Part shown: in pieces, positions 1 through 64,000 of the stretch
How the letters are laid out: every line of letters starts with the position of its first letter
How positions within the stretch are numbered: the first letter of the stretch is position 1
Source of the DNA: Halobacterium sp. KA-4
Lineage (GTDB): Archaea; Halobacteriota; Halobacteria; Halobacteriales; Halobacteriaceae
Assembly (NCBI RefSeq): GCF_021028995.1
Contig: NZ_JAJJZG010000002.1
Coordinates: 1-64,000, forward strand
Length of the DNA stretch: 64,000 nucleotides
Reading direction: 5' to 3'
Notes under the pieces: model-generated
Told to the model about the DNA's origin: nothing
Seen by the model: the letters and a program-made list of their open reading frames with translations, nothing else
Database searches by the model: none
Position numbers and translations under genes: made by a program

Positions 1-722
1 GCTTCCACTTCCTCGAAGGTCGCCGCGCAGAACGGACACTCCGGAGCGGCCAACAGTGCGACCGTCACGTCTTCGCCGCACTCCTCGCACTCGGCTTCGC
101 GGACGCCCGCGACGTTGGCCTCCCGTTTGAGGCGCTCGGCGCGCTCGCGGCGCGCCTCCGCGGCCGCCAGCGACGCCACCGAGTCCCGCATCGACACGAC
201 CGCCGTCGCCAGCGTCGCCGTCTTCCGGTCGAGGTCCTGGGTCTCGTCGCGGAGGTACGTCAACACCTCCTCGAAGTTGTCGAAGCCCGCGTCCACGCGC
301 TCGCGGAGCCGTCGCGCTGCCTCCGAAACCTCCGCGACCTCGGCTTGCGCGTCGCGGGCGGCGTTCACCGCCTCCTCGGCTATCGAGGAGAGTTCCGGAT
401 GGTCGTGGTCCTTCGGCGCTTTCGCGTCGGCGTCGCGCTTAACCTGGATGACGCGCTCGCGGACATCCTGAATCTTCTCGTCAAACTCGCTGTCCACGGT
501 CTCGATATCCGCGCGCAGGTCGTCCTCAACGGCGCGCAAGCGGTCATCGAGGTCGTCGCTGGTGACGACATCAGTCTGCTCGTCGGCTTCGCGATACGCC
601 GCCAGAACCCGTTCGAGAAACTCCTCGGTGGGCACGCCGAGGTCGTCGGCGCGCTCCGACAGCCACGACGCGACGGGACCCTCCAGCGTCGTCTCGACTG
701 CGTCCGACGTGCCGTCGGCCAT
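1..722 (-). CDS. Coiled-coil protein with C-terminal zinc ribbon (3' end cut by window)
   Basis: Reads from an ATG at 722 into the window edge, so the C-terminus is missing. The visible 240 residues start with a short helical domain (about residues 1-45, rich in WLSERADDLGVP-type helices), followed by a long heptad-like, Glu/Asp/Arg-rich coiled coil (about 55-205). A zinc ribbon with a CEECGED pair and a CPFC pair lies near the end. There are no membrane segments or catalytic motifs. It is the last visible gene of a minus-strand run after a KaiC-like gene (43-bp gap), suggesting a joint role. The function is unknown; the fold suggests a cytoplasmic adaptor or scaffold. The reading frame is certain, the role is not. 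Confidence 0.85.
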   Translation of the reverse strand, partial: MADGTSDAVETTLEGPVASWLSERADDLGVPTEEFLERVLAAYREADEQTDVVTSDDLDDRLRAVEDDLRADIETVDSEFDEKIQDVRERVIQVKRDADAKAPKDHDHPELSSIAEEAVNAARDAQAEVAEVSEAARRLRERVDAGFDNFEEVLTYLRDETQDLDRKTATLATAVVSMRDSVASLAAAEARRERAERLKREANVAGVREAECEECGEDVTVALLAAPECPFCAATFEEVE

Positions 723-765
723 TCACCCGGAATTGGCACTCTGCTCTCTTAATCGTTGGCCCGCG

Positions 766-1605
766 CTACCGGATCTTCCGGACGTCCGTGACGTCGAAGC
801 CCGCGTCGTGAATCTCGGTCTCGAACTGGACGATGTCTTCTTCCTCCAAGCGCCCGAGCACGCCACGGAACTCTCGGACGAACATCGTGCGCACACGCTC
901 GTTTCCGCCGCTCTCCCACCGGAACTGCACGGTGCCGTCCACGGAGGTCATCAGGCTCCCGAACTCCTCCTCGGTGACCGCGTCCCGCGTCAAGTGCAAC
1001 AAGAGCAAGCCGTCCCAGCCGCGAGCGGCCTTCCGCAGTCCCTTCAGCGTCATCACGACGTCGCTGAACGCCATCTCCTGTTCACGTGCGCCGATGAGGT
1101 CGGTCAGCGAGTCCACGACCACGAGGCTGCCGCTGGCGTGTTCGTCGAGGTAGTCCGCGAATGCTTCGAGAACGTCCCGCCGGTCGCTGTCGGACTGCCC
1201 GAGGTCCAGGATCGAGCGGTGTTCGCCCGCGTACCACTCCCGGGGGACGGGGCTCAACTGGAAGTACTCCGGCGAGAAGTCCTCGAAGGTCACCGCGTCG
1301 AGGCCCGCGTCGACGATTTCCTCGTCCATCGTGAACGAAATCTCCCGGCGGAGTTCGGCCTCATCAGCCGTGAACGAGACGTAGTGGATATCCTCCGGCG
1401 GCACCGCCGAACCATGGAGGTCGCCGTAGTGTAACTCGAAGAGCTCCGGGTCGGCGGCCTGCAGGCCGTTGAGGACGGCGCTCGTGTAGACGAACTCGCG
1501 AGCGCCAGCGCCCGCTTCTCCCGACAGCAACACGACACTCCCCTCGGGTGCGCCACCCCCGATGCGGCCGTCCAGCCGCGATATCCCGAACGGAATCGTC
1601 GCCAT
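766..1605 (-). CDS. KaiC-like (HTR-like) RecA-superfamily protein with degenerate P-loop
   Basis: 279 residues with the start of a KaiC/RadA-like ATPase: an N-terminal GISRLDGRIGGGAPEGS segment, then a Walker A position reading GEAGAGAR. The Lys-Thr/Ser that binds nucleotide phosphate is replaced by Ala-Arg. A Walker B-like strand is present (SLVVVDSLTDLIG, about residue 160). The length fits single-domain KaiC-like proteins of haloarchaea, often labelled HTR-like or RAD55-like. The degenerate loop suggests it does not hydrolyse ATP as canonical KaiC does. It sits between the beta-RFAP-synthase homologue and the coiled-coil zinc-ribbon gene on the same strand. The family assignment is solid; the function is unknown. 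Confidence 0.85.
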   Translation of the reverse strand: MATIPFGISRLDGRIGGGAPEGSVVLLSGEAGAGAREFVYTSAVLNGLQAADPELFELHYGDLHGSAVPPEDIHYVSFTADEAELRREISFTMDEEIVDAGLDAVTFEDFSPEYFQLSPVPREWYAGEHRSILDLGQSDSDRRDVLEAFADYLDEHASGSLVVVDSLTDLIGAREQEMAFSDVVMTLKGLRKAARGWDGLLLLHLTRDAVTEEEFGSLMTSVDGTVQFRWESGGNERVRTMFVREFRGVLGRLEEEDIVQFETEIHDAGFDVTDVRKIR

Positions 1606-1629
1606 ACGCCCGAGTCGCGCGGGCGGCGT

Positions 1630-2616
1630 TTACGCTTTTCCCTGCCCCGTCTCCGTGACCCGCGCGCCCTCGTTACGGGGCGCGACCACGCGCACGTCGC
1701 CGTCGACGCCAGCCGCGTCCAGCGCGTCGCGGCCCGCAACGAGGGCGTCCTCGGCACGACTCTCGTCGGTGACGCCGTACACGGCCGGCCCCCACGACGA
1801 TTGTCCAGCACCCGACACCGCGGGGCTCCCGTCGAGCGCGTCTACGATGCAGCCGACAGGCGGGCGGTAGACGCCGCCTTGCTCGTCGGCGTACCACGCG
1901 CCGTTCAGCCGCCCGACCTCCGCGACCGCTGCGCCGAACGCCGCGACATCCTCGCTTGCCAGCGCCGGGAGCACGCGCCGCGTCACGACGCCCGAAATAC
2001 GGTCCGCGAGCCTGGGGTCCGCGGCTTCAACGGCCGAGCGCATGCTCGCGTCCTCCTCGCTGCCGTCCTTCCCGGGTGTCGCGTCGGGCAGCACGAGCAG
2101 GAACCGCCAGTCGTCGGGAACCCGGTGGTGTGCCGCGACCGCCGGGACCGTCCACTTCCCGCGCGCCGGCGCTTCCGTCGTGAACAGCCCGGTCGGGTGG
2201 CCGGCGTCGAGGACAAACTCGCCGCTCTCGAACGTCGCGACGCCCACGCCGCTCCGGCCGCCTCGTCCCAGTTCGGGCGCGAGGTTGCGCACGTCTACCT
2301 CGCGGCCGTTTGCTCGCGCGACCGCTTCGAGCACCGCCAGCGCGAGCTGCGTCCCGGAGCCGAGCCCCACGTGCGGCGGTAGTTCCTCCCGAACGGTGAG
2401 GTCGACGCCCGGTACGTCCAGCACCTCGCATGCGCGCTCGGCGTGCTCGCGCGCTCGCTCGTGGTCGCATCGAATCTCGTCCGCGCGCTCGGCTTGGACG
2501 ACCACCCGTGGCTGGTCGAGCGCGACGCCGAGGCTGCCGTACAGCTGGTCGTGGGACAGCGAGAGGTTCAGGAAGCCGAAGTGGAGTCGGCCGCCGCTCT
2601 CGACCCGGGTGGGCAT
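1630..2616 (-). CDS. Beta-ribofuranosylaminobenzene 5'-phosphate synthase family protein (GHMP fold)
   Basis: 328 residues. The N-terminus RVESGGRLHFGFLNLS and the glycine-rich GHMP loop PPHVGLGSGTQLALAV (about residues 100-115) match the beta-RFAP synthase family. In methanogens that family joins 4-hydroxybenzoate (or p-aminobenzoate) to PRPP in the first step of tetrahydromethanopterin synthesis. Haloarchaea use tetrahydrofolate-type cofactors, so the true substrate here is uncertain; a folate or pterin-linked step is an inference. It is first of three same-strand genes with small gaps (24 and 43 bp) and runs divergently from ilvD. Confidence 0.85.
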   Translation of the reverse strand: MPTRVESGGRLHFGFLNLSLSHDQLYGSLGVALDQPRVVVQAERADEIRCDHERAREHAERACEVLDVPGVDLTVREELPPHVGLGSGTQLALAVLEAVARANGREVDVRNLAPELGRGGRSGVGVATFESGEFVLDAGHPTGLFTTEAPARGKWTVPAVAAHHRVPDDWRFLLVLPDATPGKDGSEEDASMRSAVEAADPRLADRISGVVTRRVLPALASEDVAAFGAAVAEVGRLNGAWYADEQGGVYRPPVGCIVDALDGSPAVSGAGQSSWGPAVYGVTDESRAEDALVAGRDALDAAGVDGDVRVVAPRNEGARVTETGQGKA

Positions 2617-2739
2617 ACTACCGGATTCGTCACCGGCGGTGTTGGTGGTTCTGCCGCTGGCAAACCTTCCCGGTACCCGATTCGGGCGAACATCATCGCC
2701 TCATCTCGAGTCACCGGCAACATCTGTTCAGTCGGCGTG

Positions 2740-2747
2740 CTTTAACC
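2740..2747 (+). promoter_or_regulatory. TATA-like element of ilvD
   Basis: The sequence CTTTAACC is centred 26 nt before the ilvD ATG at 2770, the usual spacing for a leaderless haloarchaeal transcript. No Shine-Dalgarno sequence precedes the ATG. Confidence 0.55.
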
Positions 2748-2769
2748 GCTGCGCGCGTAACCACCTTAC

Positions 2770-4479
2770 ATGAGCAAGCAGAAGGACAAGGACCTCCCGA
2801 GCGCCGACGTCACCGAAGGCGTCGAGCGCGCGCCCCACCGCGCGATGTTCCGCGCGATGGGCTACGACGACGCAGACTTCTCCTCGCCGATGGTCGGCGT
2901 CGCAAACCCCGCCGCCGACATCACGCCGTGTAACGTCCACCTCGACGACGTCGCGGATTCGGCCGTCGAGGGCGTCGAGGGCGGCGACGGCATGCCCATC
3001 GAGTTCGGCACCATCACCATCTCGGACGCCATCTCGATGGGGACCGAGGGGATGCGCGCGTCGCTCATCTCCCGCGAAGTCATCGCGGACTCCGTCGAAC
3101 TCGTGGCGTTCGGCGAGCGCATGGACGCCCTCGTGACCGTCGCGGGCTGCGACAAGAACCTCCCCGGGATGATGATGGCCGCAATTCGCACCGACCTCCC
3201 GTCGGTGTTCCTCTACGGCGGCTCCATCATGCCCGGCGAGCACGACGGCCGCGAGATTACCGTCCAGAACGTCTTCGAGGGCGTCGGCGCGGTCGCCTCC
3301 GGCGACATGAGCGAGGACGAACTGGAGGAGATGGAGCGCCACGCCTGCCCCGGTGCGGGTGCCTGCGGCGGGATGTTCACCGCGAACACGATGGCCTCCA
3401 TCTCCGAGGCGCTCGGCCTCGCGCCGCTGGGCTCGGCCAGTCCGCCCGCGGAGAGCGACGAGCGCTACGACGTCGCCGAGCGCGCCGGCGAACTCGCCGC
3501 GGAGTGCGTCCGCGAGGACCGCCGTCCCTCGGACATCCTCACGCGGGAGAGCTTCGAGAACGCCATCGCGATTCAGGTCGCGCTCGGCGGCTCCACGAAC
3601 GCCGTCCTCCACCTGCTCGCGCTCGCCGCGGAGGCGGGCGTCGACCTCGACATCGAGGACTTCAACACCATCAGCGACCGCACGCCCAAGGTCGCGAACC
3701 TCCAGCCCGGCGGCTCGCGCGTGATGAACGACCTCCACGAGGTCGGCGGCGTCCCCGTCATCCTCGCGCGCCTGCTCGACGCGGGCCTCATCCACGGCGA
3801 CGCGAAGACGGTCACCGGACGCACCATCGAAGAGGAACTCGACCATCTCGGCGTCAACGGCAGCGTCGAGGAGGACGTCGACTTCCTCAAGCCCGTCGAC
3901 GACCCCTTCCACGAGACGGGCGCAATCACGGTGCTCACGGGGAACCTCGCGCCCGACGGCGCGGTCCTCAAGGTCACCGGGAAGGACGAGACCCAGCACA
4001 CCGGTCCCGCGCGCGTCTTCGAGTCCGAGGAGGACGCGATGGCGTACGTGCAGGAAGGTCACATCGAGTCCGGCGACGTCATCGTCATTCGCAACGAGGG
4101 ACCGCGCGGCGGACCCGGGATGCGCGAGATGCTCGGCGTCACCGCTGCGGTCGTCGGCCAGGGCCACGAGGACGACGTCGCGCTGCTCACCGACGGCCGC
4201 TTCTCCGGCGCGACCCGCGGCCCGATGGTCGGCCACGTCGCGCCCGAAGCCGCGTCTGGTGGTCCAATCGCGCTGGTAGAGGATGGCGACGAGGTAACCG
4301 TCGACGTGCCGAACCGCGAACTCTCCGTGGCGGTCGACGACGACGAGATGGCGTCCCGGAGCGAGGACTGGGCGGAACCCGAGCCGCGCTACGACACCGG
4401 CGTGCTCCGGAAGTACGGCGCCCAGTTCGGCTCCGCCGCTCACGGCGCCGTCACCAACCCCGCGGCGAAGCGCGAGTAA
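2770..4479 (+). CDS. ilvD: Dihydroxy-acid dehydratase
   Basis: 569 residues, normal family length. It dehydrates 2,3-dihydroxy-isovalerate and 2,3-dihydroxy-3-methylvalerate to the keto acids for valine, isoleucine and leucine synthesis, using an Fe-S cluster and Mg2+. Visible family signatures are the cysteine in [10 protein letters not shown] (Cys54), the GCDKN motif (Cys127) and the [16 protein letters not shown] block (Cys193, Cys199). Later come [20 protein letters not shown] and the conserved C-terminal AVTNPA. The start follows a TATA element at leaderless distance. The stop abuts the stop of the convergent gene at 4480. No other ilv gene is nearby. Confidence 0.97.
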
Positions 4480-4923
4480 CTACTTCCGCGAGAGAAACTC
4501 CGGGAGTCGCAGCCGGTCGAGGTCTTTTCTGGGGAGCGTGTCGATGTCGATTCGCTTCAGGAGCTCCGGGAGGTCCATGCGGTCGCCACCCTCGCCGCTC
4601 GCGTCGATTTCGCCTCCCTCCTCCCCCTTGTACGTGATTAGTTTCGACCAGACCGCGCGCTCACGGGACGGGAAGTCCGAGGTGTCGAGGTCGCTCTCCC
4701 CCGAGGCGAGTTTGCTGTCGAGGTCCGCTGCCGAACTCTTCCCCTCGTCGTAGGCCATCTCCACGAGCGACCGGCCCGCCGCGGCGACGAGCTGGCGGTA
4801 CTCCTGTGGGTTCCGGTCACCCAGCGCCGCGGCGACGCCCAACGCGTACGCCCGCCAGACGGCTTCCTCGCGGTCCAGTTCCTCGCCGTCCCAGTCGCGG
4901 GAGAAGGATTCGTCGTACATCAC
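4480..4923 (-). CDS. Conserved haloarchaeal hypothetical protein downstream of KaiC-like ATPase
   Basis: 147 residues, soluble and acidic, with no recognisable catalytic motif. The N-terminus is helical (EEAVWRAYALGVAAALGD). The middle is Ser/Asp-rich, and the C-terminus LPELLKRIDIDTLPRKDLDRLRLPEFLSRK looks like a short basic-acidic helix pair. Its ATG overlaps the stop of the upstream KaiC-like gene (ATGA at 4920-4923), implying translational coupling and a joint function with that ATPase. It is real by codon bias and coupling; the role is unknown. Confidence 0.85.
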   Translation of the reverse strand: MMYDESFSRDWDGEELDREEAVWRAYALGVAAALGDRNPQEYRQLVAAAGRSLVEMAYDEGKSSAADLDSKLASGESDLDTSDFPSRERAVWSKLITYKGEEGGEIDASGEGGDRMDLPELLKRIDIDTLPRKDLDRLRLPEFLSRK

Positions 4924-5609
4924 TCGGGGCGGACTTTCCGGCCGGGGTCGACCTGCAGCCCCCCGCCCGTGAAGGAGACGTCCCGGATGTCGCAGTCGAT
5001 GTTCGTGCCGCGCATCTTCACGAGCTGGACGCCCCGGGTCATCCCGCCGCCCTCCAGGAAGTTATGGAGGAAGATGACGCCGTGGGCGAGGTAGTGCTCC
5101 TCGGCGTACGCCGTCGGGTCGGTCATCTCCGAAACGAGCAGGACGGTGGCGTCGGTCTGCTTGAGGCCAGTCGCGAAGTGCGTGACCTCCGCGTCGGCGT
5201 CGTCGGCGAAGTGCGCCAAAAGCATCGTAGAGTCGACGACCACGCGGTCGTAGTCCTCCTGGCGAATCATCGACGCGAGCCGCGAGGAGAGCCCGGACTC
5301 GCGGCCGTACTGGGTGAGCGAGCGCCGCGAGCGCTCCCGCGTGAGGTTCAAGAACTCGAAGTTCTCCGCGTTGGCGGCGCGCGAGAAGCCGAAGTCGTAG
5401 TTCGCCATGTCGTCGACGAGCTCGTTGCGCGTCTCGTGCATCGTCACGTACAGCACTTCCTCGCCGTTCTTCACGCCCTCCGTGACGTACTGGGCGGCGA
5501 GCGTGGTCTTCCCGCTGCCGGGCGGCCCACTCAGCGTGTACAGGCGGCGCGCCGGGAGCCCGCCGTCGAGGAGGCTGTCGAGCCCGGCGACGCCGGTCGA
5601 GATTCTCAT
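4920..5609 (-). CDS. KaiC-like RecA-superfamily ATPase (RAD55/HTR-like)
   Basis: 229 residues, a single KaiC domain. The start MRISTGVAGLDSLLDGGLP is the typical KaiC entry. Walker A is GPPGSGKTT (about residues 31-39), intact. Walker B is YDRVVVDST. Family members are ATP-dependent signalling or regulatory ATPases. This single-domain form lacks the second hexamer domain of clock KaiC, so a clock role is not implied. It is coupled by ATGA to the 147-residue gene downstream. Contrast with the gene at 766-1605, where the P-loop is broken. Confidence 0.9.
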   Translation of the reverse strand: MRISTGVAGLDSLLDGGLPARRLYTLSGPPGSGKTTLAAQYVTEGVKNGEEVLYVTMHETRNELVDDMANYDFGFSRAANAENFEFLNLTRERSRRSLTQYGRESGLSSRLASMIRQEDYDRVVVDSTMLLAHFADDADAEVTHFATGLKQTDATVLLVSEMTDPTAYAEEHYLAHGVIFLHNFLEGGGMTRGVQLVKMRGTNIDCDIRDVSFTGGGLQVDPGRKVRPE

Positions 5610-5760
5610 CGGTGGTGCTCACGTAGGCCACGCTTAAATCCTCCCGTGTTCGACGTCTTTCACGTTCTCTCCCGCAGCCCTCCGTCGGTTCGTGGTTCAG
5701 CTGGCTGGACTGGGAGTAGGTCCGTGTCACTGCCACCCGTGCCACAACCGGTCTCGGAAA

Positions 5761-5768
5761 GGTTATCC
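5761..5768 (+). promoter_or_regulatory. TATA-like element of cspA
   Basis: GGTTATCC is centred about 30 nt upstream of the cspA ATG (5795), consistent with a leaderless or nearly leaderless transcript. Confidence 0.5.
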
Positions 5769-5794
5769 GTGCATCCCGCTTACCTGTAGTTGCA

Positions 5795-5989
5795 ATGGCA
5801 ACCGGTACGGTTGATTTCTTCAACGACACGGGCGGTTACGGTTTCATCGAATCTGAGGACGCGGACGAGGACGTTTTCTTCCACATGGAGGACGTCGGCG
5901 GCCCGGACCTCGAAGAAGGACAGGAAGTCGAGTTCGACATCGAGCAGGCCGACAAGGGCCCACGCGCGACGAACCTCACCCGGCTGTAA
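5795..5989 (+). CDS. cspA: Cold shock domain protein
   Basis: 64 residues, one cold-shock domain. It binds single-stranded RNA or DNA and acts as an RNA chaperone. RNP1 is GYGFIE (about residues 14-19) and RNP2 is DVFFHM (about 27-32). The usual basic RNP1 context is replaced by acidic residues, as in halophilic homologues. It ends RATNLTRL. It is monocistronic with its own TATA element. A T-rich stretch (GATTTTTGTG, around 6021-6030) after the stop may terminate transcription. Confidence 0.95.
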   Translation: MATGTVDFFNDTGGYGFIESEDADEDVFFHMEDVGGPDLEEGQEVEFDIEQADKGPRATNLTRL

Positions 5990-6102
5990 TCCCGGCGTTC
6001 CTTCGTAGAACTACACTTTCCGATTTTTGTGACCCACGCCGAATAGCGGCGCGCTCGTCACGGGACAGTCTGACACTCGCGTAGCCACCGGCTCGTGAGC
6101 AC

Positions 6103-6492
6103 TCACTCGTCGCCGCGACGAACGCGCACGAGGAGGTCGCCGTGCACCTCCCCGAGCACGGTCGCGCGCTCGTGGCGCTCGACGGCCTCCCGGTCGACCT
6201 CGTGGGCCTTCCGCACGGCGACGCGGCTATCGTCGTTCGTCCGAATCGCACCGACCTTTACGAGTCGGTGCGGTTCCACGTACTCGTAGACGTCCCGGAG
6301 CGCCGCCGGCGCGTCGGTGTCGACCGTGCCGATGGTCGCCGCGCCCAGCCGGTCGTCGGGCGCGAGGTCGGCCGCGCTGATCGAGACCCGCTGCCCGAAT
6401 TTCTGGGACATCGCCGGCAGCACGCTCTCCTGGGTCTGCTGGGACGGCTGGGTCTCCGTCGAGCGCAACACCACCCGGAACGTCACGGGCAT
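6103..6492 (-). CDS. Conserved haloarchaeal hypothetical protein
   Basis: 129 residues from the ATG at 6492 (MPVTFRVVLRST). A GTG at 6507 would add five residues, but a TATA-like GATATAAC element lies about 24 nt before the ATG, favouring the shorter form. The protein is acidic and soluble, beta-rich at the start. There is a central RVSISAADLAPDDRLGAATIG segment and a C-terminal LGEVHGDLLVRVRR strand. No known catalytic motif is seen. The family is not recognised with confidence. Confidence 0.75.
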   Translation of the reverse strand: MPVTFRVVLRSTETQPSQQTQESVLPAMSQKFGQRVSISAADLAPDDRLGAATIGTVDTDAPAALRDVYEYVEPHRLVKVGAIRTNDDSRVAVRKAHEVDREAVERHERATVLGEVHGDLLVRVRRGDE

Positions 6493-6591
6493 ACTCCGCG
6501 CTACCACGCCAGGTTATATCATACCGCGTGCTACGAGTCAGCACGCTGAATCTTCCACCAGAACCCGCTCACACGCCCAGCGAGCGGTCGC

Positions 6592-6792
6592 TCAGCCCTC
6601 GTTCATCGCCCGGACGGACTCCGTTCCGCACTCGCGGCACGCCGACACCCGGTACGGCTGGCGAGCGAACGCCGCGTCCGCCTCCGGCGTGCTCTCCACG
6701 CGGAGGTCTATCGTGACGCTGTGTGGCGTCTTCTTGCGACAGCTCTCGCACGACTCCGTCCGACCGGTGCTGTGTGGTGCCTCGCTCGCCAT
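6592..6792 (-). CDS. Small zinc beta-ribbon protein (DUF7835-like)
   Basis: 66 residues from ATG 6792 (MASEAPHSTGR); a GTG four codons upstream is less likely. Two CxxC knuckles (CESC and CREC) flank a SVTIDLRVES strand and a Phe-Ala-Arg-Gln-Pro-Tyr-Arg segment ending in MNEG. This is the layout of the haloarchaeal putative zinc beta-ribbon family DUF7835 as I remember it. It probably binds one Zn2+; the partner and function are unknown. It stands alone on the minus strand. Confidence 0.75.
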   Translation of the reverse strand: MASEAPHSTGRTESCESCRKKTPHSVTIDLRVESTPEADAAFARQPYRVSACRECGTESVRAMNEG

Positions 6793-7046
6793 CGTCGGTA
6801 CCACACGAATACTGTCGCGTCGTGCATTCCAACTGGGCCTAAACAGTTAGGGTAGCAGGAATTCGAGAGCACCACGAGAATCTACAGTAGCAGGGAGTCG
6901 TGTACCTCGTCGCGGCGTACCGGGTTCACAGTTGTGTACAGATTCGGGAACGCGATTCTCTCAACGCGCAACCCCATGAGAGTATGTATGGAAATCGAGA
7001 AACGAAGCCGAACGTGGAGCAGCCGCTACTAGAAGGTTGAGCAGTA

Positions 7047-7069
7047 GGCCCGGAAGTGTATTCCGGGCT
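7047..7069 (-). terminator. Hairpin 3' of tRNA-Pro(GGG)
   Basis: Inverted repeat GCCCGGAA/TTCCGGGC (8 bp plus a closing G-T pair) with a 5-nt loop, about 10 nt beyond the tRNA 3' end. It could stop or stabilise the primary tRNA transcript. No T-tract follows. The 240 bases between it and the zinc-protein gene at 6792 show no gene. Confidence 0.4.
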
Positions 7070-7078
7070 ATAGTGAAG

Positions 7079-7149
7079 TGGGACCGCCGAGATTCGAACT
7101 CAGGTCCGACGGACCCCATCCGCCGAGGATACCGCTACCCCACGGTCCC
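7079..7149 (-). tRNA. tRNA-Pro (anticodon GGG)
   Basis: 71 nt including the discriminator A; CCA is not encoded. Acceptor stem GGGACCG/CGGTCCC; anticodon stem GGCGG/CCGTC enclosing the loop ATGGGGT, so the anticodon is GGG (plus-strand positions 7115-7117). The T-loop region carries GTTCGAATC. There is no intron. It reads CCC (and CCU by wobble). Cbf5, encoded just upstream on the same strand, is the pseudouridine synthase of H/ACA particles and can also modify tRNA position 55. Confidence 0.95.
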
Positions 7150-7173
7150 ACGTATCGACCGAGGCGGCGTCCG

Positions 7174-7182
7174 GCATTAAGG
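7174..7182 (-). promoter_or_regulatory. TATA-like element of tRNA-Pro(GGG)
   Basis: On the minus strand this reads CCTTAATGC, centred about 29 nt before the tRNA 5' end. The tRNA therefore has its own promoter rather than depending only on read-through from cbf5. Confidence 0.5.
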
Positions 7183-7201
7183 CCTTCGTTTCGGAATCGC
7201 G

Positions 7202-8095
7202 TTACACGAGTACGCGTTCGAGTTCGACCACGGTGCCGGCGTCGGCGTCGGGGTCGCCGACGAAGCGACCGAGGCAGACCGCAGCGCCGTTGGGCGTGTA
7301 GCACGCGACGAGCTGGTTCCGCTCGGCGTCCTCTGCGCTGATGACGCCGGGGGCGTAGACCGGCGCGCCTTCGGCGACCTGTTCGGCGGCGGAGGGCGCG
7401 ATGGTCACCGACGGGATGTGTTCGAGCGCGCGTTCGGCGGGCACGAGCACGTCCCGGAGCGCGGCTTCGGGGTCGCCGCTCGGCGGGCTGGTGTCGTCCT
7501 CGTCGCGCAGCCACGCGAGCGCGTCCGCGAGGTCGTGTAGCGTCGACAGCGTGGTGTCGTCGAACGGCGTGGTGGCGGTGCGGCGGAGGTCGCCCATGTG
7601 CGCGCCGGTGCCGAGCGCACGTCCGAGGTCGTGGCAGAGCTTCCGTATGTACGTCCCGGACTCACAGCGGATGCGCAACAGCGCCTGCCGCTCTTTCACT
7701 TCGAGCACGTCGAGGTCGTGAATCTCGCGGACGCGCAGGCGGCGCGCGACCGCGGACTTCCGCGGCGGCTTCTGGTAGGTCGGGCCCTCGAACTCCTCGA
7801 CGACGCTGTGGAGGTTCGCGGGCGGCTCGGCGTGCAGTTCCAGCACGGCGACGTACTCCTTGGGGCCTTCGAGCAGCGCGGGCGCGAGCCGGGTCGCCGC
7901 ACCCGTCAGGACGGGCAGGCAGCCCGTGACCTTCGGGTCGAGCGTGCCCGCGTGCGCGGCCTTCTCGACGCCGACCATGTCCCGAATCCACGCCGACACC
8001 TGGTGGGCCGACGGCCCCGGCGGTTTGTCGAGGTTGACGACGCCGAAGTCGAAGACGTCGTCCGGGTCGCGGTCCGCAGGGGCGTCTCGCAGCAT
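7202..8095 (-). CDS. truB: RNA pseudouridine synthase Cbf5/TruB
   Basis: 297 residues. It is the catalytic subunit of archaeal H/ACA ribonucleoproteins, isomerising uridine in rRNA and possibly U55 in tRNA. Signatures are LDKPPGPSAHQVSAW at the N-terminus and the catalytic Asp53 in HAGTLDPKVTGCLPV. YIRKLCHDLGRALG follows, and a C-terminal PUA domain (about 220-297; APVYAPGV...GRFVGD). Start ATG 8095 lies 2 bp after the cmk stop, so the two are an operon. The usual upstream genes secY, adk and DUF106 seen in other archaea are not adjacent here. Confidence 0.95.
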   Translation of the reverse strand: MLRDAPADRDPDDVFDFGVVNLDKPPGPSAHQVSAWIRDMVGVEKAAHAGTLDPKVTGCLPVLTGAATRLAPALLEGPKEYVAVLELHAEPPANLHSVVEEFEGPTYQKPPRKSAVARRLRVREIHDLDVLEVKERQALLRIRCESGTYIRKLCHDLGRALGTGAHMGDLRRTATTPFDDTTLSTLHDLADALAWLRDEDDTSPPSGDPEAALRDVLVPAERALEHIPSVTIAPSAAEQVAEGAPVYAPGVISAEDAERNQLVACYTPNGAAVCLGRFVGDPDADAGTVVELERVLV

Positions 8096-8097
8096 CG

Positions 8098-8676
8098 TCA
8101 GAACTCGTAGTCGACGTTCTCGATTGGCGCGGGCCCCTCGTCGTTGGACGGCTCGTAGTTGTCCACGGCGTACAGGACGATGTCCGTGACGGCGTCGGGC
8201 CCCCACCGCGCGGTGTTCACCGAGAGGTCGTAGATGGTGAGGTCGTCGAAGTCGATGCCGTAGTAGTCGGCGTACCGCGCGCTTTCGGAGTCTTCGCGCT
8301 TCTCGGTCTCGGCGCGTGCCGTCGCCGGCGTCTTCTCCTCGCGCTCGGCGATGCGGCGCGCGCGCACGCTCAGCGGCGCGTCGAGCCAAATCTTGATGTC
8401 GGCGTACTCGCCGGCCATCCAGCCCGAGAGCCGGGATTCGAGCACGACGTCGTCGCGCTCGCGAGCGGTCTCGCGGAGCTGTCGGTCGAGGTCCTTGTCT
8501 ATCTGGGGGTCCTCCTCGGCGAGTTCGTTGAACTCTTCGAGGGTGAGCCCGCGGTCGTCGGCGAGCTCGCGGAAGATGTCGCCACCGGAGATGTGGTCGT
8601 AGTCAAGGTGGTCGGCGAGCGCGGACGCCACCGTGCTCTTCCCGCTCCCCGGCGGGCCGGAGATAGTGACTAACAT
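8098..8676 (-). CDS. cmk: Cytidylate kinase
   Basis: 192 residues. It phosphorylates CMP/dCMP to the diphosphates. P-loop [13 protein letters not shown] begins at residue 5; then HISGGDIFR, a base-binding [10 protein letters not shown] segment, and a lid-like [13 protein letters not shown]. Length and sequence fit the short archaeal Cmk type. The ATG at 8676 puts the P-loop at the expected place. It is the first gene of the cmk-cbf5 pair. Between it and the next gene (8794) there is a 117-bp gap. Confidence 0.95.
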
Positions 8677-8793
8677 ATCCGTGCTGGGAGCGGCGCGGAC
8701 AAAGAGGTTTTGAACCTGAACCCGGCGTGTGGCGGTTTCGCGCGGAGCGACCACCGAAAACGAGCATTCGCGCGAGCGCAGCAAAAAGTGCGA

Positions 8794-9021
8794 TTACATC
8801 GAGATGTACGTCTCCGTGTCTTCGACGCCGTCCGTGTGCTGAATCTCGTCGGCGGCGATGTCCTTGACGTCGGTGGGGGAATCGACGTCGAGTTTGGCGA
8901 TGACGTCGACGTCGCCGGCGACGATGTGGGCGTCGACCACGCCGTCGATGGCGGCGATAGCGTCCAGGAGGCGGTCGGCTTCGCCGGTGTTGGCTTTGAC
9001 GAGGACGTAGGCGGTGACCAT
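8794..9021 (-). CDS. Stand-alone Lrp/AsnC ligand-binding (RAM) domain protein
   Basis: 75 residues, only the C-terminal ligand-binding alpha/beta domain of Lrp/AsnC regulators, without a DNA-binding helix-turn-helix. The pattern MVTAYVLVKANTGEADRLLDAI, VVDAHIVAGDVDVIAKLDV and ETYISM is typical. Such domains form dimers or octamers and bind small ligands, often amino acids. Its start is next to the trkA stop (9022), so it is cotranscribed with trkA. A related domain is encoded at 9791-10027 on the other side of trkA. Confidence 0.9.
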   Translation of the reverse strand: MVTAYVLVKANTGEADRLLDAIAAIDGVVDAHIVAGDVDVIAKLDVDSPTDVKDIAADEIQHTDGVEDTETYISM

Positions 9022-9702
9022 CTACGCCACCTCCGTGGCGGCGGTGGCTTCCCCGACGAGTATCTGGCGGACGTCGTCAAGCGCGTCGAATTCGGCGAGA
9101 ACGGCGATGCGGTCGCCGACTTCGAGCGTGTCGTCGGGCAGTGGGAGGCCGAGCGCGCCGTCTTTCTTCCCGAACGCGAGCAGGCGGGCGCGGGAGGGGA
9201 GTTCGAGTTCGCTGAGCGTGTAGCCGTGCATGGGGGCGTCTTCGGTGACGGCGAACTGCACGATTTGGAGATTCTCGGCGAGGTCGGCGATGGCGGTGAC
9301 GTTGCCGCCGAGGAGCGCGTTCTTCGCGCCGATTGCGCCGAGGCGTTCGGGGTAGACGATTTCGTCGACTTCCTCGGCGTACTTGCGGTAGATGTTCTCG
9401 CGGTAGTCCTCGTCGATGCGCATGACGGTGCGGCAGCCGTGGTGTTTGCCGACCATGCAGGCGACGAAGTTGGTGTTGAGGTCGCCGGTGAGTGCGCCGA
9501 GGGCGTCCACTTCGTCGACGCCGGCGCGTTCGAGGGTGTCCTCGTCGGAGCCGTCGCCCTCGACGACGGCGAATCCCTCGTTTTGCGCGCGCTCGGCTTT
9601 GTCGTAGTCGTTCTCGACGACCGTGACCTCGTGGCCCTCGTTGTGCGTGATTCGGGCGGTTCGGAGGCCGACGCGCCCGGCACCGACGATGAGGATGTGC
9701 AT
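9022..9702 (-). CDS. trkA: TrkA-family potassium uptake regulatory protein (RCK)
   Basis: 226 residues. It is a cytosolic regulator of Trk/Ktr K+ channels that binds NAD(H) or ATP. The N-terminal Rossmann RCK domain starts MHILIVGAGRVG (GxGxxG), with acidic VVENDYDKAE at the end of strand 2 and a GDGSDEDTLERAGVDEVDALGALTGDLNTN block. The RCK-C domain occupies about residues 140-226. No membrane TrkH subunit is encoded nearby. A TATA-like CCTATTTG lies 29 nt before the ATG. A longer form starting further upstream would cover this promoter and is less likely. Confidence 0.93.
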   Translation of the reverse strand: MHILIVGAGRVGLRTARITHNEGHEVTVVENDYDKAERAQNEGFAVVEGDGSDEDTLERAGVDEVDALGALTGDLNTNFVACMVGKHHGCRTVMRIDEDYRENIYRKYAEEVDEIVYPERLGAIGAKNALLGGNVTAIADLAENLQIVQFAVTEDAPMHGYTLSELELPSRARLLAFGKKDGALGLPLPDDTLEVGDRIAVLAEFDALDDVRQILVGEATAATEVA

Positions 9703-9726
9703 ACGCGTCGTAACGCGAGCGAGCGC

Positions 9727-9767
9727 CAAATAGGTTTGTGCTGCGTTACCACGCACCAATACTTTTA
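9727..9767. promoter_or_regulatory. Divergent promoters between trkA and Lrp-domain gene
   Basis: Minus-strand box (plus-strand reading CAAATAGGT, 9727-9735) is 29 nt before the trkA ATG. Plus-strand box ATACTTTTA (9759-9767) is 28 nt before the ATG at 9791. Both distances fit leaderless starts, so the two divergent units share an intergenic region of under 90 bp. Confidence 0.5.
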
Positions 9768-9790
9768 GTGTCGCCCACCGAACGGGACGT

Positions 9791-10027
9791 ATGGTTCACG
9801 CGTTCATCATGGTGAAAACCGGGGCAGGGACGGCCGCCGACGCCCGCGACCGCGTCGCCGACCTCGACGGCGTCGTCGCGTCCCACGTGGTCGCGGGCAA
9901 GTACGACGTCATCGCGGAGGTCGAGGGCAACGAGATGCAGGACGTCCTCGGCACGGTGTCGAACCGCATCGGCACGGTCGCGGGCGTCACCGAGACGAAA
10001 ACCTACATCTCGCTGTCCGCCGCCTAG
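9791..10027 (+). CDS. Stand-alone Lrp/AsnC ligand-binding (RAM) domain protein
   Basis: 78 residues, again a RAM domain without helix-turn-helix: MVHAFIMVKTGAGTAADARDRV, VVASHVVAGKYDVIAEVEG and TETKTYISLSAA. It is similar in layout to the protein at 8794-9021 and divergent from trkA. It may sense an amino acid or other ligand together with the TrkA protein; this is an inference from context. Its stop shares CTAG (10024-10027) with the convergent E1 alpha gene. Confidence 0.9.
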   Translation: MVHAFIMVKTGAGTAADARDRVADLDGVVASHVVAGKYDVIAEVEGNEMQDVLGTVSNRIGTVAGVTETKTYISLSAA

Positions 10028-11070
10028 AACTCCTGTTCCTGCGGGTCGTGTTCTTCGAGATACGACTCCAGCCACGCCTTCTGGTCGTCGACGCGGGGCG
10101 TGCGCTCGGCGTATGCGTAGTCGAAGACCTCGTCGACGTCCGGTTCGCCGACTGCTTCGGCGGCGTCGATGGCGGCGTCGAGTTCGGCTTCCGCATCGTC
10201 CCAGCAGGACTCCACGAACTCGTCGTCGACGACGCCCTGCTCGCGGAGGTACGTCTCGTAGCGCTCCAGCGGGTCCGCGGTCCGCCACTCCGGCAAGTCC
10301 GCCTCCTCGGAGCGGTAGCGCTCGGGGTCGTCGCTGGTGGTGTGCGCGCCCTGCCGGTACGTGAGGCTCTCGACGAGCACGGGGTCGCCTTCGCGGGCGT
10401 CGTCGAGCGCGTCGCCGACGGTCTCGTAGACGGCGACGGGGTCGTTGCCGTCAACCTGCACGCCCTCGAAGCCGTAGGCTTCGGCCTTCACCGCGATGGA
10501 GTCGCTAGCGGTCTGCTTCTCACGGGGCAGGGAGATGGCCCAGTTGTTGTTCTCGCAGAGGAAGACGACGGGCGCGTCGAAGACGCCCGCAAAATTCATC
10601 GCCTCGTGGAAGTCGCCCTCGCTGGTCGCGCCGTCCCCGAAGTACGCGACGACCGCGTCCGCGTCGCCGGTGTAGTTCATCGCCATCCCGGCGCCGACCG
10701 CGTGGGGGAGCTGGCTCGCGATGGGGACCGCCTGCGGGAAGTTGTTGACGTCGTGGTCGGAGTGGAACTCCGCGTACCCACGTCGGAAGAGGAGGATGTC
10801 GCTGGCGGGGACGCCGCGGGCCAACTGCATCGCGTTCGAGCGGTACGTCGGGAACAGCCAGTCGCCGTCGGCCATCGCGTGCGCGGCCCCGACCTGCGAG
10901 CTCTCCTGCCCGCGGAACGGCGGGTAGCCCGGCATCCAGCCGCGGCGCTGGAGGGAGAGCGCGCGCTCGTCGAACTCCCGCGCGAGAACCACGTCTCGAA
11001 AGAGGTCGCGTGCGGTCGCCTCGTCGACGGCCGTGTCGGCGAGGTCCCGTTCCCCGATAGCACGGTGCAT
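10024..11070 (-). CDS. 2-oxoacid dehydrogenase E1 alpha subunit (pyruvate/branched-chain type)
   Basis: 348 residues, thiamine-diphosphate-dependent E1 alpha. The TPP motif begins GDGATSEGDFHEAMNFAG and ends ENNNWAIS. GYPPFRGQESSQVGAAHAM and the loop YRQGAHTTSDDPERYRS match branched-chain or pyruvate E1 alpha. E1 beta, E2 and E3 genes are normally adjacent, but none lies here: the neighbours are an Lrp-domain gene and a membrane protein. It is therefore a solitary paralogue whose partner must be encoded elsewhere. Substrate not determinable from sequence. Confidence 0.92.
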   Translation of the reverse strand: MHRAIGERDLADTAVDEATARDLFRDVVLAREFDERALSLQRRGWMPGYPPFRGQESSQVGAAHAMADGDWLFPTYRSNAMQLARGVPASDILLFRRGYAEFHSDHDVNNFPQAVPIASQLPHAVGAGMAMNYTGDADAVVAYFGDGATSEGDFHEAMNFAGVFDAPVVFLCENNNWAISLPREKQTASDSIAVKAEAYGFEGVQVDGNDPVAVYETVGDALDDAREGDPVLVESLTYRQGAHTTSDDPERYRSEEADLPEWRTADPLERYETYLREQGVVDDEFVESCWDDAEAELDAAIDAAEAVGEPDVDEVFDYAYAERTPRVDDQKAWLESYLEEHDPQEQEF

Positions 11071-11135
11071 ACGAGTCCGTTACCGCACAGTCACTTACCG
11101 ATAGCGAAAAACGGCCCGAGCACCAAGCCAAGGGT

Positions 11136-11450
11136 ATGGTCTCGGTCGTCACCGCCGCCGGCGTCGGCATCATCGTGCTCGTGCACACCGCGATTGCCGC
11201 CGTCGGCGCGCGCTACTTCCGCATCACCCTCGCGACGCGCTGGGGGTCGGTGCTGTACACCGCCGTCCTGATTCCGCTCGTCTACTTCGTTACGACACTC
11301 GCGCTCGGCGTGCTCGGGCTCGGTGCGGGCGCGTTCGAGGACCCCGGCCAGCTCATCGTCGTGACGTGGGCGTTCCCGTTCTTCCTCGGGTGGTCTATCG
11401 ACCTGTTCTGGATTCCCGCCCCCGAGGAGTTCGAGGACTCACCGGAGTGA
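11136..11450 (+). CDS. Small membrane protein, three predicted TM helices
   Basis: 104 residues with hydrophobic segments at about 3-25, 40-64 and 74-92 and a short acidic tail (PAPEEFEDSPE). No family motif is recognised. An A-rich CGAAAAACGG lies about 28 nt before the ATG and may act as promoter. It overlaps the end of the convergent gene at 11439 by 12 bp. Likely cytoplasmic-membrane protein of unknown role. Confidence 0.75.
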   Translation: MVSVVTAAGVGIIVLVHTAIAAVGARYFRITLATRWGSVLYTAVLIPLVYFVTTLALGVLGLGAGAFEDPGQLIVVTWAFPFFLGWSIDLFWIPAPEEFEDSPE

Positions 11451-11858
11451 GCGAACGACGAACAGCGCGGTCAGCGTCGGGGCGACGGTGAGTTCGCCGA
11501 ACCCTGCCAGCGCCGCGACTGCCTCCCAGACGTAGGCCACGCCCAGCGTGCCGAACGTCGTCGCGGCGACGAGCGCGCCGCCGACGACTCGGACACCGAC
11601 GACGGCACCGCTGTCGACTGCGAGCGCGAGCACGGCGTCCACGACATCGAAGAGGAGGACTGCTACGAGGACAGCGCGTTTCGAGACGTGACGCCGCGGC
11701 CCCTCGCCGGGTGCGGGCCACAGGATGTGGAAGTTCTCGGGGAACAGCGACGGCAGGCGAATCGGCGGCAGTTTCAGGGAGAGGCCGCCGTCGTCGCGCT
11801 CGCTGTCGTCGGCACGGCCGATGTGGTCGCCCCCGTCGCCGCGGTCGTCGCTGGGCAT
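11439..11858 (-). CDS. Membrane protein with N-terminal acidic tail, unknown function
   Basis: 139 residues from ATG 11858. An N-terminal Asp/Gly-rich tail (about 1-25) is followed by a conserved-looking LPPIRLPSLFPENFHILWPAPGEGPRRHVSKRAV segment and two to three hydrophobic helices (about 65-135). It starts 2 bp after the tmk stop, so it is the second gene of a tmk operon. No catalytic motif. Confidence 0.75.
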   Translation of the reverse strand: MPSDDRGDGGDHIGRADDSERDDGGLSLKLPPIRLPSLFPENFHILWPAPGEGPRRHVSKRAVLVAVLLFDVVDAVLALAVDSGAVVGVRVVGGALVAATTFGTLGVAYVWEAVAALAGFGELTVAPTLTALFVVRSLR

Positions 11859-11860
11859 CG

Positions 11861-12451
11861 CTACTCGTCGCCGAGCACGCGGTCGAGGACGTCCTCGGCG
11901 TCCGCCAGCACTTCCTCGGGGGACTGGGTCGCGTCGATGCGGACGAACCGCTCGGGCTCGTACTCGGCCAGTTGTTCGTAGTTCTTGCGGACGCGACTGA
12001 GGAACTCCACCTGTTCGAATTTGTTCGTCGCGCCGGCGCGCGCAGCGCCGGTCTCGGGGTCCACGTCGAAGAACAGCGTGAGGTCGGGCGGGCGCGTCCA
12101 CGGCTGGTGGATGCCGCGGACGTACTCCATCGGACGGTCGACGACGCCGTCGAGGGCGACGCCCTGGTAGGCGTACCGGGAGTCCGAGTACCGGTCCGAA
12201 ATCACGACGTCGCCGCGGTCGAGCGCGGGCTCGATTACCCGCGAGAGGTGGTCGGCGTGGTCGGCGGTGTAGAGGAACAGTTCGGCGACCGGGTCGGCGT
12301 CGTCCTCGCCGATGGACCGCCGGACGGCGTCGCCGTACCACGAGTCGGTGGGCTCGCGGGTGAACGTGTAGCCGTCGCCGCGGGCGTCCCGCAGGGCCTC
12401 CCAGACCGTGGTCTTGCCGCTGCCGTCGATGCCCTCCAGCGTGACGAGCAT
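11861..12451 (-). CDS. tmk: Thymidylate kinase (dTMP kinase)
   Basis: 196 residues. It phosphorylates dTMP to dTDP. The P-loop is [11 protein letters not shown] at residue 4; FTREPT follows the DR-type loop, and [15 protein letters not shown] is the dTMP-binding signature. [12 protein letters not shown] leads to the lid region. Length is normal. A membrane protein gene follows on the same strand after 2 bp. Confidence 0.96.
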
Positions 12452-12587
12452 GCCCGAAAAACGACGACGGACGTACTAACGGCTTCGGGTTCCAGTTGAG
12501 CGGCGTCCTGAATCCGGCCGTTCCCGCCGATATATTACCCCCTGGTGCGGGCATAGTTTTAGGGAGTTGCCGGCCGTCTTCGGGGAT

Positions 12588-13493
12588 ATGGACGTGCTGG
12601 TCACTGGCGGAACGGGATTCATCGGGACGCATCTGTGCCGGGAACTCGACGAGCGAGGCCACGAGGTGACCGCGCTCTCGCGGCACCCGGAGGAGGCGGC
12701 CCTGCCCGACTCCGTGGAGACGGTGGTCGGCGACGTGACCGCCTACGACTCCATCCGGTCGGCCGTCGAGGGCCACGACGCGGTCGTGAACCTGGTGGCG
12801 CTGTCGCCGCTGTTCAAGCCCAGCGGAGGCGACGACCGCCACTTCGAGGTGCACCTCGGCGGCACCGAGAACGTCGTCGAGGCCGCCGAGGAGGCCGGCG
12901 TGGAGTACGTGCTCCAGTTGTCCGCGCTGGGTGCGGACCCGGACGGGTCGACGGCGTACATCCGCTCGAAGGGCCGCGCCGAGGAGGTCGTGCGGAGTTC
13001 CGACCTCGAGTACACCATCGTGCGGCCGTCGGTCGTGTTCGGCGAGGAAGGGGAGTTCGTCTCGTTCACGAAGCAGTTGACGACGCCGTACGTCACGGGG
13101 CTGCCGGGTGGCGGCAAGACACGGTTCCAGCCCATCTGGGTCGGCGACCTCGTGGGGATGCTCGCGGACGCAATCGAGGACGAGTCCCATTGGGGAGAGA
13201 CGTACGAAATCGGCGGCCCTGAGGTGTTGACGCTCGGCGACGTGACGCGGCTGGTCTACCGCTCGGAGGGGAAGTCAGTCCGGATTCTCCCGGTACCGAT
13301 GCCGCTGGCCGGCATCGGGATGCGGCTGGCGGACCCGTTGCCGTTCGTCCCGTTCGGCACCGACCAGTACCGGTCGCTGAAGTTCGACAACACGGTCGAG
13401 GACAACGACGTCGACGCGTTCGGCGTGGACGAATCCGAGTTGACGACGCTGGCCGAGTTCCTGGAGGCCGGCGCGGAACACGTCAGCGCGTAG
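12588..13493 (+). CDS. NAD(P)-binding protein of the complex I NDUFA9 / SDR-epimerase family
   Basis: 301 residues from ATG 12588, which puts the Rossmann motif VTGGTGFIG at residue 5. An in-frame GTG/TTG 21 nt earlier would interrupt the TATA-like ATAGTTTTAG (about 12553-12562). It is an atypical SDR related to NDUFA9 and NmrA proteins: SALGADPDGSTAYIRSKGRAEE replaces the usual YxxxK catalytic context, and the C-terminus carries VLPVPMPLAGIGMRLADPLPFVPF. Probable NAD(P)H-binding or quinone-related membrane-associated function; exact reaction unknown. Confidence 0.88.
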   Translation: MDVLVTGGTGFIGTHLCRELDERGHEVTALSRHPEEAALPDSVETVVGDVTAYDSIRSAVEGHDAVVNLVALSPLFKPSGGDDRHFEVHLGGTENVVEAAEEAGVEYVLQLSALGADPDGSTAYIRSKGRAEEVVRSSDLEYTIVRPSVVFGEEGEFVSFTKQLTTPYVTGLPGGGKTRFQPIWVGDLVGMLADAIEDESHWGETYEIGGPEVLTLGDVTRLVYRSEGKSVRILPVPMPLAGIGMRLADPLPFVPFGTDQYRSLKFDNTVEDNDVDAFGVDESELTTLAEFLEAGAEHVSA

Positions 13494-13623
13494 AGGGTAG
13501 CCGTCAAACTTAAACATCCCGAGGGGTCCGGCCCGGAGCGTCCCCAGCGGAGAGTCCCAGACTGCGCCCCGTCTGGCGAAAACCAGTTTCGCCGCTGAAC
13601 CGTCGGACACGTGTCTGCAAAAG

Positions 13624-13632
13624 GCTTATACC
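13624..13632 (+). promoter_or_regulatory. TATA-like element of cetZ1
   Basis: GCTTATACC is centred about 38 nt before the cetZ1 ATG, so the mRNA would carry a short leader of roughly 10-12 nt rather than being leaderless. Confidence 0.5.
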
Positions 13633-13666
13633 CTCGTTTCTACTCTAATTGTGCAAAGGGTTCCGT

Positions 13667-14848
13667 ATGAAACTGGCAATGATCGGGTTCGGCCAGGCGG
13701 GCGGTAAAATACTCGACAAGTTCCTCGAGTACGACAAGCGGCACGATTCCAACATCGTGCGTGCCGCGATTGCCGTCAACACCGCTAAAGCCGACCTCAT
13801 GGGCTTGGAGCACGTTCCACAGGAGAATCGCGTCCTCATCGGACAGTCCCGCGTGAAGGGACACGGCGTCGGTGCCGACAACGAACTCGGCGCGGAAATC
13901 GCCGAGGAGGACATCGACGAGGTGCAGGGTGCAATCGACTCTATCCCGGTCCACGAGGTCGACGCGTTCCTCGTCATCTCCGGGCTTGGCGGCGGAACGG
14001 GCTCCGGCGGCTCCCCGGTCATCGCCAAACACCTCAAGCGCATCTACACCGAACCCGTCTACGGACTCGGCGTGCTGCCCGGCAGCGACGAGGGCGGCAT
14101 CTACACGCTGAACGCCGCGCGGTCGTTCCAGACGTTCGTCCGCGAGGTGGACAACCTCCTCGTGTTCGACAACGACGCGTGGCGCAAGTCCGGCGAGTCG
14201 ATGCAGGGCGGCTACGACGAAATCAACGAGGAAATCGTCACCCGCTTCGGCATCCTCTTCGGCGCCGGCGAAGTCGAGCAGGGCGGCGACGTCGCCGAGA
14301 GCGTCGTCGACTCCAGCGAAATCATCAACACGCTCGCCGGCGGCGGCGTCTCCACAGTCGGGTACGCCTCCGAGGGCGTCGACAACGACGACTCCGGCAG
14401 CGGCCTGCTGTCGCGGTTCACCGGCAGCGACGACAACGCCGTCGAGGACTCCGCCTCGACGACGAACCGCATCACGAGCCTCGTCCGGAAGGCGGCGCTC
14501 GGCCGACTCACGCTCCCGTGTGAAATCGAGGGCACCGAGCGCGCGCTGCTGGTCACCGCCGGCCCGCCGAAGTACCTCAACCGGAAAGGCATCGAGCGCG
14601 GCCGCAAGTGGCTCGAAGAGCAGACCGGCTCGATGGAAGTCCGCGGCGGCGATTACCCCGTGCCGAACTCCCAGCAGGTCGCGTCAGTCGTCCTGCTGTC
14701 GGGCGTGAACAACGTCCCGCGCATCAAGGAGCTGCAGGAAGTCGCCATCGAAGCCCAGGACAACATCGACGACATCCGCGAGGAAAGCGAAGAGAACTTG
14801 GAGGAATTGGTCGAAGACGACGACGATGAACTTGAACCGCTGTTCTAA
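13667..14848 (+). CDS. cetZ1: Tubulin-like cytoskeletal GTPase CetZ1
   Basis: 393 residues. The start MKLAMIGFGQAGGK and the tubulin signature GGGTGSG (about residues 108-114) place it in the CetZ family of the FtsZ/tubulin superfamily, not FtsZ itself. The whole core closely matches Haloferax CetZ1 from memory, including VKGHGVGADNELGAEIAEEDIDEVQGAIDSIP. In Haloferax CetZ1 controls rod-cell shape and motility. A variable linker (about 240-270, Asp/Ser-rich) interrupts the C-terminal half, and the tail ends in an acidic DDDDELEPLF. Its 3' end overlaps the next gene by 23 bp. Confidence 0.95.
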   Translation: MKLAMIGFGQAGGKILDKFLEYDKRHDSNIVRAAIAVNTAKADLMGLEHVPQENRVLIGQSRVKGHGVGADNELGAEIAEEDIDEVQGAIDSIPVHEVDAFLVISGLGGGTGSGGSPVIAKHLKRIYTEPVYGLGVLPGSDEGGIYTLNAARSFQTFVREVDNLLVFDNDAWRKSGESMQGGYDEINEEIVTRFGILFGAGEVEQGGDVAESVVDSSEIINTLAGGGVSTVGYASEGVDNDDSGSGLLSRFTGSDDNAVEDSASTTNRITSLVRKAALGRLTLPCEIEGTERALLVTAGPPKYLNRKGIERGRKWLEEQTGSMEVRGGDYPVPNSQQVASVVLLSGVNNVPRIKELQEVAIEAQDNIDDIREESEENLEELVEDDDDELEPLF

Positions 14849-15611
14849 GCTAGCGGTCGCTCTCGTCGTCCTCCTCGCGGTCGCCGCGGTCCCAGCAGCC
14901 GCCGTCTCGATTAGCGGCGACGCGCCGGGTAGCGTGCAGGCTGGCGCACAACAGGAGACGACGTTCACCGTCGCCGACCCCTTCGAGAGCTACGAGGAGT
15001 GGACGCTCCAGGCGGAGACGGACCTGACCGACGTCACGTGGCAGATTGTCACGTTCGACAACGCGGGCAACCAGATCGATGAGGCGACGATCACAGGGCA
15101 GTCGGTGAGCTACGACTTCGCGGCGTCCAGCGGCGCGGTGCGCGCCGAAGTCACCATCGTCGGCACGGTGCCGTCGTCGAACGCGTGGTCGTGGAGCTAC
15201 GACCCCGCACAGACGATTACGTACGCCGAATTCGTCCAGGCCCAGCCCGGCGGTGCCAGCAACACGCTGGAGACGTACAGCACACGGCCGTACACGACCG
15301 CGAGCCAGGAAGCACGCACCGCCATTAGTGACGCCGAGGCCGCCATCCAGCAGGCCGAGAACGCTGGCGCGAGCGTCGGCGGCGCAAAGAGCGACCTCCA
15401 GGACGCCATCGAGTTCTACAACGGTGGCAACTTCGAGCAGGCCGTCAGCAACGCCGAGCAGGCCGAGTCCGCCGCGAACAGCGCGGCGTCCTCCGCCGAG
15501 CGCACCGACCTCATCATCATGATTGGGGCGGCGCTGGTCGTCCTGCTGTTGCTGGCTGGGGGGGTCTACTGGTACCTCCAGCAGCGCGACAGTTACGACA
15601 AACTCGGCTGA
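14826..15611 (+). CDS. Exported membrane-anchored protein coupled to cetZ1
   Basis: 261 residues. A Sec-type signal peptide is visible (KLAVALVVLLAVAAVPAAAVS, cleavage after about residue 27). A beta-rich extracellular domain follows (about 30-145), then a helical coiled region with two repeats resembling SDAEAAIQQAENAGASV and SNAEQAESAANSA (about 160-225). A C-terminal transmembrane helix (IIMIGAALVVLLLLAGGVYW) precedes a short basic tail. It starts inside the cetZ1 3' end (23-bp overlap), so the two are translationally coupled. Possible surface link for cell-shape control (inference). Confidence 0.88.
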   Translation: MNLNRCSKLAVALVVLLAVAAVPAAAVSISGDAPGSVQAGAQQETTFTVADPFESYEEWTLQAETDLTDVTWQIVTFDNAGNQIDEATITGQSVSYDFAASSGAVRAEVTIVGTVPSSNAWSWSYDPAQTITYAEFVQAQPGGASNTLETYSTRPYTTASQEARTAISDAEAAIQQAENAGASVGGAKSDLQDAIEFYNGGNFEQAVSNAEQAESAANSAASSAERTDLIIMIGAALVVLLLLAGGVYWYLQQRDSYDKLG

Positions 15612-15614
15612 GGG

Positions 15615-16226
15615 ATGCGAACCCTCGTCCCGTTCGACCCGACGAACCCGAACACGCGTCTCGCTTCGCTTCTTTCGGACGACGAACGCCGAGCGTTCGC
15701 TACGGCGATGCTGTCCGACGTCCTCGACGCGGTTCGTCGAGCGGGCGGCACGCCGACCGTGCTGGCGACCGCTCCACTCGAGGCCGACGTGGACGCGCCC
15801 GTGACTGTCGACGACCGGCCACTCTCGGTCGCGGTGAACGACGCACTCGCGGAACTCCCGGCTGTGGTCGTGATGGCTGACCTCGCGCTCGCGACGCCCG
15901 CGGCCATCCAGCGGCTGTACGACGCCGACGCCGACGTCGTCGTCGCACCCGGACGTGGCGGCGGGACGAACGCGCTCGTCGTCCGCCACCGCGAATTCAG
16001 CGTCGACTACCACGGCACCTCGTTTCTCGACCACCTCGCCGCCGCCGACGCGGTGGGGGCGTCCGTCGAAACGGTTGACTCGTTCCGGCTCGCCGTCGAC
16101 GTCGACGAGCCAGCCGACCTGCTCGACGTACTCGTTCACGGCAATCGTGGGGCCGCCGGCTGGCTCCGCGACGCTGGCTTCCGGGTCGCCGTCGTGGACG
16201 GCACGCCCGAGGTCGTCCGGGACTGA
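15615..16226 (+). CDS. cofC: 2-phospho-L-lactate guanylyltransferase (coenzyme F420)
   Basis: 203 residues. It makes lactyl-2-diphospho-5'-guanosine (or the analogous activated intermediate) for F420 synthesis. The start MRTLVPFDPTNPNTRLASLLSDDERRAF is the family signature, with RLASLLS in the nucleotide-binding position. PAVVVMADLALATPAAI and VVVAPGRGGGTNAL are the other conserved blocks. Three bases separate it from the cetZ1-partner gene. cofG is encoded nearby and cofH 4 kb further. Confidence 0.93.
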   Translation: MRTLVPFDPTNPNTRLASLLSDDERRAFATAMLSDVLDAVRRAGGTPTVLATAPLEADVDAPVTVDDRPLSVAVNDALAELPAVVVMADLALATPAAIQRLYDADADVVVAPGRGGGTNALVVRHREFSVDYHGTSFLDHLAAADAVGASVETVDSFRLAVDVDEPADLLDVLVHGNRGAAGWLRDAGFRVAVVDGTPEVVRD

Positions 16227-16277
16227 ACGGGGCTGGGGAACCAAACGCCTAAACGACGGCCAGCCGACCGCACGGGT

Positions 16278-16724
16278 ATGCAGCCGTTGCAACTCGCGCG
16301 GGCGGTCGCGGCGCTGCTCGGGCTGGCAGTGCTGGCGGCGGCGCTGTTCCAGGGCGTTCTGGCGGCGTTGGCCGAATTCGGCGTGCCGTCGTGGGCGGCG
16401 TCGCCGACGGCCGTCGGCGCGGTGCTGCCACCGGTGCTCGCGCTCGCGGACGCGTACACGCCGCTGGGGAGCTACGGCCGGACAGCCGCGCTCCGCGAGC
16501 GGTCCGCCGCCGGTCTCGCTGCGGACGCGCTGCTGGCGGCGGTGGTCGGCGGCGTCGTCGGCTACGCTGGCAGCCAATTCCTCCTCTCTGCGGACGCGAG
16601 CAGTCTCGCGGAACTCGTCGTAGTGTCGGGGGCGTCGTTGGCGGGGTACGCGACGTTCGTCGCGCGGAACCTCGACGCGTACCGCAGCCGAGAGCCAGAC
16701 GTCGAGGAGGAGATGCAGCCGTGA
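16278..16724 (+). CDS. Membrane protein between cofC and cofG
   Basis: 148 residues with about four hydrophobic segments (about 6-30, 42-58, 76-98, 106-130) and an acidic C-terminal tail ending EEEMQP. No family is recognised. A TATA-like GCCTAAACG about 28 nt upstream suggests its own leaderless promoter. The stop overlaps the cofG GTG start (GTGA at 16721-16724), so cofG depends on it for translation. A direct role in F420 synthesis is not shown. Confidence 0.8.
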   Translation: MQPLQLARAVAALLGLAVLAAALFQGVLAALAEFGVPSWAASPTAVGAVLPPVLALADAYTPLGSYGRTAALRERSAAGLAADALLAAVVGGVVGYAGSQFLLSADASSLAELVVVSGASLAGYATFVARNLDAYRSREPDVEEEMQP

Positions 16725-17845
16725 GTTCGATTCCCGGTACTGACGAGTACGGCGTCGACGTCGAGATTCGGGACGCCGACCGGGAGGCCGCGCTCGCGGT
16801 CCGCCCCGGGGACGTCGAAGCCGCCGAGGAGTTGACGTTCGCGCGAAACGTCTTCGTGCCGCTGACGACCGCATGCCGGTACACGTGCACGTACTGCACC
16901 TACTACGACCCTCCCGGCGAAGCGGAACTGATGAGCCCCGAGGCCGTCCGGAAGACGTGTCGGAATGGCGCGGCAGCGGGCTGCACGGAGGCGCTGTTCA
17001 CGTTCGGGGACGACCCCGACGACCGCTACACCGCCGTCCACGACCAACTCACGGAGTGGGGGTTCGACTCCATCCACGACTACCTCCGGCGCGCCTGCGA
17101 AATCGCCCTAGAAGAGGGACTGTTGCCGCACGCGAATCCGGGCGACCAGACGCGCGAGCAGATGGCCCACGTCGCGGACGTGAACGCGTCGATGGGCGTG
17201 ATGCTGGAGACGACGGCGGACGTGCAGGCTCACGGCGGCCCGCGCGCGAAGAACCCTGGCCAGCGCCTGCACACCATCGAGGTCGCGGGCGACCTCGGCG
17301 TGCCGTTCACGACGGGCATCCTCGTCGGTGTCGGCGAGGACTGGAGCGACCGCGCGGACAGCCTGCTCGCGATTCGCGCGCTCCACGAGCGCTACGGGCA
17401 CGTCCAGGAGGTCATCGTCCAGCCGGTCAGCCCGAACGAGCGCTGGACGGAGGACCCACCCGACCGGGAGACGATGCGGCGCGTGGTGGCGATGGCGCGC
17501 GCGGTGCTGCCCGAGGACGTGGCGGTCCAGGTGCCACCGAACCTCGCCGACGCCCGCGCCCTCCTCGATTACGGCGTCGAGGACTTGGGTGGGGTCTCCC
17601 CGGTGACGAAAGACCACATCAACCCCGACTACGCGTGGCCGGCGCTCCGGGAACTGGAAGATATCGCAGACCACGGTGGTGTCCCGCTCCGCGAGCGCCT
17701 CCCGGTCTACGAGCGCTTCCTCCCCGAGGACGGGCACGAGAACGAGTGGGTGAGCGAGCGCATCGGGCGCGCCATCGAATCCGGCGAGCGGTATCAGGCG
17801 GTGCGTTCGGGCGAACCGCTGGACGCGCACGGCCCCCAACACTAA
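16721..17845 (+). CDS. cofG: 7,8-didemethyl-8-hydroxy-5-deazariboflavin synthase, CofG subunit
   Basis: 374 residues, GTG start overlapping the previous stop. Radical SAM enzyme that, with CofH, joins a tyrosine-derived radical to the pyrimidine 5-amino-6-ribitylaminouracil to form the F420 chromophore Fo. The radical SAM motif is CRYTCTYC (Cys52, Cys56, Cys59). TRE-like GDDPDDRY, GVMLETTADVQAHGGPRAKNPGQRL and the SPVTKDHINPDYAWP block are typical. CofH is at 20510-21883. Confidence 0.95.
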   Translation: MSSIPGTDEYGVDVEIRDADREAALAVRPGDVEAAEELTFARNVFVPLTTACRYTCTYCTYYDPPGEAELMSPEAVRKTCRNGAAAGCTEALFTFGDDPDDRYTAVHDQLTEWGFDSIHDYLRRACEIALEEGLLPHANPGDQTREQMAHVADVNASMGVMLETTADVQAHGGPRAKNPGQRLHTIEVAGDLGVPFTTGILVGVGEDWSDRADSLLAIRALHERYGHVQEVIVQPVSPNERWTEDPPDRETMRRVVAMARAVLPEDVAVQVPPNLADARALLDYGVEDLGGVSPVTKDHINPDYAWPALRELEDIADHGGVPLRERLPVYERFLPEDGHENEWVSERIGRAIESGERYQAVRSGEPLDAHGPQH

Positions 17846-17884
17846 CCGCGCGGGCGTCGAAATTCGGGTAACGCGGTTAGTCTC

Positions 17885-19951
17885 ATGCCCGAGGACGTCA
17901 CGCTCCCCCGGAAGCGCGTGCGCGGCGACACGGTCGAAGAGCGACTCACGGACAACGCTGTCGAGCACATTCTACCGGCGCGGTACCTGCTCCGCGACGA
18001 GACCGGCGAGGTCGTCGAGACGCCCGCAGAGCTATTCGAGCGCGTCGCCGACGCCGTCGCGGAACCCGAGGCCGACCAAGAGCTGTGGAGCGACCGGTTC
18101 TACGAGTTGATGACTGGCCTGGAGTTCGTGCCGAACTCGCCGACGCTGATGAACGCGGGCGGGCCGCTGGGCCAGTTGTCGGCGTGCTTCGTGATGTCGC
18201 CGGAGGACGACCTGGACGACATCTTCGAGACGGTACGGCGGGCGGCCCGCGTGTTCCAGTCCGGCGGCGGCGTCGGGTACGCGTTCTCGGACCTGCGGCC
18301 GCGCGGCGACGTCGTCGCGGAGACGGGCGGCGTGGCGTCCGGGCCGGTGTCGTTCATGCGCGTCTACGACCAGATGTGCGAGACGGTGAAGGCGGGCGGC
18401 AAGCGCAGAGGCGCACAGATGGGCGTGCTGCGCGTCGACCACCCGGACGTCGGGCGGTTCTGCGTGGCGAAACGCGAGGAGGGCGAACTGGAGAACTTCA
18501 ATGTCTCCGTGGCGGTCACCGACGACTTCCTCGACGCACTGGACGCGGGCGAGGCGTACAAACTCACGAACCCACGGACTGGCGAGGTCCACGAGGTGAC
18601 GGAGGCGACCGCGCAGTTCTACAACGCGAGCCACGCGGACGCCGACCCGCGAGCCGTCCCCGGGAACTTCTGGCGGGACTACGGGGACAGCGTCGACGAG
18701 TTCCGCGGCGACCTCGTGGAGGTCGGCGAACCGATGACGCTCCCGGCCGAATTCGTCTGGCGGCTACTCGTCGACGGCGCGTGGCGGAACGGGGAACCGG
18801 GCGTGTTCGCGGTCGACCGCGCGAACCGCGAGCACTCCTTCGACGTCGAGGAGCACCCCGAACATCGCATCGAGGCGACGAATCCCTGTGGCGAGCAGCC
18901 CCTCGAGGACTTCGAGGCGTGCAACCTCGGGCACGTGAACTTCTCGCTGATGGCGGCCGACGACGCGCCGCTTTGGAGCGAGTTCGAGCACGACGGCGAC
19001 CTCGAAGCCCAGGTGGACGCGTTCCTCGGTGAGGCACTCGACACGGCGCGATTGGACCGCGTGACGCGCTGGGGGACGCGCTTTCTGGACGACGTGGTGA
19101 CGGAGAGCGACTTCCCGCTGCCCGAAATCGAGGAGACGGTCTCAGAGATGCGGAAAGTCGGGCTGGGCGTGATGGGGTTCGCGGAACTGCTCGTCCAGTT
19201 GGGCGTGCGCTACGGCAGCGACGCGAGCGTCGAAATCGCCGACCAGGTGATGGCGCGCATCGACCACGTCGCGACGGAGACGAGCCGCAAACTCGCCGCC
19301 GAGCGCGGGAAGTTCCCGAAGTGGAGCGAGTCGAAGTACGCGAATCCGACGGCGTATCCCGAGTGGTTCCGCCAGCACACGGGCGAGGACCCCGCGGAGT
19401 GGGCGGACGGCTACCCGATTCGCAACCACGGCGTGACGAGCGTCGCGCCGACGGGCACGACGTCGATGATCGCGAACACCTCCGGGGGCTGCGAGCCCAT
19501 CTACGAGGTCGTCTACTTCAAGAACGTCGGCCGGGACGTGCAGGGCGCCGAGCCACTCGTGGAGTTCGACGACTACTTCCTGCGCGTGCTGGAGGCCAAC
19601 GACGTCGACGTCGACGCCGTCGAAGAAGAAGCCAAGCGCCTCCTACAAGAGGGGGAGTTCGAGGGCGCGCAGTCGCTGTCGGTCCCCGACGAGATTCTGG
19701 AATTGTTCCCGACCGCGCGCGAACTCCCGATGGACGCCCACGTGCGGGTGCAGGCGGCGTTCCAGGCGCACGTGGACGGCGCGGTCTCGAAGACCATCAA
19801 CGTCGCCCACGACGCCACCCGCGGGGACGTCGCGGACGCGTACCGGCGCGCCATCGACCTGGGCTGCGTCGGCGTCACCGTCTACCGCGCGGGGTCGCGG
19901 ACGGCGCAGGTGCTCACGACGAAACCCGAGGAGACCGGGAGTGTCGACTAG
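17885..19951 (+). CDS. nrdJ: Adenosylcobalamin-dependent (class II) ribonucleoside-diphosphate reductase
   Basis: 688 residues, no intein. It reduces ribonucleotides with a B12-generated thiyl radical. The catalytic region shows NSPTLMNAGGPLGQLSACF (about residues 78-100), FQSGGGVGYAFSDLRPRG, and the active-site motif NPCGEQPLEDFEACNLGHVN. APTGTTSMIANTSGGCEP lies in the C-terminal third. It ends near TVYRAGSRTAQVL, without the extra C-terminal zinc-finger extension seen in longer class II forms. The stop shares CTAG with the convergent hydrolase gene. Confidence 0.95.
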   Translation: MPEDVTLPRKRVRGDTVEERLTDNAVEHILPARYLLRDETGEVVETPAELFERVADAVAEPEADQELWSDRFYELMTGLEFVPNSPTLMNAGGPLGQLSACFVMSPEDDLDDIFETVRRAARVFQSGGGVGYAFSDLRPRGDVVAETGGVASGPVSFMRVYDQMCETVKAGGKRRGAQMGVLRVDHPDVGRFCVAKREEGELENFNVSVAVTDDFLDALDAGEAYKLTNPRTGEVHEVTEATAQFYNASHADADPRAVPGNFWRDYGDSVDEFRGDLVEVGEPMTLPAEFVWRLLVDGAWRNGEPGVFAVDRANREHSFDVEEHPEHRIEATNPCGEQPLEDFEACNLGHVNFSLMAADDAPLWSEFEHDGDLEAQVDAFLGEALDTARLDRVTRWGTRFLDDVVTESDFPLPEIEETVSEMRKVGLGVMGFAELLVQLGVRYGSDASVEIADQVMARIDHVATETSRKLAAERGKFPKWSESKYANPTAYPEWFRQHTGEDPAEWADGYPIRNHGVTSVAPTGTTSMIANTSGGCEPIYEVVYFKNVGRDVQGAEPLVEFDDYFLRVLEANDVDVDAVEEEAKRLLQEGEFEGAQSLSVPDEILELFPTARELPMDAHVRVQAAFQAHVDGAVSKTINVAHDATRGDVADAYRRAIDLGCVGVTVYRAGSRTAQVLTTKPEETGSVD

Positions 19952-20490
19952 TCCAGCAGGTCGGGCAGTCGCTTGCGGGCGAGCGTGTAGACGACCGACA
20001 CCGCGAGCATCGCGACCATGAGTCGGCGCACGAGCCCGTCGTACAGCGCGAGCGCCGGAATCGAGAGGACGACGACGGCGAGCAGGTCCTCGGGCGCGCC
20101 GTCGTAGCGAATCCAGCGCCGCGGCCGAATCCACCGGCGGCGGGTGTGCGAGTAGACGCCGCGCTGGTCGTCGTTCGCCCACGGGCGCGCGCCGAGTCCG
20201 CCGCCGAACGCGTCGGTGACGGAGTGGACGGCCGCCGACAGCAGGAAGAACGCAACGGCAACCGTGAGTGCCGACGGCGCACCGACGGCGATGCCGAACG
20301 CCGCGGCGGCCAGCGGCCAGTAGTGCTCGGGGTAGTGCAGCGTCTTCCGGTGTTCGAGCACGCCTAAGTCGAGGTCGGGGAAGACGCCGCCGGCCATCGC
20401 GGCGAGCGCGGCGGGCACGGCGAAGTAGGGCGCGACCCAGAACAGCGGCGTCGCGAGCAGCACGCCCATCGCGGCGTGAGTCGTCGCCAT
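19948..20490 (-). CDS. Membrane-bound metal-dependent hydrolase-like protein (DUF457/YdjM type)
   Basis: 180 residues. The start MATTHAAMGVLLA, the GGVFPDLDLG motif and HRKTLHYPEHY resemble the YdjM/DUF457 family of membrane-bound putative metal-dependent hydrolases. Asp and His residues near helix ends could bind metal. About four or five hydrophobic helices. The segment RGVYSHTRRRWIRPRRWIRYDGAPEDL is shared with a paralogue at 47077-47676. The gene ends in CTAG shared with nrdJ and follows cofH after 19 bp on the same strand. Function not established. Confidence 0.85.
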   Translation of the reverse strand: MATTHAAMGVLLATPLFWVAPYFAVPAALAAMAGGVFPDLDLGVLEHRKTLHYPEHYWPLAAAAFGIAVGAPSALTVAVAFFLLSAAVHSVTDAFGGGLGARPWANDDQRGVYSHTRRRWIRPRRWIRYDGAPEDLLAVVVLSIPALALYDGLVRRLMVAMLAVSVVYTLARKRLPDLLD

Positions 20491-20509
20491 CACGGCTGGC
20501 TCCCTCCCA

Positions 20510-21883
20510 TCAGTCGTCTGCGCTCGCGGTGCCGCGCGAGCCGTCGGTGTCGCGGTCGGGAACGAGCGGCGTGCCATCCGCCTGCGGGCCAAGCTGCGGG
20601 CCGAGCGTGTCGGCATCGGTGTCGAGAACGCGGCGCTCGGTGTAATCCGTGGAGCGCTCGACGGGTGTGCGGCCAATGGCCGAAATCATGTCGGCGTAGT
20701 CGGCGACCGAGCGGAACTCGCCGTGCTGGCCGCCCGCCCGCTTCGTAATCTCCTCGCTGAGGATGGTGCCCATGAAGTCGTCGGCGCCGCAGTTCAGGAG
20801 TTTCAGTCCCTTCGCGTTCCCGAACTTCACCCACGACGACTGGATGTGTTCTATGTTGTCCAGATAGAGGCGCGCGACGGCGACGAGGAGTTCGTCCTCG
20901 GCGTCGCTGGCGCCGGTCTCGACGACGCCGCGGTCGTACAGCGGCGTCTCCTGGTGGATGAACGAAAGCGGGACGAACTCGGTGATGTTGCCGGTGCGGT
21001 CCTGGAGGTCCCGAATCACGTCGAGGTGGCGGACGCGGTGGGCCTCGTTTTCGACGTGGCCGTACATCATCGTTGAGGTCATCGGGAGGCCGACGTCGGC
21101 GGCGGCTTCCATCGCGGCGACCCACTCGCCGGTGTCGATCTTCCCGGGGCAGATGACGTCCCGGACTTCGTCGACGAGGATTTCGGCGGCCGTCCCCGGC
21201 ACGGTGTCGAGGCCGGCGTCGGCGAGTTCACTATAGACGTGGCGGTAGCCCCACTCGACGCCGCGCTGGGCGTGGTGGGCTTCCTCGGGCGTCATCGAGT
21301 GGACGTGCGCGCCGGAGCCGCTCATCGCCGCGATTTGCTCGACGTACGTGTGCGGGTCCGTGGTATAGCGCTCGGGCGGCTTGTAGTTGTGCTCCGGATT
21401 CTCGGGGTCGAGGGCGTCGCGGTGGTCGTCGTTCAGGCCGAACGCCGGGTGGAGGCCCGAGACTGAGGTGACTTCGTAGACGCCGCGTTCGACGGCGTCA
21501 GCCACGACATCGTGGGACTCCTCGGGTGTCTTCGTGAAGCCGGCATGGTCGTCGGGTTCGTCGACCTCGAAGTTGTGCGCGGTGTCCTTGAAGTTGCAGA
21601 ACAGACAGCCCGTGTTGCAGGCCGTGGTGACGTTGTTGTTGACGTTCGTGACGAACGTCACCTCGTCGCCGACGACCTCGGCGCGGCGGCGGTCGGCAGC
21701 TTCGAGGACGAGTTCCTTCCGTTGCGGGTCGATTCCCTCGTGGTCGGTGCCGGTGGTGATGAGTTCGATACCGTCCGCGATGGAGAGCCGGCGGCCGTCG
21801 CGGGCGTTCGCCAGCGCGTTCTCGAACGACTGGTCGGTCTCGGGGACCACGTCGAAGTCGAACTCGCTGGCGGCGTCGGACAT
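20510..21883 (-). CDS. cofH: 5-amino-6-(D-ribitylamino)uracil-L-tyrosine 4-hydroxyphenyl transferase, CofH
   Basis: 457 residues from ATG 21883. Radical SAM partner of CofG in making the F420 precursor Fo. The cluster motif is CNTGCLFC (Cys89, Cys93, Cys96), preceded by [51 protein letters not shown] and [18 protein letters not shown] are CofH or MqnC-like signatures. A C-terminal acidic extension of about 50 residues (from [10 protein letters not shown]) is unusual. A TATA-like GCTTTTTGG lies about 29 nt upstream of the ATG. Confidence 0.94.
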
Positions 21884-22033
21884 GTTCGAATCCACCGCGG
21901 CCACCGCCAAAAAGCCTGCCACAGCGGCCACCCCTTCGAATGGATGCACGGAAGTGAATATCTCCACGCGAAGTACTGGGGTTGTGGGCACGAGAGTGAA
22001 AGATTCATGGTGGTCGCCGCCGCGCGTACAGCT

Positions 22034-23089
22034 ATGACGAGCGTCAAAACCCTCCGCGTCGAGGAGGCGGCGACCCGGGACGCGCTGGGCCGGGGCGTCT
22101 TCGACTTCAGCGACCGCTACTCGGTGTTCGACTGGGGGGAGATGCCCGACCTGATTCCGGGGAAGGGCACGAGCCTCGCCACGATGGGCGCGTTCAACTT
22201 CGAACTCCTCGAAACCGAGGGCGTTCCCACGCACTACCGCGGCGTACGGGACAGCGACGGCGAGACGGTCCCGCTGGCGGACGCCGACGAACCGCCGACG
22301 GAGATGGCAATCGCGCTCACGCAGGTCCCGGACCTCCCCTTCGAGGGTCACGACGCCGAGGGAATTGACGACGCAGCCATCCACGGTGGGTACGACTACG
22401 GCGCGTACCACGCCGCCGCGGACGGCAACTACCTCGTCCCCCTCGAAGTCGTCTTCCGGAACAGCGTGCCCGTCGGGTCGAGCCTCCGCAAGCGCCGCGA
22501 CCCCGCGGAGTTCGACCTCGACTACGACGAGTGGCCCGAGGAGCCAGTCGACCTCCCGGAACCGGTCGTGGAGTTCTCCACGAAGTACGAGGAGCAGGAC
22601 CGCTACCTCTCCCGCGAGGAAGCCGACGCCATCGCGGGCCGCGCGAGCATCGAGGAACTAGAGGGACTCGCGCGCCGCGTGAACGAGGTCGTCACCGAGC
22701 GCGCCGAGGAAGCCGGGTTCACGCACGAGGACGGCAAAATCGAGTGCCTCTACGTGGACGGCGAGGTGCAGGTCGCGGACGTCGCGGGGACGTTCGACGA
22801 GAACCGCTTCGCGTACGAGGGCCGGGAAGTCTCGAAGGAGGTCGTCCGCCAGTACTACAAGCGAACCGACCCCGTCTGGGTCGACGCCGTCAGCACGGCC
22901 AAAGCAGAAGCGGACGAGCGCGGCATCGCGGACTGGCGCGAACTCTGCAAGGAGTCCCCCGACCCGCTCCCCGCGGACCTCGTGCAGGCGACCGCGGACA
23001 TGTACGCCGCGGGCGCGAACCGCTACACGGGCCACGAGTGGTTCGACGCGCCGCCGCTGGCCGACGCGCTCGCCGCGTTCGAGGAGTGA
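22034..23089 (+). CDS. purC: Phosphoribosylaminoimidazolesuccinocarboxamide synthase (SAICAR synthetase)
   Basis: 351 residues, the longer archaeal form. It joins aspartate to CAIR in purine synthesis using ATP. Signatures: [48 protein letters not shown] and [23 protein letters not shown]. An in-frame ATG at 22007 would add nine residues but lies in the TATA-like GAAAGATTCA region, so 22034 is preferred. The stop overlaps the GTG of the VanZ-like gene. Confidence 0.96.
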
Positions 23090-23424
23090 CGCCGCGACGC
23101 TGGCGAACTCTCGCGGCGCTCTCGGTAGCCGCCGTGCTCGTGGGGTCGCTCGCGCCCGGCTCGACAGCCGGCGGGCTGCCCGCGGGCGTGGACAAACTCC
23201 TCCACGCCGCCGGCTACGCGGTCATCGCGCTCTCCCTGGCTGGCGCGCAGCGAGCCGAGACGGGGCGGACACTCGTTTCTATCGTGCTCGCCGCGGGGCT
23301 GCTGGGTATCGGCGTCGAGGTCGTCCAGCCGACGGTCGGGCGGACCGCGAGCCTCCTCGACGCCGTCACGAATCTCCTGGGTGCGACCGCCGGCACGGTC
23401 GGCTGGTGGGCTCGGACGAACTGA
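23086..23424 (+). CDS. VanZ-family small membrane protein
   Basis: 112 residues from a GTG that overlaps the purC stop (GTGA), so it is coupled to purC. Layout matches VanZ-like proteins: a first helix ending [11 protein letters not shown], the conserved [17 protein letters not shown] segment (Asp-Lys-x-x-His) and a later [28 protein letters not shown]. Three or four membrane helices. The biochemical role of VanZ-like proteins outside glycopeptide resistance is unknown. Confidence 0.85.
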
Positions 23425-23485
23425 CCCTGTTTCGACACCCGCCGCTACCACGAAGTACATCAACGCGGAACCGCGAGGTACGGAC

Positions 23486-23635
23486 ATGCTGAAGCACGCC
23501 ACGGTCATCGACGCGACTGTCGGCCGGAGTTCGCAAATCGGCGTCTCGACGCCCGATGACGACGAAGACGACGAGGAACAGCGCGCGGCAGCGGTCGCGC
23601 GGCTGGTGTCGTGGTGTCGTCGTCTCGGTCTCTGA
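23486..23635 (+). CDS. Possible small acidic protein
   Basis: 49 residues from ATG 23486. The N-terminus MLKHATVIDATVGRSSQIG is followed by a run of nine acidic residues with one Glu-Gln interruption and a helical VARLVSWCRRLGL tail. A TATA-like GTACATCAA about 30 nt upstream is consistent with a leaderless transcript. No family is known to me. Codon use agrees with the neighbours but the length is too short to be sure it is translated. Confidence 0.35.
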   Translation: MLKHATVIDATVGRSSQIGVSTPDDDEDDEEQRAAAVARLVSWCRRLGL

Positions 23636-23736
23636 TTCTCGGAACCTAGCGATTCGTCGGTGAAGCCGTCCGTTCTCGACGAGCGGGCGAACGACCAGAC
23701 GAAGCCGCTTTACGCCCGCGACGACACCAACTAGCC

Positions 23737-24816
23737 ATGAGCGAGCCGAGCGCGGAGGTCTACGAGCAGGGGCGTGGAATGGACGCCCACAACAAGGTGA
23801 TGCGGGAGCTGCGCGACGAGAAGGGCGCGAAAGACTACGCGCCCGACGAACCGACGCGCGTCTGGCTGGACGAGGACAACACGCCCGACGGCGTCTACCA
23901 GAGCCTCACCATCATCCTCAACACCGGCGGGTGCCGGTGGGCGCGCGCCGGCGGCTGTACGATGTGCGGGTACGTCGCCGAGTCCGTGGAGGGCGGGACG
24001 GTCGCCCACGAGGACCTGATGACGCAGGTCGATGCCTGCCTCGAACACGAGCAGGAGGAAGCCGACGAGGAGAGCGGCCTGATAAAAATCTACACGAGCG
24101 GGTCGTTCCTTGACGAGCGCGAGGTCCCCGCCGAGACGCGGCAGGCCATCGCGGAGACGTTCGCGGACCGCGAGCGCATCGTCGTGGAGAGCCTCCCGGA
24201 CTTCGTCGACCAGACGAAAATCGAGGACTTCACCGAAGTCGGCTTGGAGACGGACGTCGCCGTCGGTCTGGAGACTGCGACGGACCGCGTGCGCCACGAC
24301 TGCGTGAACAAGTACTTCGACTTCAGCGACTTCGAGGCGGCCTGCGCGGAGGCCCGAGAGGTGGACGCCGGCGTGAAGGCGTACCTGCTGATGAAACCGC
24401 CGTTCCTCTCCGAGTCCGAGGCCGTCGGGGACATGAAGAAGTCCGTGCGCGAGTGCGCGGAAGTCGAGGGCTGCCACACAGTCTCGATGAATCCGACGAA
24501 CGTCCAGCGGTACACGATGGTCGACCAGCTGCACTTCCGCGGCGGCTACCGGCCGCCGTGGCTCTGGTCGGTCGCCGAGGTACTGGAATCGACGGCGGAC
24601 GCGGACGCCATCGTCGTCTCCGACCCCGTGGGCCACGGCAGCGACCGCGGGCCGCACAACTGCGGCGAGTGCGACGACCTCGTGCAGGAAGCCATCAAGG
24701 ACTTCGACCTCCGGCAGGACCCCTCCGTGTTCTCGGAAGTGTCCTGCGACTGTGAGGCGACGTGGGACGCGGTCGTCGAGCGCGAGACGAGCTACAACCT
24801 CCCGCTCGCCGAATAG
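23737..24816 (+). CDS. Archaeosine synthase beta subunit, radical SAM protein RaSEA
   Basis: 359 residues. RaSEA works with ArcS to turn the lysine adduct on 7-formamidino precursor bases into archaeosine (G+) at tRNA position 15. The motif region GGCRWARAGGCTMCGYV gives a CX7CX2C cysteine pattern (Cys66, Cys74, Cys77), characteristic of this group. KIYTSGSFLDEREVP, VVESLPDFVDQTKIEDFTE and VAVGLETATDRVRHDCVNKYF follow. C-terminal cysteines in HNCGECDD and VSCDCEATW may bind a second metal site. ArcS (27854) and TgtA (31461) are nearby but on the other strand. Confidence 0.9.
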   Translation: MSEPSAEVYEQGRGMDAHNKVMRELRDEKGAKDYAPDEPTRVWLDEDNTPDGVYQSLTIILNTGGCRWARAGGCTMCGYVAESVEGGTVAHEDLMTQVDACLEHEQEEADEESGLIKIYTSGSFLDEREVPAETRQAIAETFADRERIVVESLPDFVDQTKIEDFTEVGLETDVAVGLETATDRVRHDCVNKYFDFSDFEAACAEAREVDAGVKAYLLMKPPFLSESEAVGDMKKSVRECAEVEGCHTVSMNPTNVQRYTMVDQLHFRGGYRPPWLWSVAEVLESTADADAIVVSDPVGHGSDRGPHNCGECDDLVQEAIKDFDLRQDPSVFSEVSCDCEATWDAVVERETSYNLPLAE

Positions 24817-24911
24817 CCGTTTCCGGTCGTCGCGCGGCTGCTTCTCTGCGAACTGCTGAGGTCCAGTGGTCAAATCGACTAGCGGGGTCACGGGCCTATC
24901 GCTCGACGAGA

Positions 24912-25106
24912 CTACGAGAGGCGTTTCGCGACTGCGTACGCGACGAGAGTGGCCAGCACGAGCCCAGTGGCGACGCCGACGACTAATCCCGATTCACCGA
25001 ACCACCGACCACCGACGAACAGGCAGAAACCGAAGACGATCACGGCCGGCAACAGGACGAGGCGAAACTGCAAATTCGCAACCGCGATGTCCTCGAGCGA
25101 TCCCAT
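24912..25106 (-). CDS. Small membrane protein, two predicted TM helices
   Basis: 64 residues from ATG 25106 (MGSLEDIAVANLQFRLVLL). The longer upstream reading is disfavoured because a TATA-like ATTTATCTG element lies about 31 nt before this ATG. Two hydrophobic helices (about 14-33 and 38-60) end in a basic AVAKRLS tail. No family recognised. A 125-bp gene-free spacer carrying this promoter separates it from purQ. Confidence 0.65.
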   Translation of the reverse strand: MGSLEDIAVANLQFRLVLLPAVIVFGFCLFVGGRWFGESGLVVGVATGLVLATLVAYAVAKRLS

Positions 25107-25231
25107 GATGGAATGAACGACGTCACCACCACAGATAAATTGTGGTCGGTATTCTCTCGGCACGTACGCGGACTGAAGGCTGTTTCACGAGGAACGCCGA
25201 CTAAAGAGGCCGTCGAACCGCTACAGCCGGT

Positions 25232-25906
25232 TTACGCGAACGCGTCGAGGACGCCCTGTCCGTCCGTGAGTCCGAGTTCGGAGAGCGTCGCGCGCTCGGG
25301 ATGGGGCATCAACACCGCGATAGATTCGCGCTCGCCAAGGACACCTGCGACCGCGCCCGTGGAGCCGTTCGGGTTCGCGGCGTCGGTGACGTCGCCGTGC
25401 TCGTCGCAGTAGCGGAAGAGCACCCGGTTCTCGCTGACGAGGTCGTCGTAGCGCTCGTCGTCGATTTCGAAGCGCCCCTCGCCGTGTGCGATGGGGAGCG
25501 TGAGCACGTCGCCCTCGTCGTAGGCGGCCGTGAACGGCGTGTCGGCGTTCTCCACGCGGACGTTGACGTGCTCGCACTGGAAGCGCGCGCTCGCGTTCGT
25601 CGTGAACGTGCCCGGCGTGAGTTTCGACTCGCAGCCGATTTGCGCGCCGTTGCAGACGCCGAGGACGGGCACGCCGTCGTCGGCGAGGTCGCGTACCTCG
25701 TCCATAATCGGCGAGTGCGCGGCCATCGCGCCGGCGCGGAGGTAGTCGCCGTACGAGAAGCCGCCGGGGAGGACGACACCCGTGGTGTCGGCGGGGAGGT
25801 CGTCCTCGTGCCAGACGATTTCGGCGTCGACGTCGAGCTGGGAGAGCGCGCGGACGGCGTCCCGGTCGCAGTTCGAGCCGCCGAAGCGGATAACGGAAAC
25901 CGTCAC
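25232..25906 (-). CDS. purQ: Phosphoribosylformylglycinamidine synthase, glutaminase subunit PurQ
   Basis: 224 residues. It releases ammonia from glutamine for FGAM synthesis by PurL. The GTG at 25906 gives MTVSVIRFGGSNCDRDAVRAL, the normal start; a GTG at 25915 would add three residues. The catalytic cysteine is in VLGVCNGAQIGCE, and the His-Glu pair of the glutamine amidotransferase triad is in LMPHPERA. The upstream purS ends 79 bp away, a wider gap than is usual for this pair. Confidence 0.95.
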   Translation of the reverse strand: MTVSVIRFGGSNCDRDAVRALSQLDVDAEIVWHEDDLPADTTGVVLPGGFSYGDYLRAGAMAAHSPIMDEVRDLADDGVPVLGVCNGAQIGCESKLTPGTFTTNASARFQCEHVNVRVENADTPFTAAYDEGDVLTLPIAHGEGRFEIDDERYDDLVSENRVLFRYCDEHGDVTDAANPNGSTGAVAGVLGERESIAVLMPHPERATLSELGLTDGQGVLDAFA

Positions 25907-25985
25907 GCGAGCCACCCCTGGTGGCGAGCGGGACGCCGAAAGTCACAGCCCGCACAGCGTAGCGAGCAGGACTGTCTTTCGGAAG

Positions 25986-26240
25986 TCATTCTGCTGCTTC
26001 GACGGTTACGTCGTAGTCGTGGATTGTGGGGTTCGCGAGCAGGCGGTCGGCCATCTCGCCCGCGCGTTCGGCCGCTTCGTCGCTGTCGGCCGCGTCGAGG
26101 TCGATTTCGAAGCGGTCCGCCGACCGCAGGTCCCCGAGCTCGAAGCCGAGGCGTTCGAGGGCTTTCTGGGTGGTCTCGGCCTCCGGGTCGAGGACCCCGT
26201 GCTTGAGTCGGACCGTCACCGTCGCGGTGTAGGCGGTCAT
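25986..26240 (-). CDS. purS: Phosphoribosylformylglycinamidine synthase, PurS subunit
   Basis: 84 residues, the small subunit that joins PurQ and PurL in the FGAM synthase complex. The start MTAYTATVTVRLKHGVLDPEAETTQKALERLGF is the family signature, and NPTIHDYDVTVEAAE is the usual end. ATG 26240 is chosen because it matches family length. PurL is not in this window. It is divergent from purU. Confidence 0.95.
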   Translation of the reverse strand: MTAYTATVTVRLKHGVLDPEAETTQKALERLGFELGDLRSADRFEIDLDAADSDEAAERAGEMADRLLANPTIHDYDVTVEAAE

Positions 26241-26374
26241 CGCGCTGATATGTGCGTTCGTGGTCAAAGACTCTTTTGGAAGTGTGCGAAGATACACGAA
26301 CGTGCGTACTGTCGACTGCGCCGATTCCTGCGCGAAGGACGCCGCTTATGTCCGACGACGCCCTGGGTGGGTGT

Positions 26375-27388
26375 ATGCCGAAGCCGAACGGCAGTCCAGA
26401 GACAGCAGCGACGACGAACGACCTGACCGAAATCACGGTCGTCGGAGCCGACCGCACGGGAATCGTCGCCGAAGTCACTGGACTGCTGTTCGAACACGGG
26501 GTCAACATCGAGGACATCGAGCAGACCGTCCGCGACGGCGTCTTCCGCATGACGCTGCTCGCCGACACCAGCCCCATCGACGACGCCGACGACCGCTGGG
26601 AGGCCGAGGACGAAGTCGAGCCCGCCGACCTCGCGGGCGACGCGACGACGCGCGCGGCGTTCCGCGAGCGCCTCGCCGACATCGGCGACCAGCTCGGCGT
26701 CGACGTCCGCGTGCGCTTCCCCGACGAACGCGACGAAGGCGTCGCCGTCCTCGTCACCAAGGAAGACCACTGCCTGCGCGCACTCCTCGACGCCGACTTC
26801 GACGCCGAGATTCGCGTCGTCATCGGGAACCATCCCGACCTCGAATCCGTCGCACGCGAGCACGACGTCCCGTTCTACGACGTCGGCGACGGCACCGGCA
26901 CCCCCGACGAGGAGCGCCTGCTCGACCTGCTCGACGAGTACGACGTCGACCTCGTCGTACTCGCGCGGTACATGCGCATCCTCAGCCCGGACGTCGTCTT
27001 CCGGTACGCCGGCCGCATCATCAACATCCACCCGAGCCTGCTGCCCGCGTTCCCCGGCGCGCAGGCCTACCGCCAGGCCGTCGAGGAAGGTGTCCGCGTC
27101 GCGGGCGTCACCGCCCACTACGTCACCACGGACCTCGACCAGGGCCCGATTCTCACCCAGCGCGCGTTCGACGTGCCGCCGACGGCGACTGTCCAGGACG
27201 TCAAAGACCGCGGCCAGCCCCTCGAAGCCGACGCGCTCGTGGAGGCCGTGCGCGTCCACCTCGCCGGCGACGCGACGGTCCGCCGCGGCAGCGTCGAAGT
27301 CACGGGGGACCACCAGTTCGGAATGCCCGACGAGGCGAGCGCGGCGAACCCCGATAGTCCCGTAGACGCGCCGCCCGCCGACGACTAG
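26375..27388 (+). CDS. purU: Formyltetrahydrofolate deformylase
   Basis: 337 residues. It hydrolyses 10-formyl-tetrahydrofolate to formate and tetrahydrofolate, supplying formate or adjusting the one-carbon pool. The N-terminal ACT domain starts TEITVVGADRTGIVAEVTGLLFEHGVNIEDIEQTVRDGVFRM. The formyltransferase domain carries the NIHPSLLPAFPGAQAYRQA motif with the catalytic His, and the catalytic Asp is in HYVTTDLDQGPI. Start: an in-frame ATG at 26348 exists, but the CGCTTATGT around it looks like a TATA box 29 nt before ATG 26375, so the latter is preferred. A Pro-Ala-rich acidic tail ends the protein. Confidence 0.92.
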   Translation: MPKPNGSPETAATTNDLTEITVVGADRTGIVAEVTGLLFEHGVNIEDIEQTVRDGVFRMTLLADTSPIDDADDRWEAEDEVEPADLAGDATTRAAFRERLADIGDQLGVDVRVRFPDERDEGVAVLVTKEDHCLRALLDADFDAEIRVVIGNHPDLESVAREHDVPFYDVGDGTGTPDEERLLDLLDEYDVDLVVLARYMRILSPDVVFRYAGRIINIHPSLLPAFPGAQAYRQAVEEGVRVAGVTAHYVTTDLDQGPILTQRAFDVPPTATVQDVKDRGQPLEADALVEAVRVHLAGDATVRRGSVEVTGDHQFGMPDEASAANPDSPVDAPPADD

Positions 27389-27807
27389 TCCTCCCACTCG
27401 TCGCGACGCTCGTCGGTCCCGCGGGCTTCCACGAGCAGGTCGTCCTGCGCTTCGAGGAGGTCCGTGGCGGTGACGATGCCGACGAGTTCGAGGCCGTCCG
27501 CGGCCGGGAGGTGGTGGATGCCGTAGTCGAACATGCGCGCGGCCGCAGCGCTCACGGTCGCCGACGGCTCGACGGTAATCAGGGGGCGGCTGGCCGCAGC
27601 GTAGACGGGAATCTCGCTGAGCGGCCGGTCGTGCTCGTGGCCGGCCTCCATCACGTCCACTTTCGTGAGAATGCCCGCCGGGTTGCTGTCCTTCTCCACG
27701 ACGACGCTCCCGGTCTCCCGGTCGAGCATCCGGCCGACGGCGTCGCGGACGCTCTCGTCGGCTGCCGCCGAAAGTACGTCCGTGGACATCACGTCGCGCA
27801 CCCGCAT
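27385..27807 (-). CDS. CBS-domain pair protein
   Basis: 140 residues, two CBS motifs forming one Bateman module: MRVRDVMSTDVLSAAADESVRDAVGRML and a second at about 75-125 (SEIPVYAAASRPLITVEPSATVSAAAARMF, then HHLPAADGLELVGIVTATDLLEA). Such modules bind adenosyl compounds such as AMP or SAM and regulate partners. There is no other domain, so it must act on another protein. It shares CTAG with purU (27385-27388) and lies 46 bp after arcS on the same strand. Confidence 0.93.
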   Translation of the reverse strand: MRVRDVMSTDVLSAAADESVRDAVGRMLDRETGSVVVEKDSNPAGILTKVDVMEAGHEHDRPLSEIPVYAAASRPLITVEPSATVSAAAARMFDYGIHHLPAADGLELVGIVTATDLLEAQDDLLVEARGTDERRDEWED

Positions 27808-27853
27808 AGTCAAAGGTTCACACACCACGGGCGTATCTCTTTCGCCCGCGTCG

Positions 27854-29608
27854 CTACGTCCGCTCGCTGTGCCGCACGTCGACCGCCATCCCGCGCGTCG
27901 CGTCGGCCATCGCGGGGCCGGGCATCGCTGCGCGCCCGATGGCGAACGCCTCTGGACCCTCGACGACGACCTCGTCGCCGACCCGGATGTCGTCGTCGGC
28001 GTCGACGACGCCCGGCGCGAGCACACTGCCCTCGGGGACGAACGCGTCGATTTCCACGCGCTTGGTCGGCGCGTCGCTGTCGACCCACTTGCGCGCGCCG
28101 GCGAGCGTGAACGACAGCGTCCCGTACTGGGGGACCAGCGCCGCCAACTGCTCGCCGTCGCCGTCCAGCGCCTGCAGCTTCGGATACCGACCCTGCACGG
28201 TGAGGTCGTCGAACAATTCGTCGCCCGCGCCGTCTGCGATGAAGTAGTCTGCGACCGCGCGCAGCGTGGCCTTCTCGCGCTCCTCCACCCAAATTTTGGG
28301 TTCGCCCGCGAGCGCCGCGTTCAACTCGCCGAGGCTCTCGTCGGTCGTCGGGTGGTCCTCGACCGTGAATTCGAAGGGGACGTCGACCTGGCTGGCGACG
28401 CGCTCGCAGATGTCGCGGTAGCCCTCCTCGGGGACGTGCGCGATGACCCGCGGGTAGTCCGTGCGGTCGATGTACTGCTTCAGGACGCGCGCGACGAAGT
28501 CCTTCTCCTCCTCGCTCCACCGCCCCGTCACCACGCTGTCGTAGTGCTGGGCGGGGTAGGTCAACTCCAATTCCTGGGGGACGACGCCGATGGGCGACGT
28601 CATCGAGACCATGTGCGCGCGGTAGTTGGCGGCGTCCTGGAACTGCCGGTGGCTCTGGCTCTCGCTGTACGGCTTCTTCGCCGAACATGGCACCAACAAG
28701 AGGGGATGGCCGTCGAGGCGCTTCTGGTAGCGCGTGGTGACGCGCTCGGCGAAGCGCTGAATCTCGACGCGTCGGAGCGTGTCCTCGGTCGCCGAGAGCA
28801 GCAGCGAGTCCCGCATGACGGGCGTGCGCTCCTCCAGGTAGCCGTACTGCTGGTCGAACTCGCGGAACGCCGCGGTGACCCACGCCTCGTGACGTGCCTG
28901 GCCCTCGACGTAGTCGCGCAGGCGGCCGTCGCGAATCCGGCGGCGGACGCGGCCCAATTCGGCCTTCAGCGCGTTGACATTGTGGTCGACGCAGTCCTCG
29001 CGGTCGAACTCCGACACTGGCTGCTGGCACGCGGGGCACGAGCACGGCAGTTCGTCCAGTTCTTCGAGGTCGTAGGCACCCTCGGTGGTGAGGTAGCGGC
29101 CCTGCGTTCCGCGAACGACGGCGCGGTCGGCGTCCACGAGGTCGACGCCAGCGTACACGAGCACGGCGACGTTCCGCGGCGTCGCCACTCCGGAGAGGTA
29201 GAGCGCGGTGTCGTCCGGAATCGCCTCGCGCGTGTCGACGACGGCCTCCCGGAACGCCGCGCCGTGCCCGACAGTTCCGGGCGCGCCCGAGAGCACGTAC
29301 GCGTCCGCGCCGTAGTCGTCGGCGGTCTGCGGGGAGACGACGCCCGCGCTCGGGAACTCGACGTCCGGGTAGTCCGGTGCGAACGACTCCTGGACTTCCT
29401 CGGCCGTGCCGGATGGGAAGCCGCGGTACGGCAGCACGGTCAGAACGGACTCGTCGCCCTCGGGCGTGTCCTGTCGCTGGACCCACTCGCTGCCCGCGTC
29501 CTCGACGACGTCGTCCGCGAGCGTCGGCGTCGTCACCGACTCGGCGAGCCGGAGTTCGCCCACGCGCGCCGCGGCGTCGCGCGCGTGCACTTCGAAGTAC
29601 TCGGTCAT
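27854..29608 (-). CDS. arcS: Archaeosine synthase alpha subunit ArcS (TgtA2)
   Basis: 584 residues. It adds lysine to preQ0 at G15 of tRNA before RaSEA releases archaeosine. It derives from TgtA but has lost the transglycosylase active site. The family-specific motif PCSAKKPYSESQSHRQF (about residues 320-340) is present, and a cysteine cluster CSCPACQ lies near residue 190. The C-terminal PUA domain (about 510-584; VPEGSVLAPGVVDADDDIRVGDEVVV) binds tRNA. ATG 29608 gives the family start MTEYFEVHARDAAARVGEL. A histidine kinase gene separates it from tgtA. Confidence 0.95.
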   Translation of the reverse strand: MTEYFEVHARDAAARVGELRLAESVTTPTLADDVVEDAGSEWVQRQDTPEGDESVLTVLPYRGFPSGTAEEVQESFAPDYPDVEFPSAGVVSPQTADDYGADAYVLSGAPGTVGHGAAFREAVVDTREAIPDDTALYLSGVATPRNVAVLVYAGVDLVDADRAVVRGTQGRYLTTEGAYDLEELDELPCSCPACQQPVSEFDREDCVDHNVNALKAELGRVRRRIRDGRLRDYVEGQARHEAWVTAAFREFDQQYGYLEERTPVMRDSLLLSATEDTLRRVEIQRFAERVTTRYQKRLDGHPLLLVPCSAKKPYSESQSHRQFQDAANYRAHMVSMTSPIGVVPQELELTYPAQHYDSVVTGRWSEEEKDFVARVLKQYIDRTDYPRVIAHVPEEGYRDICERVASQVDVPFEFTVEDHPTTDESLGELNAALAGEPKIWVEEREKATLRAVADYFIADGAGDELFDDLTVQGRYPKLQALDGDGEQLAALVPQYGTLSFTLAGARKWVDSDAPTKRVEIDAFVPEGSVLAPGVVDADDDIRVGDEVVVEGPEAFAIGRAAMPGPAMADATRGMAVDVRHSERT

Positions 29609-29665
29609 ACAGACAGTTCGGGGCCGCGCGCCCAATTGCCTTGCCTTTCGCCCGGCCCCCGCAAG

Positions 29666-31408
29666 TCAGTCCACGCGATTCAACTCCACTACGAACACGG
29701 TACCCTGCGGCTCCGCGTCCTCGACCCAGACGTCCCCGCCGTACTGGCGGACGAGTGTGTCCACGAGGTAGAGCCCGACGCCGCTCCCAGCGCTGTTCAG
29801 CCCCCGTTCGGCGCGGCCGAAGACGGCCTCCCTGCGTTCCTCGGGGAGCCCCGGGCCGTTGTCGGCGATGCGGACGCGAACCGAGCCGTCGGTGGTCTGG
29901 GCCGACACGTCGACGCGGGGTTCGTCGGTGTCGTTGTGCTGGACGGCGTTGTTCAGGAGGTTCCGGAAGACGGTGCCGAGGAGCGCGTTCGCCTCGACGC
30001 GCACGTCGGGAATTTCGCCGACCTCGAACGCGGCGTGCGGGTACGTCTCGCGACAACTCTCGATGGTCTCCCGCAGGTGCTCCGAGAGCGACGTCGGCTC
30101 CAGGTCGGCCTCCGTCCCGGGTTCGAGCGCCTCCACGAAGTCCCGGAGCGTCTCCGTGAGGTCGATGGTGTGCTGGGTGGTGCGGAGCACGCGCTCCAGC
30201 ATCGGCTCGCCCGCCTCGTCGACGTGTTCGCGGAGTTCGCCAGCCCAGCCGTTCGCGACGGCCATGTCGTTGCGGATGTCGTGGCGGACAATGCGGTTCA
30301 CGAGCAGGAGTTCCTCGTTGCGCCGCGCGAGCGAGCGCTCGCTGGCGTCGAGTTCGTCGCCGAGGCGGGCAGCATCCCGGGAGATGTACATCTGGCGGGC
30401 GACGACGAACACGACGACGAGCGCGCCGAACAGGACGTCACCGCGGTCCAGCGAATTCGTGAACCCGAGGTAGGAGACGACGCCCATCGTGGCGAGGAAC
30501 GGGACGTACGGGACGGCGAGCTCGTGGAATTTGAAGTGGCGCGCATCACACACCGTCGGCGGCGCGCTGGCGTCGGGGTGGAGCGCGCCGAGCATGACTG
30601 CGAGGTCGCCGAGCAGCCAGAACAGCCCGAGTTCGTCGGCGGCGTAGCCGTCCCCGAATTCGAGCGCGACGAACGCGACGTCCCCGACCGCCCACGCGAA
30701 CACGCCGCCGGCAACGAGGAGCAGCGACAGCCGCCGGCGACCGCGGGCGTTCATCGCGACGACGAGGCCGATGGACGCGACGACGATGTCGAGAACCGGG
30801 TAGGCGACGCTGAGCCAGGTTGCGAGCGCGGTGAGCGGGCTCGCCGCGATGAGCGGTTCGAGGCTGAAGTGCCAGCCGAGCGTGAGGAGCGCAGTGGCGA
30901 TGACGAGGCCGTCGAGCGTGAAGCGGACGCGCGGTCGGGTGTCCCGGGGGTCGACGGCGAGCACGACGAAGCCGGCCGCGAGGAAGACGTATCCCGGCAG
31001 GTAGAAGACGTCGGCGAGGCCGGGGAACGGGACGTCGGCGGCGAGCACGCTGTAGGCCAGCCACGTGACTTCGCCGAGCGCCTCGAGCCAGAAGCCGACT
31101 GCGAGGAACTGCCAGCCGCGCCGCGTCTGCCCTGTCAGTTGCCGGACGAGGTAGGTGACGGCGAGTGCGGCCGCGACAGCGCCCGCGGCGACGACGACAT
31201 CCTGGAACACTTGCGACGTTCGCGGACCGCCGACGGAGTAGCGTATCCACGCGAACGAGACGACCAGGAGGAGGCCCGCCGCGACCCACGCGAGTCGGTA
31301 TCGACGGGACCAGTCTGATGGTGGCGTCGCTATGTCGCGTCGTTCGCCCCCATCGCTCTGTGCCCCAGCGTGGTCCGTCGGCTCCGGTGCCTCCGACGGC
31401 GAATTCAT
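29666..31408 (-). CDS. Multi-pass membrane sensor histidine kinase
   Basis: 580 residues. An N-terminal acidic tail of about 35 residues is followed by roughly nine hydrophobic helices to about residue 335, resembling a MASE-like integral membrane sensor, then a kinase core. The H-box is LVNRIVRHDIRNDMAV; the N-box NLLNNAVQHND, the G1 box DNGPGLPEERR and the G2 box GSGVGLYLVD are intact. No receiver domain and no neighbouring response regulator, as is common in haloarchaea. It has its own TATA element (31432-31441). The signal is unknown, and its position between tgtA and arcS may be incidental. Confidence 0.92.
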   Translation of the reverse strand: MNSPSEAPEPTDHAGAQSDGGERRDIATPPSDWSRRYRLAWVAAGLLLVVSFAWIRYSVGGPRTSQVFQDVVVAAGAVAAALAVTYLVRQLTGQTRRGWQFLAVGFWLEALGEVTWLAYSVLAADVPFPGLADVFYLPGYVFLAAGFVVLAVDPRDTRPRVRFTLDGLVIATALLTLGWHFSLEPLIAASPLTALATWLSVAYPVLDIVVASIGLVVAMNARGRRRLSLLLVAGGVFAWAVGDVAFVALEFGDGYAADELGLFWLLGDLAVMLGALHPDASAPPTVCDARHFKFHELAVPYVPFLATMGVVSYLGFTNSLDRGDVLFGALVVVFVVARQMYISRDAARLGDELDASERSLARRNEELLLVNRIVRHDIRNDMAVANGWAGELREHVDEAGEPMLERVLRTTQHTIDLTETLRDFVEALEPGTEADLEPTSLSEHLRETIESCRETYPHAAFEVGEIPDVRVEANALLGTVFRNLLNNAVQHNDTDEPRVDVSAQTTDGSVRVRIADNGPGLPEERREAVFGRAERGLNSAGSGVGLYLVDTLVRQYGGDVWVEDAEPQGTVFVVELNRVD

Positions 31409-31431
31409 ACTGTCGCCCTTCCACCCGGACT

Positions 31432-31441
31432 GGTATAAAAC
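31432..31441 (-). promoter_or_regulatory. TATA element of histidine kinase gene
   Basis: Minus-strand reading AGTTTTATACC (plus GGTATAAAACT) is a near-consensus TATA box centred about 27 nt before the kinase ATG at 31408. It shows the kinase is transcribed separately from tgtA, which ends at 31461. Confidence 0.65.
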
Positions 31442-31460
31442 TACGACGGCGGCAGAATCC

Positions 31461-32933
31461 CTACTCGTCGTCCGCGGCGATGTCTACGGTGTCGACGTCG
31501 CCGGGCACGCGGTCGAGCGCGGTGTCCGGCCAGCCGCGGTGCGCGAGCGTGAACTCCGTCTCGGGGTTCGCTCCGGCGAGCGCGGCGACGCCGTCGGCGG
31601 CGGCCTCGTAGCCCGCGCGGTCCATCCGGTCGGGGGTTTCGGCGGTCAGTGGGTACGTCGTGGACAGCGAGCGCGGGTAGGGGCCGAACGGCGGGAGGAC
31701 GTTCCACCAGTCGTCGAAGCGGTCGTTCCCCGAGCCTTCCGTGAGGAGCACGTCGCCCTCCGGAGAGAGGCGTTCGAGGCGGCGGTGGTGGCGCACGACT
31801 TCCGGGCGGCGCGCGCTGTCGGCGGACGTGTAGAAGAACGCGTCCTTGCTCGCGGGGTCCGTCTCTTCGAGTTGCTCGCTGTGGTCGAGGAGCGCGCGGA
31901 ACCCGTCGAGGGTGCGAGGGTGGGCGTGCGCGCGGGCTTCCACGAGTTCCATCAGGTTCCCGGATTTGATGGCTTGCTTGACGCGGCGGAGTTCGCCGAA
32001 GGAGACGTGGAGGTTGTGTTCGGCGAGCAATTCCTCGCGGGCGGCGTCGCCCATGCGCTCGACCTCGTCGGGCGTGTGCTCGGTGCAGACCGGGCACTCG
32101 CAGGGGAAGTAGTGGAGGCTGTCGAGGTGTTCGGTGCCGTGGACGGTGAGGTAGCGGTCGTCGCGAGCGTAGATGGCGTACGCCGCCGAGTCCAGCAGGT
32201 CGCAGCCCAGGGCTGCGGCGAGCGCGAACATCATCGGGTGGCCCGCACCGAAGAGGTGGACGGGCGCGTCTCGGCCGAGTCCGCGCTTCGCCGCGAGGAC
32301 GGTCTCCGCGACGTCGTCGTAGCGGTACTGGTTCATCATCGGCACGACCGCGCCCACGGGGAACAGGTCGAGGTCCGTGCCGTAGGCGTGGCGGGCGGCC
32401 TCCTCGCGGAGGTCGGTGTACGTCGCGCCCTGCACGGGTGCGTTCACGAGCATGTCGCCGACGTCGACGGTCTCGGCGAGTTCGAGGCGCTCCTGCGTGG
32501 TCGCGAGTTCCTCCTCGACCTGCTCGCGGCTGGCGTCCGGCGGCGTCGGGATGTCGACCGGCGTCCCGATGTCGCTGCCGACGTCGTGCTGGAACTGCAG
32601 AATCTCCTCGGTGGTCGTGTCGATTTCGCCGTACTCGGCGAGCTGGAAACTCCCCGAGTCCGTCATGATTGCGCCGTCGAAGTCCAGCATCTCGTGGAGG
32701 CCTTCGTCCAGCGCGCGCTCGTGGAGGTCCGGGTCGTTGTTGATGATGTAGGAGTTCGTGATGAGCATCTCCGCGCCGAAGTCCGGGAACCGCGACGGCT
32801 CCACAGTTATCAGGTTCGGGTTGACGACCGGCATCAGCGTCGGCGTCTCCACGGTCACACCCGCTCGCGGGACCTCCAACTCGCCGATGCGGGCCGCACC
32901 GTCCTGCGCGGTCACCTCGAAGACCTCTCTCAT
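31461..32933 (-). CDS. tgtA: tRNA-guanine(15) transglycosylase TgtA (archaeosine pathway)
   Basis: 490 residues. It exchanges G15 of tRNA for preQ0. The nucleophile region shows [15 protein letters not shown] (Asp92), then [17 protein letters not shown] and a zinc site CECPVC in the [18 protein letters not shown] segment. The catalytic N-domain is complete. The C-terminal part (about 350-490) carries the archaeal extension (C1/C2 region). There is no clear full PUA at the very end; the protein ends with an acidic [10 protein letters not shown] tail. TATA-like CCTTACGC about 28 nt upstream. Confidence 0.95.
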
Positions 32934-32976
32934 TACTCGTGGGTAGCCAGCGGCGGCGCGTAAGGGTTTCTTTGTG

Positions 32977-33150
32977 CTACTCGCTGGTCTCGACGTAGAA
33001 CACGCGCTCGCGGGGGATGCGGCGGACGGTGCGGCCGTCCTCGCTGGTCACGAGCCAGTGGCCGGTGTCGTCGTTGAACCCGAGATTCGAATCACTGGTC
33101 TGCCAGTCCGTAACCCCACCCTCGGGGTCCTCGTAGACGATAACGCCCAT
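32977..33150 (-). CDS. 57-residue conserved-looking protein upstream of tgtA
   Basis: A short frame from ATG 33150 ([20 protein letters not shown]) to TAG 32977. It reads as a small beta-sheet protein: a VIVYEDP strand, [26 protein letters not shown] at the end, and a central acidic loop. Codon use is typical of the neighbours, and a TATA-like CTTTATCG lies 26 nt before the ATG. It is 43 bp upstream of tgtA on the same strand, which has its own TATA-like box. No known family is recognised. Probably a real haloarchaeal microprotein. Confidence 0.75.
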
Positions 33151-33192
33151 ACCGGAGCGTCGCGGCCAGCCGCGATAAAGACAGCGGCCAGC

Positions 33193-33750
33193 CTACGCGA
33201 GTTCGTAATTTAGCACGCCGAGCGCAGTGCGACCGTCCCGAATCTTCCCTTCTCGGACGTCTTCGAGTAGGTCGTCGTAGGGAGTCGGCGTCACGCGGAT
33301 AGACTCGTTGAAGTCAAGGTCCTGCTCGCCGGTCGGCCGGCAGCCCTCCGCGACGAAGTAGTGGTGGACGGCGTCCGCGACGCCGTTGGTCGGCTCGAAC
33401 TCCCCGAACTTCTCGACGGACTCGGCCTCGTAGCCGGTTTCCTCCGTGAGTTCGCGGTGCGCGGCCGCCGCGAGGTCGGTGTCCTCGCTCTCGACGCCGC
33501 CCGCGGGCAGCCCACGGTTCACGCGGCCGACGGCTTGCCGCCACTCCTCGATGAGCACGACGTCGCCGTCGGGCGTGAACGCCAACAAGACGACTGCGGG
33601 GTCGTCGACGAGGTAGTCGAAGTCCGTCTCCGTGCCGTCCGGCAGCCGGACCTCCTCGTGGGCGATTTCGAATCCTGGGCACTCGTAGGCCACGCGACGG
33701 CTGTTCGTCTCCCACGCCAACGAGTCGACTGGCGAATCCTCCTCAGTCAC
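33193..33750 (-). CDS. Nudix hydrolase (ADP-ribose pyrophosphatase-like)
   Basis: 185 residues. The Nudix box reads GVESEDTDLAAAAHRELTEETGY: Gly, REL, EE and Gly are in place, but position 7, normally Glu, is Thr. The preceding VLLIEEWRQAVGRVNRGLPAGG segment and the following FEPTNGVADAVHHYFVAEGCRPT resemble ADP-ribose pyrophosphatase type. Likely hydrolyses nucleoside diphosphate-linked compounds. A T-rich CCTTTTTTCCGC about 26 nt before the ATG may be its promoter. Confidence 0.9.
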   Translation of the reverse strand: MTEEDSPVDSLAWETNSRRVAYECPGFEIAHEEVRLPDGTETDFDYLVDDPAVVLLAFTPDGDVVLIEEWRQAVGRVNRGLPAGGVESEDTDLAAAAHRELTEETGYEAESVEKFGEFEPTNGVADAVHHYFVAEGCRPTGEQDLDFNESIRVTPTPYDDLLEDVREGKIRDGRTALGVLNYELA

Positions 33751-33808
33751 GAATGTTGGTTCGCGCTACGCGGAAAAAAGGCTGCCGCGACCGGTCGCCC
33801 CAGCGCGT

Positions 33809-34345
33809 TCAGAACAGCACGTCGACCTGCTCGCGGGTCGATGCCAGCCCGTTGGAGTTGTCCACGACGGCGTGCTCGCGTTCGATACTGTCGAAGGACT
33901 CGCGGTACTGCTGGTGGATGGAGAAGTCCGCGTCGCTCTCGTCGTCCGAGCGCTGGCGGATGCGCTCTTCGACGACGGTCTCCTCGCACTCGACTTTCAC
34001 GAGCGTCGCCGGCATGTCGAGGTCGTCCGCGGTGTTCTGGACGCTCTCCCGGTGCTCGCGGTGCTGGAAGGTCCCGTCAAGCACGACACTGTCGCCACCG
34101 TGGACGATTTCAGCCGCGCGCTCGAACAGTTCGTCGTATACGGCGCGCATCTCGGCGTCCGTGTACTCGGGGTCCGAGAACAGGTCCGTACGGACGACGT
34201 CGGTCCGCAACAGTTCCGCGTCGAGCAGCTCCGCCGCGTGTTCGGCGACGGTCGTCTTCCCCGCGCCCGGCAGCCCGCAGACTACCACAATGCGCAGCTG
34301 CTGGTCGGCGTTCGATACGTTCGCTGTAGCGAGCTCCCCGCTCAC
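33809..34345 (-). CDS. P-loop kinase-like ATPase (AAA/zeta-toxin/gluconate-kinase type)
   Basis: 178 residues from a GTG at 34345. The P-loop GLPGAGKTTVAEHAAELL is at about residues 24-41. LLRTDVVRTDLFSDPEYTDAEMRAVYDELFERAAEIV and VVLDGTFQHREHRESVQ fit the COG0645-like group of small-molecule or predicted kinases. No antitoxin-like partner is adjacent: the neighbours are a Nudix gene and a zinc-finger gene. Substrate unknown. An ATG two bases upstream is out of frame. Confidence 0.88.
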   Translation of the reverse strand: MSGELATANVSNADQQLRIVVVCGLPGAGKTTVAEHAAELLDAELLRTDVVRTDLFSDPEYTDAEMRAVYDELFERAAEIVHGGDSVVLDGTFQHREHRESVQNTADDLDMPATLVKVECEETVVEERIRQRSDDESDADFSIHQQYRESFDSIEREHAVVDNSNGLASTREQVDVLF

Positions 34346-34408
34346 ATTAATCGACTGAGAAACGGCGCGCCCGGGATATGAACCTGTGGAATCTGGGTCG
34401 TGGACGAC

Positions 34409-34561
34409 CTACTGCAGTTCGACGCCGGGCTCGGTGCGGAACTCCTCGGCGCATGTCGCACAGAGCACGAGCTCCATCTCCGTCGGCTCGGTGCTACCCT
34501 GCGTGAACCGGACTGTGTACCCCTTGACATCTCCCCCATCTCCGCAGTTCGTGCATACCAT
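34409..34561 (-). CDS. 50-residue zinc-finger protein
   Basis: Short frame from ATG 34561 (MVCTNCGDGGDVKGYTVRFT) to TAG 34409. Two CxxC pairs, CTNC and CATC, about 28 residues apart, make a one-zinc ribbon; the end EEFRTEPGVELQ is acidic. Codon use matches the neighbours. It lies 63 bp from the start of the P-loop gene (34345) on the same strand. An inverted repeat at 34589-34606 lies at promoter distance. Function unknown; candidate small DNA- or protein-binding regulator. Confidence 0.75.
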   Translation of the reverse strand: MVCTNCGDGGDVKGYTVRFTQGSTEPTEMELVLCATCAEEFRTEPGVELQ

Positions 34562-34588
34562 CTGGTCGCCTTACTACGTCGGTCCGCG

Positions 34589-34606
34589 AATCATTCACGC
34601 ATGATT
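34589..34606. repeat. Inverted repeat AATCAT-N6-ATGATT
   Basis: A perfect 6-bp dyad with a 6-nt spacer, 28 to 45 nt upstream of the zinc-finger gene start (34561), where a TATA box would lie. It could be an operator for that gene. A chance palindrome in AT-richer sequence cannot be excluded. Confidence 0.35.
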
Positions 34607-34744
34607 TGTCAAGCCGTTTTACGTGTCGTCACTGGAGTACCCAGCAGGTCCGAGCGGCCCACACTGACTCGATTCGTCCCCAAAACTGCCGATAAAACAC
34701 CGTTAAGCAGTCGCTAACACGGATCTCGGAGCTAGTGAGCGTAG

Positions 34745-34927
34745 CGCCACTTGGAGGGGAGGAATAGGAATGGCCAATACGTTGAACTCCAAGTTATCGG
34801 AAGTACGGCCACTCTAACTGACGACGCTACCACGGACGGCAACCACGAAGTTACCGTAGCGGCGGTTGGTAGGGATGGCTCCCGGACAGTTGTGACGCAA
34901 GAAGAAGTTACAGTCAACGAAGCCTAA
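34745..34927 (+). pseudogene. C-terminal fragment resembling a haloarchaeal pilin/surface protein
   Basis: A frame of 60 codons bounded by TAG at 34742 and TAA at 34925, without a start codon. The translation includes GQYVELQVIGSTATLTDD and DGNHEVTVAAVGRDGSRTV, ending VTQEEVTVNEA. The alternating Val/Thr strands and the VAAVGRDGSRTV pattern resemble the beta-rich C-terminus of haloarchaeal pilin-like or surface proteins. GC is lower than in neighbouring genes. I read it as a truncated gene remnant; the family assignment is tentative. Confidence 0.4.
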
Positions 34928-35250
34928 ACGGGATACCTTCCCTACGCTATTTTATCGAGTGGATTCTTGGTTTGAGTAGCGGATACGCTCCTAACGTGTG
35001 GTATGGCAGATTAAGTATATTCGACCTTTGCAGATCAGCTATCCTCTCCAAATCCAATACCGCATCGACAAAAGTCGCGAAACTGCGCGGATTGAGGAAT
35101 ATGGGGTCCCGTTATGATCCTCGATCATGGCTATACCAGACATTTCTCTCAGGAACGGACGCCAGCAACAAGATCATCCAGTAGGTAGTCAAGTAAGTCG
35201 GATTCTTACGCGATTAAGATGTCTTTACGTGTCGAAGAATGCGGGAGAAG

Positions 35251-35323
35251 TGGGCCGGCACGAATTTGAATCGTGGTTACGGCCACCCGAAGGCCGAAGG
35301 ATACCAAGCTACCCCACCGGCCC
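35251..35323 (-). tRNA. tRNA-Pro (anticodon CGG)
   Basis: 73 nt including discriminator A; no encoded CCA. Acceptor GGGCCGG/CCGGCCC; anticodon stem CGGCC/GGCCG with loop TTCGGGT, giving anticodon CGG at plus-strand positions 35287-35289. T stem CACGA/TCGTG with loop TTCAAAT; variable loop TAAC. No intron. It reads CCG codons, which should be frequent in this GC-rich genome. Its 3' side borders the AT-richer tract, which fits use as an integrase attachment site. Confidence 0.95.
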
Positions 35324-35347
35324 GCGTTTTTACGTTATCTCGTCGTC

Positions 35348-35356
35348 GGTTTAACG
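35348..35356 (-). promoter_or_regulatory. TATA-like element of tRNA-Pro(CGG)
   Basis: Minus-strand reading CGTTAAACC, centred about 29 nt before the tRNA 5' end at 35323, the spacing also seen for tRNA-Pro(GGG). Confidence 0.55.
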
Positions 35357-35431
35357 CTTCCGAATCGCAGGAATCGAGCAGGTGGGAGTGACACTCCCGC
35401 CGGCGAATTCGACGTGCTAACTCACTGCACA

Positions 35432-35447
35432 GTTGGTAATTGCCAAC
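35432..35447. promoter_or_regulatory. Palindrome upstream of katG, possible operator
   Basis: GTTGGTAATTGCCAAC is a 16-bp dyad, symmetric except for one mirrored T/G pair of positions. It lies 49-64 nt before the katG ATG and just upstream of a TATA-like GTTAACC (about 35454-35460). The position suits a redox- or metal-responsive regulator. Regulator identity is unknown. Confidence 0.45.
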
Positions 35448-35489
35448 GTCATCGTTAACCGGGAGGCACGTCTGGTCATGCGTAGGTAG

Positions 35490-37712
<2,223 letters not shown>

Positions 37713-37715
<3 letters not shown>

Positions 37716-37748
37716 CATCCTCCCCGCCCTGAAAGCAGGGTTTTAGCC
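37713..37748. mobile_element. Possible IS200/IS605-type right end or solo element remnant
   Basis: Immediately at the katG stop the sequence runs CATCCTCCCCGCCCTGAAAG then CAGGGTTTTAG. The block CATCCTCCCCGCCCT followed by a short hairpin (CCCT/AGGG) is the sequence I associate with ends of haloarchaeal IS200/IS605-family (TnpB-type) elements. No transposase or TnpB gene is nearby, so this would be a solo end or a chance similarity. Confidence 0.35.
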
Positions 37749-37820
37749 TCGCAACTTCGATAAGCCGCCTACTGCTCTGCGATTCTTTCTTTCGCGCTCG
37801 CTCCGCCAGCCGTGCGGCCG

Positions 37821-38264
37821 TCAGTCGACGCGCGCTTCCACGTAGTCCACGGCGTCCGCTGGCGTCTCGACATCCTCGACGTGTGGTGCGTCGGGCGCGC
37901 CGAGCCCCGCAATCGGCCGGTCGTAGATTGAACTGAAGCCGACTTCCGAGAGCGTGCCGCCCGCGCCGTCGACCGCGATGACTGCGTCGCCGTTCACGAC
38001 GACGAGCGCGTTCCGCGCGTGCCCCATGCTGGTCGCGATAGCGGTCTCGACGTACTCGTTGGCGGCCTCTCGGTCCTCGCCCGGGAGGATGCCGATTGTG
38101 TGACCGTCGGCTTCGCTCGCGCCGCGGCAGGCTGCGCGCATCACGCCACCGAGCCCGCCGCAGACGACGATGTGTCCGCGTTCTGCGAGTAGCCGGCCGA
38201 CTTCGTGGGCGTTCTCGACGGCTTCGTCCGGTGGCGCGCTCGCGCCAATCACACTGACGCGCAT
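37821..38264 (-). CDS. SLOG/TIGR00725-family nucleotide-binding protein
   Basis: 147 residues. A Rossmann-like SLOG fold: [30 protein letters not shown], the glycine-rich VVCGGLGGVMRAACRGASEADG loop, and the VVNGDAVIAVDGAGGTLSEVGFS segment that resembles LOG/DprA-like proteins. Family members bind nucleotides or cytokinin-type ribotides; the reaction here is unknown. Its ATG overlaps the trmY stop, so the two are translationally coupled. Confidence 0.9.
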   Translation of the reverse strand: MRVSVIGASAPPDEAVENAHEVGRLLAERGHIVVCGGLGGVMRAACRGASEADGHTIGILPGEDREAANEYVETAIATSMGHARNALVVVNGDAVIAVDGAGGTLSEVGFSSIYDRPIAGLGAPDAPHVEDVETPADAVDYVEARVD

Positions 38265-38854
38265 CAGTACTCCGTGAAGCCGTCGGTGTCGAGGTAGTTG
38301 TGTGCGACCGTAATCGTGTGGTCGGCGTGTAGAATCTCGGGCCCGACGCGCACGCGCTGGTCGCTGCGGTCCGCGAGGAAGACGGCTTCCTCCTCGGTGA
38401 AGTCCTCGTGGTCCGAGAGCACGAAAATCGGGTCCTCGGGGGGTTCGACGTCCGCGAGCGCGTCGCCGTCCTCGTGGAGTTCCACGACGGTGCCGTCGAG
38501 GTCGTCCAGCACCGTCCGGAACCCGCGCTTGGAGACGTGGATGCCGGGCGTCGACTCGGCCTCGCGGTGGCCGATGGCGCGGTCTTTCGCCTCCAGCGCT
38601 TGCTTGAGCAGGCCGGCGATGTTGCGCTCGTCGGGATTCATGTACCGCAACTCACTGCCGTCGATGCGGACGGTCACCTCGTCAGCGAGCACGAGGTGCA
38701 CCTGAATGTCTCGACGGAGGTCGTGCGAGAGGAACAGCGCGGCGTTGACGCACCGGCAGAGCACGTCCAGACGCCCCGCACCGCCCGCGAGGTCGTCCAA
38801 CGAGAAGTCGGGGTCGGTCGGCGCGTGGTGGCCGAGAACGACGAACTGGCGCAT
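38264..38854 (-). CDS. trmY: tRNA (pseudouridine(54)-N1)-methyltransferase TrmY
   Basis: 196 residues, SPOUT-type methyltransferase using S-adenosylmethionine. It makes m1-pseudouridine at tRNA position 54 in archaea lacking m5U54. Signatures: [49 protein letters not shown] and the C-terminal trefoil-knot part [17 protein letters not shown]. The neighbour across 268 bp of intergenic DNA is pus10, the enzyme that makes its substrate. Confidence 0.95.
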
Positions 38855-39122
38855 ACCGACCCATCGCAGCCCCGCGATTTACCCCTATCGACCGACCACG
38901 GAACAGCCGATTGAACAGTCGTCTCCTGGCGGATCGAAAGGGCGAGCGGCGGTCGACGACGGCGGACGAAGCAAGCACGCGAGCCCAGCGAGCGCGCACA
39001 GCGAGTCCCCCGAGTCGAGCGGCGCGAGGGCTTTCTGGGAAACAGAGTGGACACTAGCGGCTGCGAGAAGTCGACACTCGAGGACCGAAGAGTACGTACC
39101 AGCGGCCCCCGACACAACACCC

Positions 39123-40406
39123 ATGACAGTCTTGGAGGACGCGCGACGGGTGCTGGCGGAGGACCCGATTTGCGACGCGTGCGTGGGTCGGTGTTTCGCG
39201 GGGCGGAGTTTCGGGTTGACGAACGCCGAGCGCGGGCGGGCGCTCCGGACGACCATCGCGCTGGAGGACGACGAGCCGTACGAGGACGTCGAGCCCTCCG
39301 AGTGCTGGGTGTGTGAGGGCACGTCGGGGCGCTTCGACGAATTCGCAGACCTCGTCGTGAACGCGCTCTCCGAGCAGAACTTCGACACGTACCAGGTGGG
39401 GACGCGAGCGCCGCCGCTCGTGGAGGAGAACGAGACGATGCTGCGGGACATCGCGGACTTAGAGGAGGACGCTGGCGAACTGTTCAAGTCCGAGTGCAAC
39501 CGCGAGGTCGGCAAGCGCGTCGGCCAGGAGACGGGCGCGGACGTGGACTTCGAGCGCCCGGACGTGCTCGCGATACTGGACGTCGAGCACGAGACGGTGG
39601 ACGTGACGGTGAATTCGGCGTTCGTCTACGGCCGGTACCGCAAACTCGAGCGCGGGATTCCGCAGACGAAGTGGCCGTGCAGCGACTGTAACGGGACGGG
39701 GACGCTCGTGGACTCGCCGTGTCCGCACTGCGAGGGGACGGGCTTCCTCTACCCGGAGAGCGTCGAGCAGTTGACCGCGCCGCCCGTCATCGACGCGATG
39801 GACGGCGAGTCGGCGTCGTTCCACGGCGCGGGCCGCGAGGACATCGACGCGCTGATGCTGGGGACGGGGCGGCCGTTCGTCGTCGAGGTGGACGAACCAC
39901 AGGAGCGCCACCCGGACCCCGAAGAACTGGAGGACGCCATCAACGAGTACGCCGACGAGAAGGTCGAAGTCGAGGGGATTCGGCTGGCGTCCTACGAGAT
40001 GGTGGCTCGCGTGAAGGAACTGGACGCCCGCAAGCGCTACCGCGCGCAGGTGGAGTTCGGCGAACCGGTCACGGAAGAGGAGTTCGACGCCGCACTCCTC
40101 GAACTGGACGGCGCGACCATCCAGCAGGAGACGCCCCAGCGCGTGAAACACCGGCGTGCGGAGAAGGTCCGCGAGCGCGAAGTGTACGACATCGAGGGCG
40201 AACTCACGGACGACACGCACGCCGTCGTCGAAGTGGAGGGCGAGGGTGGCCTCTACATCAAGGAACTCGTCTCCAGCGACGAGGGCCGCACGGAGCCGAG
40301 TCTCGCGGGCGTGCTCGGCGTGGAGGCGACGGTGACGGCGCTGGACGTGGTCACCGTCGAGGGCGAGCGCGACGAGTTCGAGGACGAGGAGTTCTTCGTG
40401 GAATGA
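39123..40406 (+). CDS. pus10: tRNA pseudouridine(54/55) synthase Pus10
   Basis: 427 residues from ATG 39123 (TATA-like AGTACGTACC about 28 nt upstream). It makes pseudouridine 54 and 55 in archaeal tRNA. The N-terminal THUMP-like, cysteine-rich part has CDACVGRC and CWVCEG (about residues 17-70). The catalytic domain carries GREDIDALMLGTGRPF with the active Asp. A CSDCNGTGTL-PCPHCEGTGFL zinc-type insert lies at about 185-210. GGLYIKELVSSDEGRTEPSLAGVLG closes the domain. Coupled to rnhB by ATGA. Confidence 0.94.
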   Translation: MTVLEDARRVLAEDPICDACVGRCFAGRSFGLTNAERGRALRTTIALEDDEPYEDVEPSECWVCEGTSGRFDEFADLVVNALSEQNFDTYQVGTRAPPLVEENETMLRDIADLEEDAGELFKSECNREVGKRVGQETGADVDFERPDVLAILDVEHETVDVTVNSAFVYGRYRKLERGIPQTKWPCSDCNGTGTLVDSPCPHCEGTGFLYPESVEQLTAPPVIDAMDGESASFHGAGREDIDALMLGTGRPFVVEVDEPQERHPDPEELEDAINEYADEKVEVEGIRLASYEMVARVKELDARKRYRAQVEFGEPVTEEEFDAALLELDGATIQQETPQRVKHRRAEKVREREVYDIEGELTDDTHAVVEVEGEGGLYIKELVSSDEGRTEPSLAGVLGVEATVTALDVVTVEGERDEFEDEEFFVE

Positions 40407-41041
40407 GCGAGCGGTTCGGCGTGGACGAGGCCGGCAAAGGTCCCGTTCTGGGGTCGATGTTCGCGGCGGCAGTCGTCGGCTCCTCCAAGGACCTCCCGGA
40501 TGAGGTCGCAGACTCGAAGCGGCTCTCGCCCGCGCGACGCGAGGACCTAGACGAGCGAATCCGCGAGCGCTGCGAGGTCGGCGTCGCCGAGGTTCCCGTC
40601 GAGCGCATCGACGGCCCCGAGACGGACATGAACACGCTCACCGTAGACGCGCAGGCAAGCGCGCTCGACGCGGTTGCGGCGGATGGACTCGCAGGCTACG
40701 TGGACGCAGGGGACGTGGACGAGGCGCGGTTCGGCCGGCGGGTCGCCGAGGGCGTCACGGCCGACGTGGACGTGACCGCCGAGCACGGCGCGGACGACGA
40801 GTACGCGCTCGTGGCGGCAGCGAGCATCGTCGCGAAAGTCGCCCGCGACAGCCACGTCGAAGAACTGAGTGCGGAGTACGGCGACGTGGGCTCGGGCTAC
40901 CCGAGCGACCCGACGACGCGGGACTTTTTGCGGGAGTACGTCCGCGAACACGACGCGCTGCCGGATTGTGCGCGGGAGTCCTGGCAGACCAGCCGGGACG
41001 CGCTCGCTGCTGCCGAGCAGTCCGGACTCGACGAGTTCTAG
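40403..41041 (+). CDS. rnhB: Ribonuclease HII
   Basis: 212 residues. It removes RNA from RNA/DNA hybrids, including misincorporated ribonucleotides. Catalytic residues are Asp8-Glu9 in FGVDEAGKGPVLG. DSKRLSP and the later AAASIVAKVARDSHVEEL are family signatures, and GSGYPSDPTTRDFL closes the active site. Its ATG overlaps the pus10 stop (ATGA). The stop shares CTAG with the convergent nhaC-type gene. Confidence 0.96.
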   Translation: MSERFGVDEAGKGPVLGSMFAAAVVGSSKDLPDEVADSKRLSPARREDLDERIRERCEVGVAEVPVERIDGPETDMNTLTVDAQASALDAVAADGLAGYVDAGDVDEARFGRRVAEGVTADVDVTAEHGADDEYALVAAASIVAKVARDSHVEELSAEYGDVGSGYPSDPTTRDFLREYVREHDALPDCARESWQTSRDALAAAEQSGLDEF

Positions 41042-42645
41042 TCGCTCTCGGGCGTCGGGACGTCGCTCTGCTTGGGGTCGATGCCGCGGCGGTTGGCGTC
41101 GAGTTCCGAGAGGCCGTAGACGAGCGCGACCAGCAGGCCGACGCCGACGGGGAGCAGCAGCCACGGCGTGATTCTGGTGTACCCCCAGACGACGAGCAGG
41201 AGCGCGGAGACAGCCACGACAGTAACTGCGTAGTACAGTTGCGTACGCACGTGGTCGATGAGGTCCGCGCCCGTGAACGTCGCCGACAGCACCGTGGTGT
41301 CGGAGATGGGCGAGGCGTGGTCGCCGAAGATGGCGCCCGAGAAGACGACGCCGACGGCGGCCGCGACCATCGTGTGGCTGCCCGCGAGGTTCCACGCGAC
41401 CGGCACCGCGATGGGCGTGACGATGCTCATCGTCCCCCACGAACTCCCCGTGGAGAACGCGACGAAGGCGGCGGTGAACAACACGATTACGGGCAGCAGT
41501 TCGGGCGTGAGGAACTGTTCGACGGCGTTCGCGACGTACGTGCCGGTGCCGAGCGCTTCGACGACGTTCCCGATGGACCACGCGAGCACGAGAATCGTCA
41601 CCGCGGTGAGCATGATGCCGAACCCGTCGATGGTGGTGTCGACACTCTCCCCCAGCGAGAGCACGCCGTACGCGAACCCGAGCACGTACGTGGAGACGAC
41701 CATCGCGAACGACCCGAAGATGAGCGCGAGCGCGTAGTCGGCGTCCACGACCATGTCGTATAGACTGGCGCCGGGCGCGTACCCCGTGTACAGCGCGGAG
41801 CCGACGGTGACAGCGATGAGCACCGCGATGGGCGCGAAGAACGAGAGCAGTTTCGGGTTCTCCGTCTTGGGTTCGCCGAGCGTGGCTTCGACGTCCTGCA
41901 TCGGGCGGGCGTCGTCGCGGGTGACTTTGCCCGTCGTGGAGGCGCGGTGTTCGGCGCCGAGCATCTCGCCGTAGTCCCGGCAGGAGAGCACGACGATGGC
42001 GACCATCGCGATGGCGAGAATCGCGTACATGTTGAACGGAATCGACTGCAGGAACACCGCGAAGGCGTCGGGGCGGTCGGCGGCCGCGACGCCCGCCGTC
42101 TGGTAGCCCGTCTCTATCATCGAGAGCTGGAACGCCACCCACGAGGAGATGGTGAGGGTGGCGACGGGCGCGGCCGTGGAGTCGACGATGTAGGAGAGTT
42201 TCTCGCGGGAGACGCCGAGGAAGTCGGAGACGTCTTTCATCGTGGAGCCGACGACCGCGGAGTTCGCGTAGTCGTCGAAGAACAGCAAGAGACCCAAGAG
42301 CCACGCGACGACGCCCGCGGTGCGCTTGCTGTCGATGTGTTCGAGCGCCCAGTCGCGGACGGCGTGGGAGCCGCCGAGGCGCCAAATCATCGCGACCGCC
42401 GACCCCAACAGCAGCGTGAAGATGATGATTTGGGCGTGGAAGATGGAGCCCTCGCCGTCCGCAGACACCTGTGAGATGGAGCGCGCAATCCAGTCGAAGG
42501 TCTGTGCGAGGCCGACGCCGCCGGTGAAGATGACGGCGCCGGACCACACCCCGAGGAACAGAGACAGCACCGCCTTCCGCGTAATGATGGCGAGTGCGAT
42601 GGCGAGCAACGGGGGGACGATAGAGAGGACGCCGAAGTCGGACAT
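41038..42645 (-). CDS. Na+/H+ antiporter, NhaC family
   Basis: 535 residues with about twelve hydrophobic helices. The motif LGLLLFFDDYANSAVVGSTM and the repeats with GSSWGTMSIVTPIAVP and FGDHASPISDTTVLSATFTGADL are typical of NhaC/YuiF-type antiporters and related transporters. It exports Na+ for H+ (predicted) in the cytoplasmic membrane, fitting a halophile. It is monocistronic; substrate specificity is not fixed by sequence. Confidence 0.93.
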   Translation of the reverse strand: MSDFGVLSIVPPLLAIALAIITRKAVLSLFLGVWSGAVIFTGGVGLAQTFDWIARSISQVSADGEGSIFHAQIIIFTLLLGSAVAMIWRLGGSHAVRDWALEHIDSKRTAGVVAWLLGLLLFFDDYANSAVVGSTMKDVSDFLGVSREKLSYIVDSTAAPVATLTISSWVAFQLSMIETGYQTAGVAAADRPDAFAVFLQSIPFNMYAILAIAMVAIVVLSCRDYGEMLGAEHRASTTGKVTRDDARPMQDVEATLGEPKTENPKLLSFFAPIAVLIAVTVGSALYTGYAPGASLYDMVVDADYALALIFGSFAMVVSTYVLGFAYGVLSLGESVDTTIDGFGIMLTAVTILVLAWSIGNVVEALGTGTYVANAVEQFLTPELLPVIVLFTAAFVAFSTGSSWGTMSIVTPIAVPVAWNLAGSHTMVAAAVGVVFSGAIFGDHASPISDTTVLSATFTGADLIDHVRTQLYYAVTVVAVSALLLVVWGYTRITPWLLLPVGVGLLVALVYGLSELDANRRGIDPKQSDVPTPESD

Positions 42646-42722
42646 ATCTCGTCCTTTCGCTCTATCGGCTTAAAGCCCACTCTGGAGCGCTGACGCCGCC
42701 AGGCTACCGAGAGTAATCCACA

Positions 42723-42731
42723 GTTTTATCG
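42723..42731 (+). promoter_or_regulatory. TATA element of nucS
   Basis: GTTTTATCG is centred about 31 nt before ATG 42758, supporting that ATG over the in-frame GTG at 42749. Confidence 0.5.
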
Positions 42732-42757
42732 GTCGGCGCGGCAACCGAGTGGAGACG

Positions 42758-43510
42758 ATGGTCGTACAGCGATTGGACGCGCCCACCCCCGGGGAGGTCG
42801 TCGACGCGGCGAAGGCGGCGGTCCGGGACGGCGCGGTGTTGACCGTACAGGCCCGCTGCGAGGTCGAGTACGAGGGCCGCACCAGTGGCTATCTCGGCGA
42901 GGGCGACCGGCTGCTCGTCGCGAAGCCCGACGGAACCTTCCTCGTCCACCAGCCGACCGGCCACAAGCCCGTCAACTGGATGCCGGGCGGCGGCACCGTC
43001 GAAGCCCGGGAGAGCGACGGCGACGCCGTCCTGCTCGCGCGCCGCAGCAACCCCAGCGAGCGCGTGGAAGCCCGCATCCTGGAAGCGTATGGCGTCACGC
43101 GCTTCGAGGCCGAGGACGGCGCGACCTACGAGGAGTCCGGCACGGAAGCGGAGATGCACGAGTACATCCAGAACAACCCCGAGAGCCTCGAAGACGGCCT
43201 GCGCATCGTCGAACACGAGCGCGAGACGAAGTACGGGTTCGTGGACTTCTACGCCGTCGACAGTGAGGGCACGCCCGTAGTCGTCGAGGTCAAGCGGATT
43301 CAGGCGACGCTCAACCACTTCGACCAGCTCAAGCGCTACGTCGAACTGTACTCCGAATCGAACGAGAACGTCCGCGGGATGTTGGTCGCGCCGTCCGCCT
43401 CCGAGCGCGTGCGGCGCGCGCTCCGCGACAACGACATGGAGTTCGTGGAATTGTCGGAGTTCGGGCTGGACGCGAAGGGCGCGACCGAAGCCAAACTCAC
43501 CGACTTCTAG
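42758..43510 (+). CDS. nucS: Endonuclease NucS/EndoMS
   Basis: 250 residues. A mismatch- or branch-specific endonuclease that cleaves both strands at mispairs, part of archaeal (and actinobacterial) mismatch repair. The N-terminal DNA-binding part contains GEGDRLLVAKPDGTFLVHQPTGHKPVNWMPGG. The RecB-like nuclease core has YGFVDFYAVDSEGTPVVVEVKR (Asp, Glu, Lys of the active site), then QLKRYVELY. The C-terminal tail typical for PCNA binding ends ...GATEAKLTDF. Stop shared as CTAG with the convergent kinase gene. Confidence 0.95.
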   Translation: MVVQRLDAPTPGEVVDAAKAAVRDGAVLTVQARCEVEYEGRTSGYLGEGDRLLVAKPDGTFLVHQPTGHKPVNWMPGGGTVEARESDGDAVLLARRSNPSERVEARILEAYGVTRFEAEDGATYEESGTEAEMHEYIQNNPESLEDGLRIVEHERETKYGFVDFYAVDSEGTPVVVEVKRIQATLNHFDQLKRYVELYSESNENVRGMLVAPSASERVRRALRDNDMEFVELSEFGLDAKGATEAKLTDF

Positions 43511-44559
43511 GCGGCGGGGAACGAGAGCACGACCTCGTTGCCGTTCTCGCGGTCGCCGAACGAGAGGTCGCCGTCGTAGGCGTCGAGAATCCAGCGCACG
43601 AGCCAGAGGCCGACGCCGCTGCCGTGGCTGAGCTGCGTGATTTCGCGCTCGCCGGTCACGGTCTCCCGCTCGACATCGGGAATCTCGGGGCCGTCGTCGC
43701 GGACGACGACTTCGACGCGACCGTCCGTCTCGGTGACTTCGACGCCGACCCACGGCTCGTCGCTGTCGTTGTGCTGGATGGCGTTCTCGACGAGTTCGCG
43801 AATCGCGTCCGCGAGGTAGTCCCCGGCTACGGCCGTCGCGTCGGCAGCGTTCACCTCGATGGTCGCGTCCGGGTAGTCCTCGCGGAGGTCGGTGACGACG
43901 TCGGCGACGGCGCTGCCCACGTCGTAGGGACGGGGTTCAGGCGGGTTCTCGACGAGGTCGCGGATGGTCGTGATGTGTTCGTGGAGTTCCGCAAGGCGTT
44001 CGCCGGAGCCGTGGACGTCGTCGGCGAGGTCGTCGCTCGACTCGTCGTCAGCCATTCGGACGCGCGTCGCGTAACTGTACAGCCGCTGGGCTTCCGTGCG
44101 GAGGTTGTGGCGGACGAGCCGCGAGAGCACATCGAGTTTCTCGCGTTCGCGGGCGAGTTCGCGGGCGCGGATGCGGCGCGCGTCGTTGACGCCGATGAGG
44201 ACGTGCGCGACGGCGCTGACGGCGACGACGACCGTGCCAGAGAAGATGGGCGCGGCGGGCAGCGACGCGACCGCGGACTGGTAGGCGTACAGCAACGCGA
44301 GCGCGGCACCGATGACGACGACGCCGAGCGCGTTCCAGCCGGCGATGCCGAGCGTCTGCCGGAGCGTGAAGCCCGCGCGATAGACGACGTAGCCGGCGGC
44401 GACGAGCGCGAGGCCGACGAGCGCGCCGAACCCGGCGAGCAGCCAGCCCGAAGTCGGCGGCTGCGTGTCGAGGACGTGTCGCGCCATCACGGCGACGACG
44501 ACGAGCCCCGTGAGGCTGATGGTGGCGCTGGCGGCGGCGCGCCACGTATCTGTGTGCAT
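43507..44559 (-). CDS. Membrane sensor histidine kinase
   Basis: 350 residues. About four or five N-terminal hydrophobic helices (to about residue 125), a short linker (NDARRIRARELAREREKL) and a kinase core. The H-box is LSRLVRHNLRTEAQ; the N-box ELVENAIQHND, the G1-like RDDGPEIPDVE and the G2 GSGVGLWLVRW are intact. No sensing PAS or GAF domain is visible and no response regulator is encoded nearby. Likely autophosphorylates and passes phosphate to an unlinked regulator; signal unknown. Confidence 0.9.
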   Translation of the reverse strand: MHTDTWRAAASATISLTGLVVVAVMARHVLDTQPPTSGWLLAGFGALVGLALVAAGYVVYRAGFTLRQTLGIAGWNALGVVVIGAALALLYAYQSAVASLPAAPIFSGTVVVAVSAVAHVLIGVNDARRIRARELAREREKLDVLSRLVRHNLRTEAQRLYSYATRVRMADDESSDDLADDVHGSGERLAELHEHITTIRDLVENPPEPRPYDVGSAVADVVTDLREDYPDATIEVNAADATAVAGDYLADAIRELVENAIQHNDSDEPWVGVEVTETDGRVEVVVRDDGPEIPDVERETVTGEREITQLSHGSGVGLWLVRWILDAYDGDLSFGDRENGNEVVLSFPAA

Positions 44560-44626
44560 AGTCGGTATGCGTCCGTAGGCAGGTTAAGCGTGGTGCTCGC
44601 GGCGGCCGACGAAAAAGACGGCGGCG

Positions 44627-46165
44627 TCAGTGCTCGCCGGTGAGGAGCCGGCGGAGGATGTCCCCGTACGCCGGGCGCGTGACGAGCACGCCGATGAGCA
44701 CGCCGAGGATGGTGATGATGGCGAACCCGCGGAGGTCGCCGAGGCTGAGCACCGCCAGCGGACTCATCGCGATGATGGTCGTGACCGCGGCGGCCCCGAT
44801 GACCCACAGCGCCTTGCGGAATCGGCTCTTGAACACGCGCTGGGAGCCGATTTCCTTGGTCATCACCTCGTCGGCGATGATGACGAGGTCGTCGACCCCG
44901 GTCCCGATGACGGCGATGAACCCGGCGATGTGCGAGAGGTCGAGCGCCAGCCCGCTCACGGCGGCGAACCCGAGCAGGATGACGACTTCCGCCAGCGCCG
45001 TGAACACCATCGGTATCGCGACCCGGGGGTCGCCGTACCGGGCGAACACGACCAGCGCCATCGCGATGGCGGCGGCGATGCCAGTCACCAAGGACAGCGG
45101 CTTGTACCGCTCGGCGAAGCTCGGGGAGACGTAGTAGGAGTCCTGGAATTCGAGTTGCGTCGGGAGCGCGCCTGCCTGGAGGTTCACGCGCAGTTCGCGG
45201 GCTTCCTCCATGGAGTTGGCCGTGATGACGAACCGTGGGTCCTGCACGAAGTCGCCGTTCTCGAAGCTCTGGGCGAGGTTCGCGCGGACGCCGGCGTCGT
45301 AGACGACTTCGCCGTCGAGGACGGTGAGCAGGCAGTAGCCGCCGTCCGGGAACTGGCAGTTACTGGTGCCCTGGCTGGACGTGAAGCCGTACTGGCGCAT
45401 GTCCGCTGCGAACTCCTCGGCGGCGTCTTGGGTCAGCGAGACGGGGACCGACGGCCGGCCGTCGATGACTTGCGCGGTGCTGACGTCGCTGCGCTGGAGT
45501 TGGGCGTGCGAGAGCACCGTGGCGTTCGTCTGGTTGCCGTTCTGTGGGTAGTACGCCCACATCTCGACCTCACCGCGTCCCTGGATGAGCGAGCGCACCT
45601 CGGAGGCGTTCTGTCCGGGGACTTCGACGACGATGTAGTTCCCGCCGGCCTGCGTCCGCGTGGAGTAGACCGAGGCCCCGGAGAAGCCCGTCGCGTCGAT
45701 TTTCGTGGAGATGGTGTCGACGATTTCGCTCCGCGTCGCGGCCGTGACGCCGCTGGAGACCGAGTCATAGCCGTACCCCAGCGAGTCGAGGGCGGCCTTG
45801 ACCTCCTCGGTCGTGTTGGCCGCGTACACTTCCACGACGTCGGGGCTGTCGGCGGCCCGCCGGTCGCGCGCGGTCACGCTCCCGGGTTCGAGCGAGAGCG
45901 CGTTGGCCACGTCGGCTTCAAGGGCTTCGCGTGCGCTCTCGTTGGTCGGGACGTCGACGCCCGACGCGGTGACGCCGACCGCGGTCGCGCGCAGCCGCAC
46001 GCCGCCGGAGAGTTCGAGACCGTACTGGAGGTTCGTCGGCCGTGACGCGGCCTCCTCGTCCCCGCTGGCGGACGCGCCGATGCCCGGCGCGAACAGCGCG
46101 ACCGACGAGCCGAGCAACAGGACGACGAGGAACGCGACCCGCCAGTTCTCGCGGAGCCAGCTCAT
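44627..46165 (-). CDS. secD: Protein translocase subunit SecD
   Basis: 512 residues. SecD and SecF pull exported proteins across the membrane using the proton or ion gradient. It has an N-terminal helix, a long extracellular domain (about 35-350, with the conserved GLELSGGVRLRATA segment), and a cluster of five helices at the C-terminus. The GIDDLVIIADEVMTKEIG region corresponds to the SecDF-conserved DEV block (here GVDDLVIIADEV). Translationally coupled to secF by ATGA (46162-46165). The order secF then secD is typical of haloarchaea. Confidence 0.96.
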   Translation of the reverse strand: MSWLRENWRVAFLVVLLLGSSVALFAPGIGASASGDEEAASRPTNLQYGLELSGGVRLRATAVGVTASGVDVPTNESAREALEADVANALSLEPGSVTARDRRAADSPDVVEVYAANTTEEVKAALDSLGYGYDSVSSGVTAATRSEIVDTISTKIDATGFSGASVYSTRTQAGGNYIVVEVPGQNASEVRSLIQGRGEVEMWAYYPQNGNQTNATVLSHAQLQRSDVSTAQVIDGRPSVPVSLTQDAAEEFAADMRQYGFTSSQGTSNCQFPDGGYCLLTVLDGEVVYDAGVRANLAQSFENGDFVQDPRFVITANSMEEARELRVNLQAGALPTQLEFQDSYYVSPSFAERYKPLSLVTGIAAAIAMALVVFARYGDPRVAIPMVFTALAEVVILLGFAAVSGLALDLSHIAGFIAVIGTGVDDLVIIADEVMTKEIGSQRVFKSRFRKALWVIGAAAVTTIIAMSPLAVLSLGDLRGFAIITILGVLIGVLVTRPAYGDILRRLLTGEH

Positions 46166-47022
46166 CGCGCCACCCCCTCGAATTTGTACCAGCGAAGCAG
46201 TGTGACGTTCATCATGTAGGTGTTCACGAGGTCAGTCGTCAGCCCGAAGACGAGCACCAGCCCGATGTCCGTGAGCAGCTGGATGCCGAAGATGTAGGAG
46301 ACGATGGTCATCACGATCATCGTGACGATGGAGGTCACGGTCATCGTGACACCGGTGCGCATCGCGCGGTGGACGCTCTCCCAGAACCCCCCGGAGCGCC
46401 GGAGGACGTGGTTGTTCAGGAGGATGTCGGAGTCGACACTGTAACCGATGAGCATCAACAGCGCGGCGACGGTCCCCAGCGAGAGCTCGATGCCGAAGAC
46501 GTTCATCAGCGCGATGGGGACGATAATGTCGCTGAACGCCGACAGCACGATCGCGATGGAGGGAACGAACGTGCGGAAGAGGAGGAAGACGACGGCGCTC
46601 ATGCCGAGGAAGGCGATAGCGAGCCCGAGGAGCGCGAGCTGCTGGGTGGAGCTACCGAACGAGGGCGCGATGCCCTGTGACTGGACGACCTCGAAGCCGG
46701 CGTCCCTGGCCTGCTGGGAGAGTGCTTGCGTGTCGTCGGACTGGAACGTGATGAGGTACTGGGAGCTGCTCGTGCCGATTGACCGGATGGACTCGTGGTC
46801 CTGCTCGAACGCAGCCGTAATCTCCGATTGGGGTGCGTCCGATTCGACCACGAGCTCCGTTCCGCCGGTGAACTCGATGCCGGGGTCGGCCGGCCATCCC
46901 GTGAGGGCGAACGACGCGCCCACGACTGTGAGCGCGATTACCAGCAGCGCCAGCGGCGGGGCGACGAGCTGCCGCATGGAGTACTGACTGAGGTCGACCT
47001 CAGGGACCTCGAAACTGGGCAT
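46162..47022 (-). CDS. secF: Protein translocase subunit SecF
   Basis: 286 residues, six hydrophobic helices with one periplasmic-type loop. Signatures: GIEFTGGTELVVES (about residue 48) and the VDSDILLNNHVLRRSG segment, the SecF equivalent of the conserved IVVFDR region. A TATA-like GGTTAAGGC lies about 28 nt before the ATG. First gene of the secFD operon. Confidence 0.96.
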   Translation of the reverse strand: MPSFEVPEVDLSQYSMRQLVAPPLALLVIALTVVGASFALTGWPADPGIEFTGGTELVVESDAPQSEITAAFEQDHESIRSIGTSSSQYLITFQSDDTQALSQQARDAGFEVVQSQGIAPSFGSSTQQLALLGLAIAFLGMSAVVFLLFRTFVPSIAIVLSAFSDIIVPIALMNVFGIELSLGTVAALLMLIGYSVDSDILLNNHVLRRSGGFWESVHRAMRTGVTMTVTSIVTMIVMTIVSYIFGIQLLTDIGLVLVFGLTTDLVNTYMMNVTLLRWYKFEGVAR

Positions 47023-47076
47023 GACTGCCGGTCGGGAGCGAGCGAGGTTAAGGCTTCTTATACCTAGCCAGCAGGA

Positions 47077-47676
47077 CTACGGCGCGAACCGCTCGGGGAC
47101 GTGGCGGCGGACGCCGTCGGGCACCTGCGCGAACAGCCACGTCGCGATAGCGGGGAGGCGCTTGCGGACGACGACGTAGCCGGCCGAGAAGACGAGCGCG
47201 CCGGCGACGACCTGCTGGACGCTCGGGCCGAACGCCAGCGACGCGGGCACGCCGAAGACGGCCGCGACGGCGAGGTCCTCGGGGGACCCGTCGTAGCGGA
47301 CGAGCCGGCGCGGCGGGAGCCACCGGCCGTGGAAGTGGCTGTAGACGGCGCGTTCGCTGGTCCCCTTCCACGGTTCGAGTTCGAGGCCGCCGCCGAGCGC
47401 GTCGCTGGCGGCGTGGAGCGCGGCGGCGGCGAGGAAGACGGCCGCGGCGACGGTCCACGCCGTCGGCGAGACGAGCGCGACGACGCCTGCGACGGCCGCA
47501 GCGACGCTGTAGTAGACCGGGAAGTGGAGCGTGCGGCGGTGGCCGGCGTAGAGGTCGAGGTCGGGGAAGACGCCGCCGGCGAGGCCGGCAGCGGCTACAG
47601 CGACCCCGAACTCGGGCACGACGAGTGAGACGAGCGCGGCGACCGCCAGCCCCACGAGCGCGTGTGTCGTCGCCAT
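47077..47676 (-). CDS. Membrane-bound metal-dependent hydrolase-like protein (DUF457/YdjM type), second copy
   Basis: 199 residues, from the second of two tandem ATG codons (47676) to match its paralogue at 19948-20490. Shared blocks: MATTHA, GGVFPDLDL, HRRTLHFP, SDALGGGLELEPW and RAVYSHFHGRWLPPRRLVRYDGSPEDL. Several hydrophobic helices; a longer basic C-terminus (FAQVPDGVRRHVPERFAP) than the paralogue. Putative membrane hydrolase, function not established. Confidence 0.85.
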   Translation of the reverse strand: MATTHALVGLAVAALVSLVVPEFGVAVAAAGLAGGVFPDLDLYAGHRRTLHFPVYYSVAAAVAGVVALVSPTAWTVAAAVFLAAAALHAASDALGGGLELEPWKGTSERAVYSHFHGRWLPPRRLVRYDGSPEDLAVAAVFGVPASLAFGPSVQQVVAGALVFSAGYVVVRKRLPAIATWLFAQVPDGVRRHVPERFAP

Positions 47677-47778
47677 CATAGATGTGCTCTCTAGGCGGGC
47701 GGGAGGCTTGAAGATGTCGCCTACAGAAGAACAGAATTCGGCGGTGAGCGTAAGGCAGTGCTACGCATACACAAACAT

Positions 47779-48084
47779 ATGGCGACCACGGTCACCGTCT
47801 CGTACCCGGCGGACGTCAGCGACTGGGAGCGCGACCAGTTGACGACCGACCACATGCGGGCGTACCTCAAGCGCTCGAACGACCACGCTCGGGAGGGGGA
47901 CACGTGGGACGTGTTCGTCGACGTCGGGTGCTGTGGCACCAGCCCGGACATCCCGCTCCGCGTCGAACACGTCGCCGGCGACGCGAGCCTCGACGAAACC
48001 GCAGAACTGGCGTTCGTCGAACGCGAGGCCGCCGGCGTCGACGCCGGCTGGGACGTCCAGAGCGAAGCGAGTCCGGAGAACTAG
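47779..48084 (+). CDS. Conserved haloarchaeal hypothetical protein
   Basis: 101 residues from ATG 47779 (MATTVTVSYPADVSDWERDQL); a start seven codons earlier seems less likely. An acidic soluble protein with CCGTSPDIPLRVEHVAG near residue 58, where two adjacent cysteines (VDVGCCGTSPD) could bind metal. No known family recognised. The stop shares CTAG (48081-48084) with the convergent DUF5812 gene. Confidence 0.75.
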   Translation: MATTVTVSYPADVSDWERDQLTTDHMRAYLKRSNDHAREGDTWDVFVDVGCCGTSPDIPLRVEHVAGDASLDETAELAFVEREAAGVDAGWDVQSEASPEN

Positions 48085-48548
48085 GGGAGGTAACGGACGC
48101 TGACGAAGTCCTCGCCGGAGCGGACTTCGACGCGGTTGATACCGATACGAGCGGCGCGTTCGACCGTCTGTTCGTCTGCGAGTACGTCCTCGACAGTCTG
48201 CTCGATGCCGTCCTCGGGCACGCCGAGCACGTGGACTTCGCCGATGCCCGCGCGCTCGACGGTCTCCAAGTCACCGGCGTCCAGCCCTTCGGCGATTTCC
48301 TTGGACTTGGGCGTCGGCGTCTCGTCGCTGGCTTCGACGGGAATCTGCTTGCGCTCGGCGACCTCGACGACGCTGTACGTCACGTTCATCGGCGGGTCCG
48401 GCGCGACCGTCGCTTCCAGCACGTCGCCCTCCGCCAGCCCCGGGTTCTCCGAGAGCGTGTGGACCTGCGCGTCCGTCACGTCCGAGAGCACCGCGGAGCC
48501 GTCCTCCGCGCTGGTGACGAGGAACGTCGCGGTCTTCTCGTCTGTCAT
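48081..48548 (-). CDS. DUF5812-family protein
   Basis: 155 residues. The sequence MTDEKTATFLVTSAEDGSAVLSDV, VHTLSENPGLAEGDVLEATVAPDPPMNVTYSVVEV and the end INRVEVRSGEDFVSVRYLP match the haloarchaeal DUF5812 family from memory. It has an OB-like N-terminal half and an alpha/beta C-terminal half, suggesting nucleic-acid binding, but this is an inference. Cytoplasmic. Confidence 0.85.
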   Translation of the reverse strand: MTDEKTATFLVTSAEDGSAVLSDVTDAQVHTLSENPGLAEGDVLEATVAPDPPMNVTYSVVEVAERKQIPVEASDETPTPKSKEIAEGLDAGDLETVERAGIGEVHVLGVPEDGIEQTVEDVLADEQTVERAARIGINRVEVRSGEDFVSVRYLP

Positions 48549-48556
48549 CGACGGGC

Positions 48557-49123
48557 CTAGGCCGTCTCGCCGTTTCCGTGTTTCGACGCGAAGCGCCGGT
48601 GGACGCCGTAGACGACGAGCGCGCCCGCCAGCACGAGCAGCGGCGACGCCACGGACGGAATCGCGTAGAGGAGTTCCACGACGGGCGCGAAGACGCCCGA
48701 GGGTTCCGGGCGCGTAATCGTCTCGCTGCCCGTCCCGAACTTCGCGGGCATCGACGCCACGAGCGCGAGGTAGACCGAGACGACGAAGACGTAGCCGGCA
48801 GCGCCGAGCGCGGCGTCGTAGCGGTCAGCGACCTGGCGCTCGCGGCGGTGCCGGTTCGCCACGAACAACACCGGCGCGACGATGGGGACGAACACGAAGA
48901 GGCCGACGACGACGTAGAACGTCCGCGAGAGCGTCAGCGACCCGCCGCCAGCGCCCGTCGTGTTCCCGATGAGCACGAGCAGCCCACCCACCGCGAGCGC
49001 GACCACCATCGCCGCGACGACGGTGCTGACGACCACGTAACTCCGGAACAAGAGCGAGTCGGACTGCCGGAACGCGTACGGGTACGCCGTCAGCAGCCCG
49101 GAGTAACTGTCGAACCGTCCCAT
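48557..49123 (-). CDS. Multi-pass membrane protein, unknown
   Basis: 188 residues from ATG 49123 (MGRFDSYSGLLTAYPYAFRQSDSLLFRSYVVVSTVVAAMV). Hydrophobic helices at about 28-52, 62-84, 102-122 and 150-172, and a basic tail VHRRFASKHGNGETA. The N-terminal YPYAFRQSDSLLFR segment looks conserved. It ends 8 bp before the DUF5812 gene start region (48548) on the same strand. Function unknown. Confidence 0.8.
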   Translation of the reverse strand: MGRFDSYSGLLTAYPYAFRQSDSLLFRSYVVVSTVVAAMVVALAVGGLLVLIGNTTGAGGGSLTLSRTFYVVVGLFVFVPIVAPVLFVANRHRRERQVADRYDAALGAAGYVFVVSVYLALVASMPAKFGTGSETITRPEPSGVFAPVVELLYAIPSVASPLLVLAGALVVYGVHRRFASKHGNGETA

Positions 49124-49431
49124 TACTCGAGACTCGGCGCTACCGGAGCAAAAGTACGGCGACTCGCTGTAGTCGATGCACACAGTTCGGAAATCGAACC
49201 GTGGACGTAGTCCGAGAACCAGAAAGCCCCGGCGCGCTCGCTGCCTGCGACTCGTTGCGCGCTTCGCTCACTTTGTTCGCTGTAGTGCTTACGTCGTCTC
49301 GGATAGCGAGCGCGCCGCCCCTTTCAGTCCCGGAAGACTCGCTCCGCTCGTCTTCCGGTTCCCCGCCTGCTACCGGGTGGTCGGGCAGCGAGAGGCCAGC
49401 GCTTAAGCACGCCGCCGTCCCGGTACCCCAC
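49124..49431. other. Gene-free intergenic region upstream of pgi
   Basis: 308 bases without a credible gene. Contents: a promoter region for the membrane protein at its left, a strong hairpin at 49330-49358 and the pgi TATA-like GCTTAAGC (49401-49408), 28 nt before the pgi ATG. Repeated TCGCTCCGCTCG-like runs, frequent in haloarchaeal intergenic DNA, are visible. Confidence 0.6.
49330..49358. repeat. Perfect 9-bp hairpin CCGGAAGAC/GTCTTCCGG
   Basis: Stem 49330-49338 with 49350-49358, loop of 11 nt, lying between the divergent membrane-protein and pgi genes, about 75 nt upstream of pgi. It may be a regulatory or transcription-stop hairpin. No T-tract on the plus strand. Confidence 0.45.
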
Positions 49432-50709
49432 ATGCACGTAGACGTGGGCAACGCCCTCGCGGTGGAGGCGACGCCGGGCGTCCCCGAGGACGCACTCGAA
49501 CGACTGGACGACCGCGTCAGGGACGCACACGAGCGCATCGTCGCGGGGATGACCGGCGACAAGTTCGGGTACGCGGCGCTGAACCTCCCGAAGACCGCGG
49601 ACCCGGCCGCGATAGAACAGGCGGTCGAGCCGTTCGCGGACAGCGACTTCCTGCTGAACGTCGGCATCGGCGGGAGCGCGCTCGGCGCGGCGACGCTCGT
49701 AGACGCACTTGACGGCGACCTGGACGCGTACTTCCTCGACAACGTCGACCCCGAGCACGTCACCGCACTTCTGGAGGATATCGACCTGTCGCAGACTGTC
49801 GTCCACGTCGTCTCGCGGTCGGGGACGACCGCGGAGACGCTCTCGAACTTCCTCGTCGTGCGCGACGCGATGGCGGACGCGGGCGTCGACTGGACCGAGC
49901 GCACGTTCGTCACGACCGGCTCCGAGGGGAACCTCCGGGACCTCGCCGACGAGCACGACCTGCCCGCGCTCGACGCGCCCGAGGGCGTCCCCGGGCGATT
50001 CTCCGCGCTCTCGACAGTCGGGCTACCGGCTGCCGCGCTCGCCGGCCACGACGTCGAAGCGATTCTCGATGGTGCGCGCGAGGGCCGCGCGGCGCTCACT
50101 GGGTCGCTGTTCGACTGCCCGGCGTACGCGTACGGCGCGACAGCGTACGCGCTCGACGTCCGTGGCGCGGGTATCAACGCGATGATGCCGTACGCCGAGT
50201 CGCTGGAGACGTTCGCGGAGTGGTTCGCGCAGTTGTGGGCGGAGAGTCTGGGGAAGGACGGCCTCGGGCAGACGCCGGCGCGAGCGCTCGGCGCGACCGA
50301 CCAGCACAGCCAGCTCCAGCTCTACCGCGCTGGCCCCCGGGACAAACTCGTGACGCTCGTCCGAGCACGCGAGCGCGACGACCGCGAGATTCCGGAAACC
50401 GAACTGGAGGGGCTGGACTACCTCGCCGGTGGCAGCCTCGGCGAACTGCTGGACGCGGAGTTCGAGGCCACGGAAGCGAGCCTCGCCGAATCGGGCGTCC
50501 CGAACGTCCGCATCGAAATTCCGCGAATCGACGAGCGCTCGCTGGGTCGCCTGCTCTACGACGTCGAAGCCGCCTGCATCCTCGCGGGCGAACTGTACGA
50601 AGTGGAGACGTTCACCCAGCCCGCCGTCGAGTGGGGGAAAGACGCCGCTCGCGGCCTGCTCAGCGGCGAGCGCGGGCTCCCGGAGAAGACCGAACTCGTC
50701 GTCGAGTAG
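49432..50709 (+). CDS. pgi: Glucose-6-phosphate isomerase
   Basis: 425 residues. It interconverts glucose 6-phosphate and fructose 6-phosphate. Signatures: NVGIGGSALGAATLVDAL, VVSRSGTTAETLSNF (SIS-type phosphosugar loop), GVPGRFSALSTVGLPAAAL, and GLGQTPARALGATDQHSQLQLY with the catalytic His region. This is the PGI superfamily, not the cupin type found in some archaea. Leaderless start by the TATA element at 49401-49408. Confidence 0.96.
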   Translation: MHVDVGNALAVEATPGVPEDALERLDDRVRDAHERIVAGMTGDKFGYAALNLPKTADPAAIEQAVEPFADSDFLLNVGIGGSALGAATLVDALDGDLDAYFLDNVDPEHVTALLEDIDLSQTVVHVVSRSGTTAETLSNFLVVRDAMADAGVDWTERTFVTTGSEGNLRDLADEHDLPALDAPEGVPGRFSALSTVGLPAAALAGHDVEAILDGAREGRAALTGSLFDCPAYAYGATAYALDVRGAGINAMMPYAESLETFAEWFAQLWAESLGKDGLGQTPARALGATDQHSQLQLYRAGPRDKLVTLVRARERDDREIPETELEGLDYLAGGSLGELLDAEFEATEASLAESGVPNVRIEIPRIDERSLGRLLYDVEAACILAGELYEVETFTQPAVEWGKDAARGLLSGERGLPEKTELVVE

Positions 50710-50751
50710 GACAACGGCACGCCTTTGTCCGAGCAGGCCGGATTCGGCAGC

Positions 50752-51783
50752 GTGAACGACCGGTACGCACAGACCGTTGGCTTCGTCGTCGCGGGCGGCG
50801 GGCTCGCTGCCACGTTCCTCGGCTGGCCGGCCGACGCCACGCTCGCCGCGCGCGCCGCCACCGGGTTCGCGCTGCTCGCCGCCGCCGCGTTCGGCGCGCG
50901 CCGGCACGGCGTCGACGTCCCGCGGCTCGACCTCGTCGCCGGCCTCGCGGGCGGGGGACTCGTGGTCGCCGCAGCGTTCGGCGTCAACGCCGCGACGGGT
51001 GGATTGCCGCGTGGCCCGCCGCTCGCGCTGCTCGCTGGACTCGGAACGGTCGGCGCGGCAGTCGCGGCGAACGCGGGGCTGGACGCCGACGCGGTCCGCG
51101 CTCGCGAGAAACACCTCGTCGTCGGTGCGGTCGTCTCGCTGGCCGCGCTCGTGTTCGGGTCGCTGCTCGCGAGCGTCGCTATCGGACTCGTCCCCGACGG
51201 CCCCTTGGTCAGGCTACCCGTCAACGTCGCCGTCGCGAGCGTCGGGTACGGACTCGCGGGCGTCGCGTTCGTGGCGTGGTACGACGGGAGCATCGACGTC
51301 AGCCGGCCGTCGCGCAGCGACCTGAAAGTCGCGGCCGTCGGCGTAGTCGCCATCTTCGCGGTCCACTACGCGCTCGTCGGGCTCGTGGTCTTCTTCGACC
51401 TCCCGCAGACCACCCACACGCTCGTCGAGACCGCGCGCGACCACCCCGAGATTCTGCCGCCGCTGGTCGTCCTCTCCTATCTCGCGGTCGGCCCCGGCGA
51501 GGAACTGCTCGCGCGCAACGGCGTCCAGAAGTACCTCTACGGCGCGTTCTCGCGGCGCGGCGCGGTCGTCGTCGGCTGTCTCGTGTTCACCGGCGCGCAC
51601 ATCCTCGCGTACGCTGGCGCGACGCCCGGCGCGGTGCTGGTGACGCTCGGTCGACTGTTCGTGGTCTCGCTGGTGCTCGGCGCGACGTACGAGCGCACGG
51701 ACGACCTGTTCGCGCCGGTCGTCGTCCACGGCACGTACGACGCCGTCCAGTTCGCGATGGCGTACGTCGCGTTCGCGGGATAG
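50752..51783 (+). CDS. CPBP-family intramembrane metalloprotease
   Basis: 343 residues from GTG 50752 (a TTG at 50725 would add nine). About ten hydrophobic helices. The CPBP (Rce1-like) motif 1, EExxxR, reads GPGEELLARNGVQKYL. Motif 2 is FTGAHILAY (His) and motif 3 is VVHGTYDAVQF (His). It is predicted to cut or process membrane or prenylated peptides, or to act in bacteriocin-like immunity. Alone after pgi (42-bp gap). Confidence 0.85.
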   Translation: MNDRYAQTVGFVVAGGGLAATFLGWPADATLAARAATGFALLAAAAFGARRHGVDVPRLDLVAGLAGGGLVVAAAFGVNAATGGLPRGPPLALLAGLGTVGAAVAANAGLDADAVRAREKHLVVGAVVSLAALVFGSLLASVAIGLVPDGPLVRLPVNVAVASVGYGLAGVAFVAWYDGSIDVSRPSRSDLKVAAVGVVAIFAVHYALVGLVVFFDLPQTTHTLVETARDHPEILPPLVVLSYLAVGPGEELLARNGVQKYLYGAFSRRGAVVVGCLVFTGAHILAYAGATPGAVLVTLGRLFVVSLVLGATYERTDDLFAPVVVHGTYDAVQFAMAYVAFAG

Positions 51784-51845
51784 GGCAGCGTCGTCTGACG
51801 CGGGGCTGACTAAGTATTACGGGCCGTGCTACCAAACCAAACGAT

Positions 51846-51980
51846 ATGCCCCGGAAGTACTCCGTCGTCTGTGGGGACTCTCTCGCTGCGGACGTCGAGG
51901 AGTTGGCGCGGGAGTACGGGCTCTCCGAGCAGGAAGTGCTGCGCCAACTCATCGAGAACGGGCTCGAAGAGGTCGACTAA
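51846..51980 (+). CDS. 44-residue CopG/ribbon-helix-helix-like protein
   Basis: MPRKYSVVCGDSLAADVEEL through QEVLRQLIENGLEEVD. Length and pattern resemble the ribbon-helix-helix fold of CopG-type DNA-binding proteins: a short beta-strand (YSVVCG), then two helices with AREYGLSEQEVLRQLIENGL. A TATA-like AAGTATTAC lies 29 nt upstream, so it is leaderless. Its stop shares four bases with the convergent nob1 gene. It may be a transcription factor or a partner of Nob1's regulator; unproven. Confidence 0.75.
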   Translation: MPRKYSVVCGDSLAADVEELAREYGLSEQEVLRQLIENGLEEVD

Positions 51981-52435
51981 CGGGGGCGCTTGCGCGCGAG
52001 GTCGCTACCACAGACCGGGCAGCGCTCCTTCGACTCGTCGAACTCGCGGCCACAGCCCTGACACTGGAAGTTCCAGTTCCGGCGCTCGCTGATGCCCACC
52101 TGCTCGATGACGTCGACGCCGACGCCCAATTCGTCGGCGGCGTTCTGCACCGCGTAGTCGTCGGTGACGACCGTGCCGTCGAGTTCGTACGCCGCCGCGA
52201 GCAGCCGCAGGTCCGTCTCGGAGAGCACGTCGAGGTCGCCGGTCGCGCGTGCGGCTTCGCGGGCCGCCGCGAGTGCGGCGTCGTCCGGTACCTGTACCTG
52301 CATGCCGCCGCCCGCCATCGCGTCGTAGCGGTACGCCGCAGCGTCCTCCAGTTCGTCCCGGACGGCGGGAATCGACGCCGTCTCACCATCGGGCTTATAG
52401 TCGTGGATGAACGCGGAGGCGTCTAAGACCTTCAC
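51977..52435 (-). CDS. nob1: Endoribonuclease Nob1 (rRNA 3' maturation)
   Basis: 152 residues. PIN-domain nuclease that makes the mature 3' end of 16S rRNA. Acidic active residues include Asp5 (VLDASAFI), Glu30 and Asp92-Asp93 (TVVTDDYAVQN). The C-terminal zinc ribbon has Cys125, Cys128, Cys139 and Cys142 (CQGC and CPVC). It starts with GTG overlapping the last base of the PRC-domain gene's stop, so it is coupled to that gene. Confidence 0.93.
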   Translation of the reverse strand: MKVLDASAFIHDYKPDGETASIPAVRDELEDAAAYRYDAMAGGGMQVQVPDDAALAAAREAARATGDLDVLSETDLRLLAAAYELDGTVVTDDYAVQNAADELGVGVDVIEQVGISERRNWNFQCQGCGREFDESKERCPVCGSDLARKRPR

Positions 52436-52677
52436 TATCGCTGGACGACGATGTAGTCTTTGACCGCCTGCACGCGCCCGACGGGGACCCGGTAGTGGCC
52501 CTCGCCGTCGGTCGGGAAGTTGACGGTCACGTTCGAATCTTCGAGCGGCTCCACGAGGAGGTCCTCTAGTTTCCCGCTCTTGAGGTCCATCGTGATGTTG
52601 TACAGCATACCCAGTTCCGTACCGTCCGACCCCATCACGGCTTTCCCGGAGAGGTTCTCGGCGAGGATGTCGGCCAT
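52435..52677 (-). CDS. PRC-barrel domain protein
   Basis: 80 residues, one PRC-barrel: MADILAENLSGKAVMGSDGTELGMLYNITMDLKSGKLEDLLVEP, then YRVPVGRVQAVKDYIVVQR. PRC-barrels bind RNA or proteins; RimM and photosynthetic reaction-centre H subunits carry related domains. Upstream of nob1 with a one-base overlap, so a role in ribosome or RNA processing is plausible but unproven. Confidence 0.88.
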   Translation of the reverse strand: MADILAENLSGKAVMGSDGTELGMLYNITMDLKSGKLEDLLVEPLEDSNVTVNFPTDGEGHYRVPVGRVQAVKDYIVVQR

Positions 52678-52762
52678 ACCCGGGAGTCTCGGCTGGGATT
52701 CATATAAACCCCGCGGGGTCGTCGGACGCGCGACGCACGAGGCCGGCGGCTCGTGACGATGG

Positions 52763-52813
52763 AATTATACGCCGCCGCCCGCTCTGTTCGGTCAACAACC
52801 GTTCTCTCGGAGG
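52763..52813 (+). promoter_or_regulatory. Promoter and Shine-Dalgarno sequence of infB
   Basis: TATA-like AATTATAC (52763-52770) then a leader of roughly 25-30 nt. GGAGG lies at 52809-52813, 8 nt before ATG 52822. Unlike most genes in this window, infB therefore has a leadered mRNA with a ribosome-binding site. Confidence 0.6.
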
Positions 52814-52821
52814 ATTCTACT

Positions 52822-54624
52822 ATGTCCGACGCAGACACCACCGAAGACCACGGGGAGCTGCGGACGCCCATCGTCGCGGTCCTCGGCCACGTCGACCACG
52901 GGAAGACTAGCTTGCTCGACAAAATCCGCGGCTCCGCCGTCATCGAGGGCGAAGCCGGCGCCATCACCCAGCACATCGGCGCGACCGCCGTACCGCTGGA
53001 CGTCGTCAGCGAGGTCGCCGGTAGCCTCGTGGACCCCACGGAGTTCGACCTCCCCGGGCTGCTGTTCATCGACACGCCCGGCCACCACTCGTTCTCGACG
53101 CTGCGCTCGCGGGGCGGCGCGCTCGCGGACATCGCCATCCTCGTGGTGGACGTCAACGACGGCTTCCAGCCCCAGACGGAGGAAGCCATCCGCATCCTCA
53201 AGGACACGGGGACGCCGTTCGTCGTCGCCGCGAACAAAATCGACACCATCCCGGGCTGGAACCCCACGGAGGACGCCCCCGTCCAGCAGACCTACGAGAA
53301 CCAGTCCGACCGCGTGCGAAGCCAACTCGACGAAGCGCTGTACGAGCTCATCGGCGAACTCTCGGGCGCGGGGTTCTCCTCGGACCTCTACTGGCGCGTC
53401 CAGGACTTCCAGTCGAACATCGGCGTCATCCCGGTCTCCGCGGAGACCGGCGAGGGCGTCCCGGACCTTCTCACCGTGCTGATGGGGCTCGCACAGCGGT
53501 ACATGAAGGCCGAGATGGAGGTGAACATCGACGGCCCGGGTGCGGGTACCGTCCTCGAAGTCAAGGACGAGCGCGGGTTCGGGACGACGCTAGACGTGAT
53601 TCTCTACGACGGCACAATCCGGCAGGGCGACCAAATCGTCGTCGGCGGCACCAACGACACCATCGTCACCGAGGTGCGCGCGCTCCTGAAGCCGCGCGAA
53701 CTCGCGGAGATTCGCACGGAGAAGCGCTTCGACGACGTGGAGTCAATGCAGGCGGCGGCCGGCCTGAAGATTGCCGCACCGGACCTCGACGAAGCGATGG
53801 CGGGCGCGCCGGTCCGCGTGGTCGGCAACCGCGACGTCGAGGACGTCGTCGAGGAAGTCGAAGCGGAACTCGCGGAGGTCGCCGTCGAGACCGCCGAGGA
53901 GGGCGTCGTCGTGAAAGCTGACACGCTCGGCAGCCTCGAAGCGCTCGCGAACGCCATGGAGGAAGCCGAGATTCCCGTGATGGCCGCGGAAGTCGGCGAC
54001 ATCGCGCCCCGCGACATCGCGATGGCGACCACCGCCGACGACGACAAACACCGCACCATCCTCGGGTTCAACGTGGACGTGCTCAGCGACGCCGAGCAGA
54101 AGGCCGAGAACGAGGACGTCCGCATCTTCGACAGCGACGTCATCTACCAGCTCGTCGAGAACTACGAGGAGTTCGTCGAGGAGCGCGAGCGCGCCCAGCA
54201 GGAAGCCATCTTCGAGAACATCGTCCGGCCCGCGCGCTTCCGCATCCTCCAGGACCACGTGTTCCGGCAGAACGACCCCGCGGTCGTCGGCGTCGAAGTG
54301 GTCTCGGGGACGCTCAAGCGGAACACGCCCGTCGGCTACATGGAGGGCAACGAACTCCATCGCGTCGGCGTCGTGAAGGGCATCCAGGACCAGGGCGAGG
54401 ACGTCGACGAGGCGCGCGCGGGCAACCGCGTCAGCGTCTCCATCGACGGCCCCACGGTCGGCCGCGACATCGAGGAGGGCGACGAACTCTGGGTCGACCT
54501 CCCCGAGAAACACGCGAAAGTGCTCGAACAGGAACTCTCCGACGAAATCCCCGCCGACGAGCGCGAAGCGCTGAAGGCGTACCTCGAAATCCAGCGGAAA
54601 CGCGACCCCTTCTGGGGGAAGTAG
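52822..54624 (+). CDS. infB: Translation initiation factor aIF5B (IF-2 family)
   Basis: 600 residues. GTPase that joins ribosomal subunits and places initiator tRNA. G1 GHVDHGKTSL (about residue 22), G2/G3 DTPGHHSFSTLRSRGG, G4 NKID. Domains II to IV follow; the C-terminal part includes ARFRILQDHVFRQNDPAVVGVEV. ATG 52822 matches a Shine-Dalgarno. The normal archaeal length for aIF5B is about 600. Monocistronic. Confidence 0.97.
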   Translation: MSDADTTEDHGELRTPIVAVLGHVDHGKTSLLDKIRGSAVIEGEAGAITQHIGATAVPLDVVSEVAGSLVDPTEFDLPGLLFIDTPGHHSFSTLRSRGGALADIAILVVDVNDGFQPQTEEAIRILKDTGTPFVVAANKIDTIPGWNPTEDAPVQQTYENQSDRVRSQLDEALYELIGELSGAGFSSDLYWRVQDFQSNIGVIPVSAETGEGVPDLLTVLMGLAQRYMKAEMEVNIDGPGAGTVLEVKDERGFGTTLDVILYDGTIRQGDQIVVGGTNDTIVTEVRALLKPRELAEIRTEKRFDDVESMQAAAGLKIAAPDLDEAMAGAPVRVVGNRDVEDVVEEVEAELAEVAVETAEEGVVVKADTLGSLEALANAMEEAEIPVMAAEVGDIAPRDIAMATTADDDKHRTILGFNVDVLSDAEQKAENEDVRIFDSDVIYQLVENYEEFVEERERAQQEAIFENIVRPARFRILQDHVFRQNDPAVVGVEVVSGTLKRNTPVGYMEGNELHRVGVVKGIQDQGEDVDEARAGNRVSVSIDGPTVGRDIEEGDELWVDLPEKHAKVLEQELSDEIPADEREALKAYLEIQRKRDPFWGK

Positions 54625-54701
54625 CGCTACGACTATTCGGTGCGTGATAGGTTAGCGGGTAGCCACAATACAAACACCTCGGCCAGCAGTCCTCGTAGAC
54701 T

Positions 54702-54905
54702 GTGGCAACTGACTCCGACCAGCCGTTGGTCCGTTCGTGGTCCCGGTACGACGTCGTGCTCGCTGGGATACCGCTGGCGTTCGCCGTCGCGTTCGTCTTC
54801 GGGGCAGCCGTCTCGGCGTCGCACGTCGAGCGCGCGGCGTTCGGCGCGGCTGGTGCGGTGCCGATGACGGCGTACGCGTTATTTTTCGTCCCGCCGGAGA
54901 ACTAG
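54702..54905 (+). CDS. Small membrane protein, two predicted TM helices
   Basis: 67 residues from GTG 54702. Helices at about 20-40 and 45-62; a conserved-looking RSWSRYDVVLAGIPLAFAVAFVFGAAVSAS opening and an acidic PPEN end. A TATA-like CAATACAAA about 30 nt upstream suggests leaderless GTG start. The stop shares CTAG with the convergent DUF5811 gene. Unknown role. Confidence 0.75.
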   Translation: MATDSDQPLVRSWSRYDVVLAGIPLAFAVAFVFGAAVSASHVERAAFGAAGAVPMTAYALFFVPPEN

Positions 54906-55273
54906 CGTGCGGTCTGCGGAACGTCGTCGCCGAGCGCGTGCTTCACCTGGAGGGCTGCGCTGGCGGCGAGGCCGCGCGCGACCTCCTCGCGGTCGTCGTC
55001 CGGAATCAAGTCGTCGTCGGCGACACCGTCGAACTCCGGAGTGAACCCGGCGCTGACGGGGTTGCCGGCGGGCGGTCGGACGGCGACGGTGACCTGGATG
55101 CCGTTCGAACCCGAGCTAATCTCGGAGCCGACGACGTACTCGTCGGGCAGGAAGTCCCGCGTGCGAGCGGTAATCTGGGAAATGCTGTCCTGGAGCGCGC
55201 GCCGCTGCGTCCCCGTGAGGTCGGGTTCGGGTTCCGACGGCTCGGCACCACTGTACGGCGTGTTCCCGTGCAT
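54902..55273 (-). CDS. DUF5811-family protein
   Basis: 123 residues. MHGNTPYSGAEPSEPE, RTRDFLPDEYVVGSEISSGSNGIQVTVAVRPPAGNPVSAGF and REEVARGLAASAALQVKHAL match the haloarchaeal DUF5811 family from memory. Likely a small alpha/beta protein; function unknown. Cytoplasmic and acidic. Confidence 0.85.
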   Translation of the reverse strand: MHGNTPYSGAEPSEPEPDLTGTQRRALQDSISQITARTRDFLPDEYVVGSEISSGSNGIQVTVAVRPPAGNPVSAGFTPEFDGVADDDLIPDDDREEVARGLAASAALQVKHALGDDVPQTAR

Positions 55274-55341
55274 TCGCTGTTAGTAGGGCACCCCCACGTA
55301 AAGGCCTTTTAGTTTGGGTGGTATTCACACAGTCCGGCCGC

Positions 55342-55815
55342 TCAAAGAATTGGTTCGCTGTCACCGTACGCCGCGACTACGACCGCCGCCGCGTACTCGC
55401 CGGCGTCGGCTTCGGTGCTGGTCGCGCGCACCGTCGCGTCGTCGAACGACCAGTCACGGAGGTCCATGCCCGCCTCGATGCCGGTGCGCACGCGCGCCTC
55501 GACGGCCGCGGCGTCCGTCTCGCCCGCGACCTCGTAGAACAAGCCCGGGCCCTCGTCGCTTTTCGCCCACGCGAGCGCGGCGCTGACGTGGCGCGGCCCC
55601 GCGGCGTTGGCGTGTGCTTCCACGACCGTCAAGCGGTTCCCGGCGGGGCCGAGGTCCGGCGCAGTCCCCACAGCCTCGACGTCGGCGTCCGCGGGAATCA
55701 CCGACGACACCGTGACGAGGTTGTAGTTGTGGACGCCCGCGTCCGCGAGCGCGGCGTCGTAAGCCGCCATCTCCGTGGGCGCGGTACCCGTCCCCCAGAC
55801 GACGCTAATAGTCAT
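55342..55815 (-). CDS. pdaD: Pyruvoyl-dependent arginine decarboxylase
   Basis: 157 residues. It self-cleaves to make a pyruvoyl group and decarboxylates arginine to agmatine. The cleavage region VTVSSVIPA (Ser37-Ser38) is visible, as is MTISVVWGTGTAPTEMAAYDAALADAGVHNYN at the start. In archaea agmatine is used for polyamines and for agmatidine at position 34 of tRNA-Ile, linking this gene to tRNA decoding. Alone between DUF5811 and the PAN gene. Confidence 0.93.
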   Translation of the reverse strand: MTISVVWGTGTAPTEMAAYDAALADAGVHNYNLVTVSSVIPADADVEAVGTAPDLGPAGNRLTVVEAHANAAGPRHVSAALAWAKSDEGPGLFYEVAGETDAAAVEARVRTGIEAGMDLRDWSFDDATVRATSTEADAGEYAAAVVVAAYGDSEPIL

Positions 55816-55873
55816 ACGAATGCGTCAGAGCGCGCGATACAAGAGCGTTCCAATCCGGAACGGCAGAGAAGTA

Positions 55874-57106
<1,233 letters not shown>

Positions 57107-57216
57107 TCGTTGTCGGTTGTAGGGGCCGCGCGTAGAAGTTCCTTTGGGTAGGCGGAACGCCTACCGGCGTTCGGGCGTCTGACACGGTCGGAAAGAACTG
57201 ACCGTCCGTGGCGCCC

Positions 57217-59007
57217 TCAGACGAGTTCCTCGGCCTGTTCGAGACGTTCGTCGTAGACGTCGAGCGCGCGCTCGATTGGCTCGCTCGTGGACATGTCCAC
57301 GCCCGCAGCGCGCAGCAGTTCCAGCGGGTACTCGCTGGAGCCCCGCTGCAGGAAGTCCAGGTAGCGGTCGGCAGCAGGCTGGCCCTCGTCGAGGATGTCC
57401 TGAACGAGCGCGACGGCCGCCGAGATACCCGTGGAGTACTGGAAGACGTAGAAGTTGTAGTAGAAGTGCGGGATGCGCATCCACTCGCGGCGGATGTGGT
57501 CGTCGACGGCGGCGTTCGCGTAGTAGGCCTCCTTGCGCTCGCCGTACACCTCGTCGACGCGGTCCGGCGTCAGCGCCTCGCCCTCCTCGGCCAGCGAGTG
57601 CAGGCGGTGTTCGACGTCCGCGAACAGCGTCTGCCGGTACAGCGTCGAGCGGAACCGCTCGAGGTACTCGTTGAGGATGTGCTTGCGGAAGTGGTCGTCC
57701 TCGACGGTGTCCAGCAGGTGGTTGACGAGCAGCGCCTCGTTGACCGTGGAGGCGACCTCCGCCACGAAGATTTCGTAGTCCGAGTAGACGTAGGGCTGCT
57801 GTTCGCTGGTGTACTGGCTGTGGAGGCTGTGCCCGAGCTCGTGGGCGAGCGTGAACATCGAGGAGATATCGTCCTGGTAGTTCATCAGGATGAACGGCTG
57901 CGTGTCGTAGGTCCCCCCGGAGTACGCGCCCGAGCGCTTCCCGCGGTTCTCGTAGACGTCCACCCAGCGGGACTCCAACCCGTCGGCGACCCGGTTCTGG
58001 TAGTCCTCGCCGAGCGGCGCGACCGCCTCCACGACGTGTTTTTTGGCCTCCTCGTAGGGGACTTCGGGGCTCTCGGAGTCCACGATGGGCATGTAGAGGT
58101 CCCACATCTGGACCTCGTCGACGTCGAGCGCCTCGCGCTTGAGGTCGACGTGGCGGTGGAGCTTGTCGAGGTTGTCGTCGACGGTCTCCACGAGGTTGTC
58201 GTACACCTCCGTGGGGATGTTCGCGCCGTCGAGGGCGGCCTCGCGGGCGGTGTCGTAGTTGCGCGCCTCGGCAAGCTTGACGTCCTTCTTCACCTGGTTC
58301 TTCATCGTCGCACCGATGGTGTTTCGGACGTCGCCGATGGTCTCGAAGAAGGACTCGTGGACGGTCTGGCGGAACTCCCGGTCGGGGTTCTTCAGGAGCT
58401 TCGTGAAGTTCGCCTGCGAGATTTCGACGGCCTCGCCCTCGGGGTCCTCGACGGTCGGGAATTCGAGGTCCGCGTCCGTCAGCATGTTGTACGCGTCACT
58501 CGGCGCGCCGAGCACCTCGCCGAGGTCGCTGAGCAGTTCCTCGACCTCCGCGGAGCGCGTGTGCGGCTTCATGCGGAGGACGTCGTCGAAGTAGTGCTCG
58601 TAGGTGGCCAATTCGGGCTCTTCTTCGACGAGTTCCTGGAGCTGCTCGCGCGTGCAGTCCTGGAGCTCCGGGCCGAAGAACGAACTCGCACTGGAGACGT
58701 CCGCCATCAGGCTGGACGCCCGCGCCCGGAGCGCCTGGTAGTGCTGGTCGCGAGTGTCCTCGTCGGAGCGCATGCGGGCGTACGCCGACACCTTCTCGGC
58801 TTCGCGGTGGATTTCGTCGCGGAGCTGGAGGGCTTCAAGGAGGGTCTCGCCGGACTCGGTGAGCCGTCCCTCGTAGGCTTCGAGGTCGTCGAGCCGCGAC
58901 GCGACGTCCTCGTAGGCTGCTTCCCAGTCGTCGTCGGTCGCGTAGATGCTCTCCAAGTCCCACGTGTGTTTCTCGGATAGCTCGCTGCGTTCGGGAACGC
59001 TGCTCAT
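57217..59007 (-). CDS. pepF: Oligoendopeptidase F (M3 metallopeptidase)
   Basis: 596 residues. Zinc peptidase that cuts short peptides in the cytoplasm. The HEXXH motif appears in TLAHELGHSLHSQY (about residues 385-397), and the third zinc ligand Glu lies further on in FVAEVASTVNEALL. DTQPFILMNYQDD and the long helical N-terminal domain are usual for the family. The nearby PAN fits downstream peptide processing after proteasome cleavage. ATG 59007 is at the correct distance. Confidence 0.96.
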   Translation of the reverse strand: MSSVPERSELSEKHTWDLESIYATDDDWEAAYEDVASRLDDLEAYEGRLTESGETLLEALQLRDEIHREAEKVSAYARMRSDEDTRDQHYQALRARASSLMADVSSASSFFGPELQDCTREQLQELVEEEPELATYEHYFDDVLRMKPHTRSAEVEELLSDLGEVLGAPSDAYNMLTDADLEFPTVEDPEGEAVEISQANFTKLLKNPDREFRQTVHESFFETIGDVRNTIGATMKNQVKKDVKLAEARNYDTAREAALDGANIPTEVYDNLVETVDDNLDKLHRHVDLKREALDVDEVQMWDLYMPIVDSESPEVPYEEAKKHVVEAVAPLGEDYQNRVADGLESRWVDVYENRGKRSGAYSGGTYDTQPFILMNYQDDISSMFTLAHELGHSLHSQYTSEQQPYVYSDYEIFVAEVASTVNEALLVNHLLDTVEDDHFRKHILNEYLERFRSTLYRQTLFADVEHRLHSLAEEGEALTPDRVDEVYGERKEAYYANAAVDDHIRREWMRIPHFYYNFYVFQYSTGISAAVALVQDILDEGQPAADRYLDFLQRGSSEYPLELLRAAGVDMSTSEPIERALDVYDERLEQAEELV

Positions 59008-59085
59008 GGCGTGTTCGTTCGGTGCAGGCCGGTTAAACGTTGATGAACGACGGGGCGATTGCCGGCGCTCGACCGCGAAATTAAC

Positions 59086-59880
59086 TCACAACGAGTCCGC
59101 GACGTGCCCGGCGACGCGTGCTCTCGCACGGCGTTCCTCGCGTAGGTCCGCGAACATCGCCCGCGTCGCGGCCGCAGCGGGCGGCTCCGCAGCGAAATCG
59201 ACGTCGTAGTCGACGTCGTGGAGCACGAGCGGTCCCGCCGGCGCGGGCGGCACGCCCTCCGGCCCCTCGATTGGCTCGGCGGCGAGCAGCCGGTCGATGC
59301 GGTCGAAGTCGTCGCCGCCCGTGACTGCCTGCACGAGCGCGACGACGCGACGCACGAGCTCACGACAAAATCCGCTCGCGCGCAGCGTCACCACCAAAAA
59401 GTCGCCTTCACGCTCGATGCTACCCGAAAACTCGCGGACGGTGTTCGCGTCGTCGGTCGTGAGGTTGTGGAAGTCGTGCTCGCCGAGCAGCCGGTCGAGT
59501 GCGCGGCGCGCGCGCTGGTCGTCAGCATCTCCAGCGAGCCAGAAGTACCGATATTCGCGCCAGTTCGCGTCGTGGGTCGCGTGGAAGTCCGGGGGCACAT
59601 TAGCAGTCGCCCACGCGCGGAGCGGCCCGGAGAGTTCGCTGTTCAGCCCGGACGGCGTCAGCCACGTGGGCGCGTCGAAGGCGATGGTCTGCGCGCGCGC
59701 CGACACGCCGGCGTCCGTGCGGCCGGCAGCCGCGTACGCCGGTGGTTTCGCGCCCTCGAAGACGTCCAGACGTCGGAGCGCGCCGAACAGTTCGCCCTCA
59801 ACGGTCGTGACGTCGGGCTGACGCTGGAACCCGTAGTAGGGGCGGCCGTCGTAGGCGACGCGGAACGCGCGACGGGGCAT
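59086..59880 (-). CDS. truA: tRNA pseudouridine(38-40) synthase TruA
   Basis: 264 residues. It makes pseudouridine at positions 38 to 40 of many tRNAs. The start MPRRAFRVAYDGRPYYGFQRQP and the catalytic Asp56 in AAGRTDAGVSARAQ are diagnostic. ASGFCRELVRRVVALVQAV is the C-terminal signature. It starts 4 bp after the hisS stop, forming a tRNA-metabolism pair. Confidence 0.96.
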   Translation of the reverse strand: MPRRAFRVAYDGRPYYGFQRQPDVTTVEGELFGALRRLDVFEGAKPPAYAAAGRTDAGVSARAQTIAFDAPTWLTPSGLNSELSGPLRAWATANVPPDFHATHDANWREYRYFWLAGDADDQRARRALDRLLGEHDFHNLTTDDANTVREFSGSIEREGDFLVVTLRASGFCRELVRRVVALVQAVTGGDDFDRIDRLLAAEPIEGPEGVPPAPAGPLVLHDVDYDVDFAAEPPAAAATRAMFADLREERRARARVAGHVADSL

Positions 59881-59883
59881 CCG

Positions 59884-61182
59884 TCAGGCGAAGTCCTCGT
59901 ACCGGGGTTCGTCCCGGTCGCCGGGGAAGTCCTCGAAGGGTGCGGTGGTCTGGTCGCCGCTCTCCATGTCCTTGACGGTGACCTCGCCGTTCGCGAGGTC
60001 CTGCTCGCCGACGATGACGACGGTCTCGGCGCCGATGCTGTCGGCGTAGTTCATCTGCGCGCCGAAGCTCCGGTCGGCGACGTCGCTCTCGACGACGTGG
60101 CCGCGGGCGCGGAGGTCGCTGGCGACGCGCGCCGCCTCTTCCTCCGTGTTGCCGACCTGGAGGACGTAGTAGTCCGTCGCGAGGCTGCCCTCGGAGCGGA
60201 CGCCAGCACGCTCCAGCAGGAGGTTCAGGGGCGCGTGGCCGGGTGCGACGCCGACCGCGGGCATGGGCTGGCCGCCGAACGACTCGATGAGGTCGTCGTA
60301 GCGGCCGCCGCCGAACACGGAGCGCCCGATGTCGCCGGTGGCGTCGAAGCACTCGAAGACGACGCCGGTATAGTAGTCGAGGCCCCGAGCCGTGGTCAGC
60401 GAGATGTCGCAGTACTCGCGCACGCCGAGGTTCTCGGCGGCGTCGAGGACTGCCTGGAGGTTCTGGACGGCGTCCTCGACGCGCTCCGTGCCGGCGAAGT
60501 CGACGAGTGCGTCGAGGTCGTCGCCCGCGAGCAGGTCGTCGAACTGTTCGGCCTGGTCGTAGGAGAGGCCGGCGTCGGCGAGGCCGTCGAGGTACTCCGC
60601 ACGCTCGATTTTCTCGCGCTTGTCCACGACACGGATGGCGTCCTCGGTGTCGACGTCGGCGTCGAAGGCGTTCAGCAGGCCGCCGAGGATGTCGCGGTGG
60701 GAGACGCGGAACTCGAAGTCCTCGCCCGTCAGCCCGAGGCTCGTCAGGCCGTCGGCGGCGACCGCCAGCACTTCGGCGTCCGCGCGCGGGTCGCTGGAGC
60801 CGAAGATGTCGACGTTCGTCTGGTAGAACTCGCGGAAACGGCCCTGCTGGGGCTCCTCGTAGCGCCAGAACGCACGCGTCGAGTACCACTTGATGGGCTT
60901 CGAGAGCTCCTGCTGTTTCGCGACGACCATGCGCGCGACCGTCGGCGTCAGCTCGGGCGTGAGCGCGACGTCGCGGCCGCCCTGGTCGGTGAACGAGTAG
61001 AGTTCGTCGACGATGCCCTCGCCGGACTTGTCAACGTACATCTGCGTCGACTCCAGCGCGGGCGTCCCGATCTCCCGGAAGCCGTACCGGCGCGCCGCGT
61101 CCTCGACGGCGTCCATCGCCTCGCGGCGCGGCCCCATCTCCTCGGGGTAGAAGTCGCGGAATCCCTTGAGTCGGTTGTACAT
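59884..61182 (-). CDS. hisS: Histidyl-tRNA synthetase
   Basis: 432 residues, class II aminoacyl-tRNA synthetase. Motif 1 region FRDFYPEEMGPRREAMDAVEDAARRYGFREIGTPALEST, motif 2 GRFREFYQTNVDIFG, the histidine-A and -B boxes including ARGLDYYTGVVFECFD, motif 3 GGGRYDDLIESFGGQPMPAVG. The C-terminal anticodon-binding domain begins at about residue 330 (YYVLQVGN). Upstream of truA. Confidence 0.97.
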   Translation of the reverse strand: MYNRLKGFRDFYPEEMGPRREAMDAVEDAARRYGFREIGTPALESTQMYVDKSGEGIVDELYSFTDQGGRDVALTPELTPTVARMVVAKQQELSKPIKWYSTRAFWRYEEPQQGRFREFYQTNVDIFGSSDPRADAEVLAVAADGLTSLGLTGEDFEFRVSHRDILGGLLNAFDADVDTEDAIRVVDKREKIERAEYLDGLADAGLSYDQAEQFDDLLAGDDLDALVDFAGTERVEDAVQNLQAVLDAAENLGVREYCDISLTTARGLDYYTGVVFECFDATGDIGRSVFGGGRYDDLIESFGGQPMPAVGVAPGHAPLNLLLERAGVRSEGSLATDYYVLQVGNTEEEAARVASDLRARGHVVESDVADRSFGAQMNYADSIGAETVVIVGEQDLANGEVTVKDMESGDQTTAPFEDFPGDRDEPRYEDFA

Positions 61183-61232
61183 ACCCCGGAGTTCGCCCGT
61201 GCCGCGCTTGAAAGCTTTCGTTCGCTGGGACG

Positions 61233-62108
61233 CTACACCGCAATCAGGCCGACGCCGACCACGGCGAGCACGGCAGCGCCGAGCCGCCGGCGCAAGCCGG
61301 GTTCACCCAACAGCACGCAGCCGAGCAGGACGGCGACGATGGCCTGCCCGTTGACGAGCGTGGACGCGATGCTCGCGGGCACGCTGGCGAACGCAAGCGC
61401 GGTCACGTGCTCGGCGACCGCGACCCCGGCCCCAGTCACCGCGAACTTCCCGAGGAACGGCCGGATACCAGTCGCCGGCCAGCGGCGGAGTGCGAGCGGC
61501 ACGACCACGACGGCGACGCTCCCGAGGTACACCGGCACCCAGAGCCGCGTCGGGAACGTGAACCCGTCGAGGACGACCCGGCGGCCGACGTCGCTGACGG
61601 CGAACAGCGCCGCCGAAACAAGCGCGAGTTGGGCGGCCCGAGAGTGGACGGCGCGGCGGAACGGTTCGAGGACGTCCCCGCCCTCGTAGTTGGCGAGGTA
61701 GACCGCGGTGGTGGCGACGACGATACCGGCGACCGCGGTCGGTTCGAGGTACGCGCCGAGCACGAGCACCTCGATGGGCACGACGAACACGGGGACGATT
61801 TTCGCGATCGGCGCGACGTAGGAGACGTCGCCGACCGCCAGCGCCTGCACGGAGACGACGAACGCGAGCGCGCCGAACACAACGGTGCCGGCGAACACCG
61901 CAATCGACCACGCGTCCATCGGCGGGAACGCCGGCAGCCCGTTGCCACCGGTCGCGACGGCGAACGGAAGGTACCACGCGATGGCCGCGGCGTTGACGAA
62001 CACCGTGAGGACGGCACCGTGCACGCCCACGAAGTAGCGTTTCAGCACGAAGAGATACACGCCCCACAGGCCCGCGGCGGCGAGCGCGTAGACTAACCCG
62101 GACTCCAT
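61233..62108 (-). CDS. EamA/DMT-superfamily transporter
   Basis: 291 residues with about ten hydrophobic helices in two EamA repeats (the first ends around residue 130; the second contains AEHVTALAFASVPASIASTLVNGQAIVAVLLGCVLLGE). Typical drug/metabolite transporter of the cytoplasmic membrane. Substrate unknown. The gene lies 56 bp after the PP-loop ATPase stop region on the same strand, so it may be in its transcription unit. Confidence 0.9.
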   Translation of the reverse strand: MESGLVYALAAAGLWGVYLFVLKRYFVGVHGAVLTVFVNAAAIAWYLPFAVATGGNGLPAFPPMDAWSIAVFAGTVVFGALAFVVSVQALAVGDVSYVAPIAKIVPVFVVPIEVLVLGAYLEPTAVAGIVVATTAVYLANYEGGDVLEPFRRAVHSRAAQLALVSAALFAVSDVGRRVVLDGFTFPTRLWVPVYLGSVAVVVVPLALRRWPATGIRPFLGKFAVTGAGVAVAEHVTALAFASVPASIASTLVNGQAIVAVLLGCVLLGEPGLRRRLGAAVLAVVGVGLIAV

Positions 62109-62164
62109 TCACGCGAACGGAATCCGCGCCGAGAGAAGAGTGGTTCGATTGCGGAACGGGGGGA

Positions 62165-62758
62165 CTACTCGCGGAGGCCGTGGACGTACGTCTGGTCGTG
62201 GTCGGGGAACACTTCGCGAATGGCGTCCTCGCCGTGTTCCGCACGCAGAATCGCGCGCAACTCGGCCTCGTAGTCGGCGCGCGGAATCTCCTCGCTGGGG
62301 CCGACCTCGACGTCGAGTTCGGCGTCCACGAGGCGGTCGACGGCACCGCGGCCGAAGCCCGCCAGCGGCGAGAGGTAGTCGACGTCGTGGCGGTCTTCGA
62401 GACTCTGAGCTTGCGCCCGCGAGACCGTTGGGACGCGGTCGTCGCGGCGCGTGCCGTCGGCGACGGCGTCGAAGTCGAGGGCAGCGACGGCTTCCAGCGC
62501 TTCCTCGTGGACGTGCTGAATGCCGTTGCGTGGGTAGCCGTCCTCGCGCATGCGCTCGACGGCCCCCTCGGCGACCTCGCGGTCGAGTTCCAGCGCGCGG
62601 AACTCGAAGCCGGCGGCGTCGGCCGCCCGCTCGGCGTGCTCGTGCTCGTCAGTCACGCCGAAGTGCGCGGTGACGAGCGTGACGTCGTAGAACCGCTCGA
62701 CGAGCAGCGCCGCCAGCGTGGAGTCCTTCCCGCCGCTGTAAAGCAAGCCCAGCCGCAT
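62165..62758 (-). CDS. PP-loop (N-type) ATP pyrophosphatase, orphan family
   Basis: 197 residues. The PP-loop LLYSGGKDSTLAALL starts at residue 5. AHFGVTDEHEHAERAADAAGF and DFDAVADGTRRDDRVPTVSRAQ follow, with an acidic C-terminus. The motif activates a substrate through an adenylate. Other members modify tRNA or make asparagine, cobyrinic or thiol compounds, but this short archaeal group (COG2117-like) has no assigned reaction. It begins 3 bp after the pdcd5 stop, so they are cotranscribed. Confidence 0.9.
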   Translation of the reverse strand: MRLGLLYSGGKDSTLAALLVERFYDVTLVTAHFGVTDEHEHAERAADAAGFEFRALELDREVAEGAVERMREDGYPRNGIQHVHEEALEAVAALDFDAVADGTRRDDRVPTVSRAQAQSLEDRHDVDYLSPLAGFGRGAVDRLVDAELDVEVGPSEEIPRADYEAELRAILRAEHGEDAIREVFPDHDQTYVHGLRE

Positions 62759-62761
62759 CGC

Positions 62762-63121
62762 CTACCGGCGGTTGATGTTGAAGCTCTGGGAGTCGGGCTT
62801 GAGTTCGCGGAGCAGGTCTTTCATCTGCTCCTCGTCGATTTGGTCCTGGAGGCGGCCTGACTGGGCGAGCGCGAGAATCTGCTGTTCGGCCTTCTCGGCG
62901 AACTCCGGCTTGCTCATCTTGATGGTGTTGAGGCGCTTGCGCGCGCCGTCGGTGAGGTGCTGTTTGAGTAGCGCCTGCTTCTGCTGTTCGGCCTGCTCGC
63001 GCTGGGCCTGCTGGGCCGCGCCGGCGTCACCGCCGCCCTGCTGCTGTTTCTGCTGCTTGAGCTGTTCTTTCTTCTGCTGGCGCAGTTCTTCGAGTCGGTC
63101 GTCGTCCGTGCTCCCACTCAT
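62762..63121 (-). CDS. PDCD5-related DNA-binding protein
   Basis: 119 residues. The archaeal PDCD5/DUF122 family binds DNA or chromatin-type partners. The Gln/Lys-rich low-complexity segment (about 15-52, [18 protein letters not shown] and more Gln runs) is longer than in many homologues. The three-helix core carries [36 protein letters not shown] and ends [10 protein letters not shown]. The Gln-rich region is likely disordered. In many archaea the gene follows rps19e, as it does here. Confidence 0.93.
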
Positions 63122-63217
63122 ACGCGACAGTAGTCGGTGAATCCGGATAATTCTGACGCAACGGGGTGGTAGCGCCGCGGCTATGCGGGCGAAAACGGCG
63201 GAAAAGCGGCGGTAGCG

Positions 63218-63673
63218 TTACGCGTAGCGTTCGAGCTCGGGACGGTCGAGCGCTTCGATGACGTCGCCGGCCGTCTCGTCGAGGAGGCTACGACCCTCGG
63301 CGGTGACGACGCGACCACGGTTGTGCTGCTGCTCGACGAGGTCCTCGTCTTCGAGCTGCTGGAGCGCGGTGCGGACGATGTTCCGGGAGCTGGACGTGCT
63401 GTCCGGCGGGGAGACACCGTATCGGTTGGAGCCGTCGGTGGTGTCGCCGTAGGCCGTCGCGAGACGCTTGACGCCGATGGGGCCTTCCATCGCGACCTTG
63501 CGGAGGATGCTGGCGGCGCGGCGCGCCCAGAAGTCTTCCTGTTCAGGGGGGAGTTCGCGGCCAACGCCGGTCTTCGCGAACTGCGCCCAGTCCGGTTCGT
63601 CGAGTCGGTCTTCGAGCTCGCTCGCGAGCTCGTCGACGAGCTCGTCAGCGGGAGCGTCGTAGAGGGTTGCCAT
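63218..63673 (-). CDS. rps19e: 30S ribosomal protein eS19
   Basis: 151 residues from ATG 63673. Winged-helix ribosomal protein of the archaeal/eukaryotic small subunit. Signatures: DWAQFAKTGVGRELPPEQEDFWARRAASILRKVAMEGPIGVKRLATAYG and RNIVRTALQQLEDEDLVEQQHNRGRVVTAEGRSLLDE. A TATA-like CTTTAAACG lies about 28 nt upstream of the ATG. pdcd5 follows after 96 bp. Confidence 0.96.
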   Translation of the reverse strand: MATLYDAPADELVDELASELEDRLDEPDWAQFAKTGVGRELPPEQEDFWARRAASILRKVAMEGPIGVKRLATAYGDTTDGSNRYGVSPPDSTSSSRNIVRTALQQLEDEDLVEQQHNRGRVVTAEGRSLLDETAGDVIEALDRPELERYA

Positions 63674-63695
63674 TACGCGGAATTCACGTCGGATT

Positions 63696-63791
63696 CGTTT
63701 AAAGCCATCGTTAGGGACTCGTGCGGCGTCGTCGGGGCCTTCCAGCCGCCGACCGCGAGAGCGGGCGCGCACGCATCCGGGGCGTTTTAGG
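63696..63791. promoter_or_regulatory. Divergent promoters between rps19e and thiL
   Basis: Minus-strand CTTTAAACG (63696-63705 region) is about 28 nt before the rps19e start (63673), and plus-strand CGTTTTAGG (63783-63791) is about 28 nt before the thiL ATG (63814). Both genes would be leaderless. Confidence 0.5.
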
Positions 63792-63813
63792 CCGCGACTG
63801 CGAACCCGAGGAC

Positions 63814-64000
63814 ATGAACGAACGGGCGGCCCTCGACGTCGTCGGTGGGCTCGTCGCGGGTGCCGGCGACGACGCCGCGGTCGTCGACGAGACGGTGTTC
63901 ACCATCGACATGCTCCACGAGACGACCGACTTCCCGGACGGCACGACCCGGTACACAGCGGGCTGGCGGTCCGTGGGCGCGTCGCTGTCGGACGTCGCCG
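63814..64000 (+). CDS. thiL: Thiamine-monophosphate kinase ThiL (3' end cut by window)
   Basis: The first 62 residues are visible. It phosphorylates thiamine phosphate to thiamine diphosphate. MNERAALDVVGGLVAGAGDDAAVVDETVF, then TIDMLHETTDF and GWRSVGASLSDVA match the N-terminal ATP/Mg-binding domain of the PurM/ThiL fold. In many ThiL proteins the GDDAAV motif is preceded by a longer leader; here it comes at residue 18. Confidence 0.88.
   Translation, partial: MNERAALDVVGGLVAGAGDDAAVVDETVFTIDMLHETTDFPDGTTRYTAGWRSVGASLSDVA

Follow-up and report, generated by a model that had tools for sequence, protein, structure and literature searches.

The window, that is the whole 64,000-nucleotide stretch of Halobacterium sp. 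KA-4 DNA analysed here, carries a trio of genes in which trkA is flanked by genes for two stand-alone ligand-binding (RAM) domains of the Lrp/AsnC type, RAM1 and RAM2. This trio is a real and nearly class-wide module of the Halobacteria. The conserved synteny, the tight gap between trkA and RAM1, the joint loss of the two genes and the decay of RAM1 where trkA is gone together mark RAM1 as the predicted partner dedicated to this TrkA, which is KtrA-like with a single RCK. The features of the locus are as follows:

8794..9021, minus strand: RAM1, stand-alone Lrp/AsnC ligand-binding (RAM) domain of 75 aa; its gene is the downstream one in the trkA-RAM1 operon.
9022..9702, minus strand: trkA, single-RCK TrkA/KtrA-like protein of 226 aa with TrkA_N and TrkA_C.
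9703..9790, no strand assigned: intergenic region of 88 nt with two back-to-back promoters, seen as AT-rich boxes in 66 aligned regions.
9727..9733, minus strand: TATA-like box of trkA-RAM1, reading CAAATAG on the plus strand, some 26 to 30 nt before the start.
9760..9768, plus strand: TATA-like box of RAM2, around ATACTTTTA.
9791..10027, plus strand: RAM2, second stand-alone RAM domain of 78 aa, divergent from trkA.

Coordinates and Pfam matches bear out the three genes at the places where the first-pass annotation had put them, and also the layout it had described, with one RAM gene cotranscribed with trkA and the other divergent from it: RAM1 is downstream of trkA on the same strand, and RAM2 is divergent at a distance of 88 nt. 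The ATG of RAM1 abuts the trkA stop TAG with zero gap. RAM1 and RAM2 each have AsnC_trans_reg/RAM (PF01037) as the sole Pfam match, at 51 and 44.9 bits, respectively (cut-off 25); TrkA matches TrkA_N (PF02254, 89.4 bits) and TrkA_C (PF02080, 49.6 bits). Both RAM proteins had been described as lacking a helix-turn-helix (HTH), and indeed neither Pfam nor a check of the upstream frames found an HTH DNA-binding domain in them. The RAM1 frame is closed one codon before its start by the trkA stop TAG, and the RAM2 frame is closed by a TAG 20 codons 5' of its start; therefore no hidden HTH precedes either gene. Across the genome, PF01037 gave nine matches. Seven of them sit in open frames of 152-186 aa, and only the frames at the RAM1 and RAM2 loci are short (75 and 97 aa). 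The mechanical trkA open reading frame begins at TTG 9759; the conserved start is ATG 9702 (226 aa), with a TATA-like box that keeps a fixed distance to it in 66 loci, and this start sets the gap between trkA and RAM2 at 88 nt. PADLOC returned no match to a defence system.

Comparison of a RAM1/RAM2 profile with solved structures showed that its top four relatives are all stand-alone RAM proteins, with DM1 ranking first (E 7.9e-17). The solved relatives are PDB 2e1a/2cvi/2z4p, 2zbc and 2djw, which we take to be DM1, STS042 and TTHA0845, respectively. Like RAM1 and RAM2, these three are RAM domains without an HTH, with lengths of 75-92 aa. The GxxD turn is strictly kept, G36 and D39 being invariant in 29 aligned RAM1/RAM2 rows, and its Asp is presumably the residue of the effector pocket. 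RAM1 and RAM2 score below the Lrp/AsnC equivalog cut-offs of NCBIfam (AsnC, Lrp and LysM models), the scores being 25.1 and 31.6 bits where 227 and 180 bits are required. According to the available part of a 2010 review, DM1 switches between dimer and octamer with amino acids and forms hetero-octamers in vitro with its partner, the full-length Lrp-type FL11; the same part calls the physiological significance of stand-alone RAM proteins unclear and describes no link of DM1 to an RCK protein (PMC2995911). Stand-alone RAM genes also occur in other settings. In another family of the phylum (L239, L246 and L248), one abuts or overlaps the gene of a protein with an ACT domain and DUF5612 (L246 and L248 by Pfam, L239 by eye), another close pairing of a stand-alone RAM with a non-DNA-binding partner. 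At L245 (G338) a stand-alone RAM gene adjoins an aspartate dehydrogenase gene (Pfam), with other neighbours that resemble NAD biosynthesis genes by eye, and at L154 (G021) one immediately precedes a DHH/DHHA1 phosphoesterase gene, possibly a link to nucleotide signals.

Conservation of the trio in other haloarchaea had been set beforehand as a test of the proposed link, and the trio proved to be kept through the Halobacteria. RAM1 homologues were found in 222 of 292 Halobacteria genomes and in 67 of 77 genera, and most of the matching genomes gave two matches. We read out 77 of these loci: the 30 best, and another 47 picked for the most part as single representatives of their genera. In every one of the 77, trkA immediately precedes RAM1 and shares its strand; RAM2 adjoins trkA in 68 (66 divergent, 2 on the same strand) and falls outside the stretch read in the other nine, two of which (L058 and L067) have 1.5 kb flanks. 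Ten more loci from named records, Halobacterium, Haladaptatus and Halorussus among them, contain trkA, RAM1 and RAM2 without exception, and a RAM1 orthologue directly follows trkA in 87 of 87 trio loci. The trio is kept even where RAM2 shares the strand of trkA (L087, L111, L174 and L176-L178), lying upstream of trkA in L174 and L176-L178, which belong to additional loci that agree with the rest. The outer neighbours vary: in 47 loci read with flanks of 3 kb, tmk appears 23 times, a small membrane gene (M11) 19 times and the pyruvate dehydrogenase E1-alpha gene 13 times. The downstream genes of the window itself, cmk and cbf5, appear in none of them. The trio is held class-wide while the flanking genes change, and its conservation is therefore more than chance. 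Synteny by chance or hitch-hiking, with zero functional link, is barely credible: nothing beyond the general persistence of some synteny speaks for it, and it is already contradicted by the changing flanks and by the trios that survive with RAM2 on the same strand.

The stand-alone RAM proteins of the trio loci are 75-79 aa long, except for one truncated RAM1 of about 40 aa in a metagenome-assembled genome (L016, 6656-6775), whose mid-domain is missing in frame through a deletion or an assembly error. Two Haladaptatus loci (L010, 1576-2232; L011, 1227-1883) encode a RAM-less TrkA paralogue less than 5 kb from the trio, and their RAM2 lies about 2 kb away from trkA.

In all 87 trios, RAM1 begins between -8 and +3 nt from the trkA stop (+1 in 33, -1 in 21, +2 in 16, 0 in 15, and -8 and +3 in one each); the RAM1 start was taken as the one closest to the aligned start, which could narrow these figures slightly. 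A stop separates the two genes in every one of the 87 trios, and no natural RCK-RAM fusion was seen among them. Further analysis of 66 loci revealed AT fractions of 0.88-1.0 at positions -26 to -30 and of 0.94/0.86 at -10/-11 in the trkA promoter, and of 0.67-0.85 at -27 to -30 in the RAM2 promoter. The trkA-RAM1 and RAM2 transcripts are predicted to be near-leaderless, because these AT boxes lie at about -26 to -30 of the gene starts. In many genomes, an imperfect 19-bp palindrome close to GTGTGRYRNNRTAYCACAC stands between the RAM2 TATA box and start (L092, L093, L109, L115 and other trio loci); it was found neither in the window nor in the window's own genus. The palindrome half RTAYCACAC occurs in 23 of 69 regions; 100 shuffles gave 0.1 on average and never more than 1. 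Across 16 genomes, the pattern was present at the RAM2 promoter in seven and at six other places; as it is nearly unique per genome, a dedicated putative RAM2 operator is the simplest reading. A wider regulon was considered and dropped, the six other places in these 16 genomes lying, by eye, in or near unrelated genes with zero K+ transporters among them.

Structural similarity search using Foldseek gave TrkA, KtrA and MthK RCK structures as the best matches of the trio TrkA. In the alignment, its residues R10 and E119 fall on positions 15 and 124 of chain 7zp9_H, which, with an offset of one residue, we read as KtrA R16 and E125, the residues named in PDB titles and belonging to the nucleotide site and ring interface. 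Conservation of each reaches at least 95% across 92 trio TrkAs. Since the equivalents of KtrA R16 and E125 are retained, TrkA should be a working, nucleotide-binding RCK subunit. RCK proteins of this type form octameric rings. The Bacillus subtilis KtrAB system (4j7c) is similar in that RCK_N and RCK_C are contained in about 220 aa with the R16/E125 pair; however, no KtrB or TrkH gene is adjacent here, and trkA is accompanied instead by a coupled RAM gene and a divergent one. Thermotoga TM1088A:TM1088B (3l4b) likewise builds a TrkA ring from two separate gene products, as its PDB title states, but both of its subunits are TrkA-type, whereas the partner here is an unrelated RAM domain.

A TrkH gene at another locus had been suggested as a check, and four were found, all on contigs other than that of the trio, with no TrkH or KtrB gene beside trkA. 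Three of the four have a TrkA_N match of their own within about 2 kb. The orphan (C53, L038), with no TrkA close by, was searched in 30 genomes as a candidate partner and rejected: homologues of 67-95% identity occur in the trio-less genomes G067, G093, G042, G074 and G044, and no TrkH that tracks the trio emerged from this search. These results bear on a reading in which the assembly of TrkA and RAM1 is real but serves no K+ transporter, with the RCK part sensing NAD(H), ATP/ADP or c-di-AMP and controlling another transporter or an enzyme. We consider it unlikely. In its favour, the TrkH genes are unlinked, the one followed through 30 genomes does not track the trio, and TrkA stays below every TrkA equivalog cut-off of NCBIfam (PRK09496 set) among the models listed, with a best score of 122.3 bits against 293, these models having 445-466 positions or about two RCK units. 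Against it, the equivalents of KtrA R16 and E125 are near-invariant, and RCK proteins acting on channels encoded elsewhere are known. Co-folding of TrkA and RAM1 as a read-through chain (80 rows) gave a pLDDT of 84.2 and a pTM of 0.51; the individual domains fold, with their relative placement unsupported.

The link between RAM1 and trkA was also followed through gene loss in 22 chosen genomes, 13 without a RAM1 match and nine with a RAM match. The TrkA orthologue is missing as well in 10 of the 13 RAM1-less genomes; nine of these fall below the threshold, and the match in G080 (6e-31) lies outside the TrkA clade in the tree. The remaining three, G014, G044 and G073, retain TrkA on long branches with the RAMs absent (0.41 and 0.57 for the two lineages, compared to a median end branch of 0.14), and TrkA can therefore apparently work alone. 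A putative RAM-binding surface at TrkA residues 91-114, where residues lost in these three genomes seemed to cluster, was discarded as too weak, since a TrkA from a trio (L127) also has R91W and Y100 is kept in two RAM-less paralogues. Of the nine RAM-matching genomes, five carry the complete trio, G021 and G218 have other stand-alone RAMs that fall outside the RAM1/RAM2 clade, and G001 and G007 have RAM1 and RAM2 adjacent with trkA absent. Loci L152 and L153, from small genomes (2.1-2.2 Mb) of one genus in the same family, show RAM1 and RAM2 divergent and trkA absent.

At 30 near-invariant RAM1 positions (conservation of 95% or more across 86 trio RAM1s), G001 deviates at 11 and G007 at 10, compared to at most two in each of the 86 trio proteins. 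Their RAM2 deviates at none of 18 conserved positions. Because the RAM1 signature is lost and that of RAM2 kept where trkA is gone, the pattern points to a dependence on TrkA for RAM1 but not for RAM2, as judged from one event in two related genomes. The functional tie between RAM domains and TrkA proposed in the first-pass annotation is thus strong for RAM1, given the 77 of 77 loci and this decay, and weaker for RAM2, which is lacking from nine of the 77 stretches read and keeps all its conserved positions after trkA loss.

The same comparison weighs on two further explanations. RAM1 and RAM2 might be demi-regulators that form hetero-oligomers with full-length Lrp proteins, with TrkA, through its nucleotide or K+ state, setting how much RAM1 is free and transcription as the output. 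The DM1-FL11 hetero-octamers offer a precedent, the genome holds the seven PF01037 genes with longer open frames, and RAM2 survives the loss of TrkA with all 18 near-invariant positions intact; yet RAM1 sits beside trkA at every locus read and decays after trkA loss although long-frame RAM-domain genes persist, which leaves this explanation unlikely. A joint metabolite sensor made of RAM1 and RAM2, with TrkA a mere neighbour, would suit the adjacent pair in G001 and G007. It is very improbable, as RAM2 and not RAM1 is the member outside the stretch read in nine loci, trkA and RAM1 are never apart in 77, and the RAM1 signature disappears with trkA.

Phylogenetic analysis suggests that the trio TrkA is vertically inherited, since its tree largely follows the families. 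The second, RAM-less TrkA paralogue forms one clade (26 rows, 100/100), and several of its genomes also carry the trio. In a RAM tree of 76 columns, where one divergent additional RAM (L253) groups within them on a long branch, RAM1 and RAM2 are split by a 100/100 branch and share a common stem apart from the other sampled RAMs (97/95), as expected for an old duplication. Searches of 196 genomes of the phylum gave, among the matches listed, no member of the trio TrkA subfamily outside Halobacteria; stand-alone RAMs do occur there, but none of those compared by eye is adjacent to a listed TrkA place; the trio hence looks like a Halobacteria invention.

Returning to the reading of RAM1 as the partner of TrkA, we propose that the trio is a conserved module in which RAM1, possibly together with RAM2, makes the RCK ring of a K+ transporter responsive to metabolites, a model to which we give about even chances. 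It draws on the gene architecture, the conservation, the stop/start spacing, the co-loss and the RAM1 decay, and would add to them a complex, a ligand, a K+ transporter and a direction of control. The long branches of the RAM-less TrkAs, the retained KtrA residues and the DM1-like relatives of the RAMs also favour it. Against it stand the co-fold, which lends docking no support, the unlinked TrkH genes, the orphan TrkH found in trio-less genomes, the three genomes that keep TrkA in the absence of RAM1, the single event behind the RAM1 decay and the absence of natural TrkA-RAM fusions among the trios. TrkA, a KtrA-like RCK subunit predicted from its retained residues to bind a nucleotide, would assemble, as is typical of its family, into an octameric ring gating a TrkH/KtrB-type K+ transporter encoded elsewhere. 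RAM1 would be made by translational coupling from the trkA transcript and then bind TrkA; its dimer or octamer would close or open on an amino acid or other metabolite and shift the TrkA ring between states. RAM2, expressed from its own back-to-back promoter, may act as another sensor, which would probably mix with RAM1 and set the response, since RAM domains form hetero-octamers in Pyrococcus. More tentatively, and with some doubt on our part, a fourfold RAM1 (or RAM1/RAM2) octamer may stack on the fourfold TrkA RCK octamer as an amino-acid-gated lid, with a bound nutrient signal moving the ring between square and non-square states.

Related combinations are known. The haloarchaeal Lrp-TrkA_C proteins of the Trh2 type also join Lrp and TrkA domains; however, an RCK_C is fused there to a DNA-binding Lrp, compared to a full RCK protein with HTH-free RAMs here. 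These fusions and RAM-only Lrps are already described in the accessible parts of PMC8229911 and PMC4236453, and the former includes two RAM-only Haloferax mediterranei proteins with accession numbers two apart, which fits a trio. Similar in effect is Bacillus KtrCD, in which an amino acid tunes an RCK-bearing K+ channel: glutamate converts it to high affinity, and the portion of PMC7857571 at hand mentions no RAM domain. Within the open-access literature as far as it was accessible, subscription papers being mostly outside this scope, we found neither a published description of the trio nor a report of an Lrp-origin metabolite-sensing subunit on the gating ring of a K+ channel.

Haloarchaea counter the molar salt of their surroundings with molar KCl in the cell. 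The trio, a regulator with two ligand sensors, is a concrete and nearly class-wide candidate for tying K+ uptake to metabolism, and its gene organization suggests that potassium control may take direct input from nutrient levels. For stand-alone RAM proteins, the trio also supplies a defined non-DNA-binding partner. If the lid arrangement holds true, a metabolite-sensing subunit of Lrp origin would have been recruited to the gating ring of a K+ channel, and the molar KCl pool of haloarchaea would be coupled directly to their nitrogen or carbon status.
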